From Thermoanaerobaculia bacterium (GTDB lineage: Bacteria > Acidobacteriota > Thermoanaerobaculia > Multivoradales > J023), in contig JAUIJL010000002.1 in assembly GCA_030431255.1 (NCBI GenBank), positions 248,001-312,000 of the forward strand: a stretch of DNA of 64,000 nt. Direction: 5' to 3'. The notes under the pieces were generated by a model. The model searched no databases, had not been told where the DNA came from, and saw only the letters and a list, made by a program, of their open reading frames with translations. Numbering within the stretch: position 1 is the first letter of the stretch; each line of letters starts with the position of its first letter. Positions 1 to 64,000 of the stretch are shown here, piece by piece. The translations under genes and the position numbers were made by a program.

Positions 1-633
1 GAGCACCCCGGCGGTCCAGGATCCCGGAAAATAATAGGCCGCCATGGTGTGTCGCCACGGGGTGCCGGGAATCAAACGCAGACCGACGACGGTGCCCGGC
101 CTCGACATCTCCCCTTTTGAGAACGAGGGAGAGAAGACCCATCGGGTTTGCGGATCGTCGCCGAGCAGCTCTCGAACCTTCAAGCTGTGCCCGGCTTTGG
201 AGCCGACGACCTCGTAGAGGTTGAGATGGGCGTGACGCAGGGACTCCAGGAATTGCCGCTGGTCCGCCTCCATGATCGGCCCGCCGTGGCCGAGCACCAA
301 ATCCAGCAAAGGGATCGCATCCAAATTCTCCCGTGTATGGCCCTCGACCAGCGCCCATTCGTAGGCGTTGATCGACACCAATTTGCGGATGTCGTCGGGA
401 AGCTCGACAAAGCTCTCCCAGCCTTCCTCGGGCATATACGACAGGAATTGCTCCTCGACGGCCTCCGACAAATCCTCCGCAAAGCGATCCTGCAACCAAG
501 TGATGGCTTCGTCCACCACCTCGTCGAAGGTTTCGAGCTGTTGGCGATGCTCGGAATCCCCCCGCATACAGCACTTCTTGAATTTTTTGCCGCTTCCACA
601 GGGACAAGGCTCGTTTCTACCGATCTTGGACAT
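1..633 (-). CDS. SEC-C metal-binding motif protein (C-terminus outside window)
   Basis: The frame is open from an ATG at 631-633 down to the left edge, so at least 211 residues are present and the C-terminus is missing. The N-terminus reads [20 protein letters not shown] followed by two adjacent cysteines: the SEC-C zinc-binding motif (C-x-C then CC) found at the end of SecA and in many small proteins of unknown role. Here the motif is N-terminal. The rest is an acidic, helix-prone region and then a Gly/Pro-rich stretch near the edge that I do not recognise. The motif identification is firm; the function is unknown. The gene is divergent from the sulfatase-like gene at 826, leaving about 190 bases for both promoters. 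Confidence 0.85.
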
Positions 634-825
634 AGGTTCTCCGTTTGACTTGATCGAGCAGATTCTAGAGATTTCTTGCCACTTCAGAAAGACACCAGCC
701 GAAGATCACACGCTTTCGCCCACGATCCAGGGTAAAGATCACCGATGCTATCGGGGCCCTAGGCCGCCCCATCCGGAGCTGGGGTAGAGTACGCCCACTT
801 CATCTACCTTCGGCCGGACACTCCA

Positions 826-3666
826 TTGAGCGACACCACGACCCCAGAACCCAACGACGTCCCACAAGGCGCCGGCGACCGGTCGCGGGCAGTCCTTGAC
901 CCTTTTGCGACCCGACTTTTCGTCGTGGCGCTCTGTGCATCGCCTCTCTTTGCCCGCGCCTTGATGACATGGGATCGAGGAGCCGGGGTCGGCTGGGCGG
1001 ATCTCAGGGGTGCCGCGTCCGACGTCTTCTTCGCTCTGATCTTGGCCTGGTTCTGCCTCGGTTGGCTGAGCCTGGTAACGGGGCTCGGATCGAGGATCCC
1101 GGTGGCTCTAACCGCGATGTTGTGGGCGTTGGTCCACTACGCCGGCTTCGAGCACGTGGTGGCCAATGACGAGGTCATCAACATTTCCTTGGTGGGTTAC
1201 CTCGCGGATCCGGCCTTTCTCCAGGGCTCGGCGGATCCGGCGCGTCCCCTATCGCTCTTGCTCATGGTCGGCCTCTCCGTCCTCGGGGTCTGGCTCGCCT
1301 CCGCCGCTCTCGGGCATGGCGCCGTTCACTGGGTGTCGGTGTGGATGCCTTGGGTGATCCTCGCCGGCGTCCTGTGGCTGTGGTCCCCTAGCCTCGCCGT
1401 CTCCGCGTGGCGACAGCAGAGCTTCTTGGAGCAAGCCCCCGAGCGGCTTCGGCGGGCAAAAGCAGACGCGGCTCCGATCGTCGATCCCAGCCCGCCACCG
1501 GACGAACCCCCAGGGGACGGCAACCCGGAGATCGAAACCCGAGCTCGGACAGCCCTCGGTCGCGAGCTCCGGGGTGATCGCTCGGTGCCCGTTCCCGAGG
1601 GCCGACCCAACGTGCTCTTGATCATCGTCGAAGGGGCCAGCGGCGCCTATCTGCCGGCTGTCGCCGAATTTCACGGCATTCGCGAGACGGTCAAGATGCC
1701 GAACCTCTCCGAGCGAGCGGTCGAGCGCGGGCTGTGGGCGACCCAGATGCTCGTCCCCCAACGTCAGACCAATCGCGGCGAATACGCGGCCCTATGTGGC
1801 GACCACCCGAAGCTCAGCTCGAAACAATCCAAAATGTCCGATTTGGCGATCGCCGATCCTTCGCTGGTAGAGAGCCGGCCTTGCCTGCCGCAAGTCCTGA
1901 AAAAGGAGGGATATCACACGGCCTATCTCCAATCCGCCCAGCTGACCTTCATGATGAAGGATCAATTCATGGCCAAAATCGGCTTCGACGAGGTCCTGGG
2001 ATACGACGACTTCCCGCACGCCTATGAGCGATCGGGTTGGGGCATCGACGATCGCGCCCTCTACGAGCAGGTGCTCGAACGCCTCGAAGCCTACGAGCAG
2101 CAGAGCCGCCCCTGGTTCGCGGCCGTGCTCAACATCGGCACCCACCATCCCTACCCCGTGCCCAAATCCTGGGGTAGCAAATACGGCAGCACCAAGCGCA
2201 GCTCCGCCTTTGCCTACACCGACGACGCCCTGCACCGCCTCTTGGATGCACTGGAGGATCGGGGCATGGCCGACCACACCTTAGTGGTGATCCTCTCCGA
2301 CGAATCCCAAGGGCTGACGAGCATCCATCGGTCGGAAATCGCTCAGGAATTTGCCAAAAATTGGGGTCCGATGGTGAGCTTCGGCCCGGGCATCAAGCCC
2401 CGCCGGCTCGACGGCGTCTTTGTGCAATCCGACACCGCCCTGTCGATTCTCGACTATCTCGGCCTGGCGGATCGCGCTCCCCATTTCGTCGGCCGGAGCT
2501 GGTTCAGGGAATTCCAAGGCCCACGGGAAACCCCCCTGGCCAACGCCCATTCCGGCCGCCAGCTGTGGCTCGGGGCGGACGGATCGTTGTTGATCTGCGT
2601 GGAGAACGAGAACCTTTGCGAGGCATTTCGGCTGCATCCGGAAAGGCTGTTCAGCGCGGGACATACCCGAAGAGATTTCGAAAACCATGAAATCGAAGTC
2701 CTGCATGCGGCGGTCGCTGCCACCGAAGCCAGTGGCCTCGTCAGCGGCTCGCGCCCGGCCGGAGTCCCCATTGAGCTGGTCGAAACGGACCGCCGGGTCA
2801 TCGATCTGAGTGATGAAAGCCGTTCCAACATCGTCACCCACGGACAATACCTAGAGCTCGAAAAAGGCACCCGACTGCGGGTACGGCTGGAATATTCCCT
2901 GCCCGAGGTCGAGCGCGCGACCGAGACCACCGAGGTGCGCATGCGACTCAGGATCCGTCGCAGGATCAGTGAGCCCTACGCCGAAACCACCCACGATCCT
3001 CTACGATCCGGAGAGAAAATCGCCCTCCACCTCACCTTCAGCCCCGAGGAGACGATCACCGATCTCGACGTCTACCTCACTGCCGACCTGGAGCAACAAG
3101 GCTCGGACCCTCGGTTGACCATGGAACGGGCGACGGTGACCCTCGAAGCGCCCAAGGCCGGCGAGCCGCCTCCGCAGCCGGGCATCGAGATCCTCGAATA
3201 TCGACGGATATTCGCCGATGGAAGGTCCGAGGATCTACCCTGGCTCGAGCTGACCCCGCGATCCGAGAGCCTGCCCCTGCATCCGTGTATGTCCGGCTCA
3301 TCGGAAGATCTCAGAGGGCGAGACTGTCCAGAGGGCCGCATGATCCGAGGTCCACGGTCCATGGCGCCGGCCGGCTCTACCGTCGGTGCAGACATGCGTC
3401 TCGAAGCCGGAGACCGGCCCCTTCGAGGACATTTGGAAGTCGCGATCCGCCGCCTGGGCAGCACCCGGCCGGTGAAGCGGCAGCCTTTCGAGATTCCGCC
3501 CGGCCAAAGCCGCGAGGTATCCATCACCTACACCCTCAAGATGGATTCGGAAAACACCGCGGTGCGTTTGGAGCTGCACCAACCGTCCAGTGGCTTTCGA
3601 GTCCGGGACTACCGCGTGTGGATTCGTCCCGACGCAAAATCGGTCCGAAGAATCGCCCGTCCCTAG
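826..3666 (+). CDS. Membrane-anchored sulfatase / LTA-synthase-like enzyme
   Basis: 946 residues from a TTG start with no strong ribosome binding site. About five hydrophobic segments (roughly residues 28-200) precede a Pro/Asp-rich linker and an alkaline-phosphatase-superfamily domain (about 260-560) that opens with NVLLIIVEGASG. A likely nucleophile is Thr315 in QRQTNRGEYA, the position used by LtaS/OpgB-type phosphotransferases instead of the formylglycine cysteine of true sulfatases. Further motifs are GTHHPYP and VILSDES. The last 350 or so residues are beta-rich and unassigned. Family knowledge suggests transfer of phosphoglycerol or phosphoethanolamine head groups, or hydrolysis of an envelope phosphodiester, on the outer face of the inner membrane; the substrate cannot be told. 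The C-terminal extension is unusual for the family. Confidence 0.8.
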   Translation: MSDTTTPEPNDVPQGAGDRSRAVLDPFATRLFVVALCASPLFARALMTWDRGAGVGWADLRGAASDVFFALILAWFCLGWLSLVTGLGSRIPVALTAMLWALVHYAGFEHVVANDEVINISLVGYLADPAFLQGSADPARPLSLLLMVGLSVLGVWLASAALGHGAVHWVSVWMPWVILAGVLWLWSPSLAVSAWRQQSFLEQAPERLRRAKADAAPIVDPSPPPDEPPGDGNPEIETRARTALGRELRGDRSVPVPEGRPNVLLIIVEGASGAYLPAVAEFHGIRETVKMPNLSERAVERGLWATQMLVPQRQTNRGEYAALCGDHPKLSSKQSKMSDLAIADPSLVESRPCLPQVLKKEGYHTAYLQSAQLTFMMKDQFMAKIGFDEVLGYDDFPHAYERSGWGIDDRALYEQVLERLEAYEQQSRPWFAAVLNIGTHHPYPVPKSWGSKYGSTKRSSAFAYTDDALHRLLDALEDRGMADHTLVVILSDESQGLTSIHRSEIAQEFAKNWGPMVSFGPGIKPRRLDGVFVQSDTALSILDYLGLADRAPHFVGRSWFREFQGPRETPLANAHSGRQLWLGADGSLLICVENENLCEAFRLHPERLFSAGHTRRDFENHEIEVLHAAVAATEASGLVSGSRPAGVPIELVETDRRVIDLSDESRSNIVTHGQYLELEKGTRLRVRLEYSLPEVERATETTEVRMRLRIRRRISEPYAETTHDPLRSGEKIALHLTFSPEETITDLDVYLTADLEQQGSDPRLTMERATVTLEAPKAGEPPPQPGIEILEYRRIFADGRSEDLPWLELTPRSESLPLHPCMSGSSEDLRGRDCPEGRMIRGPRSMAPAGSTVGADMRLEAGDRPLRGHLEVAIRRLGSTRPVKRQPFEIPPGQSREVSITYTLKMDSENTAVRLELHQPSSGFRVRDYRVWIRPDAKSVRRIARP

Positions 3667-4049
3667 ATAAGCTCCGTCCAGAAATGGGCTCGCAGGGTGT
3701 CGGCTGGGTGGCCTGCGGCCTGGGCGGCCCCGGCTCACTACGAACTCGCGCCGCCGCTGAGGAACCGCCATAAATTACTGATGTGGTGGAGCTTAAGCCG
3801 ATTCATGGGCTGTGCCGCTCAGACAAGCTTCGTTTCCGTCCTCGGTCCACCCAGCCTCATGTTGGCTCGAAAGTTCCATTTCTGGATGAGATCTAGATAG
3901 ATAGTTCCATCCAGAAATAAGGTTTCGAGCTCGATAGAGACATAGCTCACGGCATGATCTAAAATAGCTTGATCTATCGCATCATCAGATGTGTTCCTCA
4001 TGTCTTTTTGGAGCCATCTATTTTCAGTAAAAACGGGAGATCCAGATCC
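3667..4049. other. Intergenic region with an 11-bp hairpin
   Basis: No credible gene is seen. A perfect 11-bp inverted repeat (3878-3888 with 3908-3918, 19-base loop) lies in its middle. It has no following T-run, so I do not call it a terminator. The right half is AT-richer than the surroundings and probably carries the promoter of the gene at 4050, but I see no clear -35/-10 pair. Confidence 0.4.
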
Positions 4050-5438
4050 ATGCTATTCCCTGAGCCAAAGACAACGAAGCAGGTAATCTCGACACGGATG
4101 CTCTCCCTACAACCTACTGAAAGCTCGGGATCTCGACCAAAATCTTCGATAAGACTTCAAGTGGCCACAATCCTAATCGTTCTTTGGATATCGACAGGCT
4201 CATGGCCTTTTGCCAGCGCTGCATCGCCCACTGAAGAGCGGGATGAATCCGCCACCGGTGAGCCTGCCCCCGATCCAGTGGTGGTGGGGCCCCGCTTCGC
4301 CATCGCCCCCGACGGTGAGGCGGGCAATCCCGCGGGTCTAGCCCTGCAGCCGGACGGCTCGCTGATCGCAGCTCGAATAGGAGCTGGAGGCGCCATTGTC
4401 ATGAGGCGATTCAGCATCTCGGGGACGCCCCTCGGCGAGGATCTGGAAATTATCGGAGCCGAGGCGGCCAGCTTCCACCTGTCCTCAGGGCCCAACGGCG
4501 ATCTGGTGGCCACCTGGGATCTTCGGAACACCGGCAATAAGGCTTGGGCCCGGCGATTCGACTCCATGGGGCAGGCGATCGGGGATGCCTTCGAAGTGGA
4601 TGAAAGCTCACCTCTCGACGATGACTATGTGTCTCCCGCCGACGTGGCCGCCGACGGCTCTTTTACCGTCGCGTGGAATCGTACCCAGGGCGCCGATGAT
4701 CATGAGCTGCTCGGCCGCCACTTCGATTCCACTGGCTCCGCCGTCGGCAGCCCGTTCGTCATCAGCAGCGGCACGCGATCCCTTAGAGGCTCCCAAATCC
4801 GGCGGCTACCGAGCTCTGAGCAGGTGGTGGTTTGGTATGGACCCGAAGGCATGCGAGGGCGCAATCTGAGCGTCGCCGGCCTACCGATCGGCGCCGACTT
4901 CGGAATCACTGCCCAATCGGTCGCCACGGGCGTTCACGATGAATATATGGACATCCGAGCTCAAAGCAACGGAGACTTTGTCGTAGCCTGGCCGACTACG
5001 GATTCCAGCTACTACGGATCCTACACCAGGGGCGCCGCCTTCACCTCTGCGGGCAGCCCACTGCCGGCCCTGGAAGGGCTCGAGCGCACCGCCATCGACT
5101 ACGACACCGCCGGCTCTGCCAAGGCCCTATCCACACCTGACGACGGATTTCTAATCGTCTGGGCCGCGTTCAATTGGATGACCGTCACCCGGGATCGTCT
5201 AGAAATCCGCCGCTACGGCCAAAGTCGTTCACTAGCTCAGAGCTTCCAAATTCCCACGAGTGCCAGGAGCTATCGCGTCGAGGCCACGGCGAGGGATCAG
5301 GACTTCGTGATTTCTTGGGGGCCGTGGAGCGAGGTCAATGGATTTGAGAAGAGCACTCAGCGTTACACCTTTGATTATCTCTTTGCCGACGGCTTCGAAT
5401 CCGAAGACCTCAGCGGGTGGTCGTCCAATACCCCCTGA
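4050..5438 (+). CDS. Secreted beta-repeat protein with C-terminal DGFES tag
   Basis: The ATG at 4050 is chosen because GGGAGA lies 9 bases upstream; an in-frame start at 3969 exists but lacks a binding site. A long charged N-region is followed by a hydrophobic stretch (IRLQVATILIVLWISTG) ending near SAASP, a signal peptide. The mature protein has imperfect repeats of about 45 residues with the pattern D-G-x-F-x-V-A-W then G-R-x-F-D-S-x-G, like those in the protein at 38999-40639 and suggestive of a beta-propeller or bulb-like fold. The C-terminus, FADGFESEDLSGWS, is a short tag also found on the products at 13194 and 40687. Secreted or surface-located; no enzymatic motif is visible. Function unknown. 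Confidence 0.7.
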   Translation: MLFPEPKTTKQVISTRMLSLQPTESSGSRPKSSIRLQVATILIVLWISTGSWPFASAASPTEERDESATGEPAPDPVVVGPRFAIAPDGEAGNPAGLALQPDGSLIAARIGAGGAIVMRRFSISGTPLGEDLEIIGAEAASFHLSSGPNGDLVATWDLRNTGNKAWARRFDSMGQAIGDAFEVDESSPLDDDYVSPADVAADGSFTVAWNRTQGADDHELLGRHFDSTGSAVGSPFVISSGTRSLRGSQIRRLPSSEQVVVWYGPEGMRGRNLSVAGLPIGADFGITAQSVATGVHDEYMDIRAQSNGDFVVAWPTTDSSYYGSYTRGAAFTSAGSPLPALEGLERTAIDYDTAGSAKALSTPDDGFLIVWAAFNWMTVTRDRLEIRRYGQSRSLAQSFQIPTSARSYRVEATARDQDFVISWGPWSEVNGFEKSTQRYTFDYLFADGFESEDLSGWSSNTP

Positions 5439-5734
5439 GCCGCGCGCGCAAGTCATGGCACGACTCTCACCGATCGCGCCAAGTGAGGTGCATAGGTTGT
5501 CCTAGTGCGGTGGGTGAGCTCGGTGGCCTCAATCCGAGCTGCTGCCGTGTAACCCAGGTCGGTTCGTTGTACACACCGACCAGCTCGAAATGGCGTCGCC
5601 CGGATTCAGGCGGTGGTTGCCGAATCCGGGCACTTCGCCACCGAGCAGGGCCCAAAAATCGGCCTCTTCAGGCCGCTTATCGGTCGATTTCAACCCTGAG
5701 GACACTGGCATGAGAGCTGCAGTATCCACTTCCA

Positions 5735-7019
5735 ATGATCGCGATCGACTTGTCTTTAATTCTCGGCGGAGACCCAATCATGGAATCGACGACTCGCTCT
5801 AAAATTTTGTTCTTCGCGGTTTGGTCACTGCCCTGCGCCGGTGCCTGGACGGCGGACAGCTCCCAGGCTCAAACCACAGAGCAGCACTTGGCCAACCTCG
5901 AATCGGCTCTCGATCTGCAAGTCGTCGCGACCTCGACCGGTCACCACAACGCGAAAGCTTGGGACCGCCTCGAGGAGCATTTGTTGCTGACCAGAGCATC
6001 GCTGGAGTACCGAGATGTCGAGGCCGCCGGCCACCTTGAGGAGCTGCTTCGTCATCTCCGCCGTTTGCGGCCACGGATCGAGAACCCGGAAATCCTCGAG
6101 CGCCTGCACCGAGCATGGCGGCGCTCCAGGACGAGCCCAATGGCTACTTCGAGATCACCATCGTGTCGCCAGGCTCCTACTACCTTCGGCCATGGCTCCG
6201 GGCTATCAAAGCGCGCTTTTCGACGGTGGGGCCGGATTTCCCTGCCATGATTGGGACTCCACCATTCGCTCCTGCGCGCTCGACCAAGCCCAGGTGGTGA
6301 CCGCGAGCTGGAATCAAAGCCTCGGCGATTTGGACGTTGCCTTGGACGTTCAGGGTTCCATCACCGGTCGAGTGACGGACGGTAGCACCGGCCAGGGCCT
6401 ACCTTTTGTCCCTCGGACGGCTGTGACTACTCCTTGGCGACACCGGTCGAGGTACGCCTGAACGAAGCGACCTCCGGGATCGACTTTGGTTTAGTCCGAG
6501 GAGGCACGATCCAAGGCCGAGTCACCGATCGGCTCACTGGTTTGTCGCCCGATCTCTGGGCCATGCTGATCTTTGACGATCAAGGGTCCGAGATCAGACG
6601 GGAGAGCTTCATTGGCAGCTTCTATGGCCCCATCGGCTCGGCCGGCCAAGGCGCTACCCGTCAAGACCTGTGCCCCGGCCAGCGGCATCATGTGCCTCGG
6701 AGACGGGAACCGCTTCCAAGTGCAAGGATTTTTCACCGCTCCCGGCGGTACGGAGCAAGTGGCCGGCACCGGAGGGTTTGGCCAGGACTCGGGGTTCCTT
6801 TGGTTCTTCGACCGAAGCAACATCGAGGTCTTGATCAAGGTCCTGGACGGTTGCAGCTTGTCGGATAGGTTCTGGGTCTTCGGCGCCGGCCTCACCAACG
6901 TGGAAACCCGAATCGTGGTCACCGACACGTTCACCGGCCAAACCCGGGAATACCGCAACCTCGGGGGCAACACTTTCGAGCCTTTCCAAGACACGGACGC
7001 TTTTGCGACCTGCTTCTAG
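5735..7019 (+). pseudogene. Frameshifted secreted protein with conserved ~105-residue C-terminal domain
   Basis: Coding-like sequence changes frame at least four times. From about 5735/5780 (ATG at 5780 with GGAGAC before it) an N-terminal signal-like segment and helical region run in one frame to about 6115; then EPNGYFEITIVSPGSYYLRP in a second frame; then a carboxypeptidase-regulatory-like stretch (QGSITGRVTDGSTGQG) to about 6415 in a third; a second such repeat (GGTIQGRVTDRLTG) from 6434; and finally from about 6640 the C-terminal module (MCLGDGNRFQVQGFF ... FLWFFDRSNIEVLIKVLDG ... FWVFGAGLTNVET), ending at 7019. The last module is also intact in the products at 19556 and 38999. The series of shifts in one short region indicates decay, unless several sequencing errors are clustered here. 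The 296 bases before it hold nothing I can identify. Confidence 0.7.
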
Positions 7020-7029
7020 GGAGGCACGC

Positions 7030-7275
7030 TCATGGTTCAGGCTCCTGCCAGCCGACGGGCTCGCGAGTGTGTTTCAAGGGCCGAACCAAGTGTTCCAGCC
7101 CTTCGATTTTGATCGCCAATGTGAGCTCCATCAGTCTCCCCAGGTTTCCCCTGGGGAACTCCTTCTTGGCGAACCAAAGTAAATAAGCCTCAGGCAAATC
7201 GATCAGAGGTCGGCCCTGATACTTGCCAAAAGGCATGGGAGTGCGAGCGATCCTCACTAAATCTTCTTGATCCAA
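7030..7275 (-). CDS. DUF3820 family protein
   Basis: 81 residues from a TTG start. The core MPFGKYQGRPLIDLPEAYLL followed by WFAKKEFPRGNLG and LALAIKIEGLEHL-like text is the compact DUF3820 signature, whose members are usually 70-90 residues, so the gene is full length. The family occurs across many bacteria, has been linked to a quorum-regulated virulence factor in Pseudomonas, and has no settled biochemistry. No signal peptide or membrane segment; probably cytoplasmic. It ends 10 bases from the decayed gene on the other strand, so the two are convergent. Confidence 0.8.
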   Translation of the reverse strand: MDQEDLVRIARTPMPFGKYQGRPLIDLPEAYLLWFAKKEFPRGNLGRLMELTLAIKIEGLEHLVRPLKHTREPVGWQEPEP

Positions 7276-7488
7276 CCCTCTATCCCCATGGATTTGCGCT
7301 TCAGCCTTTCGATTTCCCCGCCGAGCGCCTAAGATTTAAGCACATCCGTCTCCTTTCCGAGCCTCAAGGTCAAATTTCCCAACGGATCCATCGAGGTCAA
7401 ATCCGCCTGGAAACAGCTTTGCACGGAGCAGACAACGTTCCAGCGTAGACTCTGGCCCTGTCCCCGGCCGTCGAGAAATGACACCGAG

Positions 7489-7515
7489 CGTAGGGTCGGG
7501 GCTTGCCCCCGACCG
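7489..7515 (+). repeat. REP-like palindromic element, left copy
   Basis: 27 bases that recur as a perfect reverse complement at 7830-7856. Each copy can itself fold: GTCGGGG-CTTG-CCCCCGAC. Together the two copies bracket a transposase remnant at 7552-7746, the arrangement of a REP/RAYT unit. Confidence 0.75.
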
Positions 7516-7551
7516 TCTGGAAAGTATCCATGAAGCGAGGAGATACGAAAT

Positions 7552-7746
7552 TTGAGCCAAGCGCTACCGAAACGAAGAAGAATCAGACTAGACGCCGGCT
7601 CTTACCACAGATCAGGCACCATTTTCTCGGTGACGATGGGTACCAATCCTCGCCAAGACGTTTTCCATGACTTGGAATTCGGCAAAGAATGCATCGATAT
7701 TCTCGAAATGCTTTCAAGACGGCTTTCCGCCCCCGTTAGAGGTTAG
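7552..7746 (+). pseudogene. Truncated REP-associated tyrosine (IS200-like, Y1) transposase
   Basis: A 64-residue open frame from a TTG start. The text RRRIRLDAGSYHRSGTIFSV then TMGTNPRQDVFHDLEFGKEC matches, from memory, the N-terminal portion of REP-associated Y1 transposases, which usually run 150-250 residues and continue into an HxH metal site and catalytic tyrosine. Neither is found before the stop at 7744-7746, nor in other frames just downstream, so this is a 5' remnant. Its position between inverted REP-like copies (7489-7515 and 7830-7856) supports the assignment. The family call is an inference from short similarity. Confidence 0.55.
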
Positions 7747-7829
7747 GCGTGGTATTGAAAGTCGGATTCGGCGAGAAGTGGTTGTACATCCGTTTCCCAT
7801 CGGCATTGGGGGCTCCGTCCACCACGATT

Positions 7830-7856
7830 CGGTCGGGGGCAAGCCCCGACCCTACG
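7830..7856 (-). repeat. REP-like palindromic element, right copy
   Basis: Perfect reverse complement of 7489-7515. The spacing between the two copies (314 bases) is short for an intact transposase gene and fits an internally deleted or truncated unit. Confidence 0.75.
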
Positions 7857-7961
7857 TGCTCTTCCTCTCCATCACTGCTGGGGGGCCGGTGCCCCCGATC
7901 TTGCCGGCTCAGTGCTCGGGGTGGCTGGGGCTGGAACAGTTTTTGCTTCTTTATATAAGTT

Positions 7962-9032
7962 ATGAAGCAAAAGCACACGATCTCACGAACATCGCCGCAA
8001 GCAGCCCGTGGAGGGTTCTTTCGCCCCCTCGACGGCCAAGCCCTTTGCCGGGACAACCGGGGGAACCGACCCCGGCTACTCAAGGTTTTTCGCCTTTTGA
8101 TCGCCGGATCAACTCTTGGAATGACCACCTTGCCGGCATTCGCCTCCGCCCCACCAGATCCGCCGAGCAGACCTCAGATGTCTGAGGTGGCCAAGGTACA
8201 AACGACATTGGCTCTTGTAAATTTTTCTCCAGGGGCCATCGACGGCGTGTGGGGAGACAACACCCGCGGGGCGTTGCGGATCTTCCAAGAATCTCAGGGT
8301 CTCGACGCCTCCGGTGAGCTCGACCCGAGCACTCGCGAGCTGCTCCGGCTAGACCGCGGCGACTTGCTGACTCGTTACCAGCTCACCGCGTCGGACCTTT
8401 CCGGTCCGTTCATTGAACGAGTGCCCGACGATCCAACGGATCAAGCGGAGCTCGAGCAGATGGCGTTTACCAGTCCAGCAGAAGCCCTGGCCGAAAAATT
8501 CCATCTCACCGAAGAGATGCTCAGCTCCTTGAATCCGGGACTTTCCTTGGAAGTGGGCGCCACCATCTGGGTTCCGAACCTCGAAGCGGGAATTACGCCG
8601 GGCCCGGACACCCCAGCCCAGGATTTGCGGGTGGTGGTTTCAAAGAACCGAAGCTCGCTGGAAGTCAGGGATGCTCACGAGAAGGTCATCTTCTACGCGC
8701 CGGTCACTGCCGGTAGCAACCGCGAGCCACTGCCCCTCGGTGAATGGGAAGTGCGAACGATCACCACAGACCCCAACTACTACTATGATCCCGACCTGAT
8801 CCTCGACGCGGATCCAAATCAACAAGAAGCATCTCTGCCGCCGGGTCCGAACAACCCCGTGGGCACGGTTTGGATCGGCATCAACAAAGAGCACTACGGC
8901 ATTCACGGCACACCCGAGCCGTCGGAAATCGGCCACTCGGAGTCTTCCGGCTGCGTTCGGCTCACCAATTGGGACGCCCAACACCTTGCCCAGTTGGTCT
9001 CGGCCGGCACCCAAGTGCTTTTCCAGGAATAG
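7962..9032 (+). CDS. L,D-transpeptidase (YkuD) with peptidoglycan-binding domain
   Basis: 356 residues. A long basic N-region precedes a signal-peptide-like stretch (about 40-62, ending AFASA). Residues about 73-130 form a PG_binding_1 domain (PGAIDGVWGDNTRGALRIFQ). A LysM-like segment (TSPAEALAEKFHLTEEMLSS ... VPNLE, about 160-210) follows. The YkuD catalytic domain occupies about 221-356, with His315 in HYGIHGTP and catalytic Cys331 in ESSGCVRL. The enzyme should make 3-3 peptidoglycan cross-links or attach proteins to the wall, in the periplasm. It is followed after 2 bases by the M23 peptidase gene, so the two are probably co-transcribed and act together on the wall. The start is uncertain: no clear binding site precedes the ATG. 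Confidence 0.88.
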   Translation: MKQKHTISRTSPQAARGGFFRPLDGQALCRDNRGNRPRLLKVFRLLIAGSTLGMTTLPAFASAPPDPPSRPQMSEVAKVQTTLALVNFSPGAIDGVWGDNTRGALRIFQESQGLDASGELDPSTRELLRLDRGDLLTRYQLTASDLSGPFIERVPDDPTDQAELEQMAFTSPAEALAEKFHLTEEMLSSLNPGLSLEVGATIWVPNLEAGITPGPDTPAQDLRVVVSKNRSSLEVRDAHEKVIFYAPVTAGSNREPLPLGEWEVRTITTDPNYYYDPDLILDADPNQQEASLPPGPNNPVGTVWIGINKEHYGIHGTPEPSEIGHSESSGCVRLTNWDAQHLAQLVSAGTQVLFQE

Positions 9033-9034
9033 AT

Positions 9035-9757
9035 ATGTGGAGCCCAAGCGATCCCAGGCGCCGCGATCTCGGCATCTCCCGCGGCCTCGAGCGCAGTATC
9101 CGCCTAGTCTTTTGGGCGGCTTGCTGCTCCGTCTTGGTCTTGGCCGTTTGGCTGCCGTGGTCTGAGTGGACCGAGCCCACCCGCCGGCCGGCAGAAGCCC
9201 CACCCAGGGGCGACGGAGCCGCCCACGAATCGTCCGACCGAGCCACCGAGACACCGAAACCCAGCTCTCCGAGCCGTGTCCCCAACCACAAAACCGCTCC
9301 AAGCGGGCTTCAAGGCCTTGCCGGAAAGTTGGCGGTACCGGTGGCCGGGGTCCGCCCCAGTGAGCTTTCCGACACCTTCACCGACCCGCGGAGCGGCGGT
9401 AGAACCCATCTGGCCCTGGACATCATGGCACCGAGGAATACGCCGGTTTTGGCCGTCACCGACGGATACGTCAAGAAGCTCTTTCTGAGCAAACCCGGCG
9501 GCATCACCCTCTATCAATTCGATCCAGACGAGACCTACAGCTTCTACTACGCCCACCTCGAACGCTATGCCGAGGGGCTGAAGGAGGGAGATGCGATTCG
9601 TCGAGGTCAGCTCATTGGATATGTGGGCAGCAGCGGCAACGCTCCGGACCATGCCCCACACCTCCACTTTTCGATTTCCAAGCTCGGCGAGGACAAACGC
9701 TGGTGGGAGGGAGATCCCATCAACCCGTTTCCACTTCTCAGCTCCGGTGGAGCTTGA
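9035..9757 (+). CDS. M23 family metallopeptidase (LytM-like), membrane-anchored
   Basis: 240 residues. One transmembrane anchor near residues 22-45 is followed by a Pro/Ser-rich linker and a LytM/peptidase M23 domain from about 90. The zinc ligands are complete: His125 and Asp129 in HLALD, and His209/His211 in PHLHF. Members cleave peptidoglycan peptide bridges, or activate amidases when degenerate; here the site looks active. A reading frame continues upstream into the preceding gene, but the ATG at 9035, just after that gene's stop, fits an operon and the anchor. A perfect 7-bp hairpin with a 5-base loop (9752-9758 with 9764-9770) overlaps the stop codon. Confidence 0.88.
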   Translation: MWSPSDPRRRDLGISRGLERSIRLVFWAACCSVLVLAVWLPWSEWTEPTRRPAEAPPRGDGAAHESSDRATETPKPSSPSRVPNHKTAPSGLQGLAGKLAVPVAGVRPSELSDTFTDPRSGGRTHLALDIMAPRNTPVLAVTDGYVKKLFLSKPGGITLYQFDPDETYSFYYAHLERYAEGLKEGDAIRRGQLIGYVGSSGNAPDHAPHLHFSISKLGEDKRWWEGDPINPFPLLSSGGA

Positions 9758-9929
9758 ACAATTTTCAAGCCCGCGTGTAAAAGCTACCCGCGAGAGGCGC
9801 TCGGCACCAAGGATAGAAACAGCCGAAAAAGGTTCTGAAGACCGTTCCCAAGGGCCCAAAGGCGACCCGAAGGCCGAAAAAGCCTCCGGATACGGAAGCC
9901 GGCACGGTTCTTGTTACTACCTAACTATT

Positions 9930-11843
9930 ATGCGCGACAACACCTCTTCCCATCGGCCCATCTTCCTTCATGCCAACCCCGCGAAAAAAGCGCTGCCGAA
10001 AAAAGCGGTTCTCGTGGCGGTTGTGATTGTCTTTTCGATGATCACCGCGGTGTTGACCGCTGTGACCCTTACGGATCAAGACCCGGCGACTCTCTCGGCC
10101 TTCCCCGGTCCCCTGGCTTCCATCATGGACATCCCGTCTCTGCTGCCCGAGGAGCAAGCCGGACAATTCGCCGAGTTTTTCGATCGCAGCTCGGAAGATC
10201 TCGTGGCCGCCGCGGCCTCGAGCCCGTCGGATCGAGAGCGTCTCCTCGACGAAAGCCGAGCGATCTACGAAAATCGCCGCTATCGCTTGGCGTGGACCGG
10301 CGGCGCCGGACCGATTTTGCAACGAGCCCGGGCTTTTCTCACGCTATTGAATCAACCCGATCGCCACGGCTTGGATCCACGGGACTACCGAGCCGACGAG
10401 CTGGCCCGAGACGTCAAGAGCTTGGAGCTGAACCGAGACCCCGCGCCCGAGGATCGTTTTTCCCTGGAGCTGCGGCTGACCATGGCCTTGATCGACTTCA
10501 CCCGCGACCTTCACGGCGGCCGCATCGAGGCCGTGCAGCTGACCGAGTGGCATAAAGATCCGACACCGGTGGACGTGGCCGACTTGGTGACCCAGGCTTT
10601 GGCCGCCGAGGATCGTCGCCAGCTGGCTTATCGCCTCGAGCCGACCCATGAGCCCTATCGCCGGCTCGCCGCCCGAGCGGTGGACTATCGACGGTTGGTC
10701 GACGACGGCGGTTGGTCGACCCTTCCCCACACCGATACCCTCGAATCGGGAGACACCGTGGAGCCGGAGCTCTACACAGCTTTAGTCGATCGCTTGCTCG
10801 CCGAAGGCGATCTCACCTCAGAGGCGCTGAAGCGATCCCAATCCGCGACCGAAGGCTCGCTGCCCCGCTACGACGCGGAGCTCAGCCAAGCCGTGGCAAA
10901 CTTTCAGCGCCGTCACGGCTTGGACGTCGACGGCAAGCTTGGAAAAGCCACCCGAGCCGCCATGAACGTCTCCGCCGCCGAGCGACTGAGACAGATCGAG
11001 GCCAACTTGGAGCGGTGGCGTTGGCTGCCCCACGAGCTGCCCGCTGACCGGATCGAGGTCAACGTGCCGGCATTCGAGCTGCGTGGCTACCGCGATGGCA
11101 AGCCCGAGATCGAAATGGCCGTGGCCGTGGGCAAGCCGGATTGGGCGACGCCGATTTTCGAAGCCGAGGTGCTCTACGCTGAGGTCAACCCATATTGGAA
11201 CGTGCCCGAATCGATCGCCGTCGACGAGGTCCTGCCCGCGCTGCGCAAAGACCCGACCTATCTCGAACAAGAAAATATGGAAGTGGTGCCCGGCTGGGCT
11301 GTTGAGCAGGAGCTCACGGATTTGGCCGACATCGACTGGAACAATCCCGGCACCTACGGCGCGGATTATCGAATTCGTCAACGCCCGGGCCACGGCAACG
11401 CCTTAGGTCAGATCAAATTCATCTTCCCCAATCGCCACAACATCTACCTACACGACACCCCCGCCCAAAAAGCCTTCGAAAAGGCCGACCGGGCCGTCAG
11501 CCACGGGTGCGTGCGGGTCGCGGATCCCCTGAGGTTGGCGGACTTTCTTTTCGCGGGTGAAACGCTGGCCGAAGTGAGAGCGAGCCTGGGCAGCGACGAG
11601 CCGCAACAGGTCCATCTCGAAAAACCCATCCCGGTCATGCTCCACTATTGGACCGCCTTCGTCGACGACGACGGACGCATGAGCTTCCGCGAGGATCTTT
11701 ACGGCCTCGACGGCGAGGTGGGCGTGCTGTTGGCCGACGTCTCCAACCCGGTCCTGAAGCCGGCGACCATCGATGAGCCCGCCCGCCGATCCGTGGCCCA
11801 GGCCAAGGGCGTTCAAGCGATGGCGGTCACCACCGCGCCTTGA
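9930..11843 (+). CDS. YcbB/LdtD-like L,D-transpeptidase
   Basis: 637 residues from the ATG at 9930, chosen because it gives a basic N-terminus and one anchor helix (about 25-50). The frame is open further upstream without a better start. The order is anchor, helical scaffold region (about 100-290), PG_binding_1 domain (YDAELSQAVANFQRRHGLDV, about 310-350), then the YkuD catalytic domain split by an insertion, with His508 (YLHDTP) and Cys527 (SHGCVRV). This order and length are those of the E. coli YcbB class. The role is 3-3 cross-linking of peptidoglycan in the periplasm. The 3' end overlaps the convergent M15 gene by 17 bases. It is the second L,D-transpeptidase within 4 kb. Confidence 0.87.
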   Translation: MRDNTSSHRPIFLHANPAKKALPKKAVLVAVVIVFSMITAVLTAVTLTDQDPATLSAFPGPLASIMDIPSLLPEEQAGQFAEFFDRSSEDLVAAAASSPSDRERLLDESRAIYENRRYRLAWTGGAGPILQRARAFLTLLNQPDRHGLDPRDYRADELARDVKSLELNRDPAPEDRFSLELRLTMALIDFTRDLHGGRIEAVQLTEWHKDPTPVDVADLVTQALAAEDRRQLAYRLEPTHEPYRRLAARAVDYRRLVDDGGWSTLPHTDTLESGDTVEPELYTALVDRLLAEGDLTSEALKRSQSATEGSLPRYDAELSQAVANFQRRHGLDVDGKLGKATRAAMNVSAAERLRQIEANLERWRWLPHELPADRIEVNVPAFELRGYRDGKPEIEMAVAVGKPDWATPIFEAEVLYAEVNPYWNVPESIAVDEVLPALRKDPTYLEQENMEVVPGWAVEQELTDLADIDWNNPGTYGADYRIRQRPGHGNALGQIKFIFPNRHNIYLHDTPAQKAFEKADRAVSHGCVRVADPLRLADFLFAGETLAEVRASLGSDEPQQVHLEKPIPVMLHYWTAFVDDDGRMSFREDLYGLDGEVGVLLADVSNPVLKPATIDEPARRSVAQAKGVQAMAVTTAP

Positions 11844-12984
11844 ATCCTCGGGTATCGACGTGAATGAAGGGTCCGCGGTGCGGTTTCGCGCCGTAGAGCC
11901 CCAGCCCGCCGATGTACGGCTTATACCAAATGCTTTGGTAGCTCTGATTGATGATCGCCGCCATCATCTGCGCATCGGCCCGATTGGATTTGCCGTCACC
12001 GTTGAGATCGTCCATCCGGCCGTCCTCGTCGCGATCGATATAAATATCGGCGGCATCACCGTAGACGTGACGGCTGTAACGGGTGGAATTGCCGATGGCG
12101 CGGTTGTAATGCGGAGTCCGAAATCCGCTCAGCACCGCGAAGGTGGTGGTTTCCAGGCCGGCGGCGTTCATCTTCTCCAACAACAGCTCCAATTTGAGCA
12201 ACAGCCGCTCGTGCACGATGACGAATTTCGGATAGCTCGAATCTTGTTTGCACAAAAATTGCCGCAGCTGAAAATGGGGTGACAACCACAGGTCTTCCAT
12301 CTCGCGCGTGACCCGGATCAATCCCTTCGGGGTCTCGTATTTCGGATTGTTGCGCAGGGGAATCCGCTCATATTTGCCGATTCGATAACCCCCGAATCGA
12401 TCCTCACCGGAGTAAGGCACCATCACCAGGGCCTGCAGACGCAGAGTGGTGTCGGAGTGGAGCTCCGTGAGATAGAACGAATACACCCCCGGCTCCTCGG
12501 GCACCTCCCACAGCCATTCGTCTGCGTCCTCACGGATCAGCCGACCGTCCAAGGAGCAGGCCGAGAATTGGCTGCCCCGGTTGCTGAACACGGCTTCGAT
12601 TTCCAGCTCTTGGCCCGGCATCGCCAACACCGACATCAACCGATATGGGATCACCTCGTCCTTGACCTGAATCGAGAAGGTCACGCTTTCGCGCTGATAA
12701 GGCTTCTTGAGATCCGGCTGCTCAAAACCGGTGATCACGTCCATGCCGCACATATCTCCAACCTCGGGAGCCGACGGTTGGTCGGTGGTTCGCGGTGTAA
12801 CGGGTTGGCCCGGTAGGGTGGCCTTCTCCGGAGGGGGATCCTGACCGGCTTGCTCCGCGGCAGGCTCCTGGCCGGCTTGAGGCTCGCCCCAGGCCGCAGC
12901 CCCGAAGAACCCGGCCGACTTGATGGCCCAAAGCATGGTCAAGAAGACCGTCACGGCAAGAAAAGAGCGAAAGATCAACGTCAT
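11827..12984 (-). CDS. M15 family D-Ala-D-Ala carboxypeptidase-like protein
   Basis: 385 residues with an N-terminal anchor or signal (about 5-28), a Pro/Gln-rich linker, a beta-rich middle region with no assignment, and a C-terminal peptidase M15 domain (about 240-385). Zinc-site residues are His306 and Asp313 in SRHVYGDAAD and His375 in PFIHVD. Inside the domain, just after the first two ligands, sits an Asp-rich segment with two EF-hand-like loops (DRDEDGRMDD and DLNGDGKSN), suggesting calcium binding. Family knowledge points to trimming of peptidoglycan stem peptides in the periplasm. It converges with, and overlaps, the YcbB-like gene. Confidence 0.82.
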   Translation of the reverse strand: MTLIFRSFLAVTVFLTMLWAIKSAGFFGAAAWGEPQAGQEPAAEQAGQDPPPEKATLPGQPVTPRTTDQPSAPEVGDMCGMDVITGFEQPDLKKPYQRESVTFSIQVKDEVIPYRLMSVLAMPGQELEIEAVFSNRGSQFSACSLDGRLIREDADEWLWEVPEEPGVYSFYLTELHSDTTLRLQALVMVPYSGEDRFGGYRIGKYERIPLRNNPKYETPKGLIRVTREMEDLWLSPHFQLRQFLCKQDSSYPKFVIVHERLLLKLELLLEKMNAAGLETTTFAVLSGFRTPHYNRAIGNSTRYSRHVYGDAADIYIDRDEDGRMDDLNGDGKSNRADAQMMAAIINQSYQSIWYKPYIGGLGLYGAKPHRGPFIHVDTRGFKARW

Positions 12985-13100
12985 CTAGGTCACCATCCAA
13001 ATCAATTGTGAAAAATAGGTCGGCACAGAGGGTTGGAGAGCGAAAGCAGCACTCACGCCGACGGCTCGGATCCGATGGATCTGCCGAGCCGCCCGGGGAA

Positions 13101-13202
13101 CGGTTTGCTCAGAGACACGGTCTGCCCAAGGGCTCGGTCTGCACAGAGACACGGTCTGCACAGAGACACGGTCTGCACAGAGACACGGTCTGCTCAGGGG
13201 GG
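13101..13202. repeat. 17-bp minisatellite, six copies
   Basis: Six head-to-tail 17-base units starting at 13101, 13118, 13135, 13152, 13169 and 13186. Units 3-5 are identical (CGGTCTGCACAGAGACA); units 1, 2 and 6 are diverged. The period is not a multiple of three, and the last unit runs into the stop codon of the gene ending at 13194. It lies in the gap between that gene and the M15 peptidase gene downstream of it. Confidence 0.9.
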
Positions 13203-13973
13203 AGTCGTCAAGTCCCAAGCCGTCGTGTCACCGGATTCAAATCCGTCCACAAACACGCAGGATGCGCTGGGACAGACCTCTAGGCAAAGCAGCGGCTCGT
13301 TGCCGGTATTCTCCCGGGTGGCGAAACGCAAAGCGGTGCCGCTGGACGTCTCGTCACCGGTCAACATCCAACCGAAATTGGCCGCCGGAGTGTCCAGCCA
13401 ATTCTGCGCATCGGCCGCCGTCGCTGCAGACTGCCAGGCATAGGTGCCCGGAACGGCCCCGTTGACCACGATGGCGACCAGCGCAGTGGGATCGAAATCG
13501 CCGCCGAGGGTGGTCCAATTGGCGGTGTTGAAGAAGGTATTCACCCAGGTGGCGTCGTTGGTGGTGGCCGCTCCGCCACCCCCTTCACCCATAGGGGCCA
13601 GACTGGTACCTTCGCCCCAGTCTGAGGTCACCGTGTGCAGCTCAATGGAGTGCACACCGCTGCTGTTGGGTTGGTTCAACACAAGCTGAAGGGTTGCATT
13701 GACGACGGTCGATCCCGGGCTCACCGCGCCGGCGACATCGAAGTGAACGAGGCCCCGGCGGATCTCATCCGAGCCTTGGCCGGTTCGTCCCGCGAAAAGG
13801 AAGTTTCCAGCGCCGTTGCTCAGGGTTCCCGAGCTGTTTTCATAGAGAGTGTTGTCGCGGTCCGCGGTGATCGAGACCGTGCCCGCCGGGCATTGTGCCC
13901 AAGCACTGCTCGCGCCGACGAGCAAACCACCGAAGATAGCGACCGATAGGACCCTGGGAAGGCTAATGCGCAT
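13194..13973 (-). CDS. Secreted DNRLRE-like domain protein with C-terminal DGFES tag
   Basis: 259 residues. AAGGAG lies upstream of the ATG. A clean signal peptide ends near SSAWAQ. The body (ITADRDNTLYEN ... GLVHFDVAG ... VVNATLQLVLNQ ... WVNTFFNTANWTT) matches the DNRLRE/CBM96-like beta-sandwich that occurs on extracellular proteins. The end, CVFVDGFESGDTTAWD, is the same tag as on the products at 4050 and 40687. No catalytic motif is seen; it is probably an extracellular structural or carbohydrate-binding protein. The stop codon lies inside a 17-bp minisatellite. Confidence 0.78.
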   Translation of the reverse strand: MRISLPRVLSVAIFGGLLVGASSAWAQCPAGTVSITADRDNTLYENSSGTLSNGAGNFLFAGRTGQGSDEIRRGLVHFDVAGAVSPGSTVVNATLQLVLNQPNSSGVHSIELHTVTSDWGEGTSLAPMGEGGGGAATTNDATWVNTFFNTANWTTLGGDFDPTALVAIVVNGAVPGTYAWQSAATAADAQNWLDTPAANFGWMLTGDETSSGTALRFATRENTGNEPLLCLEVCPSASCVFVDGFESGDTTAWDLTTPP

Positions 13974-14117
13974 GTCTTTTCTCCTTGGAGGTCATGGGCA
14001 GAACCTACCACGGCGGGCCGTGGGTCGGCCCGTGGCGGCTGTGACCTTGGAGAATAGCGGGGCACCTCCGGCGGAGCAAGACCTCAAGAGCTTCAGGATC
14101 CGGAGCCGAGCCGGTCG

Positions 14118-16223
14118 TCAGCCGAAACGACGCTTCCACCAGCTCAGCTTTTGCTCCTGCCCAGGCCGACGCTCGTAGTGAGTGGGGAACGGCAGCTCCC
14201 CCGGCTCCCCCAGATCCCCAGGGTCCGCCGGGAGCTCGGTTCGATCCGAGCCCGCGAAGGTGAATGCCTCGAGCTGAGCCAAGCCATGGTCGCGGGCCAC
14301 GGCGTCCAAGCGTTGCTTGCGCTCCATGTGACGAAGCATCCACGCGATGTGCTGCCGTGTCTCGGACCACAGCTCGCCCTCTTGGAGCTGTCTGGACCGA
14401 TCCACGGGCGACGGCAGAAGCGAAGCCAAGAACACCGACTCCGCGGGGGATAAGTCCAAAGGATGTCGTCCGAAGTAGTAGGTGGCGGCATCGCGGACGC
14501 CGAAGACACCGGGCCCCAGCTCCACCACGTTCACATAGAGCTCCAAGATCTCTTGTTTGCTGAAATGGCGCTCCAACCACCAGGTCGCCAACACCTCCTG
14601 AGCCTTGCGGGCGACGGTTTTGTCGCGGGTCAGGAAGAGGTTTTTCGACAGCTGCATGCTCAGGGTGCTGGCACCGAAAGCGAAACGGCCGGCACCTAGA
14701 TTCCGTTCCAAAGCGCTCTCCACGGCGTAGGTCGCAAACCCGGAGTGGCGGAAGAATCCCGCGTCTTCAGACGCCAGCACCGCGTGCAAGAAGAAAGGGC
14801 TCACTTCCTCGATAGCCGTCCAAGCCTCGGTTCCCGGACCCGTCTCGAAAATGTGCACGACTTCACCGTCGTGTCCCCGGGTCGTTTGCCGAAAGGCAGC
14901 TCGGAGATCGTCCGGATGGGGCAACGGTCCCGATTCCACGAAACGACAGCGATCGTCGACGTCGATGTCGAGCTCCGTGGCTTTGGGGCTGCGGCTGTCG
15001 AGCTCCAGCAGCAGAGATCCCGCCAGCTTGCCTTCGAGCTCCATCCCTTTGAAGTCTCCGAGCAAACCGGCGGGCGCGGCTCGGATCAGCTCGGCGCAAT
15101 CGGATTGGGGCAGCTCAGCGCTCGCTTCGAGTCGCCAACCCTCGTTCCAGGAGCCGCTGACGTCGAGCGCGGCTTCCACACCCTCACGGGACCAGCGAGA
15201 TCCCAAGAGCTCGAATCGCGACTCGGAAAAATCCACCACCGCGGCGCCTTCACCGCGCACCGACAGATCCCTCAATGGCTGGTCGGCCAGCACTTCTGAA
15301 TCCAGGTGCAGACCCGCGACTTGAGCAAGGCCTTCGGCGGTCAGACGACGGGTGGAGCCGTCGGCGCGTACTCGGGCTCGGCCGGAGGACCGGATCTCCT
15401 CTGGCTCGACCACCGGCAGCTGCGGAAAGCGACGTAAAAGCTCCGCGACGGGCAGGTCGGACCAGCCGACCGTTCCGTGGGCGGACAGCTCCCCGAGATT
15501 CGCTCGCAAATCCCAATCGAGCCGACCGTCGTCGTGCCGGGCCTGGCCCTCGAGCTCGAATTCCCTCGCGCCACGGCGGGTGACGCCGCTTCGGTCGACG
15601 CTCAAAATCCCACGGATCTCGCCGTTCTCGATCAGCCTGAGATCGGCCTGGACCACTTCCAGGTGGGCGTCGTCTTGCAGCAAACGAAACCACCGGTCGA
15701 GGGAGCCGAGGCCTGAGGTCTGCTCGATCTCCGGCTCCGACTCGACCTCGGGCCCGGAGCTGAGAAGATCTCGCCATGCGGCCACCCTTGATGCGGCAGC
15801 GGGATGATCGAGATCAAAGGTCAGCTGGGCGCCGTCGATCCGAATCCGTTCGAGGGCCCCTTCCCTGCGCTGTGCCAAATCCGTCAAATCACCCATGACT
15901 CGCAGGCGATCAATCTGTAGCTCTAAATCGCCCTCCGGGCTGCTCAGCGAAAGATCCGTCAGAGCCACCGAGCGGCGTCCCATCTCCAAGTCGTTGAGCT
16001 CGAGGTCGAGGCCGAATCTGTCTTCCAGACGCTCTTCCAGCTCCTCGGCCAATAAACCCGGGGTGACGCTCCAACCCGCGAGCAGACCCACCAGAATCAG
16101 TGCCCCGACGGCTCCAACAGCCAGCGGACGGCGATGATCCGAGAAGAAACGATGGAGACGTGACCGCAGCTCAGGACGGTGAGACGCGGCGGCGAGTTGG
16201 TGCTTGGGCAATTGGGTGCTCAT
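14118..16223 (-). CDS. GT51 peptidoglycan glycosyltransferase fused to AsmA-like region
   Basis: 701 residues from the ATG at 16223 (an in-frame ATG 24 bases upstream is possible). One transmembrane helix (about 36-55) is followed by roughly 400 residues of beta-rich sequence resembling AsmA/DUF748 proteins (LELNDLEMGRRSVALTDLSL, LQIDRLRV). The C-terminal domain (about 474-640) is a GT51 transglycosylase with the catalytic motif ASEDAGFFRHSG and further motifs GASTLSMQLSKNLFL and KAQEVLATWWLE. No transpeptidase domain follows, so it is a monofunctional lipid II polymerase, or a related enzyme, carrying an envelope-spanning or lipid-transfer-like module. The neighbouring cell-wall genes support a wall role. 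The fusion is unusual compared with short MtgA proteins. Confidence 0.82.
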   Translation of the reverse strand: MSTQLPKHQLAAASHRPELRSRLHRFFSDHRRPLAVGAVGALILVGLLAGWSVTPGLLAEELEERLEDRFGLDLELNDLEMGRRSVALTDLSLSSPEGDLELQIDRLRVMGDLTDLAQRREGALERIRIDGAQLTFDLDHPAAASRVAAWRDLLSSGPEVESEPEIEQTSGLGSLDRWFRLLQDDAHLEVVQADLRLIENGEIRGILSVDRSGVTRRGAREFELEGQARHDDGRLDWDLRANLGELSAHGTVGWSDLPVAELLRRFPQLPVVEPEEIRSSGRARVRADGSTRRLTAEGLAQVAGLHLDSEVLADQPLRDLSVRGEGAAVVDFSESRFELLGSRWSREGVEAALDVSGSWNEGWRLEASAELPQSDCAELIRAAPAGLLGDFKGMELEGKLAGSLLLELDSRSPKATELDIDVDDRCRFVESGPLPHPDDLRAAFRQTTRGHDGEVVHIFETGPGTEAWTAIEEVSPFFLHAVLASEDAGFFRHSGFATYAVESALERNLGAGRFAFGASTLSMQLSKNLFLTRDKTVARKAQEVLATWWLERHFSKQEILELYVNVVELGPGVFGVRDAATYYFGRHPLDLSPAESVFLASLLPSPVDRSRQLQEGELWSETRQHIAWMLRHMERKQRLDAVARDHGLAQLEAFTFAGSDRTELPADPGDLGEPGELPFPTHYERRPGQEQKLSWWKRRFG

Positions 16224-16422
16224 ACGCTTAGTTTCAGCAAGAACCAAGCCAGGTCACACCTCAGGTCTCAAATGAGGCCACACAAGACCTTAGCGCTGCC
16301 GCGGCGCTCGATCCGCTCTGACGGCACGGAAGATCTTACAAAGCCGGGTAACAATTACACAGCCACTACAGGACCGCCGTGCCGCGTACACCCGGTGCGC
16401 CGGTCCCTACTGGCTTTCCCTA

Positions 16423-17874
16423 TTACGGAGCCGCTTTGCCCTCTTCTGTGGAGCCACCTTCTGTGGAGCCACCTTCTGGCGAGCCGTCTGCCGCAGAGCC
16501 TTCCCCCGAAGCGCCATACGCGACGTCGAGGATGGCCGAGACATCGCAGCTCGGCACTGCCTTTTTGACCAGGAAGGTGGAGTCGAGCCCCCGCTTCAGC
16601 TGGTCATGGGATTGACCGCTGACGCAGTCCAACATCGTCGCGGCTGACGCATGGCACCCGTAGGCATTCCTGAAGGAATAACAGCTCGACCAATCACTAG
16701 TGGCCGAAAGGGGCACCTCGGTGTAGTGAGTGACGAAATCCTGGAGGCCGAACGTGCTGCCACGATCGTAGTACACGGTTTTGAAGCCGGGATTCTGACC
16801 ATGATTGGGCGAGATTCCGGGCGCCGACACGGCCAGACCAAAGAGCCCTTGGGGACCGTGCAGCATGCGAAGCTCGTCCATGTGGGTGTGGCTGGTGAGC
16901 ACGCCGACGATCTGCTTCGGGTCTTTGCTCAGCAGCTCGAGGAAGGTGTCTTGCTGATTCGAGTCGGACCACATGACCCCTTTGTGGACCCCTTCGCTGG
17001 TGCAATAACGATCGTTGCCCGGCGGGATGTGCATGCCGATCAACACCTTCTCCCCGGAGGCGTCCGACAGCTGGTCGCCGAGCCAGGTGAGCTGATCGTC
17101 GCCCTGGTCCTGTCGCCCGCTCCAGCCGTCGCCGCAGCTGTTGGTGCTGAACATGACGGTATTCATCATGATCAATCGAAGCTTGTGGTCGGTGGTGGGA
17201 TAGGCCGAGTAATAGCCCAGATCCCGATGGCTATCGTCGATGATGCAGGGTTGTCCCGAGACCGCCGAGCAAGATTGGGCGTTGATTCCGGGCCAATCCG
17301 CTTCATGTCCCGCATCCTCGGAATAGGGCACTTTCAGGCCTGTCTTCTGGTCGGAAAACTCGCAATAGTCCCCTTCCAAAGAGTCGTTATTGCCCGGCAA
17401 GTAGAACAAGGGAATCGCCGGCGGGGCTTGCGCGATCGAACGCAGGCCCCCGAGCACCAAACCGATGTCTTGATCGTGGTCGGTCGTCGGAGTCGCATTG
17501 CTGTGGGCTGGAAGATCGCCGAGGTAAACCACGAAGTCCGGTGGATTCGGACCTTGCAGCCGAGCCGTGATCCCAGTCTGCGCCAACTTCCACAAATCTT
17601 TGCCGGTATCCTCTTTGTCGGCGCTGACCGGCCGCTGCTCGTTGAGATGAATGTCGGACACCACCAAGAAGTTGGGGCCCGAGGGCTCGATGCAGGTGTC
17701 CGCGATCGGTACCGCAGGCTCCGACTCAGCCGATTCCGACTCAGCTGTCGAGGTCGTTCCGTCGTCGCTGGGAGCGCATGCTCCGAGCATCAGGCAGAGG
17801 ATCGGCACGATCCACATTGCGAAATTCAAGACGATGGGTTTCACGGACGAACGGTCTGCGTGGCTTGCATCCAT
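16423..17874 (-). CDS. Acid-sphingomyelinase-like metallophosphoesterase lipoprotein
   Basis: 483 residues from the ATG at 17874, chosen because it places a lipoprotein signal (ILCLMLGAC) near the N-terminus; the frame is open 26 codons further up. Calcineurin-type metal motifs are in order: VVSDIHLNE, YLGDLPAH, PGNNDSLEG (the usual GNH/D variant), GMHIPPG and TSHTHMDE. The order and the Cys content resemble acid-sphingomyelinase-like phosphodiesterases. It is probably anchored in the outer or inner membrane facing the periplasm or exterior and hydrolyses a phosphodiester; the substrate is unknown. The C-terminus has a Gly/Ser/Thr/Glu tail encoded by three 15-base tandem units (16443-16487). 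Confidence 0.82.
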   Translation of the reverse strand: MDASHADRSSVKPIVLNFAMWIVPILCLMLGACAPSDDGTTSTAESESAESEPAVPIADTCIEPSGPNFLVVSDIHLNEQRPVSADKEDTGKDLWKLAQTGITARLQGPNPPDFVVYLGDLPAHSNATPTTDHDQDIGLVLGGLRSIAQAPPAIPLFYLPGNNDSLEGDYCEFSDQKTGLKVPYSEDAGHEADWPGINAQSCSAVSGQPCIIDDSHRDLGYYSAYPTTDHKLRLIMMNTVMFSTNSCGDGWSGRQDQGDDQLTWLGDQLSDASGEKVLIGMHIPPGNDRYCTSEGVHKGVMWSDSNQQDTFLELLSKDPKQIVGVLTSHTHMDELRMLHGPQGLFGLAVSAPGISPNHGQNPGFKTVYYDRGSTFGLQDFVTHYTEVPLSATSDWSSCYSFRNAYGCHASAATMLDCVSGQSHDQLKRGLDSTFLVKKAVPSCDVSAILDVAYGASGEGSAADGSPEGGSTEGGSTEEGKAAP

Positions 17875-18011
17875 GGCAGCTCCTTTCGGCTCACACGGGT
17901 CGTTGAGCTCGCCGGCGGTCGTTCTATGGAGACCGACTGGGTTGAGAATCACTTTTGTCGGTATCTTAACCCGATCCCTGTCGATCCCTACCCCACGCGG
18001 AATCCGCCGAA

Positions 18012-19271
18012 TTACTCAGCAGTCGCCAGCAGCTTCTTCAGCCGCTCTTCCTGGTGGGGCAGCTGCCAATGGTCTTCGGCCTCGCGGGCTAGATCCACCG
18101 CTTTCCGCTGCGCCTTCACCGCATCCCCGTGCCGGCCCAACGCCTCCAGGGCATCCGCCAGCCCGGCATAGGAACCCGCAGCCCGCGGTTGATACTCGAT
18201 CCGACGCTCGGCGACCGCCAGGGCTTCCTGGGGTCGTCCTTCCTGAATCAGATGACGGGTCATGAAGCTTAGGCAATTGACGTTGTTCCAACGGTCCGCC
18301 CGGGGCAGGATCCGAAAGCCGTGTTTCGCGGAAAGCTCGCGATAGTAGCGGTCAATATTGGCCAAGGCATCTCCCGGCTGCGCCACCAAGTCTCGATAGC
18401 GAGACGACCACAGCTTCGGCGGGAAGTTTTGGGCCAGGGCGGTGAGCATGGAGTCGATCAAGACGGTGTAATGGTCAGCATCTTCCACCACCTCCACCAT
18501 GAGATCCAGGCGCTCCAACTTCCCGAGCCGTGCTTTCAGCTGCTCGAGATTGACCACGTAATCCGGCCGCTTCTCGAGATCGGCATCCGCCACGCCGACG
18601 TAGAGCTTTGCCCGATGTTTTGCCGGACCGGTCATGACCTTCTCAAAGCTGTCGATAAACGTGGAATCCTCGCTATAACCCATGCCGACCATGTCCGCGG
18701 CCGCCACCAGCACGTGGCTGTCGAAGAGACCTGGGGCGTGGGTGAAGGTGTAGATCGGGAAAAGGCTGCTGCCCGACACACCGACGAGGATTCGGTAGTC
18801 GTTCGCCCGATAGTGCTTTTCGAGGAACGGAAAAACCTCCTCTTTGAGGTGCCGAACGGCGGCTTCCGGATCTCCCCCGCCGCCGATTTTGTCCCTGCCC
18901 CACATGCCGTGGGTGTGGATCTCGGGGACATCGCCCAGGTCATTGAGGCTGACGACAATCGACTCGGGAATTCGCTCCCGATCTCCCAGATGTTTGGCGA
19001 CGCCCGCCACCGTGGAAAAAAATTGATAACCGTGACCACCATTGATGAAGATCACTGGATAGGTGTGGTCCGGCGACGAAACCTCGAAGCCCGAGGGCAG
19101 ATGAATGAGCATCGACACCTCGTCCGAAAGAATTTTCGAACGAAAGCTGATTTCCTCTCCGATCTGAATCGGTGAGGTGGCCACGACTTCATATCCTGCG
19201 ACCGGTTCTTCTCCAAAAACCGAAGGTACCAGCACAAGCCCGAGCATTTGCAGAGCAGACAAAACTCTCAT
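18012..19271 (-). CDS. Secreted alpha/beta-hydrolase (esterase D / IroE-like) with TPR tail
   Basis: 419 residues from the ATG at 19271, which has GAGGAG 8 bases upstream and gives a signal peptide (MRVLSALQMLGLVLVPSVFG). The esterase domain has the nucleophile elbow GVSGSSL and a late His in EDADHYTVL; this order fits the putative-esterase family that includes siderophore esterases and esterase D. The last 100 residues are TPR-like (EALAVAERRIEYQPRAAGSY ... ALGRHGDAVKAQRKAVDLAR). Probably periplasmic. The substrate is not predictable, though family members hydrolyse carboxylic esters such as siderophores. Confidence 0.8.
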   Translation of the reverse strand: MRVLSALQMLGLVLVPSVFGEEPVAGYEVVATSPIQIGEEISFRSKILSDEVSMLIHLPSGFEVSSPDHTYPVIFINGGHGYQFFSTVAGVAKHLGDRERIPESIVVSLNDLGDVPEIHTHGMWGRDKIGGGGDPEAAVRHLKEEVFPFLEKHYRANDYRILVGVSGSSLFPIYTFTHAPGLFDSHVLVAAADMVGMGYSEDSTFIDSFEKVMTGPAKHRAKLYVGVADADLEKRPDYVVNLEQLKARLGKLERLDLMVEVVEDADHYTVLIDSMLTALAQNFPPKLWSSRYRDLVAQPGDALANIDRYYRELSAKHGFRILPRADRWNNVNCLSFMTRHLIQEGRPQEALAVAERRIEYQPRAAGSYAGLADALEALGRHGDAVKAQRKAVDLAREAEDHWQLPHQEERLKKLLATAE

Positions 19272-19481
19272 GATTTCAATCTCCTCAAGGGATATCTGTA
19301 AACCGACCCGCGGTTGGCCGGATCCGCGGCTCATCGATGAGCTGCGTGTCCCCTGAGGTTATGGGTCCATGGGTGTCACGGTCTTGGCGGCATCGCAAAA
19401 ACTTGTCGTGAAGGCGCGAATAAAGCTGGAGAGATGTGGAAGGCCGTGCAACTTGTAAAAAGTTGCGACGCGGCCAAAGCA

Positions 19482-19505
19482 AAGGGCCCCTTTGACGGGG
19501 CCCTT
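19482..19505 (-). terminator. Rho-independent terminator after the Calx-beta gene
   Basis: Perfect 9-bp stem (AAGGGCCCC / GGGGCCCTT) with a 6-base loop. On the minus strand it is followed by TTTGCTTT. It lies about 50 bases beyond the stop of the minus-strand gene at 19556, so it probably ends that transcript. Confidence 0.75.
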
Positions 19506-19555
19506 CATCGATCGCCACAGGGCTCCGGGCCCCGTGATCAAGGTTCCGCTTGCCG

Positions 19556-20755
19556 TCAGGGGCAAGTGGCGAAAGCGTTGACGTCGGTAGTCGCCAACGG
19601 CACCGATCCGAGAGGATTCTCATAGACCGAGATGTCGCCGGTCTGCAGATCCGTCACGGTGACGCTGAATGCCACGTTGGTGGTGGCCGCGTAGAAGACC
19701 CAGAAGTGGCCGTTGACCGGGCAACCGTTGAGCACCTTGATCAGAAACTCGACATTGTCGTCGGTGAAGAACCAGGCCAGACCGGCGCCGTCGGTGGCGG
19801 GCACGAAGTGGAACGGACCGCTATTGCCGTCAAAATCCGTCCAGGTGCCGACGATCTCGAAGCGACCGTCTTGCAAGCAAAGCGTCTCCTCGTCGGGAAC
19901 ACAAGCACCGGCGCCGCCGTCGTCGTCGATCACCAACACCGTGGCCGAATCCCTTACCCCGAGCGAGGCACCGCCGGTGGCATTGGTCAGCACCACGGTC
20001 ACGGTTTCCAGATCCTCCGCCACATCGTCATCGAAAACGGGAATGGTCACCGTTTGCAGACCGAGCTCACCGTCGGCCCAAGCCAGAGTCGTCTGGGTGG
20101 TCGTATAGTCGTCACCGGCCACCGCGCTGCCGTCGAGGGTGCTGAAGTCCACGGTCACCGCGCCGGCGCTGCCGTCCGCGCGCTCCACCGTCACCAAAGC
20201 GACGCCGCTCGATTCATAGGCCGGATAAGTGATCGACGTCAGCTTGATGGTGCCGCTATCGTCGCCGTCGTCATCGCCACCATCGTCATCGCCACCATCG
20301 TCATCGCCACCATCGTCGTCTTCGCGGTCGCTGGGTTTGATCCGAACCGTGGTCACCGACACGGATCCGAGCGTGGCGTCACCGGTGGGATTGGAAAGCT
20401 GAACGCCGAAGGTCTCCTGACCCTCGTCCAGCTCGTCGTCGAAAATGGTCACGGTAAAGCTCTTGTCCGAGCGATCACCGTCCCCCCAGGTCAAGGTGCC
20501 GCTGCTTTCTTCGTAATCCTCTCCCGCGGTAGCGCTACCGGCGCTGGTCTCGTAGTCCACGGTGACCTCACCGTGCGAGCCGTTTTGACGTTTCACCACG
20601 ATCGTCACTTGCCCCGCCTCTTCCTCAATGGGGAAAGACGCGCCGCGGAATTGTAGACGGCCTGGATTTTCAGGCATGGCGAGCACCTGGGGCGCTACGA
20701 TCGATAGAAGGAAGAGCACGGTGGCGAGAGACAAAAGCTTGGACCTAAGTTGCAT
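19556..20755 (-). CDS. Secreted Calx-beta protein with conserved ~105-residue C-terminal domain
   Basis: 399 residues. AGGAG precedes the ATG and the signal peptide ends at VLAMP. Two Calx-beta domains (about 35-135 and 165-275; GSATAGEDYEESSGTLTWGD and GSAVAGDDYTTTQTTLAWAD) are separated by an Asp/Gly linker made of repeated DDDGG units (15-base DNA repeats around 20266-20310). The C-terminal module (about 285-399) starts LCLQDGRFEIVGTWTDF, has WFFTDDNVEFLIKVLNG and FWVFYAATTNVAFSVTVTD, and ends TCP. The same module closes the product at 38999 and the pseudogene ending at 7019. Calx-beta domains bind calcium and occur on adhesion or surface proteins; the role here is unknown. Confidence 0.8.
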   Translation of the reverse strand: MQLRSKLLSLATVLFLLSIVAPQVLAMPENPGRLQFRGASFPIEEEAGQVTIVVKRQNGSHGEVTVDYETSAGSATAGEDYEESSGTLTWGDGDRSDKSFTVTIFDDELDEGQETFGVQLSNPTGDATLGSVSVTTVRIKPSDREDDDGGDDDGGDDDGGDDDGDDSGTIKLTSITYPAYESSGVALVTVERADGSAGAVTVDFSTLDGSAVAGDDYTTTQTTLAWADGELGLQTVTIPVFDDDVAEDLETVTVVLTNATGGASLGVRDSATVLVIDDDGGAGACVPDEETLCLQDGRFEIVGTWTDFDGNSGPFHFVPATDGAGLAWFFTDDNVEFLIKVLNGCPVNGHFWVFYAATTNVAFSVTVTDLQTGDISVYENPLGSVPLATTDVNAFATCP

Positions 20756-20890
20756 GGTGAGCTCCTAGTCGTTTCATATCGCGATGGCTGCGGAGCAGGC
20801 ATAGCGCTAAATCATCTTGCAGATGCAACTATAGCCACTTATCTATTAGTTGTCGAGCCCCGCTATCCAAGGCGTTCAGGCCGAGCCAGC

Positions 20891-20924
20891 GGGAATGGCT
20901 TTAGCAGGCCTGCTATCCATTCCC
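20891..20924. terminator. Large hairpin between permease and Calx-beta genes (possible terminator)
   Basis: Outer arms GGGAATGG and CCATTCCC surround a perfect 14-bp palindrome TAGCAGGCCTGCTA. It lies 11 bases past the stop of the minus-strand permease gene. No T-run follows on either strand, so termination is an inference from position. Confidence 0.4.
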
Positions 20925-20934
20925 CTGATCCGCT

Positions 20935-23685
20935 TTACCCTTCCCTTAGCTCCTCGATGGGATCCACCTTCAACCCGCTCCGGGCGGGACCGGCGGCGGC
21001 CAGCCCACCCACTGCGAGCATGAAGAGGGCCGCAAGGGGGATCACCCCAGGGACCTTCCATCCACCGATCTCCTCGATGGGAAAGTAAGCGGCAAGCAGC
21101 AGGGCGAAAAGCGTGCCGACCACCACCCCGGCACCAATCTGGCCGACGGCTCGACCGAAGATGCCGGTCAAGACCCGGAAGGGCTGGGCGCCGAGGGCGG
21201 AGCGAATACCGATCTCACGGCGTCGCCGGCGCACGGTAAAGGACATCAAGGCGTAGATGCCGGCCGCGGAGAGCAGAAGCACGCTCAGGGTGACCAACGC
21301 CAAGGAAAAGGCACCGAGGTTGTTGGCGACCTCGTTTTCGCGGTAGATCTCGTCCAGCGGCAGCACCCGTTCCGCCCGAAGGGCCGGATGCACGGCCGCG
21401 GCCAGCTCCCGCGCTCGATCCGACCACCGGCTCGGATCCAACCCCGTGTGCACGGACACGCTCAACGGGTAGATCTGCCCCACGGCAGCGGGCTGATACA
21501 TGGTGCCGTGGGTCGCGTGGGCCGGCCGATCCGCCACAATACCGACGATTTCGATCCAAGACGGATGGTCGTTCCGTGTGGATCCATCCTGATGTAGGAA
21601 GCGGGTGGTGCGCACCCGACGTCCCAACGGGCTACCCTCGTCGGCCCATTCGTCGGCGAACGCTTGATTGACCACCACCGCGGTGGCCGATCCTTCAAAA
21701 TCGCCGGGCTGAAACGATCGCCCCGCCAGCACCGGAATTTGAAAGACGTCGAAGAAGTGGGGATCCACTCGATTGAGGCGCACCAATCGATGAGAGGCCG
21801 GAGATCGTTGCCCGTCGGCGAGCTCGATGGGCTCCAGCTCCGCGTCCACCCAGGGCTCTTCCCCGGGCGGGCTCAGCGATGTCGTCACCCCCAAGACTCC
21901 GGATTCCCCCAGCATCCGACGGACCCACTCCGTCTGCAGTTGACCGAATCGCAGGTCGAAGGCGGCCATCCCCTGCTCGCTCTCCCCGGTCGCCGGCAGC
22001 GCGGTCTGCAACCCCTGGCTCTGCTCCAATTGCTCACGATCCACCGCCAGCTCCGCGGTCAAATAGCTTTCGGCCGCGAATCCGGGCCCCAACACGCCCT
22101 TGCGCACCGTGCCCCACCCCATCTCGATCGCGGTCGGCAGCACACCCAGACACAGAGCGACCTGAATCACTACCAGCGCCGTCCAAGTGCGCCCCAAAGG
22201 TAGGTCGATGCGTTTACCCAAAGCGTGAAAACCAGATTGGGCTTGCCGTCCCGTAGCTTTGAGCGCCGGCGCCAGGCCGGCGATCAAGGCGGCGACCAAC
22301 GCCAGAAAGCCGGCGAACCCCATAGCTTGAGGCGAAAGGCTGAAATCGACCCAGAACGGGATACCGTCCCTCGATTCCCGCTCCAGCATGGAACGTAAGA
22401 ACACTCCTCCCGCCGAGACCGACATCACCGCCGTGACCGCCGCGCTTGCTGCCAAGACCAGCACCTCTAGATACAGCTGACCGACCAAGCGCCAACGGCT
22501 GGCGCCGAGCACGAATCGCGCCGCCAGCTCGCTCTGGCGAGAGAGGGTTCGTGCGTAGATCAAAATCGCGATATTGGCGCACGGCGGCACCAGCAGCAGC
22601 ATGATGAGCCCGAGCATCAGACGGGCTTCCCAGGGAATCTTTCCCGGCTCCGCATGGGCGTCGAAGGCCAGGGCATAGGGCACCATCCGAGCCTGTAGGT
22701 CCAGCTCTTCCGAGCCCGGGGCGGGTCGCCGCGGCAACAGCCCGAGAGCCCGAACCTCTGCCCGGGCCGATTCGAGAGCCACACCCTCCCGCAAGCGAGC
22801 AAAAGCTGTGGCTTCACCGGGGTCGAGCTCGGTCTCCCGACCGAGGGCCGCCCCGCGAAAAGGAACCCAAAGTTGATCGCTCACCGGAAAGGCAAAACCC
22901 GCGGGCATCACCCCGACCACCCTGTGGTCCACCCCGCCGAGCTCCAAGGTGCGCCCCAGGACGTGCGGATCCGCGGCGAATCGGGTTCGCCAAATTCGAT
23001 CACCGATCACCAGCACGGGATCTGCGCCCTCCCGCTCATCGGCTTGGACCAAGGGCCGACCGAGGCTCGGAGAAATCCGCGCCAGCTGAAAACCAGCAGC
23101 GGTCATCTCAGCCACCCGCACCCGCTCGGCCGGACCGTCACCGAGCCTCAGATTGCGGTCGACCCGACGGAAGACGCCGAAATCCACCACCGATCTCAGG
23201 GAGCCCTGCCAGCGCTCCACGTCTTCCAGAACGGTAAGGTGCGGACGAAGCCTGGAGTCGTCCCAGGTTTGAATCGCCACCACCCGCTCGCCGTCCGCCA
23301 AGGGCAGCGTGGGCGAAAACGCTTGCTCCAGGAACCAAAACACCACCACCCCAATGCCGATCGCTAGGGTCATGGCCAAGCCACCCACCACGGTCAAACC
23401 CCAAGATTTGCGCAACATACGCAGGCTCAGCTTGAGGTCGAGCCAGAACCCGTCCAATCCCGGGAGACCCCTGGCGTCACGACCGGCGGCCATCAGCTGG
23501 GTCATGCCCCCGAGCTCGACCCGAGCTTGACGTCTGGCCTCCTTCGGATCCAATCCCTGACGGATCTTCTCCTCCTCGGCCAGAGCCAGATGGGTCTCCA
23601 GCTCCTGGGCGAATTCTCGCTCGGCACTGCCCGGACGCAGGAACCCCCAGATGCGTGCCAGCCACATGCGCATCCAAGCCAACAT
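20935..23685 (-). CDS. MacB/FtsX-type orphan ABC permease (ADOP family)
   Basis: 916 residues from the ATG at 23685, two bases after the PadR gene's stop. The N-terminal segment (REFAQELETHLALAEEEKIR ... LDPKEARRQARVELGG) is the cytoplasmic preface typical of acidobacterial duplicated orphan permeases. It is followed by a helix and a MacB-like periplasmic domain (about 75-330), an FtsX block of three helices (near 360-530), a second MacB-like domain and a second FtsX block (about 780-916; RRRRREIGIRSALGAQPFRV). No ATPase domain or ATPase gene is nearby. Family members accompany PadR genes in many copies per acidobacterial genome; the substrate is unknown. The pairing is the best taxonomic hint in the window. 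Confidence 0.88.
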   Translation of the reverse strand: MLAWMRMWLARIWGFLRPGSAEREFAQELETHLALAEEEKIRQGLDPKEARRQARVELGGMTQLMAAGRDARGLPGLDGFWLDLKLSLRMLRKSWGLTVVGGLAMTLAIGIGVVVFWFLEQAFSPTLPLADGERVVAIQTWDDSRLRPHLTVLEDVERWQGSLRSVVDFGVFRRVDRNLRLGDGPAERVRVAEMTAAGFQLARISPSLGRPLVQADEREGADPVLVIGDRIWRTRFAADPHVLGRTLELGGVDHRVVGVMPAGFAFPVSDQLWVPFRGAALGRETELDPGEATAFARLREGVALESARAEVRALGLLPRRPAPGSEELDLQARMVPYALAFDAHAEPGKIPWEARLMLGLIMLLLVPPCANIAILIYARTLSRQSELAARFVLGASRWRLVGQLYLEVLVLAASAAVTAVMSVSAGGVFLRSMLERESRDGIPFWVDFSLSPQAMGFAGFLALVAALIAGLAPALKATGRQAQSGFHALGKRIDLPLGRTWTALVVIQVALCLGVLPTAIEMGWGTVRKGVLGPGFAAESYLTAELAVDREQLEQSQGLQTALPATGESEQGMAAFDLRFGQLQTEWVRRMLGESGVLGVTTSLSPPGEEPWVDAELEPIELADGQRSPASHRLVRLNRVDPHFFDVFQIPVLAGRSFQPGDFEGSATAVVVNQAFADEWADEGSPLGRRVRTTRFLHQDGSTRNDHPSWIEIVGIVADRPAHATHGTMYQPAAVGQIYPLSVSVHTGLDPSRWSDRARELAAAVHPALRAERVLPLDEIYRENEVANNLGAFSLALVTLSVLLLSAAGIYALMSFTVRRRRREIGIRSALGAQPFRVLTGIFGRAVGQIGAGVVVGTLFALLLAAYFPIEEIGGWKVPGVIPLAALFMLAVGGLAAAGPARSGLKVDPIEELREG

Positions 23686-23687
23686 GC

Positions 23688-24032
23688 TCAAACCTCCGCC
23701 GCCGGATCCAGCACCCGGGCAATGACCCCCGAGATACGATCCCAATTTTCGACCTCGGCCTGCAGCTGCCGACGTCCGGCTCGGGTCAAGTCGTAAAATT
23801 TGGCCTTGCGGCCATTTTCGGACTTGCCCCACTCCGCGCTGATCCATTTCTTCTGCACCAGGCGCACCAGGCAGAGGTAAATCGTGCCTTGGTTGACGGT
23901 CAACGCATCCTGCCCAACCTGCTCGATGCGCCGGGCGATGCCGTATCCGTGTAGCGGTCCCATCTGCTCTAAGGTCTTGAGCACCATGAGATCCAAGGTG
24001 CCTTGAAGTATGGGTGAACGGTCCTTTGCCAT
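23688..24032 (-). CDS. PadR family transcriptional regulator
   Basis: 114 residues. The winged helix reads ILQGTLDLMVLKTLEQMGPL, HGYGIARRIEQ and VNQGTIYLCLVRLVQKKWIS, followed by FYDLTRAGRRQLQ: the short PadR form that pairs with ADOP permeases. The usual YPAL at the recognition-helix turn is replaced by YLCL. AGGAGGGG stands just before the ATG. It should repress its own operon, including the permease at 20935-23685. Confidence 0.9.
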   Translation of the reverse strand: MAKDRSPILQGTLDLMVLKTLEQMGPLHGYGIARRIEQVGQDALTVNQGTIYLCLVRLVQKKWISAEWGKSENGRKAKFYDLTRAGRRQLQAEVENWDRISGVIARVLDPAAEV

Positions 24033-24042
24033 CGAGTGCCCC

Positions 24043-24094
24043 TCCTGTGGGATGTCAAGAGAAGTATCGACCCCTTCCTGTGGGATGTCAAGAG
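24043..24094 (-). promoter_or_regulatory. PadR operon promoter with 19-bp direct repeat
   Basis: A 19-base sequence is repeated exactly at 24043-24061 and 24076-24094 (33-base period). Read on the minus strand each copy contains TTGACA and CAGGA. The upstream copy gives TTGACA (24091-24086), a 17-base spacer and GATACT (24068-24063), a plausible sigma-70 promoter; the CAGGA of the downstream copy is part of the ribosome binding site of padR. Confidence 0.5.
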
Positions 24095-24269
24095 GAGAGC
24101 TTCAGGATCGCTCCAACCCAAGATGCAGAGAGTTGCGCTTAAGAGAGATTTCTCGTTTTTTCACCTAGAAAGCTCTGGATCTTGCTACGATCACCATCTC
24201 AACATCTCAGTAGCCCCCGAGGCGGCTCGAAGCTGCTTCACCTAACATTCCAACCAAGAGGATACCCCC

Positions 24270-24647
24270 ATGCAGACTCTGGACATTGCCAACGACATCG
24301 TCGCGCTTTGCCGCGAAGGCAAACACATGGAAGCCGTCGACAAGCACTACGCCGACGACATCGTTTCGATTGAAGGTGCCGCCGGCCCGGATATGCCGGC
24401 TCGCATGGAAGGCATCGAGGCCATTCGCGGAAAAGCCCAATGGTGGTTCGACAACCACGAAATCCACGAAAGCACCGTCGACGGTCCCTTCGTGGCCGAA
24501 AACGACGACCACTTCGCGCTCATCTTCTTCATGGACGTCACGCCCAAGAACGGTGGCGATCGGATGAAGATGACCGAGGTCGCTTATTACACCGTACGGG
24601 ACGGTAAAATCGCCGAGGAGCGCTTCTACTTCCCGCCCATGGGTTGA
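24270..24647 (+). CDS. SnoaL-like / NTF2-fold protein
   Basis: 125 residues; AGAGGA precedes the ATG. The sequence (IVALCREGKHMEAVDKHYAD, GIEAIRGKAQWWFDNHEIHE, MKMTEVAYYTVRDGKIAEER) is the SnoaL-like alpha+beta barrel that serves as a small-molecule isomerase/cyclase scaffold or dimerisation module. The catalytic role is not assignable. Single gene, cytoplasmic, no operon partners. The roughly 270 bases after it hold only a weak hairpin (24843-24849 with 24865-24871). Confidence 0.8.
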   Translation: MQTLDIANDIVALCREGKHMEAVDKHYADDIVSIEGAAGPDMPARMEGIEAIRGKAQWWFDNHEIHESTVDGPFVAENDDHFALIFFMDVTPKNGGDRMKMTEVAYYTVRDGKIAEERFYFPPMG

Positions 24648-24913
24648 TCTGCGCCCCACCCCGTCGATCAACTTTCCGCCGGAAAATTCGTAGCTAAGAC
24701 CGTGTCGCCATCGACACGTCTGGACGGCCGGATGCACCGGTCGATCCATGCCGAAAGGACTCCACTCATGGTCATTCACAGCAAAATCCGAGCCGGATTC
24801 GATCTCGAAGATTACGCGGGCACTTGATCGCTCGCCTGGGCTCTGCCGCGGGCTTTCAGAGGCTGCGGCAGGCCTCTACCGGGGGCTTTGCCGATCCGAC
24901 GAGGCTCCCAGCC

Positions 24914-24954
24914 TTGACACGGCATTTTTCACCCATATAATTAGGACTCCGAAT
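24914..24954 (+). promoter_or_regulatory. Promoter and operator of the MarR gene
   Basis: TTGACA (24914-24919), a 16-base spacer and TATAAT (24936-24941) give a near-consensus sigma-70 promoter. The -10 box runs into TTAGGACTCCGAAT (24941-24954), an imperfect version of the perfect palindrome TTAGGA-C-TCCTAA found before the gene at 25703. The position fits autorepression by the MarR protein. Confidence 0.75.
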
Positions 24955-24986
24955 CAAAATTCCGAGATCACCACAATCCAGTTTCC

Positions 24987-25610
24987 ATGAACGACTACTT
25001 CGACCAGCACAACACACCATTGGATCGGCGAATCGCCGTGGCTTTGGCCAAGCTGAGCACCGCGATCAAGCAACACGCTTGGCAGGAAGCCATGCCCCAG
25101 GGTTTGACGCCGACCCAAGGTCAAGTCTTGACCCTGCTGTCGACCCGACCGGGCATCGGCTTGGCACAGGTGGCTGAAGGTCTGGCGATTCGTCCCCCCA
25201 CCGCCAGTGACGCGGTTCGAGTGCTCGAAGGCAAAGGATTGCTGAACAAGTCGAAAAAACCCGACGACGGCCGGGCTTTGGTGCTGCATCTAACTCCCGA
25301 GGGAGTCGCCATCGCGGAGCAGGCCCAGAGCTGGCCGGATTTCTTGGTGCCGGCGATCAGCAGTCTCAGCGAGCCCCAACGAGAAGCTTTTTGGCAAGGC
25401 CTGCTGGGCCTCATCACCACTCTCCAACGGCGCGGTGAGATCCCGACGTCGTCCATGTGTGTCACCTGTCGGTTCTTTCGCCCGAATAGGCACCAAGATG
25501 CGCGACGACCCCACCATTGTGCCCTGGTGGACGCTCCGTTCGGCGACACCGATCTGCGACTGGAATGTCCGGAGCATGAGCTCGCCCTCGACTCCAAAAA
25601 CGGACCTTAA
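24987..25610 (+). CDS. MarR family regulator with C-terminal cysteine cluster
   Basis: 207 residues. Residues about 12-145 are a MarR winged-helix domain (TPTQGQVLTLLSTRPGIGLA ... RPPTASDAVRVLEGKGLLNK ... DDGRALVLHLTPEG). The C-terminal 55 residues carry C-x2-C-x16-C-x15-C plus a His pair (MCVTCRFFRP, HHCALVDAPFGD, LECPEHE), which looks like a metal or Fe-S site and is absent from ordinary MarR proteins of about 145 residues. It could sense metal, oxygen or redox state. The operator in its own promoter and before the next gene suggests it controls both. Confidence 0.85.
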   Translation: MNDYFDQHNTPLDRRIAVALAKLSTAIKQHAWQEAMPQGLTPTQGQVLTLLSTRPGIGLAQVAEGLAIRPPTASDAVRVLEGKGLLNKSKKPDDGRALVLHLTPEGVAIAEQAQSWPDFLVPAISSLSEPQREAFWQGLLGLITTLQRRGEIPTSSMCVTCRFFRPNRHQDARRPHHCALVDAPFGDTDLRLECPEHELALDSKNGP

Positions 25611-25649
25611 GAACGAATCTCGAGAAAAAGCCTATTGCACGTGTTTGAT

Positions 25650-25678
25650 TTGCCTTGAATAGTTAGGACTCCTAATAT
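25650..25678 (+). promoter_or_regulatory. Promoter with perfect MarR-type palindrome
   Basis: TTGCCT (25650-25655), a 17-base spacer and TAATAT (25673-25678) form a plausible promoter. The perfect 13-bp palindrome TTAGGA-C-TCCTAA lies at 25663-25675 and overlaps the -10 box. The same sequence, one arm imperfect, sits in the MarR promoter. Confidence 0.65.
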
Positions 25679-25702
25679 AACACCTGAAAGAAAGGACACC
25701 CC

Positions 25703-26479
25703 ATGCAACCCATCCATCGAGCCTTGATCGTTCTGCTGTTTCTCTTCGCCGCCTCCCCAGCCTTCACGGCTGAGCCTCCGAGATCACCGGAGCCGTCCGG
25801 GGTCCCCATTACACCTCTGCCCGACAGCCCGGACCTCAAAGTAACGAGCGCGGCCGTACGATACCTCTCCGATCTCGATCTTCTCGTCTTTGAGCAAAAG
25901 CTGTCGGGCAAAGCGGGCGGTACGGTGCCGGCAGCCCGTGGCGCTTTGGACGGAGCCCCTGTGCTGGGCTATGTCTTCCCAACCACCCTCTCCTCCATCG
26001 ATGTGGGTTTCAGCCTCGCCGACGGCTCGGCGGTCGACGGCACCGTCGCCCTGGCTGTGACCTCACATCCCGACTTTGACGACACACCCCTCTGGGACGA
26101 AAACCTCGACCGGAACTACGAAAACGACGGCGTGGTTTTCCATTCCCATTGGGTGGTTCTCGTGCCTGACGACCGTGTCCCCGGTGGTTTGGCGGTCCGT
26201 CAATTCGAGGACAAAAACCGAGTCACCCTTCCGCCCACCAACCCCGGCATGCCCATGTTCATGGACTCCCCCGGCTTTTCCGTGGTGCTCCAAGGCGGCT
26301 CCCTCAAAGTTCTGGTGCCCGCGGCACGGGTCTCCGGCCGTACCGACTTCCGGGTCGATGCGGTCACCGCCTATATGCAAGTGGCGGCCACGGGAGATCG
26401 CCCCATGCTCGGGGTCTACAAGGTATACAGCCTCTTGTCGGAGGATCTCAGTCTGCCGATTGAGGTCCAACGGCAGTGA
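25703..26479 (+). CDS. Secreted protein of unknown function, likely MarR-controlled
   Basis: 258 residues; AAAGGA lies upstream of the ATG. The signal peptide (ALIVLLFLFAASPAFTAEP) is clear. The mature part is beta-rich with conserved-looking acidic/His segments (SHPDFDDTPLWDENLDRNYE, FHSHWVVLVPD) that could bind a metal. I do not recognise the family. The gene follows the MarR gene and shares its operator palindrome, so it is probably the regulated target, and a terminator-like hairpin follows. Confidence 0.7.
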   Translation: MQPIHRALIVLLFLFAASPAFTAEPPRSPEPSGVPITPLPDSPDLKVTSAAVRYLSDLDLLVFEQKLSGKAGGTVPAARGALDGAPVLGYVFPTTLSSIDVGFSLADGSAVDGTVALAVTSHPDFDDTPLWDENLDRNYENDGVVFHSHWVVLVPDDRVPGGLAVRQFEDKNRVTLPPTNPGMPMFMDSPGFSVVLQGGSLKVLVPAARVSGRTDFRVDAVTAYMQVAATGDRPMLGVYKVYSLLSEDLSLPIEVQRQ

Positions 26480-26485
26480 AGGAGC

Positions 26486-26519
26486 GCCTCGTCGGGCCCT
26501 TTTCCGGGCCCGGCGAGGC
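26486..26519 (+). terminator. GC-rich hairpin after the MarR target gene
   Basis: A 14-bp stem with one G-T type mismatch (GCCTCGTCGGGCCC / GGGCCCGGCGAGGC) and a 6-base loop, starting 6 bases after the stop at 26479. There is no good T-run after it, so it may be a weak or factor-assisted terminator. Confidence 0.5.
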
Positions 26520-26653
26520 CGACTAATGTACCGCCTGTGAGGTGGGAAAGGGAATCGGAGCGCTAGCGGCCGATCCAATCGCGCAAGCCCGCACGAGGAA
26601 GGGATTCCGGCCCAACGGACTGGAACCCTTCCCGACACTTGAGGCGGACAGCT

Positions 26654-29047
26654 TCAAGGGGAGGCCACGGCCGCCTCCCCGGATCGATCTCGCTCCGCCG
26701 TCTGCTCGGAAGCGCGGCCGATCTTGATCAGCTCCGAGCCGGTTCGCACGAGGAAAGCATCGTGGGCGGCGGCCACACCGTAGACGGTGTCGTCGGTGGT
26801 GAAGGTGCTTTCGCTAAGGATCGCGGGCTCGTCACCGCTGAGGTCGAGCACTGTGGTTTTACCCTTTTTGGTGAAGAAGTAGACCCGATCCTCGGACACG
26901 ATCGGCGTGGTCCAACAGGCGTCCGCCACCCGTTGCTTCCAACGTGGCTCGCCGTTGGATCGGTCGACGCAGGTGGCAACACCCGCTTTATTCACGAAGA
27001 GCACACAGTCCTCAGCAACCACCGGTGAGCCGAAACCGCTGGTCACCGCCTGGGCGGTCCAAGCCACGTGCTGATCGTCGAGCTCGCCCCGCCCCAGTCG
27101 GTCCAGGGCGAAGTTGTGACCGGCTTCGGAGCTGGCGACGATCACCAACCCCTTGTCGACCACCACCGACGGCACGTGGTTTTTCTCGATGCCGTCGCGC
27201 ACCCACAACCGCTCACCGGTGCTGGCGTTCAAAGCCTCCACCCGACCCGCCGCGCTGCTGATGATCTCCTCGCCATAAGTGCCCGGCACCACCACCGGCG
27301 TGGTCCAAGCGACCCTTGCGGGACGATCGACTTTCCATTGGGTTTGCCCCGTGGCTTTGTCCACGGCCAAGAAATACGACGGTCCTTCATGGGTGACCTG
27401 CACCACCACCGTGTCCTGGGTCAGCACCGGCGAGCTGGCCACCCCGTGGTTGCCCTTGAAGTCTCCGTAATCCCGGGTCAAAGATCGATGCCAAAGGGTC
27501 TCGCCATCGTGGGAGAGAGCGATCAAATCACCGCTTTCCCACAGCGCATAGACCCGGTCCTCATCGACCACCGGGGTCGGCGCCCCGCGGCTGACCATGC
27601 GGCTGGACTCGATCCGTTGGCTAGCCGGGAACCGACGACGCCACCGCACCTCGCCGTTGTCGAGGGCAAGAGCGCTCAGGATCAAAGCTTCCTTGGAATC
27701 CCCCTCCACGGAGGTCACGAAGGCCAGCCCTTTCCAAAGCACCGGCGCCGACTGGCCGTAACCCGGAAGCTGTGCCCGCCATGGGATGTTCTGGTCGTCG
27801 GACCAGCTGACGGGTAAATCGGCATCCATGGCGTGGCCGCTGCCATTGCCTCGAAAGCCCGGCCATGTCGCGGTTTCTGCCAGACCGAGGGCGGGCTCGG
27901 CGATCTCATCGTTCCGATGAGCTTCCGGCTCGAGATCCGCCAGAGCGAGATATTCCGTGGTCGCCCGATGGCCGCCTCGTCCCGCGCCGGCGATGAAATA
28001 CAGACCTTCGCCGTGGGGCAGAAGACGGTGGAAAAATCGCGGGGTCGCCAGCTTCGCCAGATCCCGCTGCCAGTCTCCGGTTCCGGCGTCCAACGCGTGG
28101 ACCACACCGTCACCACCGGATAGATACACCCGATCCTCGACCCCGAAAGCCGACACGCCGAAACCCTTCAGCCCTTTGACCGACGGCAGCTCCTCGCCCT
28201 TGGACCACACTCCGGAAGCGATCTCGTAGACGTCCACCTCTCGGCTGGTGCCGTCGTGGCCCAAACCGCCGAACGCGAAGATCTTGCCCGCCGCCGCGGC
28301 TGTCGCCAGGGCTCGACGCTCGAAGGGAGCATCGATCATTTGCCAACCGGCATTGGATTGTCCGAGATCGAGGACCGCCATTTGCTGATGCCAAACCGCG
28401 GGATCTTCCGAGCCCCGCAGCTGCCAACCACCGACGACGTAGATCTTGCCCTCGAATACCACAGCGTCGTGGGAAGAGCGCGCCTGGGGCAGCGACGGTA
28501 AGTCCCGCCATTCCCCGTTGTCGAGGTGGAAGCAGCGGACCGGGTCGATGGAGAAAAGCTCCTCGTCGCTTCCGACGTGGTTACGAGCCTCCAACCCACC
28601 GATCCGGCAGACCTCACGGCCGTGGGCCACGAGTGGAATGCCTTGGAGACCCGGCACGGGACCCAGGTCTTGCCAACCCGCCTTCAAATCGTCCAGGTTG
28701 AGGCGCAGGAATCGGTGGGAGAGATTCTCGACGGAATGTTGATGGGTTCGTCCGACGTGACCGCCGTAGACCACCAGGTCATTACCGGAGACCGCCGCTC
28801 CGAAGCTGGCGATGCCTTCCGGCAGATCCGGAATCTTCACCGCCTCGGCGGCTTGCTCCGCCTCCGGCGCGGACGAGCGTCGATCCGTCGTGTTTTCGTT
28901 CTCCGCCACAGTCCTTGCCAGAGTGCTTGCCGGCAGCGCTAGGCAAAGGACCAACACCGAGGCGAGCAGCGGAACGGCACGCCGCATCTCCACTCTCAGG
29001 TGCTCCAACAGAAGGATGAGATCACGATTTTTCATGGGCATGCTCAC
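26654..29047 (-). CDS. Exported Kelch plus PQQ-type beta-propeller protein
   Basis: 797 residues from GTG (ATG alternatives follow within five codons). After a signal segment (VPLLASVLVLCLALPASTLA) come Kelch-type repeats (about 75-390: LVVYGGHVGR, IYVVGGWQL, IFAFGGLGHDG, VYLSGGDG) and then a PQQ/BamB-like propeller (about 400-780: WPGFRGNGSGHAMDADLP, DNGEVRWRRRF, VDKATGQTQWKVD, VDRSNGEPRWKQRV). It begins just after the TonB receptor gene's stop (3-base gap), so the two form one operon. The role is unknown; it could assist the receptor at the outer membrane or bind a ligand. Joining two different propeller types in one chain is uncommon. Confidence 0.8.
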   Translation of the reverse strand: MSMPMKNRDLILLLEHLRVEMRRAVPLLASVLVLCLALPASTLARTVAENENTTDRRSSAPEAEQAAEAVKIPDLPEGIASFGAAVSGNDLVVYGGHVGRTHQHSVENLSHRFLRLNLDDLKAGWQDLGPVPGLQGIPLVAHGREVCRIGGLEARNHVGSDEELFSIDPVRCFHLDNGEWRDLPSLPQARSSHDAVVFEGKIYVVGGWQLRGSEDPAVWHQQMAVLDLGQSNAGWQMIDAPFERRALATAAAAGKIFAFGGLGHDGTSREVDVYEIASGVWSKGEELPSVKGLKGFGVSAFGVEDRVYLSGGDGVVHALDAGTGDWQRDLAKLATPRFFHRLLPHGEGLYFIAGAGRGGHRATTEYLALADLEPEAHRNDEIAEPALGLAETATWPGFRGNGSGHAMDADLPVSWSDDQNIPWRAQLPGYGQSAPVLWKGLAFVTSVEGDSKEALILSALALDNGEVRWRRRFPASQRIESSRMVSRGAPTPVVDEDRVYALWESGDLIALSHDGETLWHRSLTRDYGDFKGNHGVASSPVLTQDTVVVQVTHEGPSYFLAVDKATGQTQWKVDRPARVAWTTPVVVPGTYGEEIISSAAGRVEALNASTGERLWVRDGIEKNHVPSVVVDKGLVIVASSEAGHNFALDRLGRGELDDQHVAWTAQAVTSGFGSPVVAEDCVLFVNKAGVATCVDRSNGEPRWKQRVADACWTTPIVSEDRVYFFTKKGKTTVLDLSGDEPAILSESTFTTDDTVYGVAAAHDAFLVRTGSELIKIGRASEQTAERDRSGEAAVASP

Positions 29048-29050
29048 TGA

Positions 29051-31339
29051 TCAGAATCCCACCCGAGCCTGCAGGCCGAAGCTTCGGCCGGAGCTCGTGT
29101 AGCGATCCAAGGTGGAAGAATCGGCGCTGAGCCCGCGGGCGTAAGTCCATTGCCAATAGGTTTCGTCGGTCAGGTTCCAAGCGGCGGCTTGTAGGGTGAT
29201 GTGATCCGTGATCCGGAACCAGGCGGCGAGATCGAGCACCTCATAAGCCGGGGTTTGAAAGGAATCCGAGTCGGACGGCAAATCGGCGGCATCCTTGGAC
29301 GCCACCGCGGTCAAAACCGCTTCCGCCCCCCAGGAGCTGCCCGGCCGGGCATAGCGCAAGCCCGACACCAAACGGGACGGGGCGATCGACTCCAGGGGCT
29401 CGCCGGCGGTCACATTGTCGCCCTCCACCAACGCGTAGGCCGCACGCCAACGCCAGACTTGGCCGAAACGCAGCTCCCCCGACAGCTCGAAGCCGGAGAT
29501 TTCGACCTCGTTGAGATTCTGAGGCTGAAACTCGACCAGAAAATTGGCCGGATTGAAGCCGAGGAAGACGGTCTCGATGAAGTCGTCGTATCGATTCTCG
29601 AAAGCCGCCACGCTGAAGCTGCCGCGCGCGAAGCTACCCCGCAGGCCGAGCTCGATGTTGTCGCTGGTCTCCGCCTGCAGGTCCGGATTGGGCAAGGTCC
29701 GATAGCCACCGGCCTGATTGGTGAAGCCGTTGTTGACCGCGCTCATGGGCGGCGCCCGGAAGCCGTGGGCGTATTGGGCGAAAAGCGACAGCTCGTCGTT
29801 GAGCGAGAAGACCACACCGAGCTTCGGCGAGAACGCGTCGTCGTCGATGTCGGCGGGCTCGTCCGAGCCCGGATTGCCCGTCAGATAGATCTGATCGTTC
29901 TCGTCGGCATCGAGCTGGTAGCTGTCGTAGCGCACGCCGGGAACCAGCCGCAGGCGGCCGTCCAAGAAATCGAGCTCGGCTTGCAGGAAAAGTCCCAGCT
30001 CTTGCACGTCGCTCTTCGGAAAATATTTCGTCGGCAAGACCAAGGTCGTCGGCACCGGCTCTCCGGACTCGACGAAGAATTCCGAGCGATCCCGGAGCTG
30101 GTCGAAGGAATCCTCGCGCCAGGAAGCCCCGTAGGTGAGCACTTGGCCCTTGGACGCTCCGAAGCTCTTGCGCGACTCCACGTGCAAGCCGAACGTCTCC
30201 TGATCGAAGGTCAGCAGGCCCTCCCGGTCGGAAAGGCCGAGGGAGCTCTCCCGAAGCTCGAAGGTCTCCTGCTCGGTGTCCGCTTCCTGGAAATAGGCCC
30301 GCCACAGCAGCGAGTCGAGAAACGCGTTGGACGTCACCAAGCTCTGCTCCAAGCTGACCCGTCGACGGCTCTGGGTGTCCACAGCATCGAAATCCCGGAC
30401 CCCCGAGGCAAAGGGCGACGCCGGAGCACGGCCGCTGAGCACCTCAGTCTCGGCCTCGCTGTCGAAAATCTCGAACGAGGCCTCGAGCTGGGAGCTGGTG
30501 GCGGACCGGCTGAGCTTCAGCAAGGCGTTGTCCTGGGTGCGATCGCTGGGATTGGGCGCGGTCCGGGTGAAGTCTTCCGTGTCCAAGGTGCCCTGGTTGT
30601 CGAGCTCGGAGCCGTCCCGATGGGTGTAGACCACCGATCCCTGCCAGGTGTCGCCGCCTCGGGCGTACACCAGCGACTCGGAGAGCTCTTCGTTGCGGCT
30701 GTCGTAGCCGGCCCGGAAGCGGACCGCCTGGGGCTCACCCTGGAGGTAGCTGCGCGGGCTGCGGGTCACCAAAGACACCACCCCGCCGAGAGCATCGCTG
30801 CCGTAGAGGGCGGATCCCGCGCTGCGCACCACCTCGGCACGCTCCAGGGCATCGAGATCCACCGCGTATTGGGTGACGCTGAACGGGCCGAAATCGAATT
30901 GCTCGGCGGTCGGAATACCATCGACTTGGGTCATCACCCGATTGCCGCCGATGCCCCGAATATTGAATCCGCTGGTGCCGAGCCGGGTCAGGTCCCCCTC
31001 CACGTAGACCCCGGGCATGAAGCGCACGAGATCCGCGATGCCCGTGTGGCCGAGCGCTTCGATCTCCTCAGCGCCGACCACATCGACTTGTCCGGGAGTG
31101 TCTTTAAGGGAACGCTCAGAGCCCGTGGCCGCCACCGTCACGGAGTCGAGAAAGGTCAGCTCTTCGGGGGTCTCCGAAGATTCGCGGACCGCCACGGTCG
31201 CGGCGGCCGAGGAGTCGTCGGAATCGGAATCCGCTGTTGCGGGGGGGGCCGTTGCAAAAAGGACGGGGAGGAGGATGAGGAGGCCGGAAGCGAGCAGCCG
31301 AGCATGCCCGCTCCGTTCCGTGAATCCGGAATGAAACAT
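29051..31339 (-). CDS. TonB-dependent receptor, heme/hemoglobin type
   Basis: 762 residues with AGAGG before the ATG. A signal peptide ends near PPATADS, followed by a TonB-box-like LDSVTVAATG, a plug domain (DTPGQVDVVGAEEIEALGHT ... GFNIRGIGGNRVMTQVDGIP) and a 22-strand barrel ending in Phe (LQARVGF). The last strands (AAWNLTDETYWQWTYARGLS and the following DRYTSSGRSF) match the HutA/HmuR hemin receptor family. It should import heme, or release iron from heme proteins, across the outer membrane. No hemin ABC transporter or heme oxygenase is in the window. It starts the minus-strand unit of a divergent region with mirrored promoters. Confidence 0.85.
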   Translation of the reverse strand: MFHSGFTERSGHARLLASGLLILLPVLFATAPPATADSDSDDSSAAATVAVRESSETPEELTFLDSVTVAATGSERSLKDTPGQVDVVGAEEIEALGHTGIADLVRFMPGVYVEGDLTRLGTSGFNIRGIGGNRVMTQVDGIPTAEQFDFGPFSVTQYAVDLDALERAEVVRSAGSALYGSDALGGVVSLVTRSPRSYLQGEPQAVRFRAGYDSRNEELSESLVYARGGDTWQGSVVYTHRDGSELDNQGTLDTEDFTRTAPNPSDRTQDNALLKLSRSATSSQLEASFEIFDSEAETEVLSGRAPASPFASGVRDFDAVDTQSRRRVSLEQSLVTSNAFLDSLLWRAYFQEADTEQETFELRESSLGLSDREGLLTFDQETFGLHVESRKSFGASKGQVLTYGASWREDSFDQLRDRSEFFVESGEPVPTTLVLPTKYFPKSDVQELGLFLQAELDFLDGRLRLVPGVRYDSYQLDADENDQIYLTGNPGSDEPADIDDDAFSPKLGVVFSLNDELSLFAQYAHGFRAPPMSAVNNGFTNQAGGYRTLPNPDLQAETSDNIELGLRGSFARGSFSVAAFENRYDDFIETVFLGFNPANFLVEFQPQNLNEVEISGFELSGELRFGQVWRWRAAYALVEGDNVTAGEPLESIAPSRLVSGLRYARPGSSWGAEAVLTAVASKDAADLPSDSDSFQTPAYEVLDLAAWFRITDHITLQAAAWNLTDETYWQWTYARGLSADSSTLDRYTSSGRSFGLQARVGF

Positions 31340-31508
31340 GTAAGATACCTCTAGTGGTTACGACCTCTCTCGAGGTCTAGCTCACGGGCGACGACCCTCG
31401 TTCCGCCAAGCTCGCGGGTCGTCGCCTTCTTCTATGTCGACAAGATCCTCAGCCTCAGTCGGAGCGACCTCGGAAAAAGATCTCGTTAGGTGGCATCTCA
31501 AGCCACTA

Positions 31509-31567
31509 TTGAGACAACATCTCAACAAGATGATTTAATACTGGACCATGCCGGTCCCATTTGTCAA
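31509..31567 (-). promoter_or_regulatory. Promoter and two operators for the TonB receptor operon
   Basis: On the minus strand: TTGACA (31567-31562), a 21-base spacer holding the perfect palindrome GGACC-N5-GGTCC (31543-31557), TATTAA (31540-31535), then TTGAGA-N5-TCTCAA (31509-31525). The long spacer with a central palindrome resembles MerR-type promoters; the downstream palindrome resembles a repressor site. The layout is repeated, inverted, at 31611-31668. About 170 bases of leader remain before the receptor start and hold no gene. Confidence 0.6.
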
Positions 31568-31610
31568 GACTCCTCCATCGGAGGCCTCTCAGGGCCTTCT
31601 CACTTACCCC

Positions 31611-31668
31611 TTGACAAATAGGACTGCTGAGGTCCAATATTAAATCTCACTTAAAGAGACCTTGTCTC
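31611..31668 (+). promoter_or_regulatory. Promoter and two operators for the barrel/FMN/cytochrome operon
   Basis: TTGACA (31611-31616), a 21-base spacer holding GGACT-N5-GGTCC (31621-31635), TATTAA (31638-31643), then the palindrome GAGAC-N3-GTCTC (31656-31668). Boxes, spacer and palindromes match the minus-strand promoter base for base at most positions, so both units should be co-regulated. The 5' leader to the GTG at 31886 is about 230 bases and carries one more operator copy. Confidence 0.6.
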
Positions 31669-31790
31669 AACAAGCTTGTCCAACAAGAGGTGCCCGCCGA
31701 GCTTGAGCCGGCAAACACATCCAGCCCTCGGCAAGCTTCGGAGATGGGATGCCCTTTCGGCCCCATATGAGTCGATTCAGCGGCTGCTGA

Positions 31791-31805
31791 TGAGACATCG
31801 TCTCA
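31791..31805. promoter_or_regulatory. Third copy of the GAGAC palindrome
   Basis: TGAGACATCGTCTCA is a perfect 15-bp palindrome and the best match to the two operator copies nearer the promoters. It sits in the leader of the gene at 31886, where a bound repressor could block elongation or loop to the promoter-proximal sites. The regulator itself is not in the window. Confidence 0.6.
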
Positions 31806-31885
31806 ATAACTTCCGTGCATGACTGCGAAGCCATGCTGAATCCATCGAGCCTCTCTGGCACAGGGCTCGAAATCGGAGCTCGATC

Positions 31886-32863
31886 GTGAATCAACCAGTG
31901 AATCAACCTGTGAATCGGCCACTTGCAAAGAAGACCCTAGGGTTTGCTGTCGCCTGCCTCCTTTCCGCGTGCCCGACTTTCGCGGACGAATCCCTCTGGG
32001 TCTATACCCAGGGCTCGGACACTCGCCCCGAAGGCAGCTGGGAGCTCAAGCTGCAGAATATCTCGCGACTCGACAAAGATTCCGGCTCATACACCTTCCA
32101 CGATTTTCGGCCAGAGATCGAATACGGCCTCACCGATCGCCTGACCATCGGCTTCGAAGCGATGATCTTCCACCACGACTATTCCGTGGACGATCCGGAT
32201 TGGAATCCGATGTACGAGACCCAGGGCGGAGAGGGCGGCAGCTTTCAATCGACCCAGCTCGGTGGTTTTGAGACCACCCTCAAATACAACATTTTCAGCC
32301 CGTATAAGGACAAGCTCGGGCTTTCGGTGGGTTTCTCCTATGAGTATCGTCAGCGCTACCGTCTCGACGGCGCTGAGATCGATCAACACTCCTACGTGCC
32401 GATCCTCTACCTACAAAAGAACTTTCTCGACGACACCGTCACCTTGGCGTTCAAGGGCAAGTTGGAATTTGAGCTCCGTACCTCCCCCGGGGTCAAGGAG
32501 GAAGAAGTCGCTCCGGACCTCGCCCTAGGCATTTCCTATCGGGTGAAAACGAATTGGTTTATCGGATTCGAAACCCGCTATCAATCGGACTTCCTCGAGC
32601 CCGAGGAAGAGGGCGAGCCACCTCCCACGGATTACTCGAATTTCACCGACATCAACGACCTTCGATTGGGTTTGCAGTATCAATGGGCCTATTACGCCGG
32701 CCCGACCGTGCATTTCTCCCAGAAAGAGTGGTGGTGGACCGCCGGTATTCTTTGGCAAATCGAAGGAGGAGGAGACGCATCCAATCCCACCGTGCGCGAC
32801 GGCAAATCCTGGGATGAGCACGAGCGCTACCATGTGGGCCTCACGGTCGGCTTCGAATTCTGA
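31886..32863 (+). CDS. Outer-membrane beta-barrel protein (DUF6662-like)
   Basis: 325 residues. Three in-frame GTG codons (31886, 31898, 31910) result from a 12-base triplication encoding NQPV; the first follows CGGAG and is taken as the start. A signal peptide (TLGFAVACLLSACPTFADE) precedes alternating amphipathic strands (DRLTIGFEAMIF, LGLSVGFSYEYRQRY, TLAFKGKLEFELR, NWFIGFETRYQSDF) that end VGLTVGFEF with a terminal Phe, as expected of an outer-membrane barrel. I think it belongs to the DUF6662 type but cannot confirm. It is the first gene of an operon with an FMN-binding protein and a cytochrome-like membrane protein. Confidence 0.75.
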   Translation: MNQPVNQPVNRPLAKKTLGFAVACLLSACPTFADESLWVYTQGSDTRPEGSWELKLQNISRLDKDSGSYTFHDFRPEIEYGLTDRLTIGFEAMIFHHDYSVDDPDWNPMYETQGGEGGSFQSTQLGGFETTLKYNIFSPYKDKLGLSVGFSYEYRQRYRLDGAEIDQHSYVPILYLQKNFLDDTVTLAFKGKLEFELRTSPGVKEEEVAPDLALGISYRVKTNWFIGFETRYQSDFLEPEEEGEPPPTDYSNFTDINDLRLGLQYQWAYYAGPTVHFSQKEWWWTAGILWQIEGGGDASNPTVRDGKSWDEHERYHVGLTVGFEF

Positions 32864-32876
32864 GGGGGCTTCGTCC

Positions 32877-33419
32877 ATGAAACGACGGCTTATTCTCCTC
32901 CTAGTCTCCATCTGCGTCGGGGATCTATGGATCCTGCCCGATGCCCTCCGGTCCGAGACTTTTCTGACCGTGGAGGAAGCCCAAGAGGTGCTGTACGGAC
33001 CGGAGCTCGAATGGGCACCGGTCACGGTCACCCTGACCAAAGAACAAATGAAGTCGATCCAGAAGGCGGCCAAAGCTCGGGTGCGCTACGACACGATCAA
33101 GGCTTGGCGGACCCCGGGCGGCGATTGGCTCATCCTGGATCAAGTCATCGGCAAACACGAGAATATCGATCTGGCGGTCGCGATCACCGCCGAGGGCAAG
33201 GTCAAGGGACTGGAGATTCTGACCTATCGGGAGACTTACGGCCACGAAGTCCGCAACGATAAGTGGCGAGCTCAATTCCACGGTCGAGACCCTTCCGAAC
33301 GTCTCATTCTGGATCGGCAAATCCGCAACATCAGCGGCGCCACCCTTTCCTGCCGACACATCACCGACGGCATCAACCGCTTGACGCAAACGTGGCTTCA
33401 GGTGTTACGGCACCTTTGA
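32877..33419 (+). CDS. FMN-binding domain protein (covalently flavinylated)
   Basis: 180 residues from the ATG at 32877, 13 bases after the barrel gene; the signal peptide follows (MKRRLILLLVSICVGDLWIL). The domain ends with ISGATLSCRH. SGAT-x-S is the site at which ApbE attaches FMN to threonine in NqrC/RnfG-type proteins, and Thr156 is the predicted attachment point. The protein is therefore a periplasmic electron carrier. It probably exchanges electrons with the four-helix protein encoded 24 bases downstream. No apbE gene is in the window. Confidence 0.85.
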   Translation: MKRRLILLLVSICVGDLWILPDALRSETFLTVEEAQEVLYGPELEWAPVTVTLTKEQMKSIQKAAKARVRYDTIKAWRTPGGDWLILDQVIGKHENIDLAVAITAEGKVKGLEILTYRETYGHEVRNDKWRAQFHGRDPSERLILDRQIRNISGATLSCRHITDGINRLTQTWLQVLRHL

Positions 33420-33443
33420 AACGCAGCTTCGTGATGACCGACG

Positions 33444-33953
33444 ATGAGTGAAACCACCAGGCGCCCGAGCGGCCGGGTCGGTTCCCGGATTCCCCTATGG
33501 CCTTACCGTGCCCTGCTCTTCGCCGTGCTGGCGGTGGCTTGGGTGAGCGGTTTGAGCTTCTTCGTGCTCAACACCTGGGTCACGGTGGAGGGGGATTTCG
33601 GCCCGGAAAAACACCCGTGGCAATTCACCTTTCTCAGGGTCCACGGCGGCGCCGCCTTCCTGATGATGATCTCCTTCGGCTACCTGTTGGCGTCCCACGT
33701 TCCCGCCGGCTGGCGGACCGACCGGCTCAAAAAATCCGGAGCAGGATTGGTGGCGTCCGTGGCTTTCATGGTGCTGAGCGCGTACATCCTCTACTACGCC
33801 TCGGATTTGGATTTCCGGCAATATCTGGTCTATGCCCATGTGGCGATGGGATTCAGCCTGCCGATCCAGCTTTTATTGCACATTCTCCAAGGTCTAAAGC
33901 GGAGAAAGCGCGCGGGGCTTGCAGCCAGTGCAATCAGCACGGCCGGCCGGTAG
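33444..33953 (+). CDS. Four-helix membrane protein, probable di-heme b-type cytochrome
   Basis: 169 residues with four transmembrane helices (about 22-42, 63-85, 100-120, 127-149). Histidines sit in helix 2 (His67, His85) and helix 4 (His132, His146), one near each end, the pattern of bis-His heme ligation in small b-type cytochromes of the DUF4405-like kind. As the third gene after the barrel and FMN-binding genes, it likely passes electrons from the quinone pool across the membrane to the flavoprotein. The heme claim is an inference from His placement; the loop after helix 1 is long and acidic. Confidence 0.65.
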   Translation: MSETTRRPSGRVGSRIPLWPYRALLFAVLAVAWVSGLSFFVLNTWVTVEGDFGPEKHPWQFTFLRVHGGAAFLMMISFGYLLASHVPAGWRTDRLKKSGAGLVASVAFMVLSAYILYYASDLDFRQYLVYAHVAMGFSLPIQLLLHILQGLKRRKRAGLAASAISTAGR

Positions 33954-34174
33954 GGACGCGAATCTTTCGGTCCATCGGACTCCTCCGTTGGCGAATATCG
34001 ATACAAGAACGTACGCACCGAAAGAGCCTCGGTTTGCGACGACTGATGTAAGGCAGAAAAACTTTGCGTGATCTTCTCCTTCTTCTCGTTCTACCGCTTG
34101 AACCGACAACAACAGATTCCGATCACATCGACGGGCTCGCCCGGCCGATCGGAAATCAGGAGAAGAAGAACGCC

Positions 34175-36772
34175 ATGCAACATATCTCTGTCTTTCGCCC
34201 GAGCCGCATCGTATCGGGCCTATTGATCGCCTCCATGACCCTCGGCCAAGGGGTCTTTGCCCAACCTTCCGAGCAGGACAAATCCACCCGAATTCAAAGG
34301 CAAGGCTCGGATCGACCGAGCATCACCCCAGCTGAGGACATCGCTGAGATGCTGATCGGTAATACCCATGACAAAGCGGTCAGCCGACGGGATCTCTTGG
34401 AAGAGCGCAAGGCCCGGCAGCGGTCCATAGCCGCACCTCCGCGTCCGAAGGCGGATTTCGCGCCCATGGAGCCGATTGCCCCGGCCCAGAGGATGTGGAC
34501 CGAGCAAGACCTCTTCGAGGATCCCGAACAACTGGCGGAGCTTTGGCGCCATGAGCAGGAGCACCCCAGCGACCGACGCCTGCGCAACTACCAGGCTTTC
34601 GCCGGCATGCCCAAGGAGCCGGACGCGGGCACCAAAGTCGCCCAAAGCCAATGGCAGCCCATCGGCGCCGGCATCTTCGAGCCCGCCGGATCTCAATGGC
34701 ATAAGACCGGACGCATTCGAGCCTCCCAATACGTTTACGACGACGAGCTCGGTTACACCACCCTCTACGTGGCGTCCAGCGGTGGTGGCCTCTTCCGCTT
34801 GGTCAACTTCCTATTCTTCGCGATGTGGCAGCCGGTGAGCGACAACTTTCCCGCCGAGCCCATGGTCGGCGCCTTCCTGGTCGACGAAACGGACTCCGAC
34901 CGCATTCTGGTGGCCACCGGCGACTATGGTCGGCGGTGGGGGACCGGCCTCTATCGCAGCTTGGACGGCGGGGATTCGTGGCATCGCACCTCCCTCGACC
35001 CGGCACCTCTCAACTCGTTCCGCATCGTGCAAGACAGCACCAATCCGAACGTGGTTTTGTTGGTCGGCGCGAAAGCGGTCTTCGATGCTCCGCAGGTGTC
35101 AGGCATTTGGCGCTCCGAGAATTTCGGAGGCTCGTGGACCCAGATCTACAACGGTCCCGTGAGTGATCTCAAGCAAGATCCGGCTTTCCCTCAATTCTGG
35201 CTCGCCGGTGCCTCTGGGGTTGGCGTGCTCGAATCCTCCGACGGCGGCCGCAGCTTCCACGCCATCAACGGCAATGGCGGCACGGGCTTGGGCGGCGCCA
35301 ATACCGAGCGCATCAACTACACCATCTCCGAATCGCATCCCAACTACCACTACTTGCTGGCAGGCGCACCGGGCGGCGTAATGCACGGCATCTTCCGCTC
35401 CACCAACTACGGGTATACCTGGACCCGCATCGATCAGGGCGACACCATTTCCTGGGGTTTGGCCACTTCCACCGGCGCCATCGCCGTGGACCCGGACGAC
35501 CCCGGTCGTTTGTTCGTCGGCATGGGCGGCGCTCAATGGACCGACAACGCCGACACGGCCAATCCAGCGGATATCTGCTGGCATCTGAACGGCGCCGGCT
35601 CGTCCGGCTGTGGCCCCGGCATCGACGGTGGACATCCTGACTTCCACTCCTTCACCTTCGTGCCCGACGCCATCGATCCCGACAACACCCGGGTGGTGAT
35701 CACCAATGACGGTGGTGTCTACATCTACGATTGGTCCACCCACACGGTCGACGGCTCCGCCAACCTCATGGGCCTCAACGTCGGCCAGCACTGGCCCACT
35801 TACCACGGCACCCTGGCGTCGTCCCACAGCGACCCGGATATCGCCCTGGCAGGCACCTTCGACAACGGTGTGGTTCGCATTGACGTCGGTGCCGGCCAAA
35901 AAGTCGTGGCGATCAGCGGCGGCGACGGTAGCAAGGTCAATATCTCGCCCGACGATTCCGACGATTTCTTCGCCGGCTACGGCCTGGGCTGGAGGCGAGC
36001 TTTCAATCTCGACGGCACCGGCTGGCGGACCATCGATTGCAGCTTGATGATCCCCATGGCACCGGGCATCCAAGCGGATACCACCCCATCCTTCGGCCAT
36101 TGGATGTATACCTACGAGAACCGGGACGTCTGGGCTAAGCAGGTCAACACCACCTGCGATTGGCAGCGCGTGAACCCGTCTTCAAGCCCCATCGGGCCCG
36201 AAGGCTTCCGCATCCAACAGCTGGAGCAGGCGGTCAATTCCCGGGAGTACATCTTCTACACCACCGGCATCGGCTCCAAGGATCTCTACGTGATGCAAGG
36301 CGCCCCGATCGGCACGCTCACCCCCGAGCTGCGCACCCCGCCCACCGGATATATGAGCATTCCCGACGCCTCGGCATTTGCCGACCGCTCCTTGTTGCAG
36401 CCTGAGACCATTTACTACACCTCCGACCTCGGCAGCCCGATCCAAGCCTGGCTGAGCACCAACGCGGGCGATACCTGGCAGAACGTGCGCGGCAACTTGG
36501 CCACCCTGCTGCCGGACGCCCGATACCGCGAAATGGTCGGCAATCCCTCGAATCTAAACCAGCTCTTCATGGCGACCGACGTCGGCGTTCTACGCAGCGA
36601 TGACCGGGGCGCCACCTGGTATAAATACATGAACGGCCTTCCCGCCGTCATCGATGCCATGTCCATCGAGCTGGTTTTCGACAACGCCGCCGAGCCCACC
36701 CTCTACATCGGCTCCTTTGGTCGAGGCTGGTGGAAAAGGGTGATCGACGACGCACCGGCCGAGGCACCCTGA
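34175..36772 (+). CDS. Secreted BNR/sortilin-type repeat protein
   Basis: 865 residues from the ATG at 34175, which follows CAGGAGAAG; an in-frame ATG 37 codons upstream has no binding site. Signal peptide IVSGLLIASMTLGQGVFAQ. The rest is a large multi-bladed propeller with BNR/Asp-box motifs (YRSLDGGDSWHRT, WRSENFGGSWTQI, FRSTNYGYTWTRI, STNAGDTWQNV, RSDDRGATWYK). Proteins of this build are VPS10/sortilin-like or glycosidase-like. No catalytic triad of a known sialidase is visible, so a binding or structural surface role is more likely. Confidence 0.8.
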   Translation: MQHISVFRPSRIVSGLLIASMTLGQGVFAQPSEQDKSTRIQRQGSDRPSITPAEDIAEMLIGNTHDKAVSRRDLLEERKARQRSIAAPPRPKADFAPMEPIAPAQRMWTEQDLFEDPEQLAELWRHEQEHPSDRRLRNYQAFAGMPKEPDAGTKVAQSQWQPIGAGIFEPAGSQWHKTGRIRASQYVYDDELGYTTLYVASSGGGLFRLVNFLFFAMWQPVSDNFPAEPMVGAFLVDETDSDRILVATGDYGRRWGTGLYRSLDGGDSWHRTSLDPAPLNSFRIVQDSTNPNVVLLVGAKAVFDAPQVSGIWRSENFGGSWTQIYNGPVSDLKQDPAFPQFWLAGASGVGVLESSDGGRSFHAINGNGGTGLGGANTERINYTISESHPNYHYLLAGAPGGVMHGIFRSTNYGYTWTRIDQGDTISWGLATSTGAIAVDPDDPGRLFVGMGGAQWTDNADTANPADICWHLNGAGSSGCGPGIDGGHPDFHSFTFVPDAIDPDNTRVVITNDGGVYIYDWSTHTVDGSANLMGLNVGQHWPTYHGTLASSHSDPDIALAGTFDNGVVRIDVGAGQKVVAISGGDGSKVNISPDDSDDFFAGYGLGWRRAFNLDGTGWRTIDCSLMIPMAPGIQADTTPSFGHWMYTYENRDVWAKQVNTTCDWQRVNPSSSPIGPEGFRIQQLEQAVNSREYIFYTTGIGSKDLYVMQGAPIGTLTPELRTPPTGYMSIPDASAFADRSLLQPETIYYTSDLGSPIQAWLSTNAGDTWQNVRGNLATLLPDARYREMVGNPSNLNQLFMATDVGVLRSDDRGATWYKYMNGLPAVIDAMSIELVFDNAAEPTLYIGSFGRGWWKRVIDDAPAEAP

Positions 36773-36796
36773 CGTTCTGAGGTCCATGTGATGAAG

Positions 36797-36829
36797 ACGC
36801 CCCGTCTCGACTCGGTCGAGGCGGGGCGT
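36797..36829 (+). terminator. Terminator after the BNR protein gene
   Basis: A 15-bp stem with one mismatch (ACGCCCCGTCTCGAC / GTCGAGGCGGGGCGT), a 3-base loop and TT following. It stands between two convergent genes, 24 bases after the stop at 36772 and 22 bases before the stop at 36852, and may serve both. Confidence 0.75.
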
Positions 36830-36851
36830 TTCCGCATTCACTTAAACAGCC

Positions 36852-37538
36852 TCATGTGGCACCGCGACGCAGGATCTCCGACGCACCGTCGATTTCATCC
36901 TGCACGATGGTGTGCCCCATGCCGGGATAGATGCGCAGATCGACGACCGCGCCGAGGCGACGGAAGACCTCCGCCGACTCGCGCACTCGACCGACTGGGA
37001 TGTGAAAGTCCACGTCGGAGCAACCGATGAATACCGGTGTGCCGTCGAGCCCCGGATAGTCACGGGCCGTGCCTTCGGGACCGATGAGCCCACCGGAAAA
37101 GGCGATGACGCCGCCCCATCGACGGCCCTGCCGGGCTACGTGCTCGAGGGTCAGGCAAGCCCCTTGGGAAAATCCCAGCCAATAGATATCCCGGTCTGCA
37201 ATACCGGCGTCATTGAGCTCTCGAGCGATCTCGTCCAACCTATGCAACGCGGAATCCAGGCCGGGTTGGTTTTGCTCCATGGGCGCCATGAATCCATAGG
37301 GATACCAAGAATGACCGTGGGCTTGGGGAGCCCGCAGGGCCAAACCGTCCACTGGCAGGGCGTCCGCGAGGGACAAAATGTCCCGGGCGCTACCGCCTCG
37401 TCCGTGGACCAACACCAAAGCACCGTTCGCCCTTTCTACCGCAGTGCCGGCCTTCAAAACCGGCTCTCCACCATGGACATGTCGGCTTGTTGTGGTCGCG
37501 TTTGCTGTGCTCACGGTGGCTGTGCTCGCAGTGGTCAC
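36852..37538 (-). CDS. Phospholipase/carboxylesterase family hydrolase (MhqD-like)
   Basis: 228 residues from the GTG at 37538, which overlaps the upstream dioxygenase stop by four bases (GTGA), a translational-coupling arrangement that decides the start. The fold is an alpha/beta hydrolase: oxyanion region LVLVHGRGGSARDIL, nucleophile elbow LGFSQGACL, Asp near GCSDVDFHIP and His in PGMGHTIVQD. The pair dioxygenase plus hydrolase mirrors mhqO/mhqD of Bacillus, which detoxify hydroquinones and electrophiles. The first 25 residues are Ala/Thr/Val-rich and encoded by an imperfect repeat. Confidence 0.83.
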   Translation of the reverse strand: MTTASTATVSTANATTTSRHVHGGEPVLKAGTAVERANGALVLVHGRGGSARDILSLADALPVDGLALRAPQAHGHSWYPYGFMAPMEQNQPGLDSALHRLDEIARELNDAGIADRDIYWLGFSQGACLTLEHVARQGRRWGGVIAFSGGLIGPEGTARDYPGLDGTPVFIGCSDVDFHIPVGRVRESAEVFRRLGAVVDLRIYPGMGHTIVQDEIDGASEILRRGAT

Positions 37539-38644
37539 GACGACACCTCGTGCGAGGCCTCTCGGCCACCTCTGAGCGTCAGGGCGGGCAACACGCTCTC
37601 GATCCGATCCCGAGAGGGCTCCAGCCAAGCCGGCAGCTTGAGGTCCGTTCCCAGTTGGTCGGCCGGCTCGTCGACGGCGAATCCCGGCGGATCCGTGGCC
37701 AGCTCGAAGAGCACACCGCCCGGCTCGCGGAAGTAAATGGAATGGAAGTATTGCCGGTCCTTCACGTCCGTGGGCGCGACGAGGTGACGGCCCAGGAACT
37801 GACGCCATTCCAGCTGTGACGGATCGTCCGCGTTGCGGAACGCTACGTGATGCACCGTTCCGGCACCGCCGAGAGCCCGGGGCGCGGACGGATCGTGCAA
37901 GAGGTCAACCCACGTTCCCGAACCGCCGTCTCCGGTTTCAAAGCGTGTCCGATTCCCCGCTCGGTCGAGCTCGCGGAATCCCATCACGTCCACCAAAAGG
38001 GCGCGGCTGGCCTCCACATCCGCCAGGCGCAAAGTCACGCCGTCGAACCCACGAATGGCATGGATCTCGGGCACATCACCACCGGCCCAGGCCGGACGCT
38101 CGTCCTCGACGCCCGACGACGCCACCAGCTCCAGAATCAGGCCGTCGTCGTCTCTAAAACGCAACAGCTCGTGGCCGAATCGGGTGGACTCCGAGCCCTC
38201 CACACCGTGGTCCGCCAGCCGTTGACGCCAATACCCCAGGGACCCCAGCGGCACGGCAAATGCCGTCGCTTCCACCGCGCCGGACCCCGCACGTCCCAGC
38301 CGGGCACCAGGCCACGGAAAGAAAGTCATGATCGACCCTGGGCTACCTTCTCCATCACCGTAGTAGAGATGGTAAGTGCCCGGATCATCGAAGTTGACGG
38401 TCTTCTTGACCCAACGCAGGCCCAAAAGACCCGCGTAGAAGTCGACGTTTTTCTGCGGATCCCGCGCGATCGCGGTGACGTGGTGGAGCCCCAGGATCGG
38501 TAGGGACGGTCGGTCCTGGTCGATGGTTGGGGTGGTGAGCCCTGTATCTTCCGAAAGCATCGTATTTTCCGAATGCTCCGTATTTTCAGAAAGCTCCGTA
38601 TCTTCAGAAAGCTCCGTATCTTCAGAAACCAAGTGCTTCTTCAT
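37535..38644 (-). CDS. Ring-cleaving dioxygenase of the VOC/glyoxalase family (MhqO-like)
   Basis: 369 residues. Two vicinal-oxygen-chelate halves: LGLHHVTAIARDPQKNVDFY at about 52 and a second beginning IRGFDGVTLRLADVEASRAL near 195, with GTVHHVAFRNADD later. Length and order fit MhqO/MhqA-type hydroquinone dioxygenases of about 310-320 residues, with 40 extra at the N-terminus. The extra part is five tandem copies of a hexapeptide like SEDTEL, encoded by an 18-base repeat. The gene is coupled to the MhqD-like hydrolase. Expected role: opening of quinol rings under electrophile stress. The regulator is not seen. Confidence 0.83.
   Translation of the reverse strand: MKKHLVSEDTELSEDTELSENTEHSENTMLSEDTGLTTPTIDQDRPSLPILGLHHVTAIARDPQKNVDFYAGLLGLRWVKKTVNFDDPGTYHLYYGDGEGSPGSIMTFFPWPGARLGRAGSGAVEATAFAVPLGSLGYWRQRLADHGVEGSESTRFGHELLRFRDDDGLILELVASSGVEDERPAWAGGDVPEIHAIRGFDGVTLRLADVEASRALLVDVMGFRELDRAGNRTRFETGDGGSGTWVDLLHDPSAPRALGGAGTVHHVAFRNADDPSQLEWRQFLGRHLVAPTDVKDRQYFHSIYFREPGGVLFELATDPPGFAVDEPADQLGTDLKLPAWLEPSRDRIESVLPALTLRGGREASHEVSS
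38544..38633. repeat. 18-bp in-frame tandem repeat, five copies
   Basis: Units begin at 38544, 38562, 38580, 38598 and 38616; the core is TATCTTCAGAAAGCTCC with a few changes. It encodes the Ser-Glu-Asp/Asn-Thr repeats at the N-terminus of the dioxygenase, so copy number can change without a frameshift. Confidence 0.9.
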
Positions 38645-38998
38645 GGTCGTGTCCTTTCTCGGCGATCAAAACCGAGCTCCGTGTGGCCCGGTTTTCTCGT
38701 GCCCGAGGTCATTATACCTTCAAACATTATCTGTTTCAACAAGTGAATTTCAAGAGCTCTCGCTGCGTCTCGCATTCCCAATCAAATGTCCACCATCAAA
38801 TGCCCGGCACCTCGTGTTGGCACCTCGTGTTGGACCTCTTCGCAGCCGGCGCAATCAAATGCCGGCGCAATCAAATGCCCGGCACCTCGCGTTTGACCCT
38901 CTTCGCGGCCGGCGCTAAGGTGAATCATCGAAGGTCCACCACCTAGCCACACATCCCGGAAAGCCACATCCCGATTACCGCAGGAGACCACCTAGACC
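38645..38998. repeat. Gene-free region with a duplicated GGCACC-rich repeat
   Basis: No gene is seen in these 354 bases. Blocks 38795-38852 and 38870-38915 are copies of each other: each starts ATCAAATGCCCGGCACCTCG and ends with CTTCGC-GCCGGCGC; the first also holds an internal duplication of GCACCTCGTGTTG. The motif AAATGCC-GGCACC reappears at 59210-59223 just before a larger array. Confidence 0.75.
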
Positions 38999-40639
38999 AT
39001 GCACAAGCACACCCTCTCCCAACGAATCAGGCCGAGCACGTCCATTCGAAAGTGGAGCCTACCGATCGCTTGCGCCCTGGCCTTCTCCAGCACGGCTTCC
39101 GGTCAAGCCCCGATTGGACCCGAAATCGCCGTCAATTCCTTCATCACCGGCAATCAATCCGACCCATCGGTGGTCCTCACCGCCGACGATGAATACGCGC
39201 TGGTCTGGTTCAGCCACGCCCTCACCACGGACTCGGGACCTCCGTTCAGCATCCGCGGCCGGCGCCTCGCCGCCGACGGCTCCGCGCTCAGTGGCGACTT
39301 CCAAATCAGCACGACCACGGTGGGAATCCCGTTCCTCAACAGCGCGGCGGCACTGCCCGACGGTGGCTTCGTGGCCATTTGGGAAAGCGATCATCAGGAC
39401 GGCTCCGACTACGGCGTCTTCGGCCGAGCCTTCGACGGAAACGGCTCGCCACTGACCGATCCCTTCCAAGTCAATACCTACACCACCGGGCGCCAACGCT
39501 CACCCGACGTGGCGGTGACCTCGACGGGTGAGCTGGTGGTGGTGTGGCAGGGCCAAGGTCCAAGCACCGACTACGGCATTCACGGTCGACGCCTTCAACC
39601 CGACGGAACCGCCATCGGCGAAGAGCTCTCGATCAGCGACGGCGACTCCCAAGGGCGCAGCCCCGAAGTCGCCGTCGACCACGACGGCGGTTTTCTCGTC
39701 GTCTATTCTCGTTTCAATGGGTCGACGCGCGGGGACATCCAGGGCCGCCGGTTCACCTCCACGGGTGCTCCTATCGGCGAGGAGCTGACCATCAACTCGA
39801 CCACCGTGGGCAGTCAGCTCCGGCCCGACGTGGCGACGGATTCCAACGGCGATTTCGTTGTGGTGTGGAATAGCACCGACGACCAGGACGGCTCGGGTTA
39901 CGGCATTTTCGGCAGGAGGATCAGCTCTGCGCCCCGCCTACCCACCGGCGGCGCTCCCTTCTTGGGCCAGGAATTTCAGGTCAACACCGTCACCCCCGGC
40001 CACCAGACCTATCCCAAGGTCGCCGCCGGACCCCATGGCGCATTCGTCGTCTCCTGGAGTGACCACGGCACCAGCGGCCCCGGCTATTCATCGCGCATCG
40101 CCGCCCGCTGGTTCGGTGCCGACGGTGTGCCCCGAGGCGACGACTTCACGGTCAATCAAATCGCCGAGGGGGATCACTTCAAGCCCGCCCCCGCCATCGC
40201 CCGTGACGACGATTTCCTGATCGCCTGGACCACCGCCGAATTCGAGGTGGAAGGCAATACTTCCGAGGTGCGCGCCCAACGCTTCGTGGCACCTTGCGTC
40301 GAATCCGACACCACCCTATGCCTGGGCGAAGGGCGATTCCGTGCTCGGGTGATGTGGCGAGACTTCGCGGATGCCGAGGGCCACGGTCACGCCTTGCCCC
40401 GAACCGACGACTCGGGGGCCTTCTGGTTTTTCGATCCTCAGAACCTCGAGCTGATCGTCAAAGTGCTCGACGGCCGGGAGATCAACGACCACTTTTGGGT
40501 TTTCTTCGGCAGCCTATCGAACGTCGAATTCACCCTCACCGTCACCGACACGGTCACTGGTGCGAGCAAGACCTACCTCAACCCGTTGGGAAGCTTCGGC
40601 AGCAACGGCGACACCACGGCCTTGCCCGACGTGCCCTAG
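38999..40639 (+). CDS. Secreted beta-repeat protein with conserved ~105-residue C-terminal domain
   Basis: 546 residues. A signal peptide (LPIACALAFSSTASGQAP) precedes seven or so repeats of about 45-50 residues with the pattern G-E-L-V-V-V-W-Q then I-H-G-R-R-x-x-x-D-G and F-Q-V-N-T-x-T-x-G-x-Q, shared with the protein at 4050. The C-terminal module begins LCLGEGRFRARVMWRDFADA, has FWFFDPQNLELIVKVLDG and HFWVFFGSLSNVEFTLTVTD, and ends LGSFGSNGDTTALPD, like those at 19556 and in the pseudogene. Probably a surface or extracellular propeller. No enzyme motif. Confidence 0.75.
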   Translation: MHKHTLSQRIRPSTSIRKWSLPIACALAFSSTASGQAPIGPEIAVNSFITGNQSDPSVVLTADDEYALVWFSHALTTDSGPPFSIRGRRLAADGSALSGDFQISTTTVGIPFLNSAAALPDGGFVAIWESDHQDGSDYGVFGRAFDGNGSPLTDPFQVNTYTTGRQRSPDVAVTSTGELVVVWQGQGPSTDYGIHGRRLQPDGTAIGEELSISDGDSQGRSPEVAVDHDGGFLVVYSRFNGSTRGDIQGRRFTSTGAPIGEELTINSTTVGSQLRPDVATDSNGDFVVVWNSTDDQDGSGYGIFGRRISSAPRLPTGGAPFLGQEFQVNTVTPGHQTYPKVAAGPHGAFVVSWSDHGTSGPGYSSRIAARWFGADGVPRGDDFTVNQIAEGDHFKPAPAIARDDDFLIAWTTAEFEVEGNTSEVRAQRFVAPCVESDTTLCLGEGRFRARVMWRDFADAEGHGHALPRTDDSGAFWFFDPQNLELIVKVLDGREINDHFWVFFGSLSNVEFTLTVTDTVTGASKTYLNPLGSFGSNGDTTALPDVP

Positions 40640-40686
40640 AAACCGCGCTACCAGCCATCAGTGCGTTCCCCGTATGGGCGGGTCCT

Positions 40687-42642
40687 TCAATTCCAGGCAG
40701 ACGTATCGCCCGATTCAAAATCGTCAGCGAAGATCGAGTCGGAGCAGCTGGTGGAGACCATGCGGGTCTCGTTGTCCAGGGTCACGGTGAACGACGGCAT
40801 GCTCACGCCACCGTCGAGCACGGCGTTGACCGAGCCCATGCCGGTCATCAAGGTCGGATCTTGCTCCAGGGTGCCGTCTGAGGTGCTGACGGAAACCCAA
40901 CCCGGGGTGATGTTGCCGGCCGGCTTGGAGTCGTCGCTGGCGGTTTGCACGTTGAAGCTCGCCGTGGCGTTGGGCGGGGTGCAGTCAGCTCCGGCGTTGA
41001 AGACCAGCCAGGGTGCGAAGTCGAATTGTTGGTTGTTGAGCGACGCGCAATCCGCGGTGTCGGGCCCTTCGTCGCAGCCCCACCAATTCAGGGTGGCGTC
41101 GGCATCCGTGCCGTTGGTGACCGTCAGCATGCCTTGGAAGCGGTTGAAATGCATGTCCGCGCCGATGCTGGACACCCAAGAGGTGCCTTCCAGGTTGTTG
41201 CCGGTCATATCCATGCGGCCGGCACCCATGGAGGCGCCGATGATCGTGGTTTCCTCGCGCACCGTATTCCCGGTCATGGTGACGTCGCTGGTCACCGGCC
41301 CGGTCATGGTCACCCGCAGCACGTCGGCGGTATTGCCCGACACCACCGCGCCGGGCAAGGTGCCGCCGTCCCGGGTGCGCAGGGTCAAATCGCCGTAGGT
41401 GGTCAAACCCGAGGCCGGCAGAAAGTTGTCGACGATCTGCGGCGCGAATAAATAATCTCCGGACCCCTGAACATCCAGGGTCAGATAGGCCAAGTTATTG
41501 CGGGCGATCACCACGTCCTTGGCAAAGTCACCGTCGAGGGTGCGGATGGCGGTTTCCGCCAAGGGGGCGTCGTTATCCTCGATGAAAATGTCCTCGTTGA
41601 CGTAGTCCACCTCCACCAACAACAGGAGGAAGTCCACGTCGGTGACGTCGCCCTGCTCCTCCAAGATGTTGTTGCGCATCACCAACGGTCCGGTCAGCCC
41701 GCCGTTGTTGGCCACCACCTCGAGGGCCTCGGTATAGTTGCCGGTCATGGTCAGCTTACCGATCGAGCCGGCGGTTCCGCCGGTGGTCAGCACCGCGATC
41801 CAATAACAATCACTGTTCTGAATCGTGATGTCACCCGCCAGGTCGCCGGTCACGTCGCCGAAGGTGATGATGCCGAGGCGCGCCTGGGGCACGTCGCAGG
41901 TGAGGTCATCGAAAAGCACGTCACCGACCAAGGAGCCGAGCCCGCCGACGTCCTGGCCGTCGATTTGGATGCGCGCACCGCCGTGCATCATGGAGTTGCG
42001 GAAGATAACGTCCGCGTTGAGATTGGTGGCCGGCCCAGAGCCGGTGCGCACCTTGATGTTGGCTCCGGTGATGTCGCTATCCTCGATCAGGATCGAGCCG
42101 GAAATCGACGACCCCACCGCGCCGCCGATCACCACACCGCTGACCGTGGTGGTGACGTTGGAGAACGTCAGTGTCGCGGTGGTGTCGACCGTGAAATCAC
42201 CCACGTTGATGGTGTTGGCGGACATATTCTGAAAAGTCAGCGAGCCGACCACGTCGCGGATGGTGATCGGCGCCGTAAAAACGATGTCCCGAATGGTCCA
42301 ACCCGTCACGAATTCGTTGATCAAGATTTGGTTGTTGTGCACCACCGTCGCCGGGCTGCCCTGGATGGTGATGTTCTGCTTGGAGAACGCGCTGGTCAGG
42401 GCACCGGTCACATTGGAAAGCACGGTCACCGTGCCGCCGTTGTCCACGTTCTGCACGGCGGAGCTCAAATTGTCGTAGCAGGGCGAATTGCCGAGGCAGC
42501 TACCGTCCGTGGCGTGGACATAGGTATTGGGAGCCGCTGAGACGACCGCGGCTGTGAAAGTGCTTGTCAAAACCGTGCATGCGACGATGAAGGTGGTAGA
42601 GGTGAGGCGGCGAAATGACATCTCGGGCGTTGCCAAAATCAT
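40687..42642 (-). CDS. Secreted right-handed beta-helix protein with C-terminal DGFES-like tag
   Basis: 651 residues; GGAAGGA lies just before the ATG at 42642. Signal peptide about 10-37 (ending VVSAAPN). The body is a long run of parallel-helix coils with alternating I-x-G/N-N-x and V-x-G-x-V patterns (ISGSILIEDSDITGANI, VSGNTADVLRVTMTGPVTSD, VTMTGNTVREETTI), as in pectate-lyase-like or polymorphic outer-membrane proteins. A beta-sandwich of about 80 residues and the tag IFADDFESGDTSAW end the chain. No catalytic residues can be assigned; it may be an adhesin or a polysaccharide-acting protein. Confidence 0.78.
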   Translation of the reverse strand: MILATPEMSFRRLTSTTFIVACTVLTSTFTAAVVSAAPNTYVHATDGSCLGNSPCYDNLSSAVQNVDNGGTVTVLSNVTGALTSAFSKQNITIQGSPATVVHNNQILINEFVTGWTIRDIVFTAPITIRDVVGSLTFQNMSANTINVGDFTVDTTATLTFSNVTTTVSGVVIGGAVGSSISGSILIEDSDITGANIKVRTGSGPATNLNADVIFRNSMMHGGARIQIDGQDVGGLGSLVGDVLFDDLTCDVPQARLGIITFGDVTGDLAGDITIQNSDCYWIAVLTTGGTAGSIGKLTMTGNYTEALEVVANNGGLTGPLVMRNNILEEQGDVTDVDFLLLLVEVDYVNEDIFIEDNDAPLAETAIRTLDGDFAKDVVIARNNLAYLTLDVQGSGDYLFAPQIVDNFLPASGLTTYGDLTLRTRDGGTLPGAVVSGNTADVLRVTMTGPVTSDVTMTGNTVREETTIIGASMGAGRMDMTGNNLEGTSWVSSIGADMHFNRFQGMLTVTNGTDADATLNWWGCDEGPDTADCASLNNQQFDFAPWLVFNAGADCTPPNATASFNVQTASDDSKPAGNITPGWVSVSTSDGTLEQDPTLMTGMGSVNAVLDGGVSMPSFTVTLDNETRMVSTSCSDSIFADDFESGDTSAWN

Positions 42643-42919
42643 GGGTTCCTTCCATACCGTGACCCAAACCGGGCCAAGCCCAAGCTAGGATCCATCGAGA
42701 AGTTTTATGGGCCTGGGGAGACAATAAGAGAGGACGACTGCAGGAGCCGCCACAAAAGATCATGTCGAAATGGCATTCTAGCATCCCGAACCTAACGGGT
42801 CGCCTTTCGGGCCGCACAATGAGATTTCATAGCGACGCCGAGATCCCAGCGTCACTGAGCTCCTCGCTCACCGGGGGGGGTCATGCTCCGCGTCCCTCAT
42901 TCGAGGTTATGATCCCGCC

Positions 42920-43804
42920 ATGAATCGAGCAGCATGGCGCGGCACCTCGCCACGGAATAGATTCCGAGGTGATACACCCAGAAACAGTTTCTTTGCCGCC
43001 CTAGCCGTGCTCTTGATCTTCGTGGCTGGGTGCGCCCGCTCAAGCGACCCCCAGGGCGAGACCCAGGACGGTCCCATGATGATTTTTGCCGCGGCCAGCC
43101 TACAAGACCTGGTAGCCGACTTGGTTGACGAGCTCCGGGCCGAAGAGCTCCAGGCGGACGAGCTACAAGCCGACGAGCCCCTTGAAGTGACCGTGAGCTT
43201 CGCCGGCTCCAACACCCTGGCCCAGCAGATCATGGCGTCGCCGGGAGCGGATCTCTTCCTCTCCGCCGACGCTCGTTGGATGGATCACCTCGACGACGCC
43301 GGCCGTCTCGTCACCGGCAGCCGGCGCCGGATCATGAGCAATCGGCTGGTTTTGGTGGCTCGAGAAGACGCCCAGCTCTCCACGGACGCGCCGCAAGGCG
43401 ACGGGCTCCGAGCCCTCGCCGACACCCCCTTTCGCCACCTCGCCATGGGGGATCCAGAGGCCGTGCCCGCCGGTCGCTATGCTCGATCGGCTCTGACCCA
43501 GCTGGGACTCTGGGATCGGGTCGCGGATCGTGTGCTGCCCAGTCCCAACGTGCGGGCCGCCCTGGCGTGGGTCGAAAGCGATCCCGATATTCTCGGCATC
43601 GTCTATCAAACCGACGCTGTGACATCGGACCGGGTCAAGGTGCTGGCGCATCTCGACCCGGTCCCGGGGCTGGACATCACCTACCACGGAGCGGTCGTGC
43701 GGGACGGCTCGAATCCCGCCGCCGCCGAACGCTTCCTCGATCTAATGGCCTCCCCTAAGGGTCGAGCCCTGCTCACCGAGCACGGTTTCATTCCGGTGGA
43801 TTAA
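42920..43804 (+). CDS. modA: Molybdate ABC transporter substrate-binding lipoprotein ModA
   Basis: 294 residues with a lipoprotein signal (LIFVAGC). Motifs of ModA follow in order: MMIFAAASLQDLV, VSFAGSNTLAQQI, GADLFLSADARWMD, NRLVLVAR, VPAGRYARSAL, VLPSPNVRAALAWVESD, GIVYQTDA and the final FLDLMASPKGRALLTEHGF. It binds molybdate or tungstate outside the inner membrane. No modB or modC follows: the next gene is on the other strand and overlaps by 4 bases, so this copy is an orphan. An acidic 5-residue unit (ADELQ) is repeated by 15-base DNA units at 43127-43171 within the first lobe. Confidence 0.85.
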   Translation: MNRAAWRGTSPRNRFRGDTPRNSFFAALAVLLIFVAGCARSSDPQGETQDGPMMIFAAASLQDLVADLVDELRAEELQADELQADEPLEVTVSFAGSNTLAQQIMASPGADLFLSADARWMDHLDDAGRLVTGSRRRIMSNRLVLVAREDAQLSTDAPQGDGLRALADTPFRHLAMGDPEAVPAGRYARSALTQLGLWDRVADRVLPSPNVRAALAWVESDPDILGIVYQTDAVTSDRVKVLAHLDPVPGLDITYHGAVVRDGSNPAAAERFLDLMASPKGRALLTEHGFIPVD

Positions 43805-44421
43805 CCACTGAACGACAACCCTGCCAGGGCACGGGCGTGTCGGCGGATATCCTCCGGCCACCCATCGGAGCATTGCTCGAATCGCGAGGCATCGTCCGCG
43901 AAAAGCGCGCGGGAAGCCTCTTCGAAGCCCGGCTGATTTCCCGCCATGGCCGACATGAATCGATAGGCGGATTCTTGAGCCCGTCGCCGACGGTCGTTTT
44001 CCGCGCCTTCCTTGCGGGCTTTCTCCACCAACTTGCGCAATGTGACAGAGGCCCCGCCGGGTTGGCTGCCGAGCCACTGCCAATGCCTCGGCAGCAGGGT
44101 CACCTCCCGTCCGACCACCCCGAGCTTGGGACGGCCTCGGCCCCGCGCGGGCGCCTCGCTCTCGGCCGGAGCAGCCCCTTGGGACGGCTCCTCCGCCTCG
44201 GGCGGCAGACGGCCCAACACGTCTTCCATGGAGCCTCGAGTATCGATCTCAACCACCCGACTGGTCCATGCATCGAAGACCAAAACGGGCTCGCGGGTAC
44301 CTCGATCTTCCACGGTTTTGACCGCTTTCGCAGCCTCGACAAGGCCACCCAACGCGATGCGGCGGTTGCCCTCAAACGCGATGTGTTGACCTTCTGTCAA
44401 CTGAATCTCTGGTTCGCTCAT
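43801..44421 (-). CDS. DUF2239 family protein
   Basis: 206 residues. The pattern IAFEGNRRIALGGLVEAAKA, VLVFDAWTSRVVEIDTRGS, GRPKLGVVGREVTLLPRHW and WLGSQPGGASVTLRKLVEKA matches DUF2239 proteins (about 190-210 residues), so it is full length. The second half resembles a DNA-binding or ribbon-helix region, but the family has no proven activity. Cytoplasmic. Converges with modA, overlapping by four bases. Confidence 0.85.
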   Translation of the reverse strand: MSEPEIQLTEGQHIAFEGNRRIALGGLVEAAKAVKTVEDRGTREPVLVFDAWTSRVVEIDTRGSMEDVLGRLPPEAEEPSQGAAPAESEAPARGRGRPKLGVVGREVTLLPRHWQWLGSQPGGASVTLRKLVEKARKEGAENDRRRRAQESAYRFMSAMAGNQPGFEEASRALFADDASRFEQCSDGWPEDIRRHARALAGLSFSG

Positions 44422-44509
44422 AAGTCTCTCCTTAGTTGGAGAGGCATTTCTATCCGGGTTTTATTCACGAGTCAATATTGCCCGGGTAAAATTCCAAGCG
44501 AGTTGCCCG

Positions 44510-44875
44510 TCATGGATCACCCAAAGCGAGCGCGAATCCACATGCCACCCCCAACGGCAAAAACGCCAGCAACCCATAGATCACCAATGCGGGTCCTTCG
44601 GCTTCGGGAATCAGCAAGAGAATCCCCGTGCTCACGGAGATGAGGAAAAGCGCGGCACAGACCACGAAGAGCCAGAAACCCGTCCGTCGTGAGGCCATCA
44701 GGTGGGTCTCGGTTTCCTGACCGGCCAAGCGTCGGAGAATTTGGGACTTCCACCAGATTTGGCCGGCGGAGGGGCCGTCCTCCGGAGGGTTGAGACGGTG
44801 GGCGTCGTCTCGTAGCAGCGCTTCCAGGGAGCTGTGGCGATCGATCTCTCGGGGGCTCGAAGGTTCACGATTCAT
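44510..44875 (-). CDS. Two-helix membrane protein of a sigma-factor operon
   Basis: 121 residues: a charged N-terminal cytoplasmic part of about 65 residues, then two transmembrane helices (FWLFVVCAALFLISVSTGIL and PALVIYGLLAFLPLGVACGF). Its start lies inside the end of the ECF sigma gene (11-base overlap). By position and topology it could be the anti-sigma factor, but it lacks a recognisable zinc anti-sigma motif (HxxxCxxC), so this is only an inference. Confidence 0.65.
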   Translation of the reverse strand: MNREPSSPREIDRHSSLEALLRDDAHRLNPPEDGPSAGQIWWKSQILRRLAGQETETHLMASRRTGFWLFVVCAALFLISVSTGILLLIPEAEGPALVIYGLLAFLPLGVACGFALALGDP

Positions 44876-45365
44876 GAAAGCTCTCCTGCAATACCCCGCC
44901 GGACGATTCCAACTCTCGGGTCAACCGCTTGCGGGCCCTGGACAAGAGGACCCGTACGCTCAATTTTGCCAGCCCCAGAATGTCGGCGATCTCCTCGTGG
45001 CTGTATTGCTCCACATAGGCTAACCAAACCAAGGCCCGCTGCCTCGGTTTGAGCCGCTGCATAGCCCTCGCCACATCGACATTCTCTCCGGGAACGGAGG
45101 ACACCGTCGGTTCTTTGACCTCAGACCACAGGCCTTCAAAGCGTCGCCTACGGCTCCCGTCGATCACCAATCGACTGCCGATGCGGAAGAGGTAAGCCTT
45201 GAGGGCCTGAAAATCCGTGGGCAGCTCGGACTGGGACAGCAAACGCAGATAGCTTTCCTGGCAAAGATCATCCGCGGTCTGGGGGTTTCCGGTCAACCGG
45301 ACCAGATACCCCCAAAAAGGCTTTTCAACTCGGCGATGAAATTCGATGAATGCTCGTTCGTTCAT
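44865..45365 (-). CDS. ECF-type RNA polymerase sigma factor
   Basis: 166 residues. Region 2: FWGYLVRLTGNPQTADDLCQ followed by ESYLRLL and AYLFRIGSRLVIDGSRRRR. Region 4: LKPRQRALVWLAYVEQYSHE followed by EIADILGLAKLSVRVLLSRA and RKRL. It directs RNA polymerase to an unknown regulon. It sits between two small membrane-protein genes with overlapping ends (TGATG with the upstream gene, 11 bases with the downstream gene), so the three are translated together and one of the membrane proteins likely holds the sigma factor at the membrane. Confidence 0.88.
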   Translation of the reverse strand: MNERAFIEFHRRVEKPFWGYLVRLTGNPQTADDLCQESYLRLLSQSELPTDFQALKAYLFRIGSRLVIDGSRRRRFEGLWSEVKEPTVSSVPGENVDVARAMQRLKPRQRALVWLAYVEQYSHEEIADILGLAKLSVRVLLSRARKRLTRELESSGGVLQESFHES

Positions 45366-45778
45366 CAGCTCCGATCACTCGGGCGCGTCAGAAAACCTGC
45401 CAGCAACGCAGCCGAGCCACCGGCGATCAACAAGAAGGCCGGCACCAGGAATTCTTGCGGCTCCCGGAACGACTCTACTCGACTCAAGAAAAAGAAACCG
45501 AAACCGCAAAAGAGGGCCACCAAGCCACCGTAGAGGGAAACCGTCCAAAGGGCACGGAGATTCAAACCCGGCGAACGGAAGCTCTCCAAGAACGATCCGC
45601 CGGATTCGGAGTCGAGAAAAGCCTCGAAGTCCTTGCCCGACTCGAACCGCTCCAGAAGCCGTAGTCTTTCCTCCGATTGCCGAGCTCGATTGCGCAGCCG
45701 ATAGTTGGCGATGAGCCAAAGGAGAAACGCGAAAAACGCCATCTGCACACCGATGAAAGCCACTAACCATGCATCCAT
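45365..45778 (-). CDS. Membrane protein, first gene of sigma-factor operon
   Basis: 137 residues: one N-terminal helix (LVAFIGVQMAFFAFLLWLIA), a charged cytoplasmic coil (RLRNRARQSEERLRLLERFE), and two C-terminal helices (LWTVSLYGGLVALFCGFGFF and FLVPAFLLIAGGSAALLAGF). Its stop overlaps the sigma factor's start by one base. I do not recognise the family; a role in membrane sensing or sigma control is inferred from the operon alone. Confidence 0.65.
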   Translation of the reverse strand: MDAWLVAFIGVQMAFFAFLLWLIANYRLRNRARQSEERLRLLERFESGKDFEAFLDSESGGSFLESFRSPGLNLRALWTVSLYGGLVALFCGFGFFFLSRVESFREPQEFLVPAFLLIAGGSAALLAGFLTRPSDRS

Positions 45779-45985
45779 TGCCCTATCCTCGCTTGATCCT
45801 CGAATTTGTGGTGCTTCGTGTAGGCCTTCAAGCCCACGTTCCCTTCACAAACGAGCAAGCAGCCCATTCGGTAAACACTCGAGTTGAAGATTTTCAGCCC
45901 AAACGGGCATCTCAATCGAAAATCCAAACCCTGCAGAGGTTTTGAACGTCCTATTAGAAACCCCTAGTCGACATAAGGACACCCT

Positions 45986-47962
45986 ATGCGCCATTGGATC
46001 GTCGTTCTCTTCATCTCTCTGCTAAGTCTTTCCTCAACCCTGCTCTGCACGACCTCGAGCTCGGCCAAAGAAATCGGCCCCGAAGAGCAGCTCTGGCACC
46101 ATGCCCGCTCCGGCGACGTGGCCCAAGTGAAGTCGCTGCTCGAGAAAGGCGTGCCGGTGGACGCCAAAACCGAATTCGATTGCACAGCTCTCTACTTTGC
46201 CGCCAACTCCAATCAAACCGAGGTCATGGAGGTGCTGATCGCCGCCGGAGCCGAGGTCGACGTGCGCGACAACTCCTACGGTTTTTCCGCCCTGGCTATG
46301 GCCGCCTGGCTCGGCCACGCCCCGGCCGTGGAGATCTTGCTCAAAAACGGCGCCGACCCGGAGGACGCCGTCGGCGGCCTATTCGCGGCCGCGTCCAACG
46401 GTTGGGTGGACGTGGTGGAGGTGATGCTGAAACATCTCAAGCTCGAAGCTTCCCAGCTCGACGCGGTCCTTGCCGCGGCCCAAAGGAGTGACCAGGCCGA
46501 GGTCGCCGCCCTGCTCCAAGCCGCGGGCGCGACGGCAGCCGAAGCGTCGGAGCAAGACCAAACCCATGGCACCGCCCAGGAGACTCAGCCCACCGACGCC
46601 GAGACATCTGCCCAAGCTCCGAGCTTGGATCCGGTCATGGCCGTGGCCAAAGCCGAGCCGTGGCCGGAATTCCGTGGCCCTGGACGCAGCGGCACCGCGG
46701 ACGGCCAACACCCGCCATTGGCCTGGGATCTCGAATCCGGTCGCAACGTCCGCTGGCAACGGCCGGTGGAAGGGCTGGGGTTGTCGTCGCCGATCATCTG
46801 GGGCGACCGGATCTTCGTCACCACCGCGGTAAGCCCCGAAACGGAGCAGACCGTAGACGCCGGTGGCCTGGGCTCGATCGCCCTGAAAGAGGAGACGTCG
46901 CCCCACCAATGGCAGCTGCACGCCTACGACCTACATTCCGGTGAGCTCGCCTGGAAACGCACGGCACATCGAGGGGCTCCGAAGTCCCAACGACATTGGA
47001 AGGCCTCCCAAGCCAACCCGACCGCGGTCACGAACGGCAAGGTGCTGGTCGCCTTCTTCGGCTCTGAAGGGCTTTTCGCCTACGACCTCTCCGGCAAGCT
47101 CTTGTGGAAGCAGGACCTCGGCATCTTGAATGCGGGCTGGTACATGGATCCCGCCTTCCAATGGGGATTTGCGGGCTCGCCGATCATCGACGGCAATCGA
47201 GTCATCGTGCAGGCCGACATCCACGGCAGCTCCTTCGTCATGGCCCTCGATCTCAACACCGGCAAGGAGCTGTGGCGGACCGATCGCGACGAGCTCCCCT
47301 CCTGGGGCACCCCATTGGTCTATCGCGACGGCAAACACTCGGAGCTGGTGCTGTCGGCATCCAAAGCGATCATTGCCTACGCCCCCGACACCGGCAAAGA
47401 GCTGTGGCGCATTCACGGCAACTCACCGATCACCGTCGCCAGCCCCATCGCCCAAGACGGCTTGATCATCGTCACCGGCGGCTACCGCACCCCACGTCCC
47501 ATCTACGCCGTCAAACCCGGTGGTCGCGGCGACATCACACCCCCAGAAAACGGCTCCAACCCAAACGTGACTTGGAGCAATCAAAAAGACGGCGCCTACA
47601 ACGTCACGCCACTGCTCTACCGCGGCATCCTCTACCTGCTCCGAGACAACGGCGTGCTCACCACCTTCGACGCCGCCACCGGCGAGCAAATCTACCGGGA
47701 GAGAGTCCGCGGCCAATTCACCGCCTCCCCCGTCGCCGCCGACGGACGCATCTACGTGACCGACGAAGACGGCGACGTCCGGACCCTCCAGGCGGGCCGC
47801 ACCTTCAAGCTGTTGGCGGAAAGCAGCCTCGACAGCGCCACCCTGGCAACCCCCGCGATCTCCGACGGTCTGCTGGTCTTCCGCACGGTGAAATCGTTGA
47901 TCGGGGTGGGTTTTCCGAAGAAGGTGGGCAGTGGCCAAGCGGAGAAGGCGGCGAGCCCCTGA
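45986..47962 (+). CDS. Exported ankyrin-repeat plus PQQ propeller protein
   Basis: 658 residues. Signal peptide VLFISLLSLSSTLLCTTSSS. Residues about 30-190 are four or five ankyrin repeats (HARSGDVAQVKSLLEKGVPV, TALYFAANSNQTEVMEVLIA, MAAWLGHAPAVEILLKNGAD). After an acidic Gln/Ala-rich linker, residues about 225-640 form a PQQ/BamB-like propeller starting WPEFRGPGRSG (blades: YDLHSGELAWKR, YDLSGKLLWKQD, LDLNTGKELWRTD, YAPDTGKELWRIH, FDAATGEQIYRER). WPEFRGPGRSG also opens the propeller of the protein at 26654. Periplasmic; a protein-interaction module joined to a propeller, function unknown. PQQ-ligand and Asp catalytic residues of dehydrogenases are not apparent. Confidence 0.8.
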   Translation: MRHWIVVLFISLLSLSSTLLCTTSSSAKEIGPEEQLWHHARSGDVAQVKSLLEKGVPVDAKTEFDCTALYFAANSNQTEVMEVLIAAGAEVDVRDNSYGFSALAMAAWLGHAPAVEILLKNGADPEDAVGGLFAAASNGWVDVVEVMLKHLKLEASQLDAVLAAAQRSDQAEVAALLQAAGATAAEASEQDQTHGTAQETQPTDAETSAQAPSLDPVMAVAKAEPWPEFRGPGRSGTADGQHPPLAWDLESGRNVRWQRPVEGLGLSSPIIWGDRIFVTTAVSPETEQTVDAGGLGSIALKEETSPHQWQLHAYDLHSGELAWKRTAHRGAPKSQRHWKASQANPTAVTNGKVLVAFFGSEGLFAYDLSGKLLWKQDLGILNAGWYMDPAFQWGFAGSPIIDGNRVIVQADIHGSSFVMALDLNTGKELWRTDRDELPSWGTPLVYRDGKHSELVLSASKAIIAYAPDTGKELWRIHGNSPITVASPIAQDGLIIVTGGYRTPRPIYAVKPGGRGDITPPENGSNPNVTWSNQKDGAYNVTPLLYRGILYLLRDNGVLTTFDAATGEQIYRERVRGQFTASPVAADGRIYVTDEDGDVRTLQAGRTFKLLAESSLDSATLATPAISDGLLVFRTVKSLIGVGFPKKVGSGQAEKAASP

Positions 47963-48031
47963 GCCCCTAAGAGCTCCCGTGTGATAGAGATAGCCCTCGC
48001 TAGATCCAATATCCGACCGAGGGCCAGCTCC

Positions 48032-49708
48032 ATGACGAATCGCGTGATCGGCTGTTTATTCCTGCTCACCGCCGTGGGCTGCACCACCAAGGCGCCGGAG
48101 CCGTTGCCGTCGGCCGATTTGGTCATTCGCAACGCGGAGATTTGGACCGCGAATTCGGCTTCGCCGAGCGCCTCTACCCTGGTGGTTCAGGGAGATCGCA
48201 TCGCGGCGATCGGTGATGAGGCGGTGCTCAAGGATTTCGACTCGAGCTCGGCGCAGATCATCGACGCCGAAGGGCGTTTCGTCGTGCCCGGCTTCATCGA
48301 TACCCACGTGCATTTTCTTTCCAGCAGCTACGGCCTTTCCGCCGTGCAGCTGAGGGATGCGGACACGCCGGAAGAATTTGCTCGGCGCATTCAGGAGAAA
48401 GCCGAGTCCCTGCCCAAGGGCCAATGGATTCTGGGCGGGGATTGGGATCACACCCTGTGGGGTGGGGAGCTGCCCGAGGCCGCCTGGATCGACGAGCTGA
48501 CTCCCGACCATCCGGTCTGTGTGAACCGTTTGGACGGCCATATGGTGTTGGCCAATTCCACCGCCATGCGCATCGCCGGGGTGGACCGCAATACGGCCGA
48601 TATCGACGGTGGAACCATTGTGCGAGACGCGGCGGGTCACCCCACCGGCATCTTCAAAGACAACGCTGAGCGGCTGATTCGCAGTCACATCCCCGAGCCG
48701 ACCCCAGAGCAGGACGACGCCGCGTTCCTCGACGGCATGCGCTTCGTGGCCTCCCATGGGGTCACCTCGGTGCACAACATGGACCGCACCGACACGGGCA
48801 TCTTCGATCAATACATGCGGATCAAGGATCAGCACATCACACGATTCTATGTCGCTGTGGATCTACCCTATTGGCAAGATCTAAAGAACGTGGTCGACAC
48901 CTCCGGGGTCGGTGACGAGTGGTTGCGAATCGGCGTCTTGAAGGGCATGGTCGATGGATCCTTGGGGTCCCACACCGCGGCGTTCCATGAGCCCTACTCC
49001 GACCAGCCCAAAGATAAAGGTTTCTTTTTGCTCAGCCGAGAGGAGCTCGAGCAGCAAGTGTTGGCCGCCGACGCCGCCGGCTTACATCTGGCGATTCACG
49101 CCATCGGCGACCGCGCTATCAGCGAGCTGCTGGACGTCTTTGAGCTGGCCATTGAGAAAAACGGCCCGCGGGAGCGTCGATTGCGGATCGAGCACTCCCA
49201 ACACCCTACCCTCGAGGACATCGCTCGCTTCAAAGAGCTCAAGGTCATCGCCTCCATGCAGCCCTACCACGCCATTGACGATGGCCGGTGGGCCGAAAGC
49301 GTCATCGGTCCCGAGCGTATCCAATCCACTTATGCCTTCCGCTCCTTCTTGGACCATGGCGTCACCCTCGCCTTCGGCAGCGATTGGTCCGTGGCGCCTC
49401 CCACTCCCCTGGAAGGCATTTACGCGGCGGTCACCCGGCGGACCCTGGACGGAGCCAACGATCCACAGGGCTGGGTCCCGGAGCAGAAGATCACCGTCGA
49501 GGAAGCTCTTCTGGCCTACACTCTAAATGGCGCTTTCGCTTCCTTTGAGGAGGAGATCAAAGGCTCTCTCGAAACCGGCAAGCTCGCGGATTTCGTGATC
49601 CTGGAGCAGAATCTGCTCACCATCGACCCGGCGGACATCCGAGACGTAAGCGTCGTCTCGACGTTCGTCGGCGGCCGACAGGTCTATCCGGAGACGCCCC
49701 ACCCGTAG
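48032..49708 (+). CDS. Amidohydrolase family lipoprotein (YtcJ-like)
   Basis: 558 residues from the ATG at 48032, which puts a lipobox (LTAVGC) near the N-terminus; an upstream in-frame ATG exists 17 codons earlier. Amidohydrolase-3 features: ADLVIRNAEIWTANSASPSA, FVVPGFIDTHVHFLSS, HLAIHAIGDRAISELLD, RIEHSQHPTLEDIARF, FGSDWSVAPPTPLEGIYAAV and the closing beta-sandwich GKLADFVILEQNLLTIDPAD. Metal ligands His-x-His, His and Asp are present, so it should be an active hydrolase of C-N bonds, acting in the envelope. The substrate is unknown. Confidence 0.85.
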   Translation: MTNRVIGCLFLLTAVGCTTKAPEPLPSADLVIRNAEIWTANSASPSASTLVVQGDRIAAIGDEAVLKDFDSSSAQIIDAEGRFVVPGFIDTHVHFLSSSYGLSAVQLRDADTPEEFARRIQEKAESLPKGQWILGGDWDHTLWGGELPEAAWIDELTPDHPVCVNRLDGHMVLANSTAMRIAGVDRNTADIDGGTIVRDAAGHPTGIFKDNAERLIRSHIPEPTPEQDDAAFLDGMRFVASHGVTSVHNMDRTDTGIFDQYMRIKDQHITRFYVAVDLPYWQDLKNVVDTSGVGDEWLRIGVLKGMVDGSLGSHTAAFHEPYSDQPKDKGFFLLSREELEQQVLAADAAGLHLAIHAIGDRAISELLDVFELAIEKNGPRERRLRIEHSQHPTLEDIARFKELKVIASMQPYHAIDDGRWAESVIGPERIQSTYAFRSFLDHGVTLAFGSDWSVAPPTPLEGIYAAVTRRTLDGANDPQGWVPEQKITVEEALLAYTLNGAFASFEEEIKGSLETGKLADFVILEQNLLTIDPADIRDVSVVSTFVGGRQVYPETPHP

Positions 49709-49870
49709 CCCATCTCCCAAAGGAAGAGCTCTCGCTCATCCACTATCGGCGGCGAGTCGCCGTCATCCCGGGACGAGCCGGCTTCAGACTTGGATCGACG
49801 GCGTGCTATATTTCGCCCGACACCCATCTTGAAGTTTGTTTCTGATCATTTCATCAGCTCTGGATCCACG

Positions 49871-52744
49871 ATGCTTCGAAAAGGGCCGAATTCTGCCCCC
49901 AAAACGGCTAACGGCCGAATAAATAGACATTTCATCTGCCGAACCGCGGGCCTGCCGGTGACCGAGCTGGACGGCCTTCGGGCGACCCGCGCAGTCGCTG
50001 CCTACGAGGACTGCGCTCGACGTCAAGAGCAGCTCGACCGGCTGTCGGCCGAGCTTTCAGATCAGCTCTTTGCGGCCGTCGATGGCGAGCAAGACCAAGA
50101 GCTCCGACGAGCTTTGCTCAACCTGAAGCGGGATGCCCACAACGACCGTCGCTTGCGCGCCAAGGATCTGACGACGGTGGACGGCCGGGTCGATCCGGAG
50201 GTGCTCGGCCGAATCCACCAGTATCGGGACGATTGGCTCGGGTTGCGCGACGCGCGTCAGGCGGCCCGGGACGTCTACGACCAAGAGCTCGTTCGCGCTC
50301 GGAAGCAATTCCAACAGGCGGTGGGACACGAAGACTTCGGCAAGGGTCTGCTGCTGTCGAGCCTGAGCCTGTCGGACAGCGTTCGACGTTACCAACGGGC
50401 GTCGCCGGAAAAGACCGGTGCGAAAGCGCGTCAAATCGAGCGTAGCTTGATGCGCTATTTCTCCCGCACGGTGATGAAAGCCACGCCTTTCAGCACCTTT
50501 TGCTCGCTGCTTTCGGGCCGTCTGGACCCTCTGGGTAAAACATCGCAGGACGCGGGTTTCGACCTCGATCCCGCCCAGAAAGCCGGCCACATCCGCCTCA
50601 ACAAAACCCTCTACGCCTTGATGTTGCCCTATCTTCTGGGCCGCCCCGGCATCCGAAGTCGGCTCGACGTGGAGCTCAATCCGACCCTCCAACCTGAAGG
50701 TGAAGGTCTGCTTTTTCTGGCCGCCCGTGGCCGGCAGGAGATCTTCCAGCGCATGGGTCCCAATCCCGTGGTGGAGCTGCTGCGGGAGCGTTTTCAAGAC
50801 CACAGCCGCCTACCTTGGCAAGATCTGGTGGACACCCTGTGCCGACACCCCGAGGTGGAGGCGAGCCCGGAGCAGGCCGCCGCCTACGTCGACAAGATGA
50901 TCGACATCGGCCTGCTGCGCTTTCGGGTCGGCATCCCCGAGCAAGAAGCCGATTGGGATCGCCCTTTGGCGGACCGGCTCTCCCCCATCGACGACGAGAT
51001 CGCCCGCAAGGTCGTGACGTTCCTCCGAGAGCTGCGACAGATCGCCGACACCTACTGCCGAGCCGACGCCGGAGCCCGACGGGCCCCTCTGACCCGAGCC
51101 AAATCCCTGGTCAAGGAGCTGTTTCAAGAGATCGCGCCGGCAAGGGCGGAGGTCAAAGCCCCGCCCTTCTACGAGGACGCCGGAGCCGCAGGAGACGAGC
51201 AAGGCCCTGCGCTGAGCTTGGATCTCGACGATCTCGAGCCCGCCCTGCTGGACTACGTGCGCTTGACCTCACGGCTGGCCTGGCCGAGGACCGAGCAGGC
51301 GAATATGCGTCATTTCTTCGACCGGTTTTACGGCCCGGAGCCGAGCTCTCTGCCGTTGTTGAAATTCTACGAGGACTACTATCGGGAGCACTTCAAGGAC
51401 CATCTTCGCCGTCAGCACGGTGGCCCTGGTAACCATCGGGTTCAAGATGAAGACGGCCCCGAGCAGGACGAGACGGGCACGGACCCCAAGGCCACAGACG
51501 ACAGCACCTACAGCGTCTTCAACCCCTTCGGCCTTCCATTCTTGGAAGATCTCGACCGAGGCCACAAGAAGATCACCCGCCGCATTCAAGCGCTGTGGGC
51601 GGCGAGCCCTGAAGCCGAGCAGATCGAGCTCAGCAAACGGGACCTCGAATCCGCGGTCGACCATGTGCCGCCCCTCCAAGCCGAGCCGTTCTCCGTCTCT
51701 TTGTTCACCCAATACTTGGCCGACTATCGGGCCGACGGCGCGCCAGCCTTGGTCGCCCGCAGCTACCTCACCGGATTCGGCAAATACTTCTCGCGCTTCC
51801 TGTACTTGCTGCCGGATGAGGTCCAAGAAGATCTCTACGCCGACAACCTCTCCATGACCGAAAAGGAGCTGGCGGAGATCTGCGGCGACGCCAACTTCAA
51901 CGCCAATCTCCACCCACCCCTGCTGCCCAAGGAGCTGAGCTATCCCACCGGTGAGGCCGGACGAGAAGAGCACCAAATCCTGAGCTCCGATGTGTGGGTC
52001 GAGCGCGATCCGGACAGCCCGTTTCGGCTGCGTTTGAAACGGAAGTCTTCCGGCAAAGCCGTGGTCCCCGTGGATCTGGGCTTTCTCAATCCGCGCATGC
52101 GGCCGCACCTTTTCCAGCTCTTGTCCCGCTTCACCCCGGCCCTCAGCTTCAACCTGCCGATCCCCGAAACCGCCACCGCCATGCGCGACCCCGAGCTCGG
52201 CGACCAGGTCCGATATCGCCCGCGGATCACCTACGAAGGCAAGCTGATCTTGGCACGGCGTCAATGGCAGCTGAGCGAAGCGCAATTTCCCGGGCTTCGC
52301 TCCCAGGAAAGCCCCGCCGACTATTTCTACCGAGTGCAGGCGTGGCGACGAAAGCTGGGGCTGCCCCAAGAGGTCTTCATGAGGATCGATGTCCGGCCCG
52401 CTCCGGCCGACGCCGAGCACAAGGTCGACGCCGAGCACAAGGTCGACGCCGAGCCCAAGGTCGACGCCGATTCCCCTGAGAAGAAGGCACAAGCCGGCTC
52501 GCCGATGCGCCAGCACCTCTACAAACCTCAATACATCGATTTCCACAATCCCTTGTTGGTGGATCTCTTCAGCCGCACCGGCGAGACCCTCGACTATTTC
52601 CAATGCACCTTCGAGGAGCGTCTGCCGGGGCACCGCCATTTGGTGTCCCACGGATCGGATCGATTCGCCACGGAAATGATCTTCCAAGTCGATTTTCCCC
52701 AAGGCACGGCGGCAGTCGAGCCTCGGGAGGCGTCCGATCCATGA
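49871..52744 (+). CDS. Lantibiotic dehydratase, N-terminal (glutamylation) part, LanB
   Basis: 957 residues from the ATG at 49871; the frame is open to a TTG at 49790, but the family's N-terminal motif (here FICRTAGLPVTELDGL) starts about 20 residues after the ATG. The chain follows the LanB N-terminal domain: SRTVMKATPFSTFCSLLSGR, GHIRLNKTLYALMLPYL, then TSRLAWPRTEQANMRHFFDR and FNPFGLPFLEDLDR, RSYLTGFGKYFSRFLYLLPD, HPPLLPKELSYPTGE. It should transfer glutamate from Glu-tRNA to Ser/Thr of the precursor. The elimination domain is absent and is encoded by the next gene, whose ATG overlaps this stop (ATGA). Three 18-base units (52409-52462) encode DAEHKV repeats. Confidence 0.88.
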   Translation: MLRKGPNSAPKTANGRINRHFICRTAGLPVTELDGLRATRAVAAYEDCARRQEQLDRLSAELSDQLFAAVDGEQDQELRRALLNLKRDAHNDRRLRAKDLTTVDGRVDPEVLGRIHQYRDDWLGLRDARQAARDVYDQELVRARKQFQQAVGHEDFGKGLLLSSLSLSDSVRRYQRASPEKTGAKARQIERSLMRYFSRTVMKATPFSTFCSLLSGRLDPLGKTSQDAGFDLDPAQKAGHIRLNKTLYALMLPYLLGRPGIRSRLDVELNPTLQPEGEGLLFLAARGRQEIFQRMGPNPVVELLRERFQDHSRLPWQDLVDTLCRHPEVEASPEQAAAYVDKMIDIGLLRFRVGIPEQEADWDRPLADRLSPIDDEIARKVVTFLRELRQIADTYCRADAGARRAPLTRAKSLVKELFQEIAPARAEVKAPPFYEDAGAAGDEQGPALSLDLDDLEPALLDYVRLTSRLAWPRTEQANMRHFFDRFYGPEPSSLPLLKFYEDYYREHFKDHLRRQHGGPGNHRVQDEDGPEQDETGTDPKATDDSTYSVFNPFGLPFLEDLDRGHKKITRRIQALWAASPEAEQIELSKRDLESAVDHVPPLQAEPFSVSLFTQYLADYRADGAPALVARSYLTGFGKYFSRFLYLLPDEVQEDLYADNLSMTEKELAEICGDANFNANLHPPLLPKELSYPTGEAGREEHQILSSDVWVERDPDSPFRLRLKRKSSGKAVVPVDLGFLNPRMRPHLFQLLSRFTPALSFNLPIPETATAMRDPELGDQVRYRPRITYEGKLILARRQWQLSEAQFPGLRSQESPADYFYRVQAWRRKLGLPQEVFMRIDVRPAPADAEHKVDAEHKVDAEPKVDADSPEKKAQAGSPMRQHLYKPQYIDFHNPLLVDLFSRTGETLDYFQCTFEERLPGHRHLVSHGSDRFATEMIFQVDFPQGTAAVEPREASDP

Positions 52745-53646
52745 GCCCCGACCGAAACCCGTGGCTCAGTGCTCACCTGCATTTCCGCGGACATTTGTTC
52801 GGGGTGGAAGCAGATCGCGTGTTGCTCGACGACGTGGCGCCCTGGCTCGACGCCTGGCGAGACGACGAGCTGTTCGAGAGGTTTTTCTTTATTCGCTACG
52901 AGCTCGGAGGACCCCACATCCGGCTGCGCCTCCTGCCTCGAGATGCGTCCTGCCGTCAGGAGCTGGAACGACGCATCGACGAGCAAGCCGCGGCTTCTCC
53001 GAGCATCGAGGCCGTCCGCCGGCAGCCCTACGAGCCGGAGTCGGCTCGTTACGGCGGACCCGCCGGCTTGGGACCGTCCGAAGACCACTTTCAAGCCTCC
53101 AGCATCGCCGCCCTAGGCCTGCTGAGCAAGATCCAACCCGACGACCGACCGGCGCGTCTGGGAAAAGCCATGCTCGCCCAGCTGGTGGTGCTGCACGGGC
53201 TGCTGCCCGATCGCGAGCCCGCGGCGGAGCTCATCCACGCTTTTGGTAGCTCCTATTTGCGCCACCGGGCCGGTGACCCTCACCGTCAACAACAATGGCT
53301 CGATGAATTCCAACGGGGATTCGATCGCCAATCCGACCGGCTCGCCGCTTATGTGGAGGCGGCCTGGAGCGCCCTTGAGGACGGTGATGAGCTAACCCCC
53401 GAGCTCGACACCCTGCGTGCGGAGCTCGCCATCACCCGCTCACAGCTCCGAGCGGCCGCCGACCGGGGCGAGCTGCTCGCCGCGGGGCAACCCGCCGATT
53501 GGCAGAGCTGCGTCCGCTGGCTGCTCCCGAGCTACCTGCACATGACCCACAACCGAATCGGGGCCGACCTGCGGGAAGAGTGTTATCTCTCGGTGCTGAT
53601 CGAAAAAACCCTGGTCGAGAAATCAGAGACAACCGAAGGCCTTTGA
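52741..53646 (+). CDS. Lantibiotic dehydratase C-terminal (elimination) part / thiopeptide-type protein
   Basis: 301 residues from the ATG overlapping the LanB stop. The opening WLSAHLHFRGHLFGVEADRV followed by FFFIRYELGGPHIRLRLL is the SpaB_C / thiopeptide-type domain signature, and the closing LLPSYLHMTHNRIGADLREE is its usual end (H-x-N-R). This domain removes glutamate to leave dehydroalanine/dehydrobutyrine. A full-length LanB is about 1000 residues with both parts in one chain; here they are separate and translationally coupled, as in thiopeptide systems and, to my memory, pinensin-type clusters. Confidence 0.87.
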   Translation: MSPDRNPWLSAHLHFRGHLFGVEADRVLLDDVAPWLDAWRDDELFERFFFIRYELGGPHIRLRLLPRDASCRQELERRIDEQAAASPSIEAVRRQPYEPESARYGGPAGLGPSEDHFQASSIAALGLLSKIQPDDRPARLGKAMLAQLVVLHGLLPDREPAAELIHAFGSSYLRHRAGDPHRQQQWLDEFQRGFDRQSDRLAAYVEAAWSALEDGDELTPELDTLRAELAITRSQLRAAADRGELLAAGQPADWQSCVRWLLPSYLHMTHNRIGADLREECYLSVLIEKTLVEKSETTEGL

Positions 53647-53702
53647 GCCGAGCATTCATCAGTTAGGGAGCACGGAACCACCCAATCCGAAAGGAAACGA
53701 CC

Positions 53703-54041
53703 ATGAAAAAGCTGAAGTTGGATCTCGATGACCTGAAAGTTGAGTCGTTCGAAACCACCCCGGAAAGCCGGGACGACCAAGGCACGGTCTACGGGTACAT
53801 CACCCAAGACCTGACCCTCTGCGACGTCTGCACCGACTCCACCTGTGGAAGCACCTGTGACAGCACGTGCGGAAGCACCTGTGGCAGCACGTGCGGAAGC
53901 ACCTGTGGCAGCACGTGTGGAAGCACCTGCGGCAGCACTTGCGCGAGCACCTGCGGCAGTGGATGCGGCGGCGGTGGCACCACCTGCTTCGAGATGTGCG
54001 CCACGGAATTCGCCTGCTTCTATTGCACCCGCGATTGCTGA
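53703..54041 (+). CDS. Lanthipeptide precursor with (Ser-Thr-Cys-Gly)n core
   Basis: 112 residues with AAAGGAAA before the ATG. The leader MKKLKLDLDDLKVESFETTP with a following GTVYGYI is the pinensin-type leader (conserved L-x-L-D-D-L-x-V-E-S-F). The core starts near residue 40: LCDVCTD, then ten consecutive S-T-C units separated by Gly, Asp or Ala (residues 46-84), SGC at 86-88, a Gly-rich bend and a Cys-rich tail (TTCFEMCATEFACFYCTRDC). There are 18 cysteines in all. Substrate of the LanB pair and LanC encoded around it. Ser and Thr directly before each Cys would allow many small lanthionine rings in a row. Product and activity unknown. Confidence 0.9.
   Translation: MKKLKLDLDDLKVESFETTPESRDDQGTVYGYITQDLTLCDVCTDSTCGSTCDSTCGSTCGSTCGSTCGSTCGSTCGSTCASTCGSGCGGGGTTCFEMCATEFACFYCTRDC
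53838..53966 (+). repeat. 12/24-bp in-frame tandem repeat encoding the STC ladder
   Basis: Ten units of 12 bases plus a final variant. Gly codons alternate GGA/GGC and Thr codons ACC/ACG so that pairs of units form a 24-base higher period in the middle of the array, which indicates growth by duplication of two-unit blocks. Confidence 0.92.
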
Positions 54042-54136
54042 TCGAGCCCTTTTGAGCTAGCTAAGCCTTGACGACGGTCGATGCTCGACCGTATCGCTCC
54101 GTGCTCCCTTTCGGATCGATTTCAAACCTTGCTCGA

Positions 54137-56293
54137 ATGGATTTCACCTTGCCCCGCCACAAGCCGTCTTCACCTCTGATTCCCGCCCTGCCGCTCCCCG
54201 ACCGGCCTGCGATTTCCGAGCAGGACCTTCGGGATACGGTCGTCCGCATCGCCGGGAGGATCCGCGATCAAGCGATTCCGCTCGACACCCCGGAAGGGCA
54301 TGACGGTGATCGCTGCACCTGGCAGATTCGCTCGCCGGACCCGCAGGCCGAAGGTCGACGATCCCGTCCGGAGCTCGCCTCAGGCCTGGTCTATCAGGGC
54401 AGCGCCGGCATCGCCTATTTCCTCGCCCAAGGCGGTCGTGCCCTCGACGACAGCTCTTTGCGAGAAGTCGCCCGAGCGGGATTCCGTCATGCCCTGGACT
54501 TCGGGGCTACCCTGCCGGAAAACGCCTGGGGCCTGCACAGCGGTCGGGTCGGCATCGCATGGTCGGTGCTCACCTCGGAGCCGGCCGGCACCGCGTCAAC
54601 CCACAAGCAACCGCCCGATAGCGAGCTGGAGGACCGGGCGTGGGCCCTGCTCGAGCCCATGTCGCCGCAAGATCATCCGGACCAAGGGCTCGACATCATC
54701 GCCGGTGCCGCCGGGGCCGTTCCCGCGTTGCTCGATCTGCGATCCCGCGCAGACTCCGAGCAGCGTCGGGCCTGGTTGCTGCGCACCGCCGAAGCTTTGG
54801 GCGAGCATTTGCTGGCCACGGCTCACCAAGAGCCCATGGGTTGGTCGTGGCCGACCTTGCCGCGATCGTCGGTACGGCATTTGGTCGGTTTTGCCCACGG
54901 CACCGCCGGCATTGCCGTGGCCCTCTACGAGCTGGCATTGGCCACCGAACGGGGCGACTTCCGCTTTGCCGCCGACATGGCCCTGGTCTACGAGTCGCAG
55001 CATTTCCAACCCGAGCGGAACAACTGGCCGGACCTTCGCAACGTGCCCCTCGGCGAGCTGATGCGGGGCGTCCCGCGGCCTCGGCTCCAAGCCATGGCGC
55101 GCGCCGGCGCCCTGCCCGCCTACACACCCACGCCCATGGCGGCCTGGTGCCACGGCTGCCCAGGAGTCGCCCTCTCCCGCCTCCGCCTCTGGCAGCTGAC
55201 CGGCGTGCACGAATTCCTCGACACCGCCCGTCGCGCCCTGCGCTCGACCCTGCGCTCCCTCAGTCCCGAAGCCCTGGCCGTGGCCAACTACAGCTTGTGC
55301 CACGGAGCCTGCGGCAACGCCGAGCCCCTCTGGATGGCGGCCGAGCTGCTGCAAGATGAGGACGAGCGGGAGGCCCTGAGACAAACTTGCAAGCAAGTCG
55401 CGGTCGAGGGTCGGCGCCGGCACGAGCTGGCGAACGACCGCTGGCCCTGCGGCACCTTCGACGGCGCTTCCGACCCCAGCCTGATGATGGGCGAAGCGGG
55501 CATTGGCCTCTTCTTCTTGCGTCTGCTCGATCCCGAGGTGCCGAGCCCGCTGCTGATTCGACCGGCCCAAACCAACGACCAGCCGCCAGAATCCGGCTAT
55601 CGCGAGTCGGCGGAGCGCAGCATCAATACCTTCTTCGCCGGCACGCTGCACCTGTGGCAAGAGCTCGGTACCCCGAAACAGGAGCTGCTCGGCGAGCTCG
55701 ATCTCGATCCCGGCACCGGGCCACCGTCGAAGGCCCCCGCGGCCCGGGCCTTCGAGCGACTTCAACAACGTGCCGACGAGCTGCCTCCGGTCTACGCCGA
55801 CGCCTTCAGCGTGGAACGGGAGATCTACCGACGCACCGCCGCCCTCGACGACTTCACGGCCGAAACCGTGCGCTCCTTGGCGCGCTGGGCCCCGGCGGAT
55901 CTGGAGGCGGCCTTGGATCAAGACCCGAGCTCCGTGGTGTTCCACCTGGCTCCCGACGACGCGCTGGTGATCACTGACTATGATTGGCAAGCGTGGGCCG
56001 CCCGACCTGAAGACGAGCGCCCAGCGCCGGAGCCGAGCTCCACCGCCACCCTGCTGACCCGACGCAACCACCGCTTGGTGCCCAGGCGTCTGGAAGCGCT
56101 GCCGGCGGTGATCCTGCAGGCCTGCCAGGAACCCGCGACCCTCGAGCAGATCCTCGAACAAGTGACCGAAGCCCTGGCCGGCGCCGCGGAGCCGAGCGTG
56201 CTGCGGACGCTGGTCCGTCGGCAGGTCTTCCAGCTCTACAGCGGCGCCCTGCTCGACGCCCACATCACCGAGCCGGCATCATCCAACCCATGA
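54137..56293 (+). CDS. LanC-like lanthionine cyclase with C-terminal extension
   Basis: 718 residues from the ATG at 54137 (a TTG at 54068 is the alternative). Residues about 90-500 form the LanC toroid (GLVYQGSAGIAYFLAQ, RHLVGFAHGTAGIAVALYEL). The zinc ligands are Cys338 (AWCHGCPGVAL) and Cys388-His389 (SLCHGACGNAE); LMMGEAGIGLFFLRLL closes the fold. It joins precursor cysteines to dehydrated residues. The last 200 residues are extra: a helical part, then LVPRRLEALPAVILQACQEP, TLEQILEQV and LRTLVRRQVFQLYSGALLD, which looks like a PqqD-type winged helix (a possible leader-binding RRE). The stop overlaps the protease start (ATGA). Confidence 0.87.
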   Translation: MDFTLPRHKPSSPLIPALPLPDRPAISEQDLRDTVVRIAGRIRDQAIPLDTPEGHDGDRCTWQIRSPDPQAEGRRSRPELASGLVYQGSAGIAYFLAQGGRALDDSSLREVARAGFRHALDFGATLPENAWGLHSGRVGIAWSVLTSEPAGTASTHKQPPDSELEDRAWALLEPMSPQDHPDQGLDIIAGAAGAVPALLDLRSRADSEQRRAWLLRTAEALGEHLLATAHQEPMGWSWPTLPRSSVRHLVGFAHGTAGIAVALYELALATERGDFRFAADMALVYESQHFQPERNNWPDLRNVPLGELMRGVPRPRLQAMARAGALPAYTPTPMAAWCHGCPGVALSRLRLWQLTGVHEFLDTARRALRSTLRSLSPEALAVANYSLCHGACGNAEPLWMAAELLQDEDEREALRQTCKQVAVEGRRRHELANDRWPCGTFDGASDPSLMMGEAGIGLFFLRLLDPEVPSPLLIRPAQTNDQPPESGYRESAERSINTFFAGTLHLWQELGTPKQELLGELDLDPGTGPPSKAPAARAFERLQQRADELPPVYADAFSVEREIYRRTAALDDFTAETVRSLARWAPADLEAALDQDPSSVVFHLAPDDALVITDYDWQAWAARPEDERPAPEPSSTATLLTRRNHRLVPRRLEALPAVILQACQEPATLEQILEQVTEALAGAAEPSVLRTLVRRQVFQLYSGALLDAHITEPASSNP

Positions 56294-57108
56294 CCGACAC
56301 CGTCACCGATCACGAGCACCCCCATTGGCTCAACCAGCGTTTGGCCGGAGCCGACGGCAGCGGCGTGCGGGTGGCGGTGATCGACAGCGGGTTCCGAGAA
56401 GGCTCGAGCTTTCCCGGCTGGATCCAACCCGGGCGCTCCTGGGTCGATCCCAAAGACCCCTTCTCCACCCTTGAAAATGATGACCTCGCCGACCGCATCG
56501 GTCACGGCACTGCCGCGAGCGATATCGTGCATCGACTTGCCTCCCGAGCCACCGTTGTCGTGCATCGGGTTTTCGGCGACCGCCTCGAAACCTCCCCCGG
56601 CACGATCGTCGCGGCCATCGATCGAGCGGCGGAGCATCGCGTCGAGGTCATCAACCTCAGCCTCGGCAGCCCCGCAGAAACCGCCAAGGCCCCTTTCTAC
56701 GCCGCCTGCGAGCGGGCACGGCAAGCCGGATGTTTCGTGATCTCGGCCCAGCCCATCGGCGCGGGAGTCGTCTACCCCGCATGCTTCGACCACGTCATCA
56801 GCGTCACCGCAAGCCGCTTCGGCAACGCCTACGACCTCGACCATCATCCCGACGACGCCGCGGATTACATCGCCCACGGAGAAAGCCGTACCGACTGGCA
56901 AGGTAAACCCCAAGAGCTCTACGGCTCCAGCTTCGCTGCCCCCCACCTCAGCGGCATCGTCGCGCTCTTGTGTCAAAGGTTCCCCAAAGCCGACCTCAAC
57001 GGAATCCGCAGCTTGCTCGACGAGCTGGCAAAGGCGTCTAGGGAGGCGAGGCGGGTGAAAGTCGACCGCGGTCAGCAAGTCCAAGAGGGAGATCACTCCA
57101 CGAAGTAG
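56290..57108 (+). CDS. Cytoplasmic subtilisin-like (S8) protease, probable LanP
   Basis: 272 residues without signal peptide or pro-region. Catalytic triad Asp32 (VAVIDSG), His72 (IGHGTA) and Ser214 (YGSSFAAPHLSG). The oxyanion Asn normally in an A-x-G-N stretch is not seen: the segment reads FVISAQPIGAGVVYPACF. Overlap with the lanC-like gene and the lack of export point to cytoplasmic removal of the precursor leader. It may be an unusual or weak protease if the Asn is truly missing. Confidence 0.85.
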   Translation: MTDTVTDHEHPHWLNQRLAGADGSGVRVAVIDSGFREGSSFPGWIQPGRSWVDPKDPFSTLENDDLADRIGHGTAASDIVHRLASRATVVVHRVFGDRLETSPGTIVAAIDRAAEHRVEVINLSLGSPAETAKAPFYAACERARQAGCFVISAQPIGAGVVYPACFDHVISVTASRFGNAYDLDHHPDDAADYIAHGESRTDWQGKPQELYGSSFAAPHLSGIVALLCQRFPKADLNGIRSLLDELAKASREARRVKVDRGQQVQEGDHSTK

Positions 57109-57327
57109 GGATATTGGATCCCGATTCCACACGGTTGACCTAACGATTCACCTGATGAAAAGATCCGCTGGCATCAAACTGCGGGGCTGAAAAAGCCATC
57201 AAGCTCTAGAGGTCAGGTGCCTCGTCGAATCTGTTTGGACGAGCCTCCACCTCTCAGCCTCAACCGTCCACCGAGCACGATCGAGTGGTCGATTTTTTAA
57301 CTCCGATTTTCAACTCTGGAGAACGCG

Positions 57328-57489
57328 ATGAGCCAAGGTGAGAAACCCGAATTCCAAGTGGAAGAGCTGAACGACGATGAGCTGGTCGATGTGTCCGGCG
57401 GAGCTTGTTGTGGAGGGGGCTGTAGCGATCAATGCTCCCAATGCACCGCCTGCGACTCGGGGACCGGCGGCACCATTTCTCAGCTCTGA
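57328..57489 (+). CDS. Second, short lanthipeptide/RiPP precursor with GG leader
   Basis: 53 residues from an ATG preceded by GGAG. The leader half is acidic (EFQVEELNDDELVDVSGG) and ends in a double glycine; the core half has six cysteines (ACCGGGCSDQCSQCTACDSG) and several Ser/Thr up to GGTISQL at the end. Leader and core differ from the first precursor, so the LanB/LanC set may serve two substrates, or a different enzyme acts here. No C39 peptidase or transporter that would cut after GG is nearby. A strong terminator follows by 5 bases, so it is the last gene of the cluster. Identification rests on the leader, Cys content and location. Confidence 0.8.
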   Translation: MSQGEKPEFQVEELNDDELVDVSGGACCGGGCSDQCSQCTACDSGTGGTISQL

Positions 57490-57494
57490 GTCTG

Positions 57495-57531
57495 ACCCGC
57501 GTTCTCCGATGTCCGATCGGAGAACGCGGGT
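57495..57531 (+). terminator. Terminator after the second precursor
   Basis: Perfect 16-bp stem (ACCCGCGTTCTCCGAT / ATCGGAGAACGCGGGT) with a 5-base loop, beginning 6 bases after the precursor stop. T-run is poor. Confidence 0.75.
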
Positions 57532-57675
57532 TCACGGAGCGGATTCAGGGAGCAGATTCACAAAGCGATTTACTTTGAGGCGCGGGCGAGCTGAATAGCG
57601 CCCGGCGAGGCGCGTAAAATCCAGGTCGGATCCTGCCGGCAAGGAAGCTGCGATCCACATCCGGGAGACTTCGCT

Positions 57676-59199
57676 TTGCGTCGCGATATCTTGCCACTGC
57701 TCGGTCTATTCGCCTTTCTCACGGTTTTTGGTGGCTTCGCCTACTTCAGCCAGAACCCCGACAGTCCGTGGCTGGTGCGAGCCGAGCAATGGCCTTGGGT
57801 CGGAGACACGGTCGGCAAATTCCGCGAAGGATATGGACCTGCTCCAGAGGAGCCCACCTGGAAACCTCCGAAAACCGAGGTGGTGTTGGTTCAGCCAAAC
57901 GGCAGCTCGGGGAAAGGCGCTCAAAGCGGGCGGAGTCTCGGCGGAATTCGCTTGGTCGAGCCTGGGATCGTCCCGGGCTCTTCGTCCGCTCGGTCGACCC
58001 CGTTGGAGTCCGAAACTCTGCCCCTGCCGCGGCCGATCCTCGAGCACCGCTGGTTCTTGCCGGGTCATCTGCTCTACGAGCAAGCCGGTGCCACTTCCCC
58101 TAAAACCCGCTTGACCTCCATGGCTCGGCTGCCGATTTTGACTTGGGAGGAGCCGTGGGCGGAGGTCTTGCTCGCCGCCGAGCCCATGTGGTTGGACACC
58201 AGCCGCCGCCCGAAGATCACCGAGGTCGACCGTGTGGCGATCCACCCCGGACACAAGAAGTGGCTCGATGAACGCTCCAAGGAAAGGATCGCCGCCGCCC
58301 AGGAGCTTCTCGACACCCAGGGGCCTGTCGCCACGATCGGCCGCCACGAGATCTATTCCGACCTACAAGACCCGAGGCTTTTCCGACAGCTGGAGGTCGT
58401 CAACCAGCTCGTTCCCGCGGGCTACTCCGCCCGCTACGGCCGGGTCGCCGCCGGGCCCTACGACTGGGGGATGGTGCTCTTCAGCCGCGAGCAGGACTAC
58501 CGAGCTTTTGCCCGCGAGTCGAAGACCCCGCGACCGGACAAAGCCGGCGGACACGCCGAGCACGGGTTTATCGCCGTATTTCTGGAACGACGATCACTGA
58601 CGGAATTTCTGTGCATCGTCGCCCACGAGCAAAGCCACTTGCTCAACAAGAGAACCTTTTCAGACGAGCTCCCGCCCTGGCTCGAAGAAGGTCTCGCCAC
58701 CGACTTGGGATATGTGTGGGTGGAGGATGTCGCCGCGCAGCTGACCGATCTACAAGGTCGGGAGAGGCTCGAGAAAGTCGTTGGCTGGGAAGCCGGCCTG
58801 GTGCAATTGCACCAATTCATGAAGACTTCGGATCCTCCCGCGCTCGACGTCCTATGGGCCATGGACCGTGACACGTTCTATCAAAACGCCGATTGGACCT
58901 ACCCCTACAGCGCGGCAGTCGTGCGATTTCTGCTCGATGCCGACGACGGCCTCTACGCCGACGGCTTCAGAAGCTTCTTGGCTCGGATCGCGGAGGGTGA
59001 GAAGCCCGATCGGAGCACCCTGCTCCAAGCCCTCGGCTTCGACGGAACCAGCTTGGAACCCAGGCTGCTCGAATGGATCGCCGAGGACACCCTTCGAGCC
59101 AGGAAACGGGTGGAAGATCACCGGGCACAATTCTACCGGGATCGTTGGGCTCTCGAGCAGGAGAAGCTCCGTCAAGAGAAGGCGCGGCAAGACTCCTGA
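57676..59199 (+). CDS. Membrane-anchored gluzincin metallopeptidase-like protein
   Basis: 507 residues from a TTG with GGGAGA upstream. One N-terminal anchor (LPLLGLFAFLTVFGGFAYFS), a Pro/Ser-rich linker, a helical domain, then a zincin site: His317-Glu318-x2-His321 in VAHEQSHLLN with the third ligand Glu338 in LPPWLEEGLA. The gap of 17 residues between second His and Glu fits M1/peptidase-MA-like gluzincins. The C-terminus is a charged coil. It probably acts in the periplasm. It is not clearly part of the lanthipeptide cluster because a terminator and about 145 bases separate them, but an export-linked protease role cannot be excluded. Confidence 0.75.
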   Translation: MRRDILPLLGLFAFLTVFGGFAYFSQNPDSPWLVRAEQWPWVGDTVGKFREGYGPAPEEPTWKPPKTEVVLVQPNGSSGKGAQSGRSLGGIRLVEPGIVPGSSSARSTPLESETLPLPRPILEHRWFLPGHLLYEQAGATSPKTRLTSMARLPILTWEEPWAEVLLAAEPMWLDTSRRPKITEVDRVAIHPGHKKWLDERSKERIAAAQELLDTQGPVATIGRHEIYSDLQDPRLFRQLEVVNQLVPAGYSARYGRVAAGPYDWGMVLFSREQDYRAFARESKTPRPDKAGGHAEHGFIAVFLERRSLTEFLCIVAHEQSHLLNKRTFSDELPPWLEEGLATDLGYVWVEDVAAQLTDLQGRERLEKVVGWEAGLVQLHQFMKTSDPPALDVLWAMDRDTFYQNADWTYPYSAAVVRFLLDADDGLYADGFRSFLARIAEGEKPDRSTLLQALGFDGTSLEPRLLEWIAEDTLRARKRVEDHRAQFYRDRWALEQEKLRQEKARQDS

Positions 59200-59636
59200 G
59201 CACCACTCGAAATGCCAGGCACCAAGTGCCCGGAGCAGGTGCCACGTTGATGTTCAGGCAGGTGCCACGTTGATGTTCAAAGCGCCCGAGGCAGGTGCCA
59301 CGTTGATGTTCAGGCAGGTGCCACGTTGATGTTCAAGGGCCTCCGAGATCGGTGCCACGTTGATGTTCAGGCAGGTGCCACGTTGATGTTCAAGGGCCTC
59401 CGAGATCGGTGCCACGTTGATGTTCAATGCGCCACGTTGATGTTCAAGGGCATCTGTTCAGGCAGGTGCCACGTTGATGTTCAAGGGCATCCGAAATCGG
59501 TGCCACGTTGATGTTCAAGGGCCTCAGGTGGCCCATGTTTACCGGCCACCCTAAAACACCTCCCCAAGAACATTCCCAGCAGATCTGATAGAACTGTGCC
59601 CTGCCAAACCAACGTTTCCAGCCGAAAGGACCTGTC
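59200..59636. repeat. Gene-free region with tenfold GCCACGTTGATGTTCA repeat array
   Basis: The exact 16-mer GCCACGTTGATGTTCA occurs ten times between 59241 and 59517, all on the same strand. Most copies are preceded by GGT. Linkers alternate between a short one (GGCAGGT) and a longer one (AAGGGCCTCCGAGATCGGT), so the array is built of two-copy blocks. A GGCACC-containing sequence like that at 38795 precedes it (59210-59223). No gene is seen; the downstream gene at 59637 has its own ribosome binding site. Confidence 0.92.
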
Positions 59637-61238
59637 TTGAATCCTCATACCGCGGCACCTCCCCCTCCTTCGGCTCCCGCGTCGAAGAGCGACTCGCTTC
59701 ATTCCGCCCCCATCGTCACCGGCGAGGACTACATCGAGAGCCTCCGCGGACGGAACCTACGGGTTCACCTCTTCGGCGAGCGGGTTCCTGAGCCGGTGGA
59801 CCATCCCCTCATCCGTCCATCGATCAACGCCGTTGCCGAGACCTACGAGCTGGCGCTCCGGGAGCCCGAGCTGGCGACCGTGGTCTCGCCCTTGACCGGC
59901 GAGCGGGTCAATCGCTTCCTGCACGTGGCGACCAGTGCCGAGGATTTGGTGCGACAGAATCAGATGCAGCGCAAGCTCGGTCAGCTGACCGGAACGTGTT
60001 TCCAACGCTGCGTGGGCATGGACGCCTTCAACGCTCTCTACTCCGTCACCTTCGAGATCGACGAAGCCCATGACACCCCCTATCATCAACGGTTGAAGGA
60101 CTTTCTCACCGGCGTGCAGCGACGCAATCAAGTAGTCGGCGGCGCCATGACCGACGTCAAGGGGGATCGGTCCAAGGCGCCCCACCAACAAGAAGATCCG
60201 GACTTCTTTGTGCACGTGGTGCGTCGGAACGAGGAAGGGATCTGGATTCGCGGCGCCAAGGCCCATCAGACGGGCTGTCTGAATTCCCATTGGATGGTGG
60301 TCATGCCCACCCTGAGGCTGGTTGCCGGCGACGAGGACTTCGCCATCGTCGGCGCCGTTCCCGTGGACGCCCCGGGCATTACCTACATTTATGGGCGCCA
60401 ATCCTGTGATGCCCGCCATCTTGAAGCTGGAAACCTGGACCAAGGCAATGCCCGCTATTCCGGCCAGGAAGCCATGGTCATCTTTGACGACGTCTTCATT
60501 CCCCACCGGCATGTCTTCATGGACGGCGAGATCGAATTCGCGGCCATGTTGGTGGAGCGTTTCACCTGTTACCACCGACGCAGCTATGTGTGCAAAAGCG
60601 GCGTGGGAGATGTGCTGATCGGTGCGGCCGCCGCCATCGCCGACTACAACGGTGTCGCTCGGGCCTCCCACATTAAAGATAAATTGGTGCAGATGACCCA
60701 CTTGAATGAAACCATTTTCTCCACCGGCATCGCTTCGTCCCATCAAGCAGAGCCCACCCGTTCCGGTTGCTACCTCAACAACGACATGATCGCCAATGTT
60801 TGCAAGCATCACGTCACCCAGATGCCCTACGAGATCGGTCGACTCGCCCAGGACTTGGCCGGTGGTTTGATGGTCACCTTGCCGTCGGAGAAGGACCTCA
60901 ACAGCGACGAAATCGGCGATCTACTGCGCAAATATTTGAAGGGTCGGCCCGGAATTCCCGCCGAGCAGCGGATGAAAATCCTGCGGTTGATCGAGAACAT
61001 GACCCTCGGTCGCAACGCCGTGGGTTATCTGACGGAATCCATGCACGGCGCCGGCTCGCCCCAAGCTCAGCGGATCCAAATCGGCCGTCAGATGGAGCTG
61101 GAGTATAAGAAGCAGCTGGCCGAACGCCTCGCCGGCATCTCCGAGGACCCTCCGGAGCCTGAAGCCGGGGGATATCTCGATCGGGTCTTCGCCACCGGCG
61201 ATGCCGCCAAAAGCAAAACCGGCACGGCCGACAGCTGA
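59637..61238 (+). CDS. 4-hydroxybutyryl-CoA dehydratase-like / HpaB family flavoenzyme
   Basis: 533 residues from a TTG with AAAGGA 7 bases upstream. The fold is that of the 4-hydroxyphenylacetate 3-hydroxylase/AbfD family: [74 protein letters not shown]. It also has Cys121 and Cys125 ([10 protein letters not shown]) and His313 and Cys319 ([15 protein letters not shown]), matching in order and spacing the four [4Fe-4S] ligands of 4-hydroxybutyryl-CoA dehydratase (Cys99, Cys103, His292, Cys299). A dehydratase/isomerase on a CoA ester is therefore more likely than an oxygenase. No CoA-pathway partner genes are in view. Confidence 0.78.
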
Positions 61239-61320
61239 CCTCAGACCCGGGGGATCGCCCCGGGATCACCCCCGGCCTTTTTCACCCATTCCGACGAGAT
61301 CTCCGCTAAGATCCCGGCCC

Positions 61321-62475
61321 ATGAGCACCCCGACGACTCGACCCTCCCGCACCTTCTACTCCTCCGGACCCTGCGCCAAACGTCCCGGTTGGAGCCTTGA
61401 TCAGCTTTCCGACGCCGCCCTCGGGCGTTCCCACCGCAGCAAGCTGGGCAAAGCCAAGCTCGCCGCGGCCATCGACACCACCAAAGCGATGCTCGGCCTT
61501 CCCGACGACTATCGGGTGGGCATCGTGCCCGGCTCCGACACCGGCGCGTTCGAGATGGCCATGTGGTCCCTGCTCGGCGCCCGTGGTGTCGACGTCTTGG
61601 CCTGGGAGTCGTTCAGCAAGGGCTGGGCGACGGATATCACCAAATTCTTGAAGCTCGAAGATGCCCGGGTTTTCGAGGCGCCCTACGGCGAGCTGCCCGA
61701 TCTGACCCAGGTGGACTGCGACCGCGACGTGGTGTTCGCCTGGAACGGCACCACCTCCGGCGTGCGGGTTCCCGACGGCGATTGGATCGCCGACGACCGC
61801 GCCGGTCTGACCCTCTGCGACGCCACCTCGGCGGTCTTCGCCCAATCCTTGCCCTGGACCAAGCTCGATGTGGTCACCTACTCGTGGCAAAAAGTGCTCG
61901 GTGGCGAGGCCGCCCACGGCATGTTGATCCTCAGCCCGCGGGCCGTGGAACGGCTTGAAAGCTACACACCCCCTTGGCCCTTGCCGAAGGTCTTCCGCCT
62001 GACCAAGGGCGGCAAGCTGAGCGAGGGCATCTTCAAGGGCTCCACCATCAACACCCCGAGCATGTTGTGTGTGGAGGACTACCTCGATGCCTTGGCCTGG
62101 GCGGAGTCCCTCGGCGGCCTCGACGCCCTGCACGGACGGGCGGACGCCAACTTGGCCGCCGTCCAGGAATGGGTGGAACGTACGGATTGGGTGGACTTCC
62201 TGGCTGCCGATCCCGCGACCCGATCCAATACCTCCGTCTGCCTACAGATCGTCGCGCCGGCGTTCCTCGCGCTATCCGCCGAGGATCGCGCCGCCACCGC
62301 CAAGAAGATCGTCGCCGCCCTCGACGGCGAAGGCGTGGCCTACGACCTGGGCAGCTATCGCGACGCCCCGCCGGGATTGCGGATTTGGTGCGGCGCCACC
62401 GTCGAGACCGAGGACCTAAAGGCGCTGATGCCGTGGCTCGATTGGGCCTGGGGTCAAACCGGTCTAGGGGGCTGA
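61321..62475 (+). CDS. serC: Phosphoserine aminotransferase
   Basis: 384 residues from the ATG at 61321; an open frame upstream is not supported. Features: [13 protein letters not shown] at the N-terminus, [61 protein letters not shown] and the PLP lysine Lys191 in [11 protein letters not shown], ending [15 protein letters not shown]. This is the SerC subclass found in alphaproteobacteria and methanogens. It converts 3-phosphohydroxypyruvate to phosphoserine in serine synthesis (cytoplasm). serA or serB are not adjacent. Confidence 0.9.
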
Positions 62476-62753
62476 GCCGCTCGCTCCGCGGTCCTCTTTT
62501 TTTCTTCGCCCCCCATTCCCTCCACCCAGCCTCGACACGAAACTTCTGCAATGTCCGAGAGGCGGGACGGCCACCCATGGGTGCCGTCCCAACCTTGGGG
62601 TCGCCACCCCCAAAGCGCCTTCTTCGGAACCGGCTCCGCCGGAGATCTTTGTAGCCAACTCGGCGCGATCGGTCAGTCCGCCGGCGCGATCGGCTGTCGG
62701 CGCAGCGCGTTCCTTGCGCATAGACTAGGCATCTCCGACGAGAAAGGAATCCC

Positions 62754-64000
62754 ATGGATCGTTCCAACCCCTACTGTTCCTCGACTCCCGAGATCTCGAT
62801 ATCCGATGACCGAAACTCTCCCTCCAAAGCCCCCAGATTGCTGCCCTGGGTGGGCCTGCTGACGGCCCTTCTCGCCGTCGGCTGCGGCGGCGAATCCGAG
62901 CAGGCAGGAGCGCCGCAAGCCCCGCCTCCCCCCTCGGTCACCGTGGCCGAGCCGGTGGCGAAATCCATCACCGAGTGGGACGAATACACCGGTCGTCTTG
63001 CGGCGGTGAGCTCGGTGGAGGTGCGCGCGCGGGTCAGCGGTTATCTGCAAGAAGTTCACTTCGAAGAAGGGGCGATGGTCGAGAAGGGGGATCTGCTCTA
63101 CGTCGTGGATCCCCGGCCCTACGAAGCCACGTTGGCGGAAACCCGGGCCCAGCTAAGGCGTGCCGAGGTGCGGCTGGAGCTGGCCCGATCCGAGCTCGAC
63201 CGAGCCCAACGGCTCTTCGAGCGACGAGCCATTTCCGAGGAGGAGATGGACGTCCGCACCCAGGAGGAAAAGGAAGCCGCGGCTGGTCTCGAAGCCACCA
63301 AGGCGGCGGTAGAGGCCGCCCAATTGGACGTCGGTTTTACCCGCGTTCGAGCCCCGCTCTCCGGCCGCATTTCCAACACCCGGGTGACCCCCGGCAACTT
63401 GATCCGTGGCGGCACCGCCGACGCCACCTTGCTCACCACCCTGGTGTCCATGGATCCGATCTACTTCTACTTCTCCGCCGACGAGCAGAGCGTGCTGCGC
63501 TACCTCCGCTGGATCGCCGCCGGCACCCGACAAAGCGCACGGGAGCACAATACTTCCGTCTTCCTGCGCTTGGCGGACGAGCAGGACTACAGCCGACGGG
63601 GGCTGATCGATTTCGTCGACAACCGCATCGACCAAGCCACCAGCACCTTGCAAGTCCGGGCGGTCTTCGACAATCCGGGGCAAATGTTGCTGCCCGGCAT
63701 GTTCGGCAAGATCCGGGTCGCCGGTCGGGGGCCCTACGACGGACTGCTGATCCCCGCCGAGGCGGTGGGGGTGGACCAAGCGGATCCGTTTGTTTACGTC
63801 GTGGACGAAAACGACACCGCCCGCCGACGGGTGGTCGAGCTCGGCCCCGAGGCGTACGGTCTGCGGGTGGTGAGAAAGGGTCTGGAGGCCGGAGAGCGAG
63901 TGATCATCGAAGGCATTCAACGGGTGCGACCGGACTCCCCGGTCACACCGGAGACGACCGAGCTGCAGCTCGACGAAAGCCGAAGCTCGGGCGTGATGCC
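62754..64000 (+). CDS. RND efflux periplasmic adaptor subunit (AcrA/MexE-like), partial
   Basis: Open from the ATG at 62754, preceded by GAAAGGAAT, to the right edge (415 residues; C-terminus outside). A lipoprotein signal (LLTALLAVGCGGE) is followed by the adaptor order: beta-barrel start VTVAEPVAKSITEWDEYTGR, lipoyl half VRARVSGYLQEVHFEEGAMV, a coiled-coil hairpin (about 125-205), second lipoyl half FTRVRAPLSGRISNTRVTPG, and the barrel with LPGMFGKIRVAGRG. It should link an inner-membrane RND pump to an outer-membrane channel; those genes would lie to the right. Whether it exports the lanthipeptide is unknown. Confidence 0.88.
   Translation, partial: MDRSNPYCSSTPEISISDDRNSPSKAPRLLPWVGLLTALLAVGCGGESEQAGAPQAPPPPSVTVAEPVAKSITEWDEYTGRLAAVSSVEVRARVSGYLQEVHFEEGAMVEKGDLLYVVDPRPYEATLAETRAQLRRAEVRLELARSELDRAQRLFERRAISEEEMDVRTQEEKEAAAGLEATKAAVEAAQLDVGFTRVRAPLSGRISNTRVTPGNLIRGGTADATLLTTLVSMDPIYFYFSADEQSVLRYLRWIAAGTRQSAREHNTSVFLRLADEQDYSRRGLIDFVDNRIDQATSTLQVRAVFDNPGQMLLPGMFGKIRVAGRGPYDGLLIPAEAVGVDQADPFVYVVDENDTARRRVVELGPEAYGLRVVRKGLEAGERVIIEGIQRVRPDSPVTPETTELQLDESRSSGVM

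Follow-up and report, generated by a model that had tools for sequence, protein, structure and literature searches.

If a peptide core consists largely of Ser-Thr-Cys units repeated as a ladder, which hydroxylated residue would each cysteine capture, and what form would the product take? The question is raised by a gene in a 64-kb stretch of Thermoanaerobaculia DNA (hereafter, the window) whose open reading frame runs from ATG to TGA and encodes a precursor (LanA) of 112 amino acids with 18 cysteines (Table 1). Translation bears out what an earlier note had read from this DNA: ten S-T-C units (starting at residues 46, 50 and so on to 82) are spaced by a single residue, which is Gly save for one Asp and one Ala, and are followed by an SGC variant and a Cys-rich tail with cysteines at positions 95, 99, 105, 108 and 112.

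Table 1. Coordinates of the precursor gene, its parts and the neighboring operon genes within the window
Feature	Position	Strand	Basis or remark
LanB glutamylation half	49790..52744	+	PF04738, TbtB-like
LanB elimination half	52741..53646	+	PF14028/TIGR03891
LanA precursor peptide	53703..54041	+	Open reading frame, leader profile match, orthologues
Pinensin-type leader (residues 4-28; LxLDxLxVESF ...)	53712..53786	+	NF038180
GTVYG motif (residues 27-31)	53781..53795	+	Conserved motif across precursors
Ten S-T-C units (residues 46-84)	53838..53954	+	Tandem repeat, translation, shuffles
SGC variant rung (residues 86-88)	53958..53966	+	Sequence; follows the S-T-C array
Cys-rich tail (residues 89-112)	53967..54038	+	End (FxCxxCTxxC-like) conserved in two orthologues
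Inverted repeat between LanA and LanC	54074..54092	+	z -2.3, weak
LanC cyclase fused to C-terminal domain	about 54137..56293	+	PF05147, LanM-like
LanC C-terminal domain, TglI/NGO1945-like with PqqD/RRE-like fold	55541..56290	+	Predicted model, Foldseek, VIA, PF22106
Subtilisin-like S8 protease	56290..57108	+	QhpE/mycosin-like; relatives in same operon elsewhere

The array lies beyond chance expectation, since none of 2000 shuffled cores reached ten consecutive [ST]C pairs at a spacing of 4, and since Tandem Repeats Finder recovers it both as five copies of 24 nt and as ten copies of 12 nt (scores 177 and 128). Because it is short (120 bp), is built of non-identical units and sits on a 763-kb contig, it is unlikely to be an assembly artefact. 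If the ladder were instead a minisatellite drifting neutrally within a lanthipeptide gene, its number of rungs would carry no meaning, and both the 24-nt tandem period and the differences among orthologues in copy number and homogeneity are of the kind that such expansion would leave behind. However, almost all DNA differences between the units are silent (pS 0.65, pN 0.09), and within the codons for S, T and C pN drops to 0.055, entirely due to one TCC serine, so that the protein pattern looks to be held by selection and to be more than a recent DNA duplication. Given also that the Cys ladder is kept in divergent relatives and that the enzymes are intact, we consider neutral expansion very improbable. 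The codons alternate between neighboring units, producing the 24-nt period, and part of the array therefore probably grew by two rungs per step.

The class of the precursor can be read from its leader, which scores 26.5 bits against the pinensin leader family (NF038180; cut-off 24), in line with the earlier note, and is the only match to that family in the window genome; the leaders of orthologues score between 16 and 24 bits, with one just above the cut-off and the rest below. The LxLD of the leader would fit the class in which FxLD/LxLD serves for leader recognition (PMC12710340), and further traits of pinensin systems, a split LanB and a LanM-like LanC, occur at this locus. On these features of sequence and gene content, the open reading frame very probably encodes a pinensin-type class I lanthipeptide precursor; the alternative assignment to the heterocycloanthracin/sonorensin family (TIGR03601) reached just 11.2 bits against a cut-off of 35. 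The core itself is not of the pinensin kind, with 18 cysteines here versus the two rings reported for pinensins (PMC13060382), and the product cannot resemble those two-ring peptides, such that pinensin-type refers to leader and enzymes only. The GTVYG motif, whose counterpart G[TS][VI]x[GA] is kept in 31 of 33 precursors, may mark the leader-core junction or a protease site. Other ladder-like frames were rejected as precursors: second STC-like matches in the window genome (L002) are other repeats that lack a leader, and those at L008-L010 and L012 (G007, G008, G061 and G036) are low-complexity frames, likewise leaderless.

The precursor gene belongs to a compact operon in which the LanB glutamylation half, the LanB elimination half, LanA, LanC and an S8 protease follow one another, all on the + strand and overlapping or almost touching. 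The glutamylation half matches PF04738 (E 1.5e-40), its best solved relative being TbtB, and its true start is probably downstream of the TTG at 49790. The elimination half matches PF14028 (E 7.8e-38), opens with an ATG (52741) that overlaps the preceding stop as ATGA, and carries HxRxR, PExxRYGG and HMxxNR motifs that are present in all five aligned relatives as well. In LanC, aligned to LicM2, LANCL1 and relatives, the zinc and catalytic motifs (AHG, WCHG, CHG) are intact, with C-C-H as the zinc ligands. We propose the S8 protease as the putative leader peptidase, and the weak inverted repeat between LanA and LanC might possibly act as an mRNA stabilizer or attenuator. Promoter-like (49783) and terminator-like (57278) sites frame the operon, but sites of these types are no commoner here than in shuffled sequences. 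Its neighbors (genes for an amidohydrolase, a PQQ/ankyrin protein, a DA1-like protein and HpaB) look unrelated, and none of them was found at the related loci compared. No ABC transporter gene lies within the 64-kb window, and an exporter orthologue is encoded on another contig of the same genome (L053; G000:C17:103114-104889), with 65% identity to the operon-borne exporter of locus L015 (next best 32%); its surroundings contain no further lanthipeptide genes. PADLOC reported a generic subtilase and nothing else. Two further repeats occur in the window: an 18-nt unit in 3.5 copies within LanB_N (52408-52470, DAEHKV repeats), probably a linker expansion, and an array near the start of the HpaB-like gene (59235-59525) with periods of 57, 34 and 91 nt and the core GGTGCCACGTTGATGTTCA.

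Searches of the window's order and of a genome collection recovered syntenic copies of the operon in relatives. Orthologous operons occur in the Acidobacteriota MAG OFTM328 (L015/L023), with a shorter STCG array, in the Thermoanaerobaculia MAG G036 (L016/L022), where the core is an SCNGTC version, in OFTM223 (L017) and at a second OFTM328 locus (L018). The window genome falls in the same taxonomic order as G036, and hence within Acidobacteriota. More distant operons are found in Melioribacter, Ignavibacteriales and Melioribacteraceae MAGs (L024, L026, L034) and in a Gemmatimonadetes MAG (L088). At L015 and L016, an ABC exporter sits between LanC and the S8 protease, and the catalytic motifs of the operon enzymes are retained in relatives. 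Some paralogous precursors lie away from enzyme genes, yet in genomes that encode those enzymes; among orthologues, none was found to lack a LanB or LanC neighbor, such a lack being what the earlier note had named as speaking against modification. Its claim that the enzymes are encoded alongside and that the peptide is very likely modified thus gains support from the leader, the intact enzyme motifs, the protease and the conservation of the operon across several phyla.

Related precursors occur in other arrangements as well. The Gemmatimonadetes MAG RYN_364 (G448) encodes at least 34 distinct precursors that share one leader (VESFxT...RGTVxG) and have highly variable Cys-containing cores; they are scattered over many contigs (L031, L035 and part of L057-L121), with LanB_N at a single locus and the enzymes at L088. 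By its gene content, this is a one-enzyme-many-substrates set-up like that of the prochlorosins, but of class I. The Acidobacteria MAG PL23a_bin.88 (G234; L036-L044, L089) has eight precursors on separate contigs and one LanB_N/ABC contig, and one of its precursors (L039) also bears a GNTCGGTCGHSCGGTC ladder. A divergent paralogous cluster (L020, G005:C30) has CCG in place of CHG in its LanC, which is without the C-terminal domain described below, and its precursor core is very unlike the others.

To identify which residues of the ladder are conserved, we pooled 33 leader-related precursors with 24 added from the Gemmatimonadetes MAG (57 precursors with 493 cysteines). Ser or Thr directly precedes 57% of the cysteines, against a shuffled mean of 22% and maximum of 27%, but occupies positions -2 and -3 in just 16% and 14% of cases, both under the 21% expected, and 33% of Cys-Cys spacings equal 4 (10% when shuffled). 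In the set of 33 precursors, the commonest separation between a -1 Ser/Thr and the Cys after its own is i+5 (100 of 209). A Ser/Thr of its own precedes the last Cys in 12 of 57 precursors (21%), compared with 244 of 379 interior cysteines (64%; p=7e-10), and the deficit recurs when the 24 Gemmatimonadetes additions are taken on their own (p=0.0025); the first Cys, at 46%, departs less from the interior. These shuffle and Fisher controls ignore relatedness among the precursors, and a less redundant set yields the same values. Runs of at least three rungs are present in only 15 of the 33 precursors, Ser plus Thr equal or outnumber Cys in all 33 of these cores, and the array ends in SGC in the window and in TC-SGC at L005. 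Because Ser/Thr is conserved at -1 and falls below expectation at -2, the family rule is [ST]-C-x-x-[ST]-C, and the extra Ser of S-T-C is a local elaboration; repeated S-T-C is limited to the window and one orthologue, and we rejected Ser at -2 as a conserved element.

This rule bears directly on ring topology. The usual partner of Cys in LanC reactions is a dehydro residue N-terminal to it, as also in pinensins (PMC13060382). We propose that the split LanB pair would glutamylate and eliminate the Thr residues of the array (and probably the Ser residues too), that LanC, steered by its own leader-binding C-terminal domain, would join each Cys to a preceding dehydro residue, that the S8 protease would strip the leader, and that the ABC exporter encoded elsewhere in the genome would export the product. 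Rings would run from Thr(n) to Cys(n+1), i.e., from i to i+5 (T47-C52 through T83-C88), and consecutive rings would overlap, linking about ten of them into an interlocked chain, with Cys88 of the SGC unit as a terminal acceptor that has no Thr of its own. If Thr pairs with the next Cys in this manner, a Thr-less Cys is to be expected at the end of a run, as Cys88 is, although the last-Cys signal could instead reflect merely a different C-terminal tail. We give about even chances to such an array of interlocked i+5 rings, which would be a serial version of the nisin D/E motif. In the window, the extra -2 Ser also allows rings of i+2 or i+6, or a mixture of patterns.

The earlier note had supposed that each Cys might take the Ser or Thr adjacent to it, which would produce a rod of very small fused or consecutive rings; taken as Thr-Cys at i+1 or Ser-x-Cys at i+2, this would give tiny separate rings. 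That S and T directly precede every array Cys agrees with this supposition, and a vicinal lanthionine does exist in mersacidin (Cys1-Thr2, in the reversed direction; PMC9486960). However, the mersacidin enzyme MrsM proved unable to form a forward vicinal Thr-Cys ring (PMC9486960); the depletion of Ser/Thr at -2 in relatives indicates that i+2 pairing is not the chemistry of the family; and small rings do not predict a last Cys lacking Ser/Thr. Geometry provides a separate line of evidence: in a coarse periodic-backbone model (ideal bond geometry, side chains represented to CB and S only, no solvent, clash limits of our choosing), i+1 and i+2 ladders failed to close with trans amides and closed with cis amides only, whereas reversed i+3, i+5 and i+6 ladders closed with all-trans amides, those three not being rankable among themselves. 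Because of the conservation at -1, the array-end pattern and this simple geometry, overlapping medium-sized rings that pair with the next Cys are favored over the very small ones, which we regard as quite unlikely.

Pairing in the reverse direction, from Cys(n) to the dehydrated Thr(n+1) at i+3, would place non-overlapping four-residue rings in a row. Such rings are geometrically easy in the coarse model, and Ser/Thr is enriched at +3 of Cys. This direction is nevertheless unusual: the ProcM clade, which cyclizes both ways, has C-C-C zinc ligands (PMC13060382), whereas the window LanC is of the C-C-H type. In addition, reverse pairing leaves unexplained why the deficit of Ser/Thr is strong at the last Cys and mild at the first, and we consider it unlikely.

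The i+5 proposal assigns a role to the C-terminal domain of LanC (residues 492-741 of its frame), which is conserved in four Acidobacteriota relatives and is detectable by BLAST in the more distant operons (L024, L026, L034 and L088), but was not detected by BLAST in a Dyadobacter LanC encoded beside a related leader (L032) or in the LanC of L020. The domain model (pLDDT 81) matches TglI (VIA Z 11.8) and NGO1945 (Z 10.7), with the next match at 7.3, and in Foldseek/VIA comparisons the C-terminal half of the model also gives matches to PqqD, TbiB1 and NisB; PF22106 is matched by five of five members at E 1e-4 or weaker, the window member falling below the cut-off. TglI and NGO1945 are partners of MNIO enzymes, and NGO1945 combines DUF2063 with an RRE-type domain (PMC12452194). 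There is no MNIO gene in the operon and no PF05114 in G005, G036 or G446; the window genome has two PF05114 copies, both unlinked to the operon. Because G005, G036 and G446 carry the operon but no MNIO gene, an MNIO partnership is disfavored and the domain probably serves LanC itself, its simplest role being that of a putative leader binder. In the open literature (most subscription papers were outside our scope), we found no report of a LanC-RRE fusion or of a Thr-Cys ladder.

The same resemblance bears on the alternative, put by the earlier note as mostly free cysteines that bind metal, in which few rings form and most cysteines remain as metal-binding thiols or disulfides, as in a metallothionein or a bufferin. 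The Cys content is very high, and the products of MNIO enzymes include copper-binding bufferins (PMC12452194), so this alternative retains some footing. However, operons in genomes without any MNIO gene argue against it, and it makes the conserved -1 Ser/Thr needless and leaves unexplained why Ser plus Thr never fall short of Cys; we judge it improbable.

What is new here would be a ladder with an unusually long polycyclic topology within a known kind of product, the pinensin-type class I lanthipeptides. The complete picture, i.e., a rod in which at least ten i+5 (methyl)lanthionine rings interlock in series, produced by LanB and a LanC cyclase with its own leader-binding domain, and with a ring number that evolves simply through tandem duplication of 12 or 24 bp, we advance tentatively, at somewhat less than even chances. 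If it is true, repeat copy number sets ring number, making this a genetically programmable interlocked chain, longer than the ring chain of any lanthipeptide that we found in the open literature. The system would allow one to study, on a clean substrate, the processing of long repetitive cores by LanB and LanC. It also defines a sub-family, occurring in at least three phyla, that at present would be filed simply as 'pinensin family', with neither the ladder rule nor the LanC fusion noted.

Among characterized lanthipeptides, the closest precedent for the proposed linkage is nisin, in which adjacent Thr-Cys residues belong to two interlocked rings (D and E), each with its dehydro residue N-terminal to the Cys. 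Nisin has one such overlap, between i+3 rings, whereas about ten in series, of i+5 type, are proposed here. The known maximum is seven bridges and five overlaps (PMC11251773), and the number of overlaps that we propose exceeds the documented cases. Myxococin, with five overlapping bridges, is strongly overlapped like our proposal, and geobacillin I has seven bridges and three overlaps, but both have fewer bridges than proposed here, and no periodic array is mentioned for either (PMC11251773). Pinensins A and B, class I products of Chitinophaga, share the leader family and the combination of split LanB with LanM-like LanC (PMC7268733), but have two methyllanthionine rings (PMC13060382) where the window core has a periodic array. 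The 'tha' cluster of Thermoanaerobaculia (PMC13083261), a class II system with a GMC oxidoreductase, is a different system. TglI, NGO1945 and HvfC, partners of MNIO enzymes, have a fold that the LanC domain model resembles, including its PqqD-like part, whereas in the window the domain is fused to LanC in an operon without an MNIO enzyme. Finally, the prochlorosins, in which one enzyme serves many substrates, are paralleled by the single enzyme locus and dispersed same-leader precursors of G448, but they belong to class II, whereas the G448 system is class I, with split LanB and with LanC of C-C-H zinc ligands.
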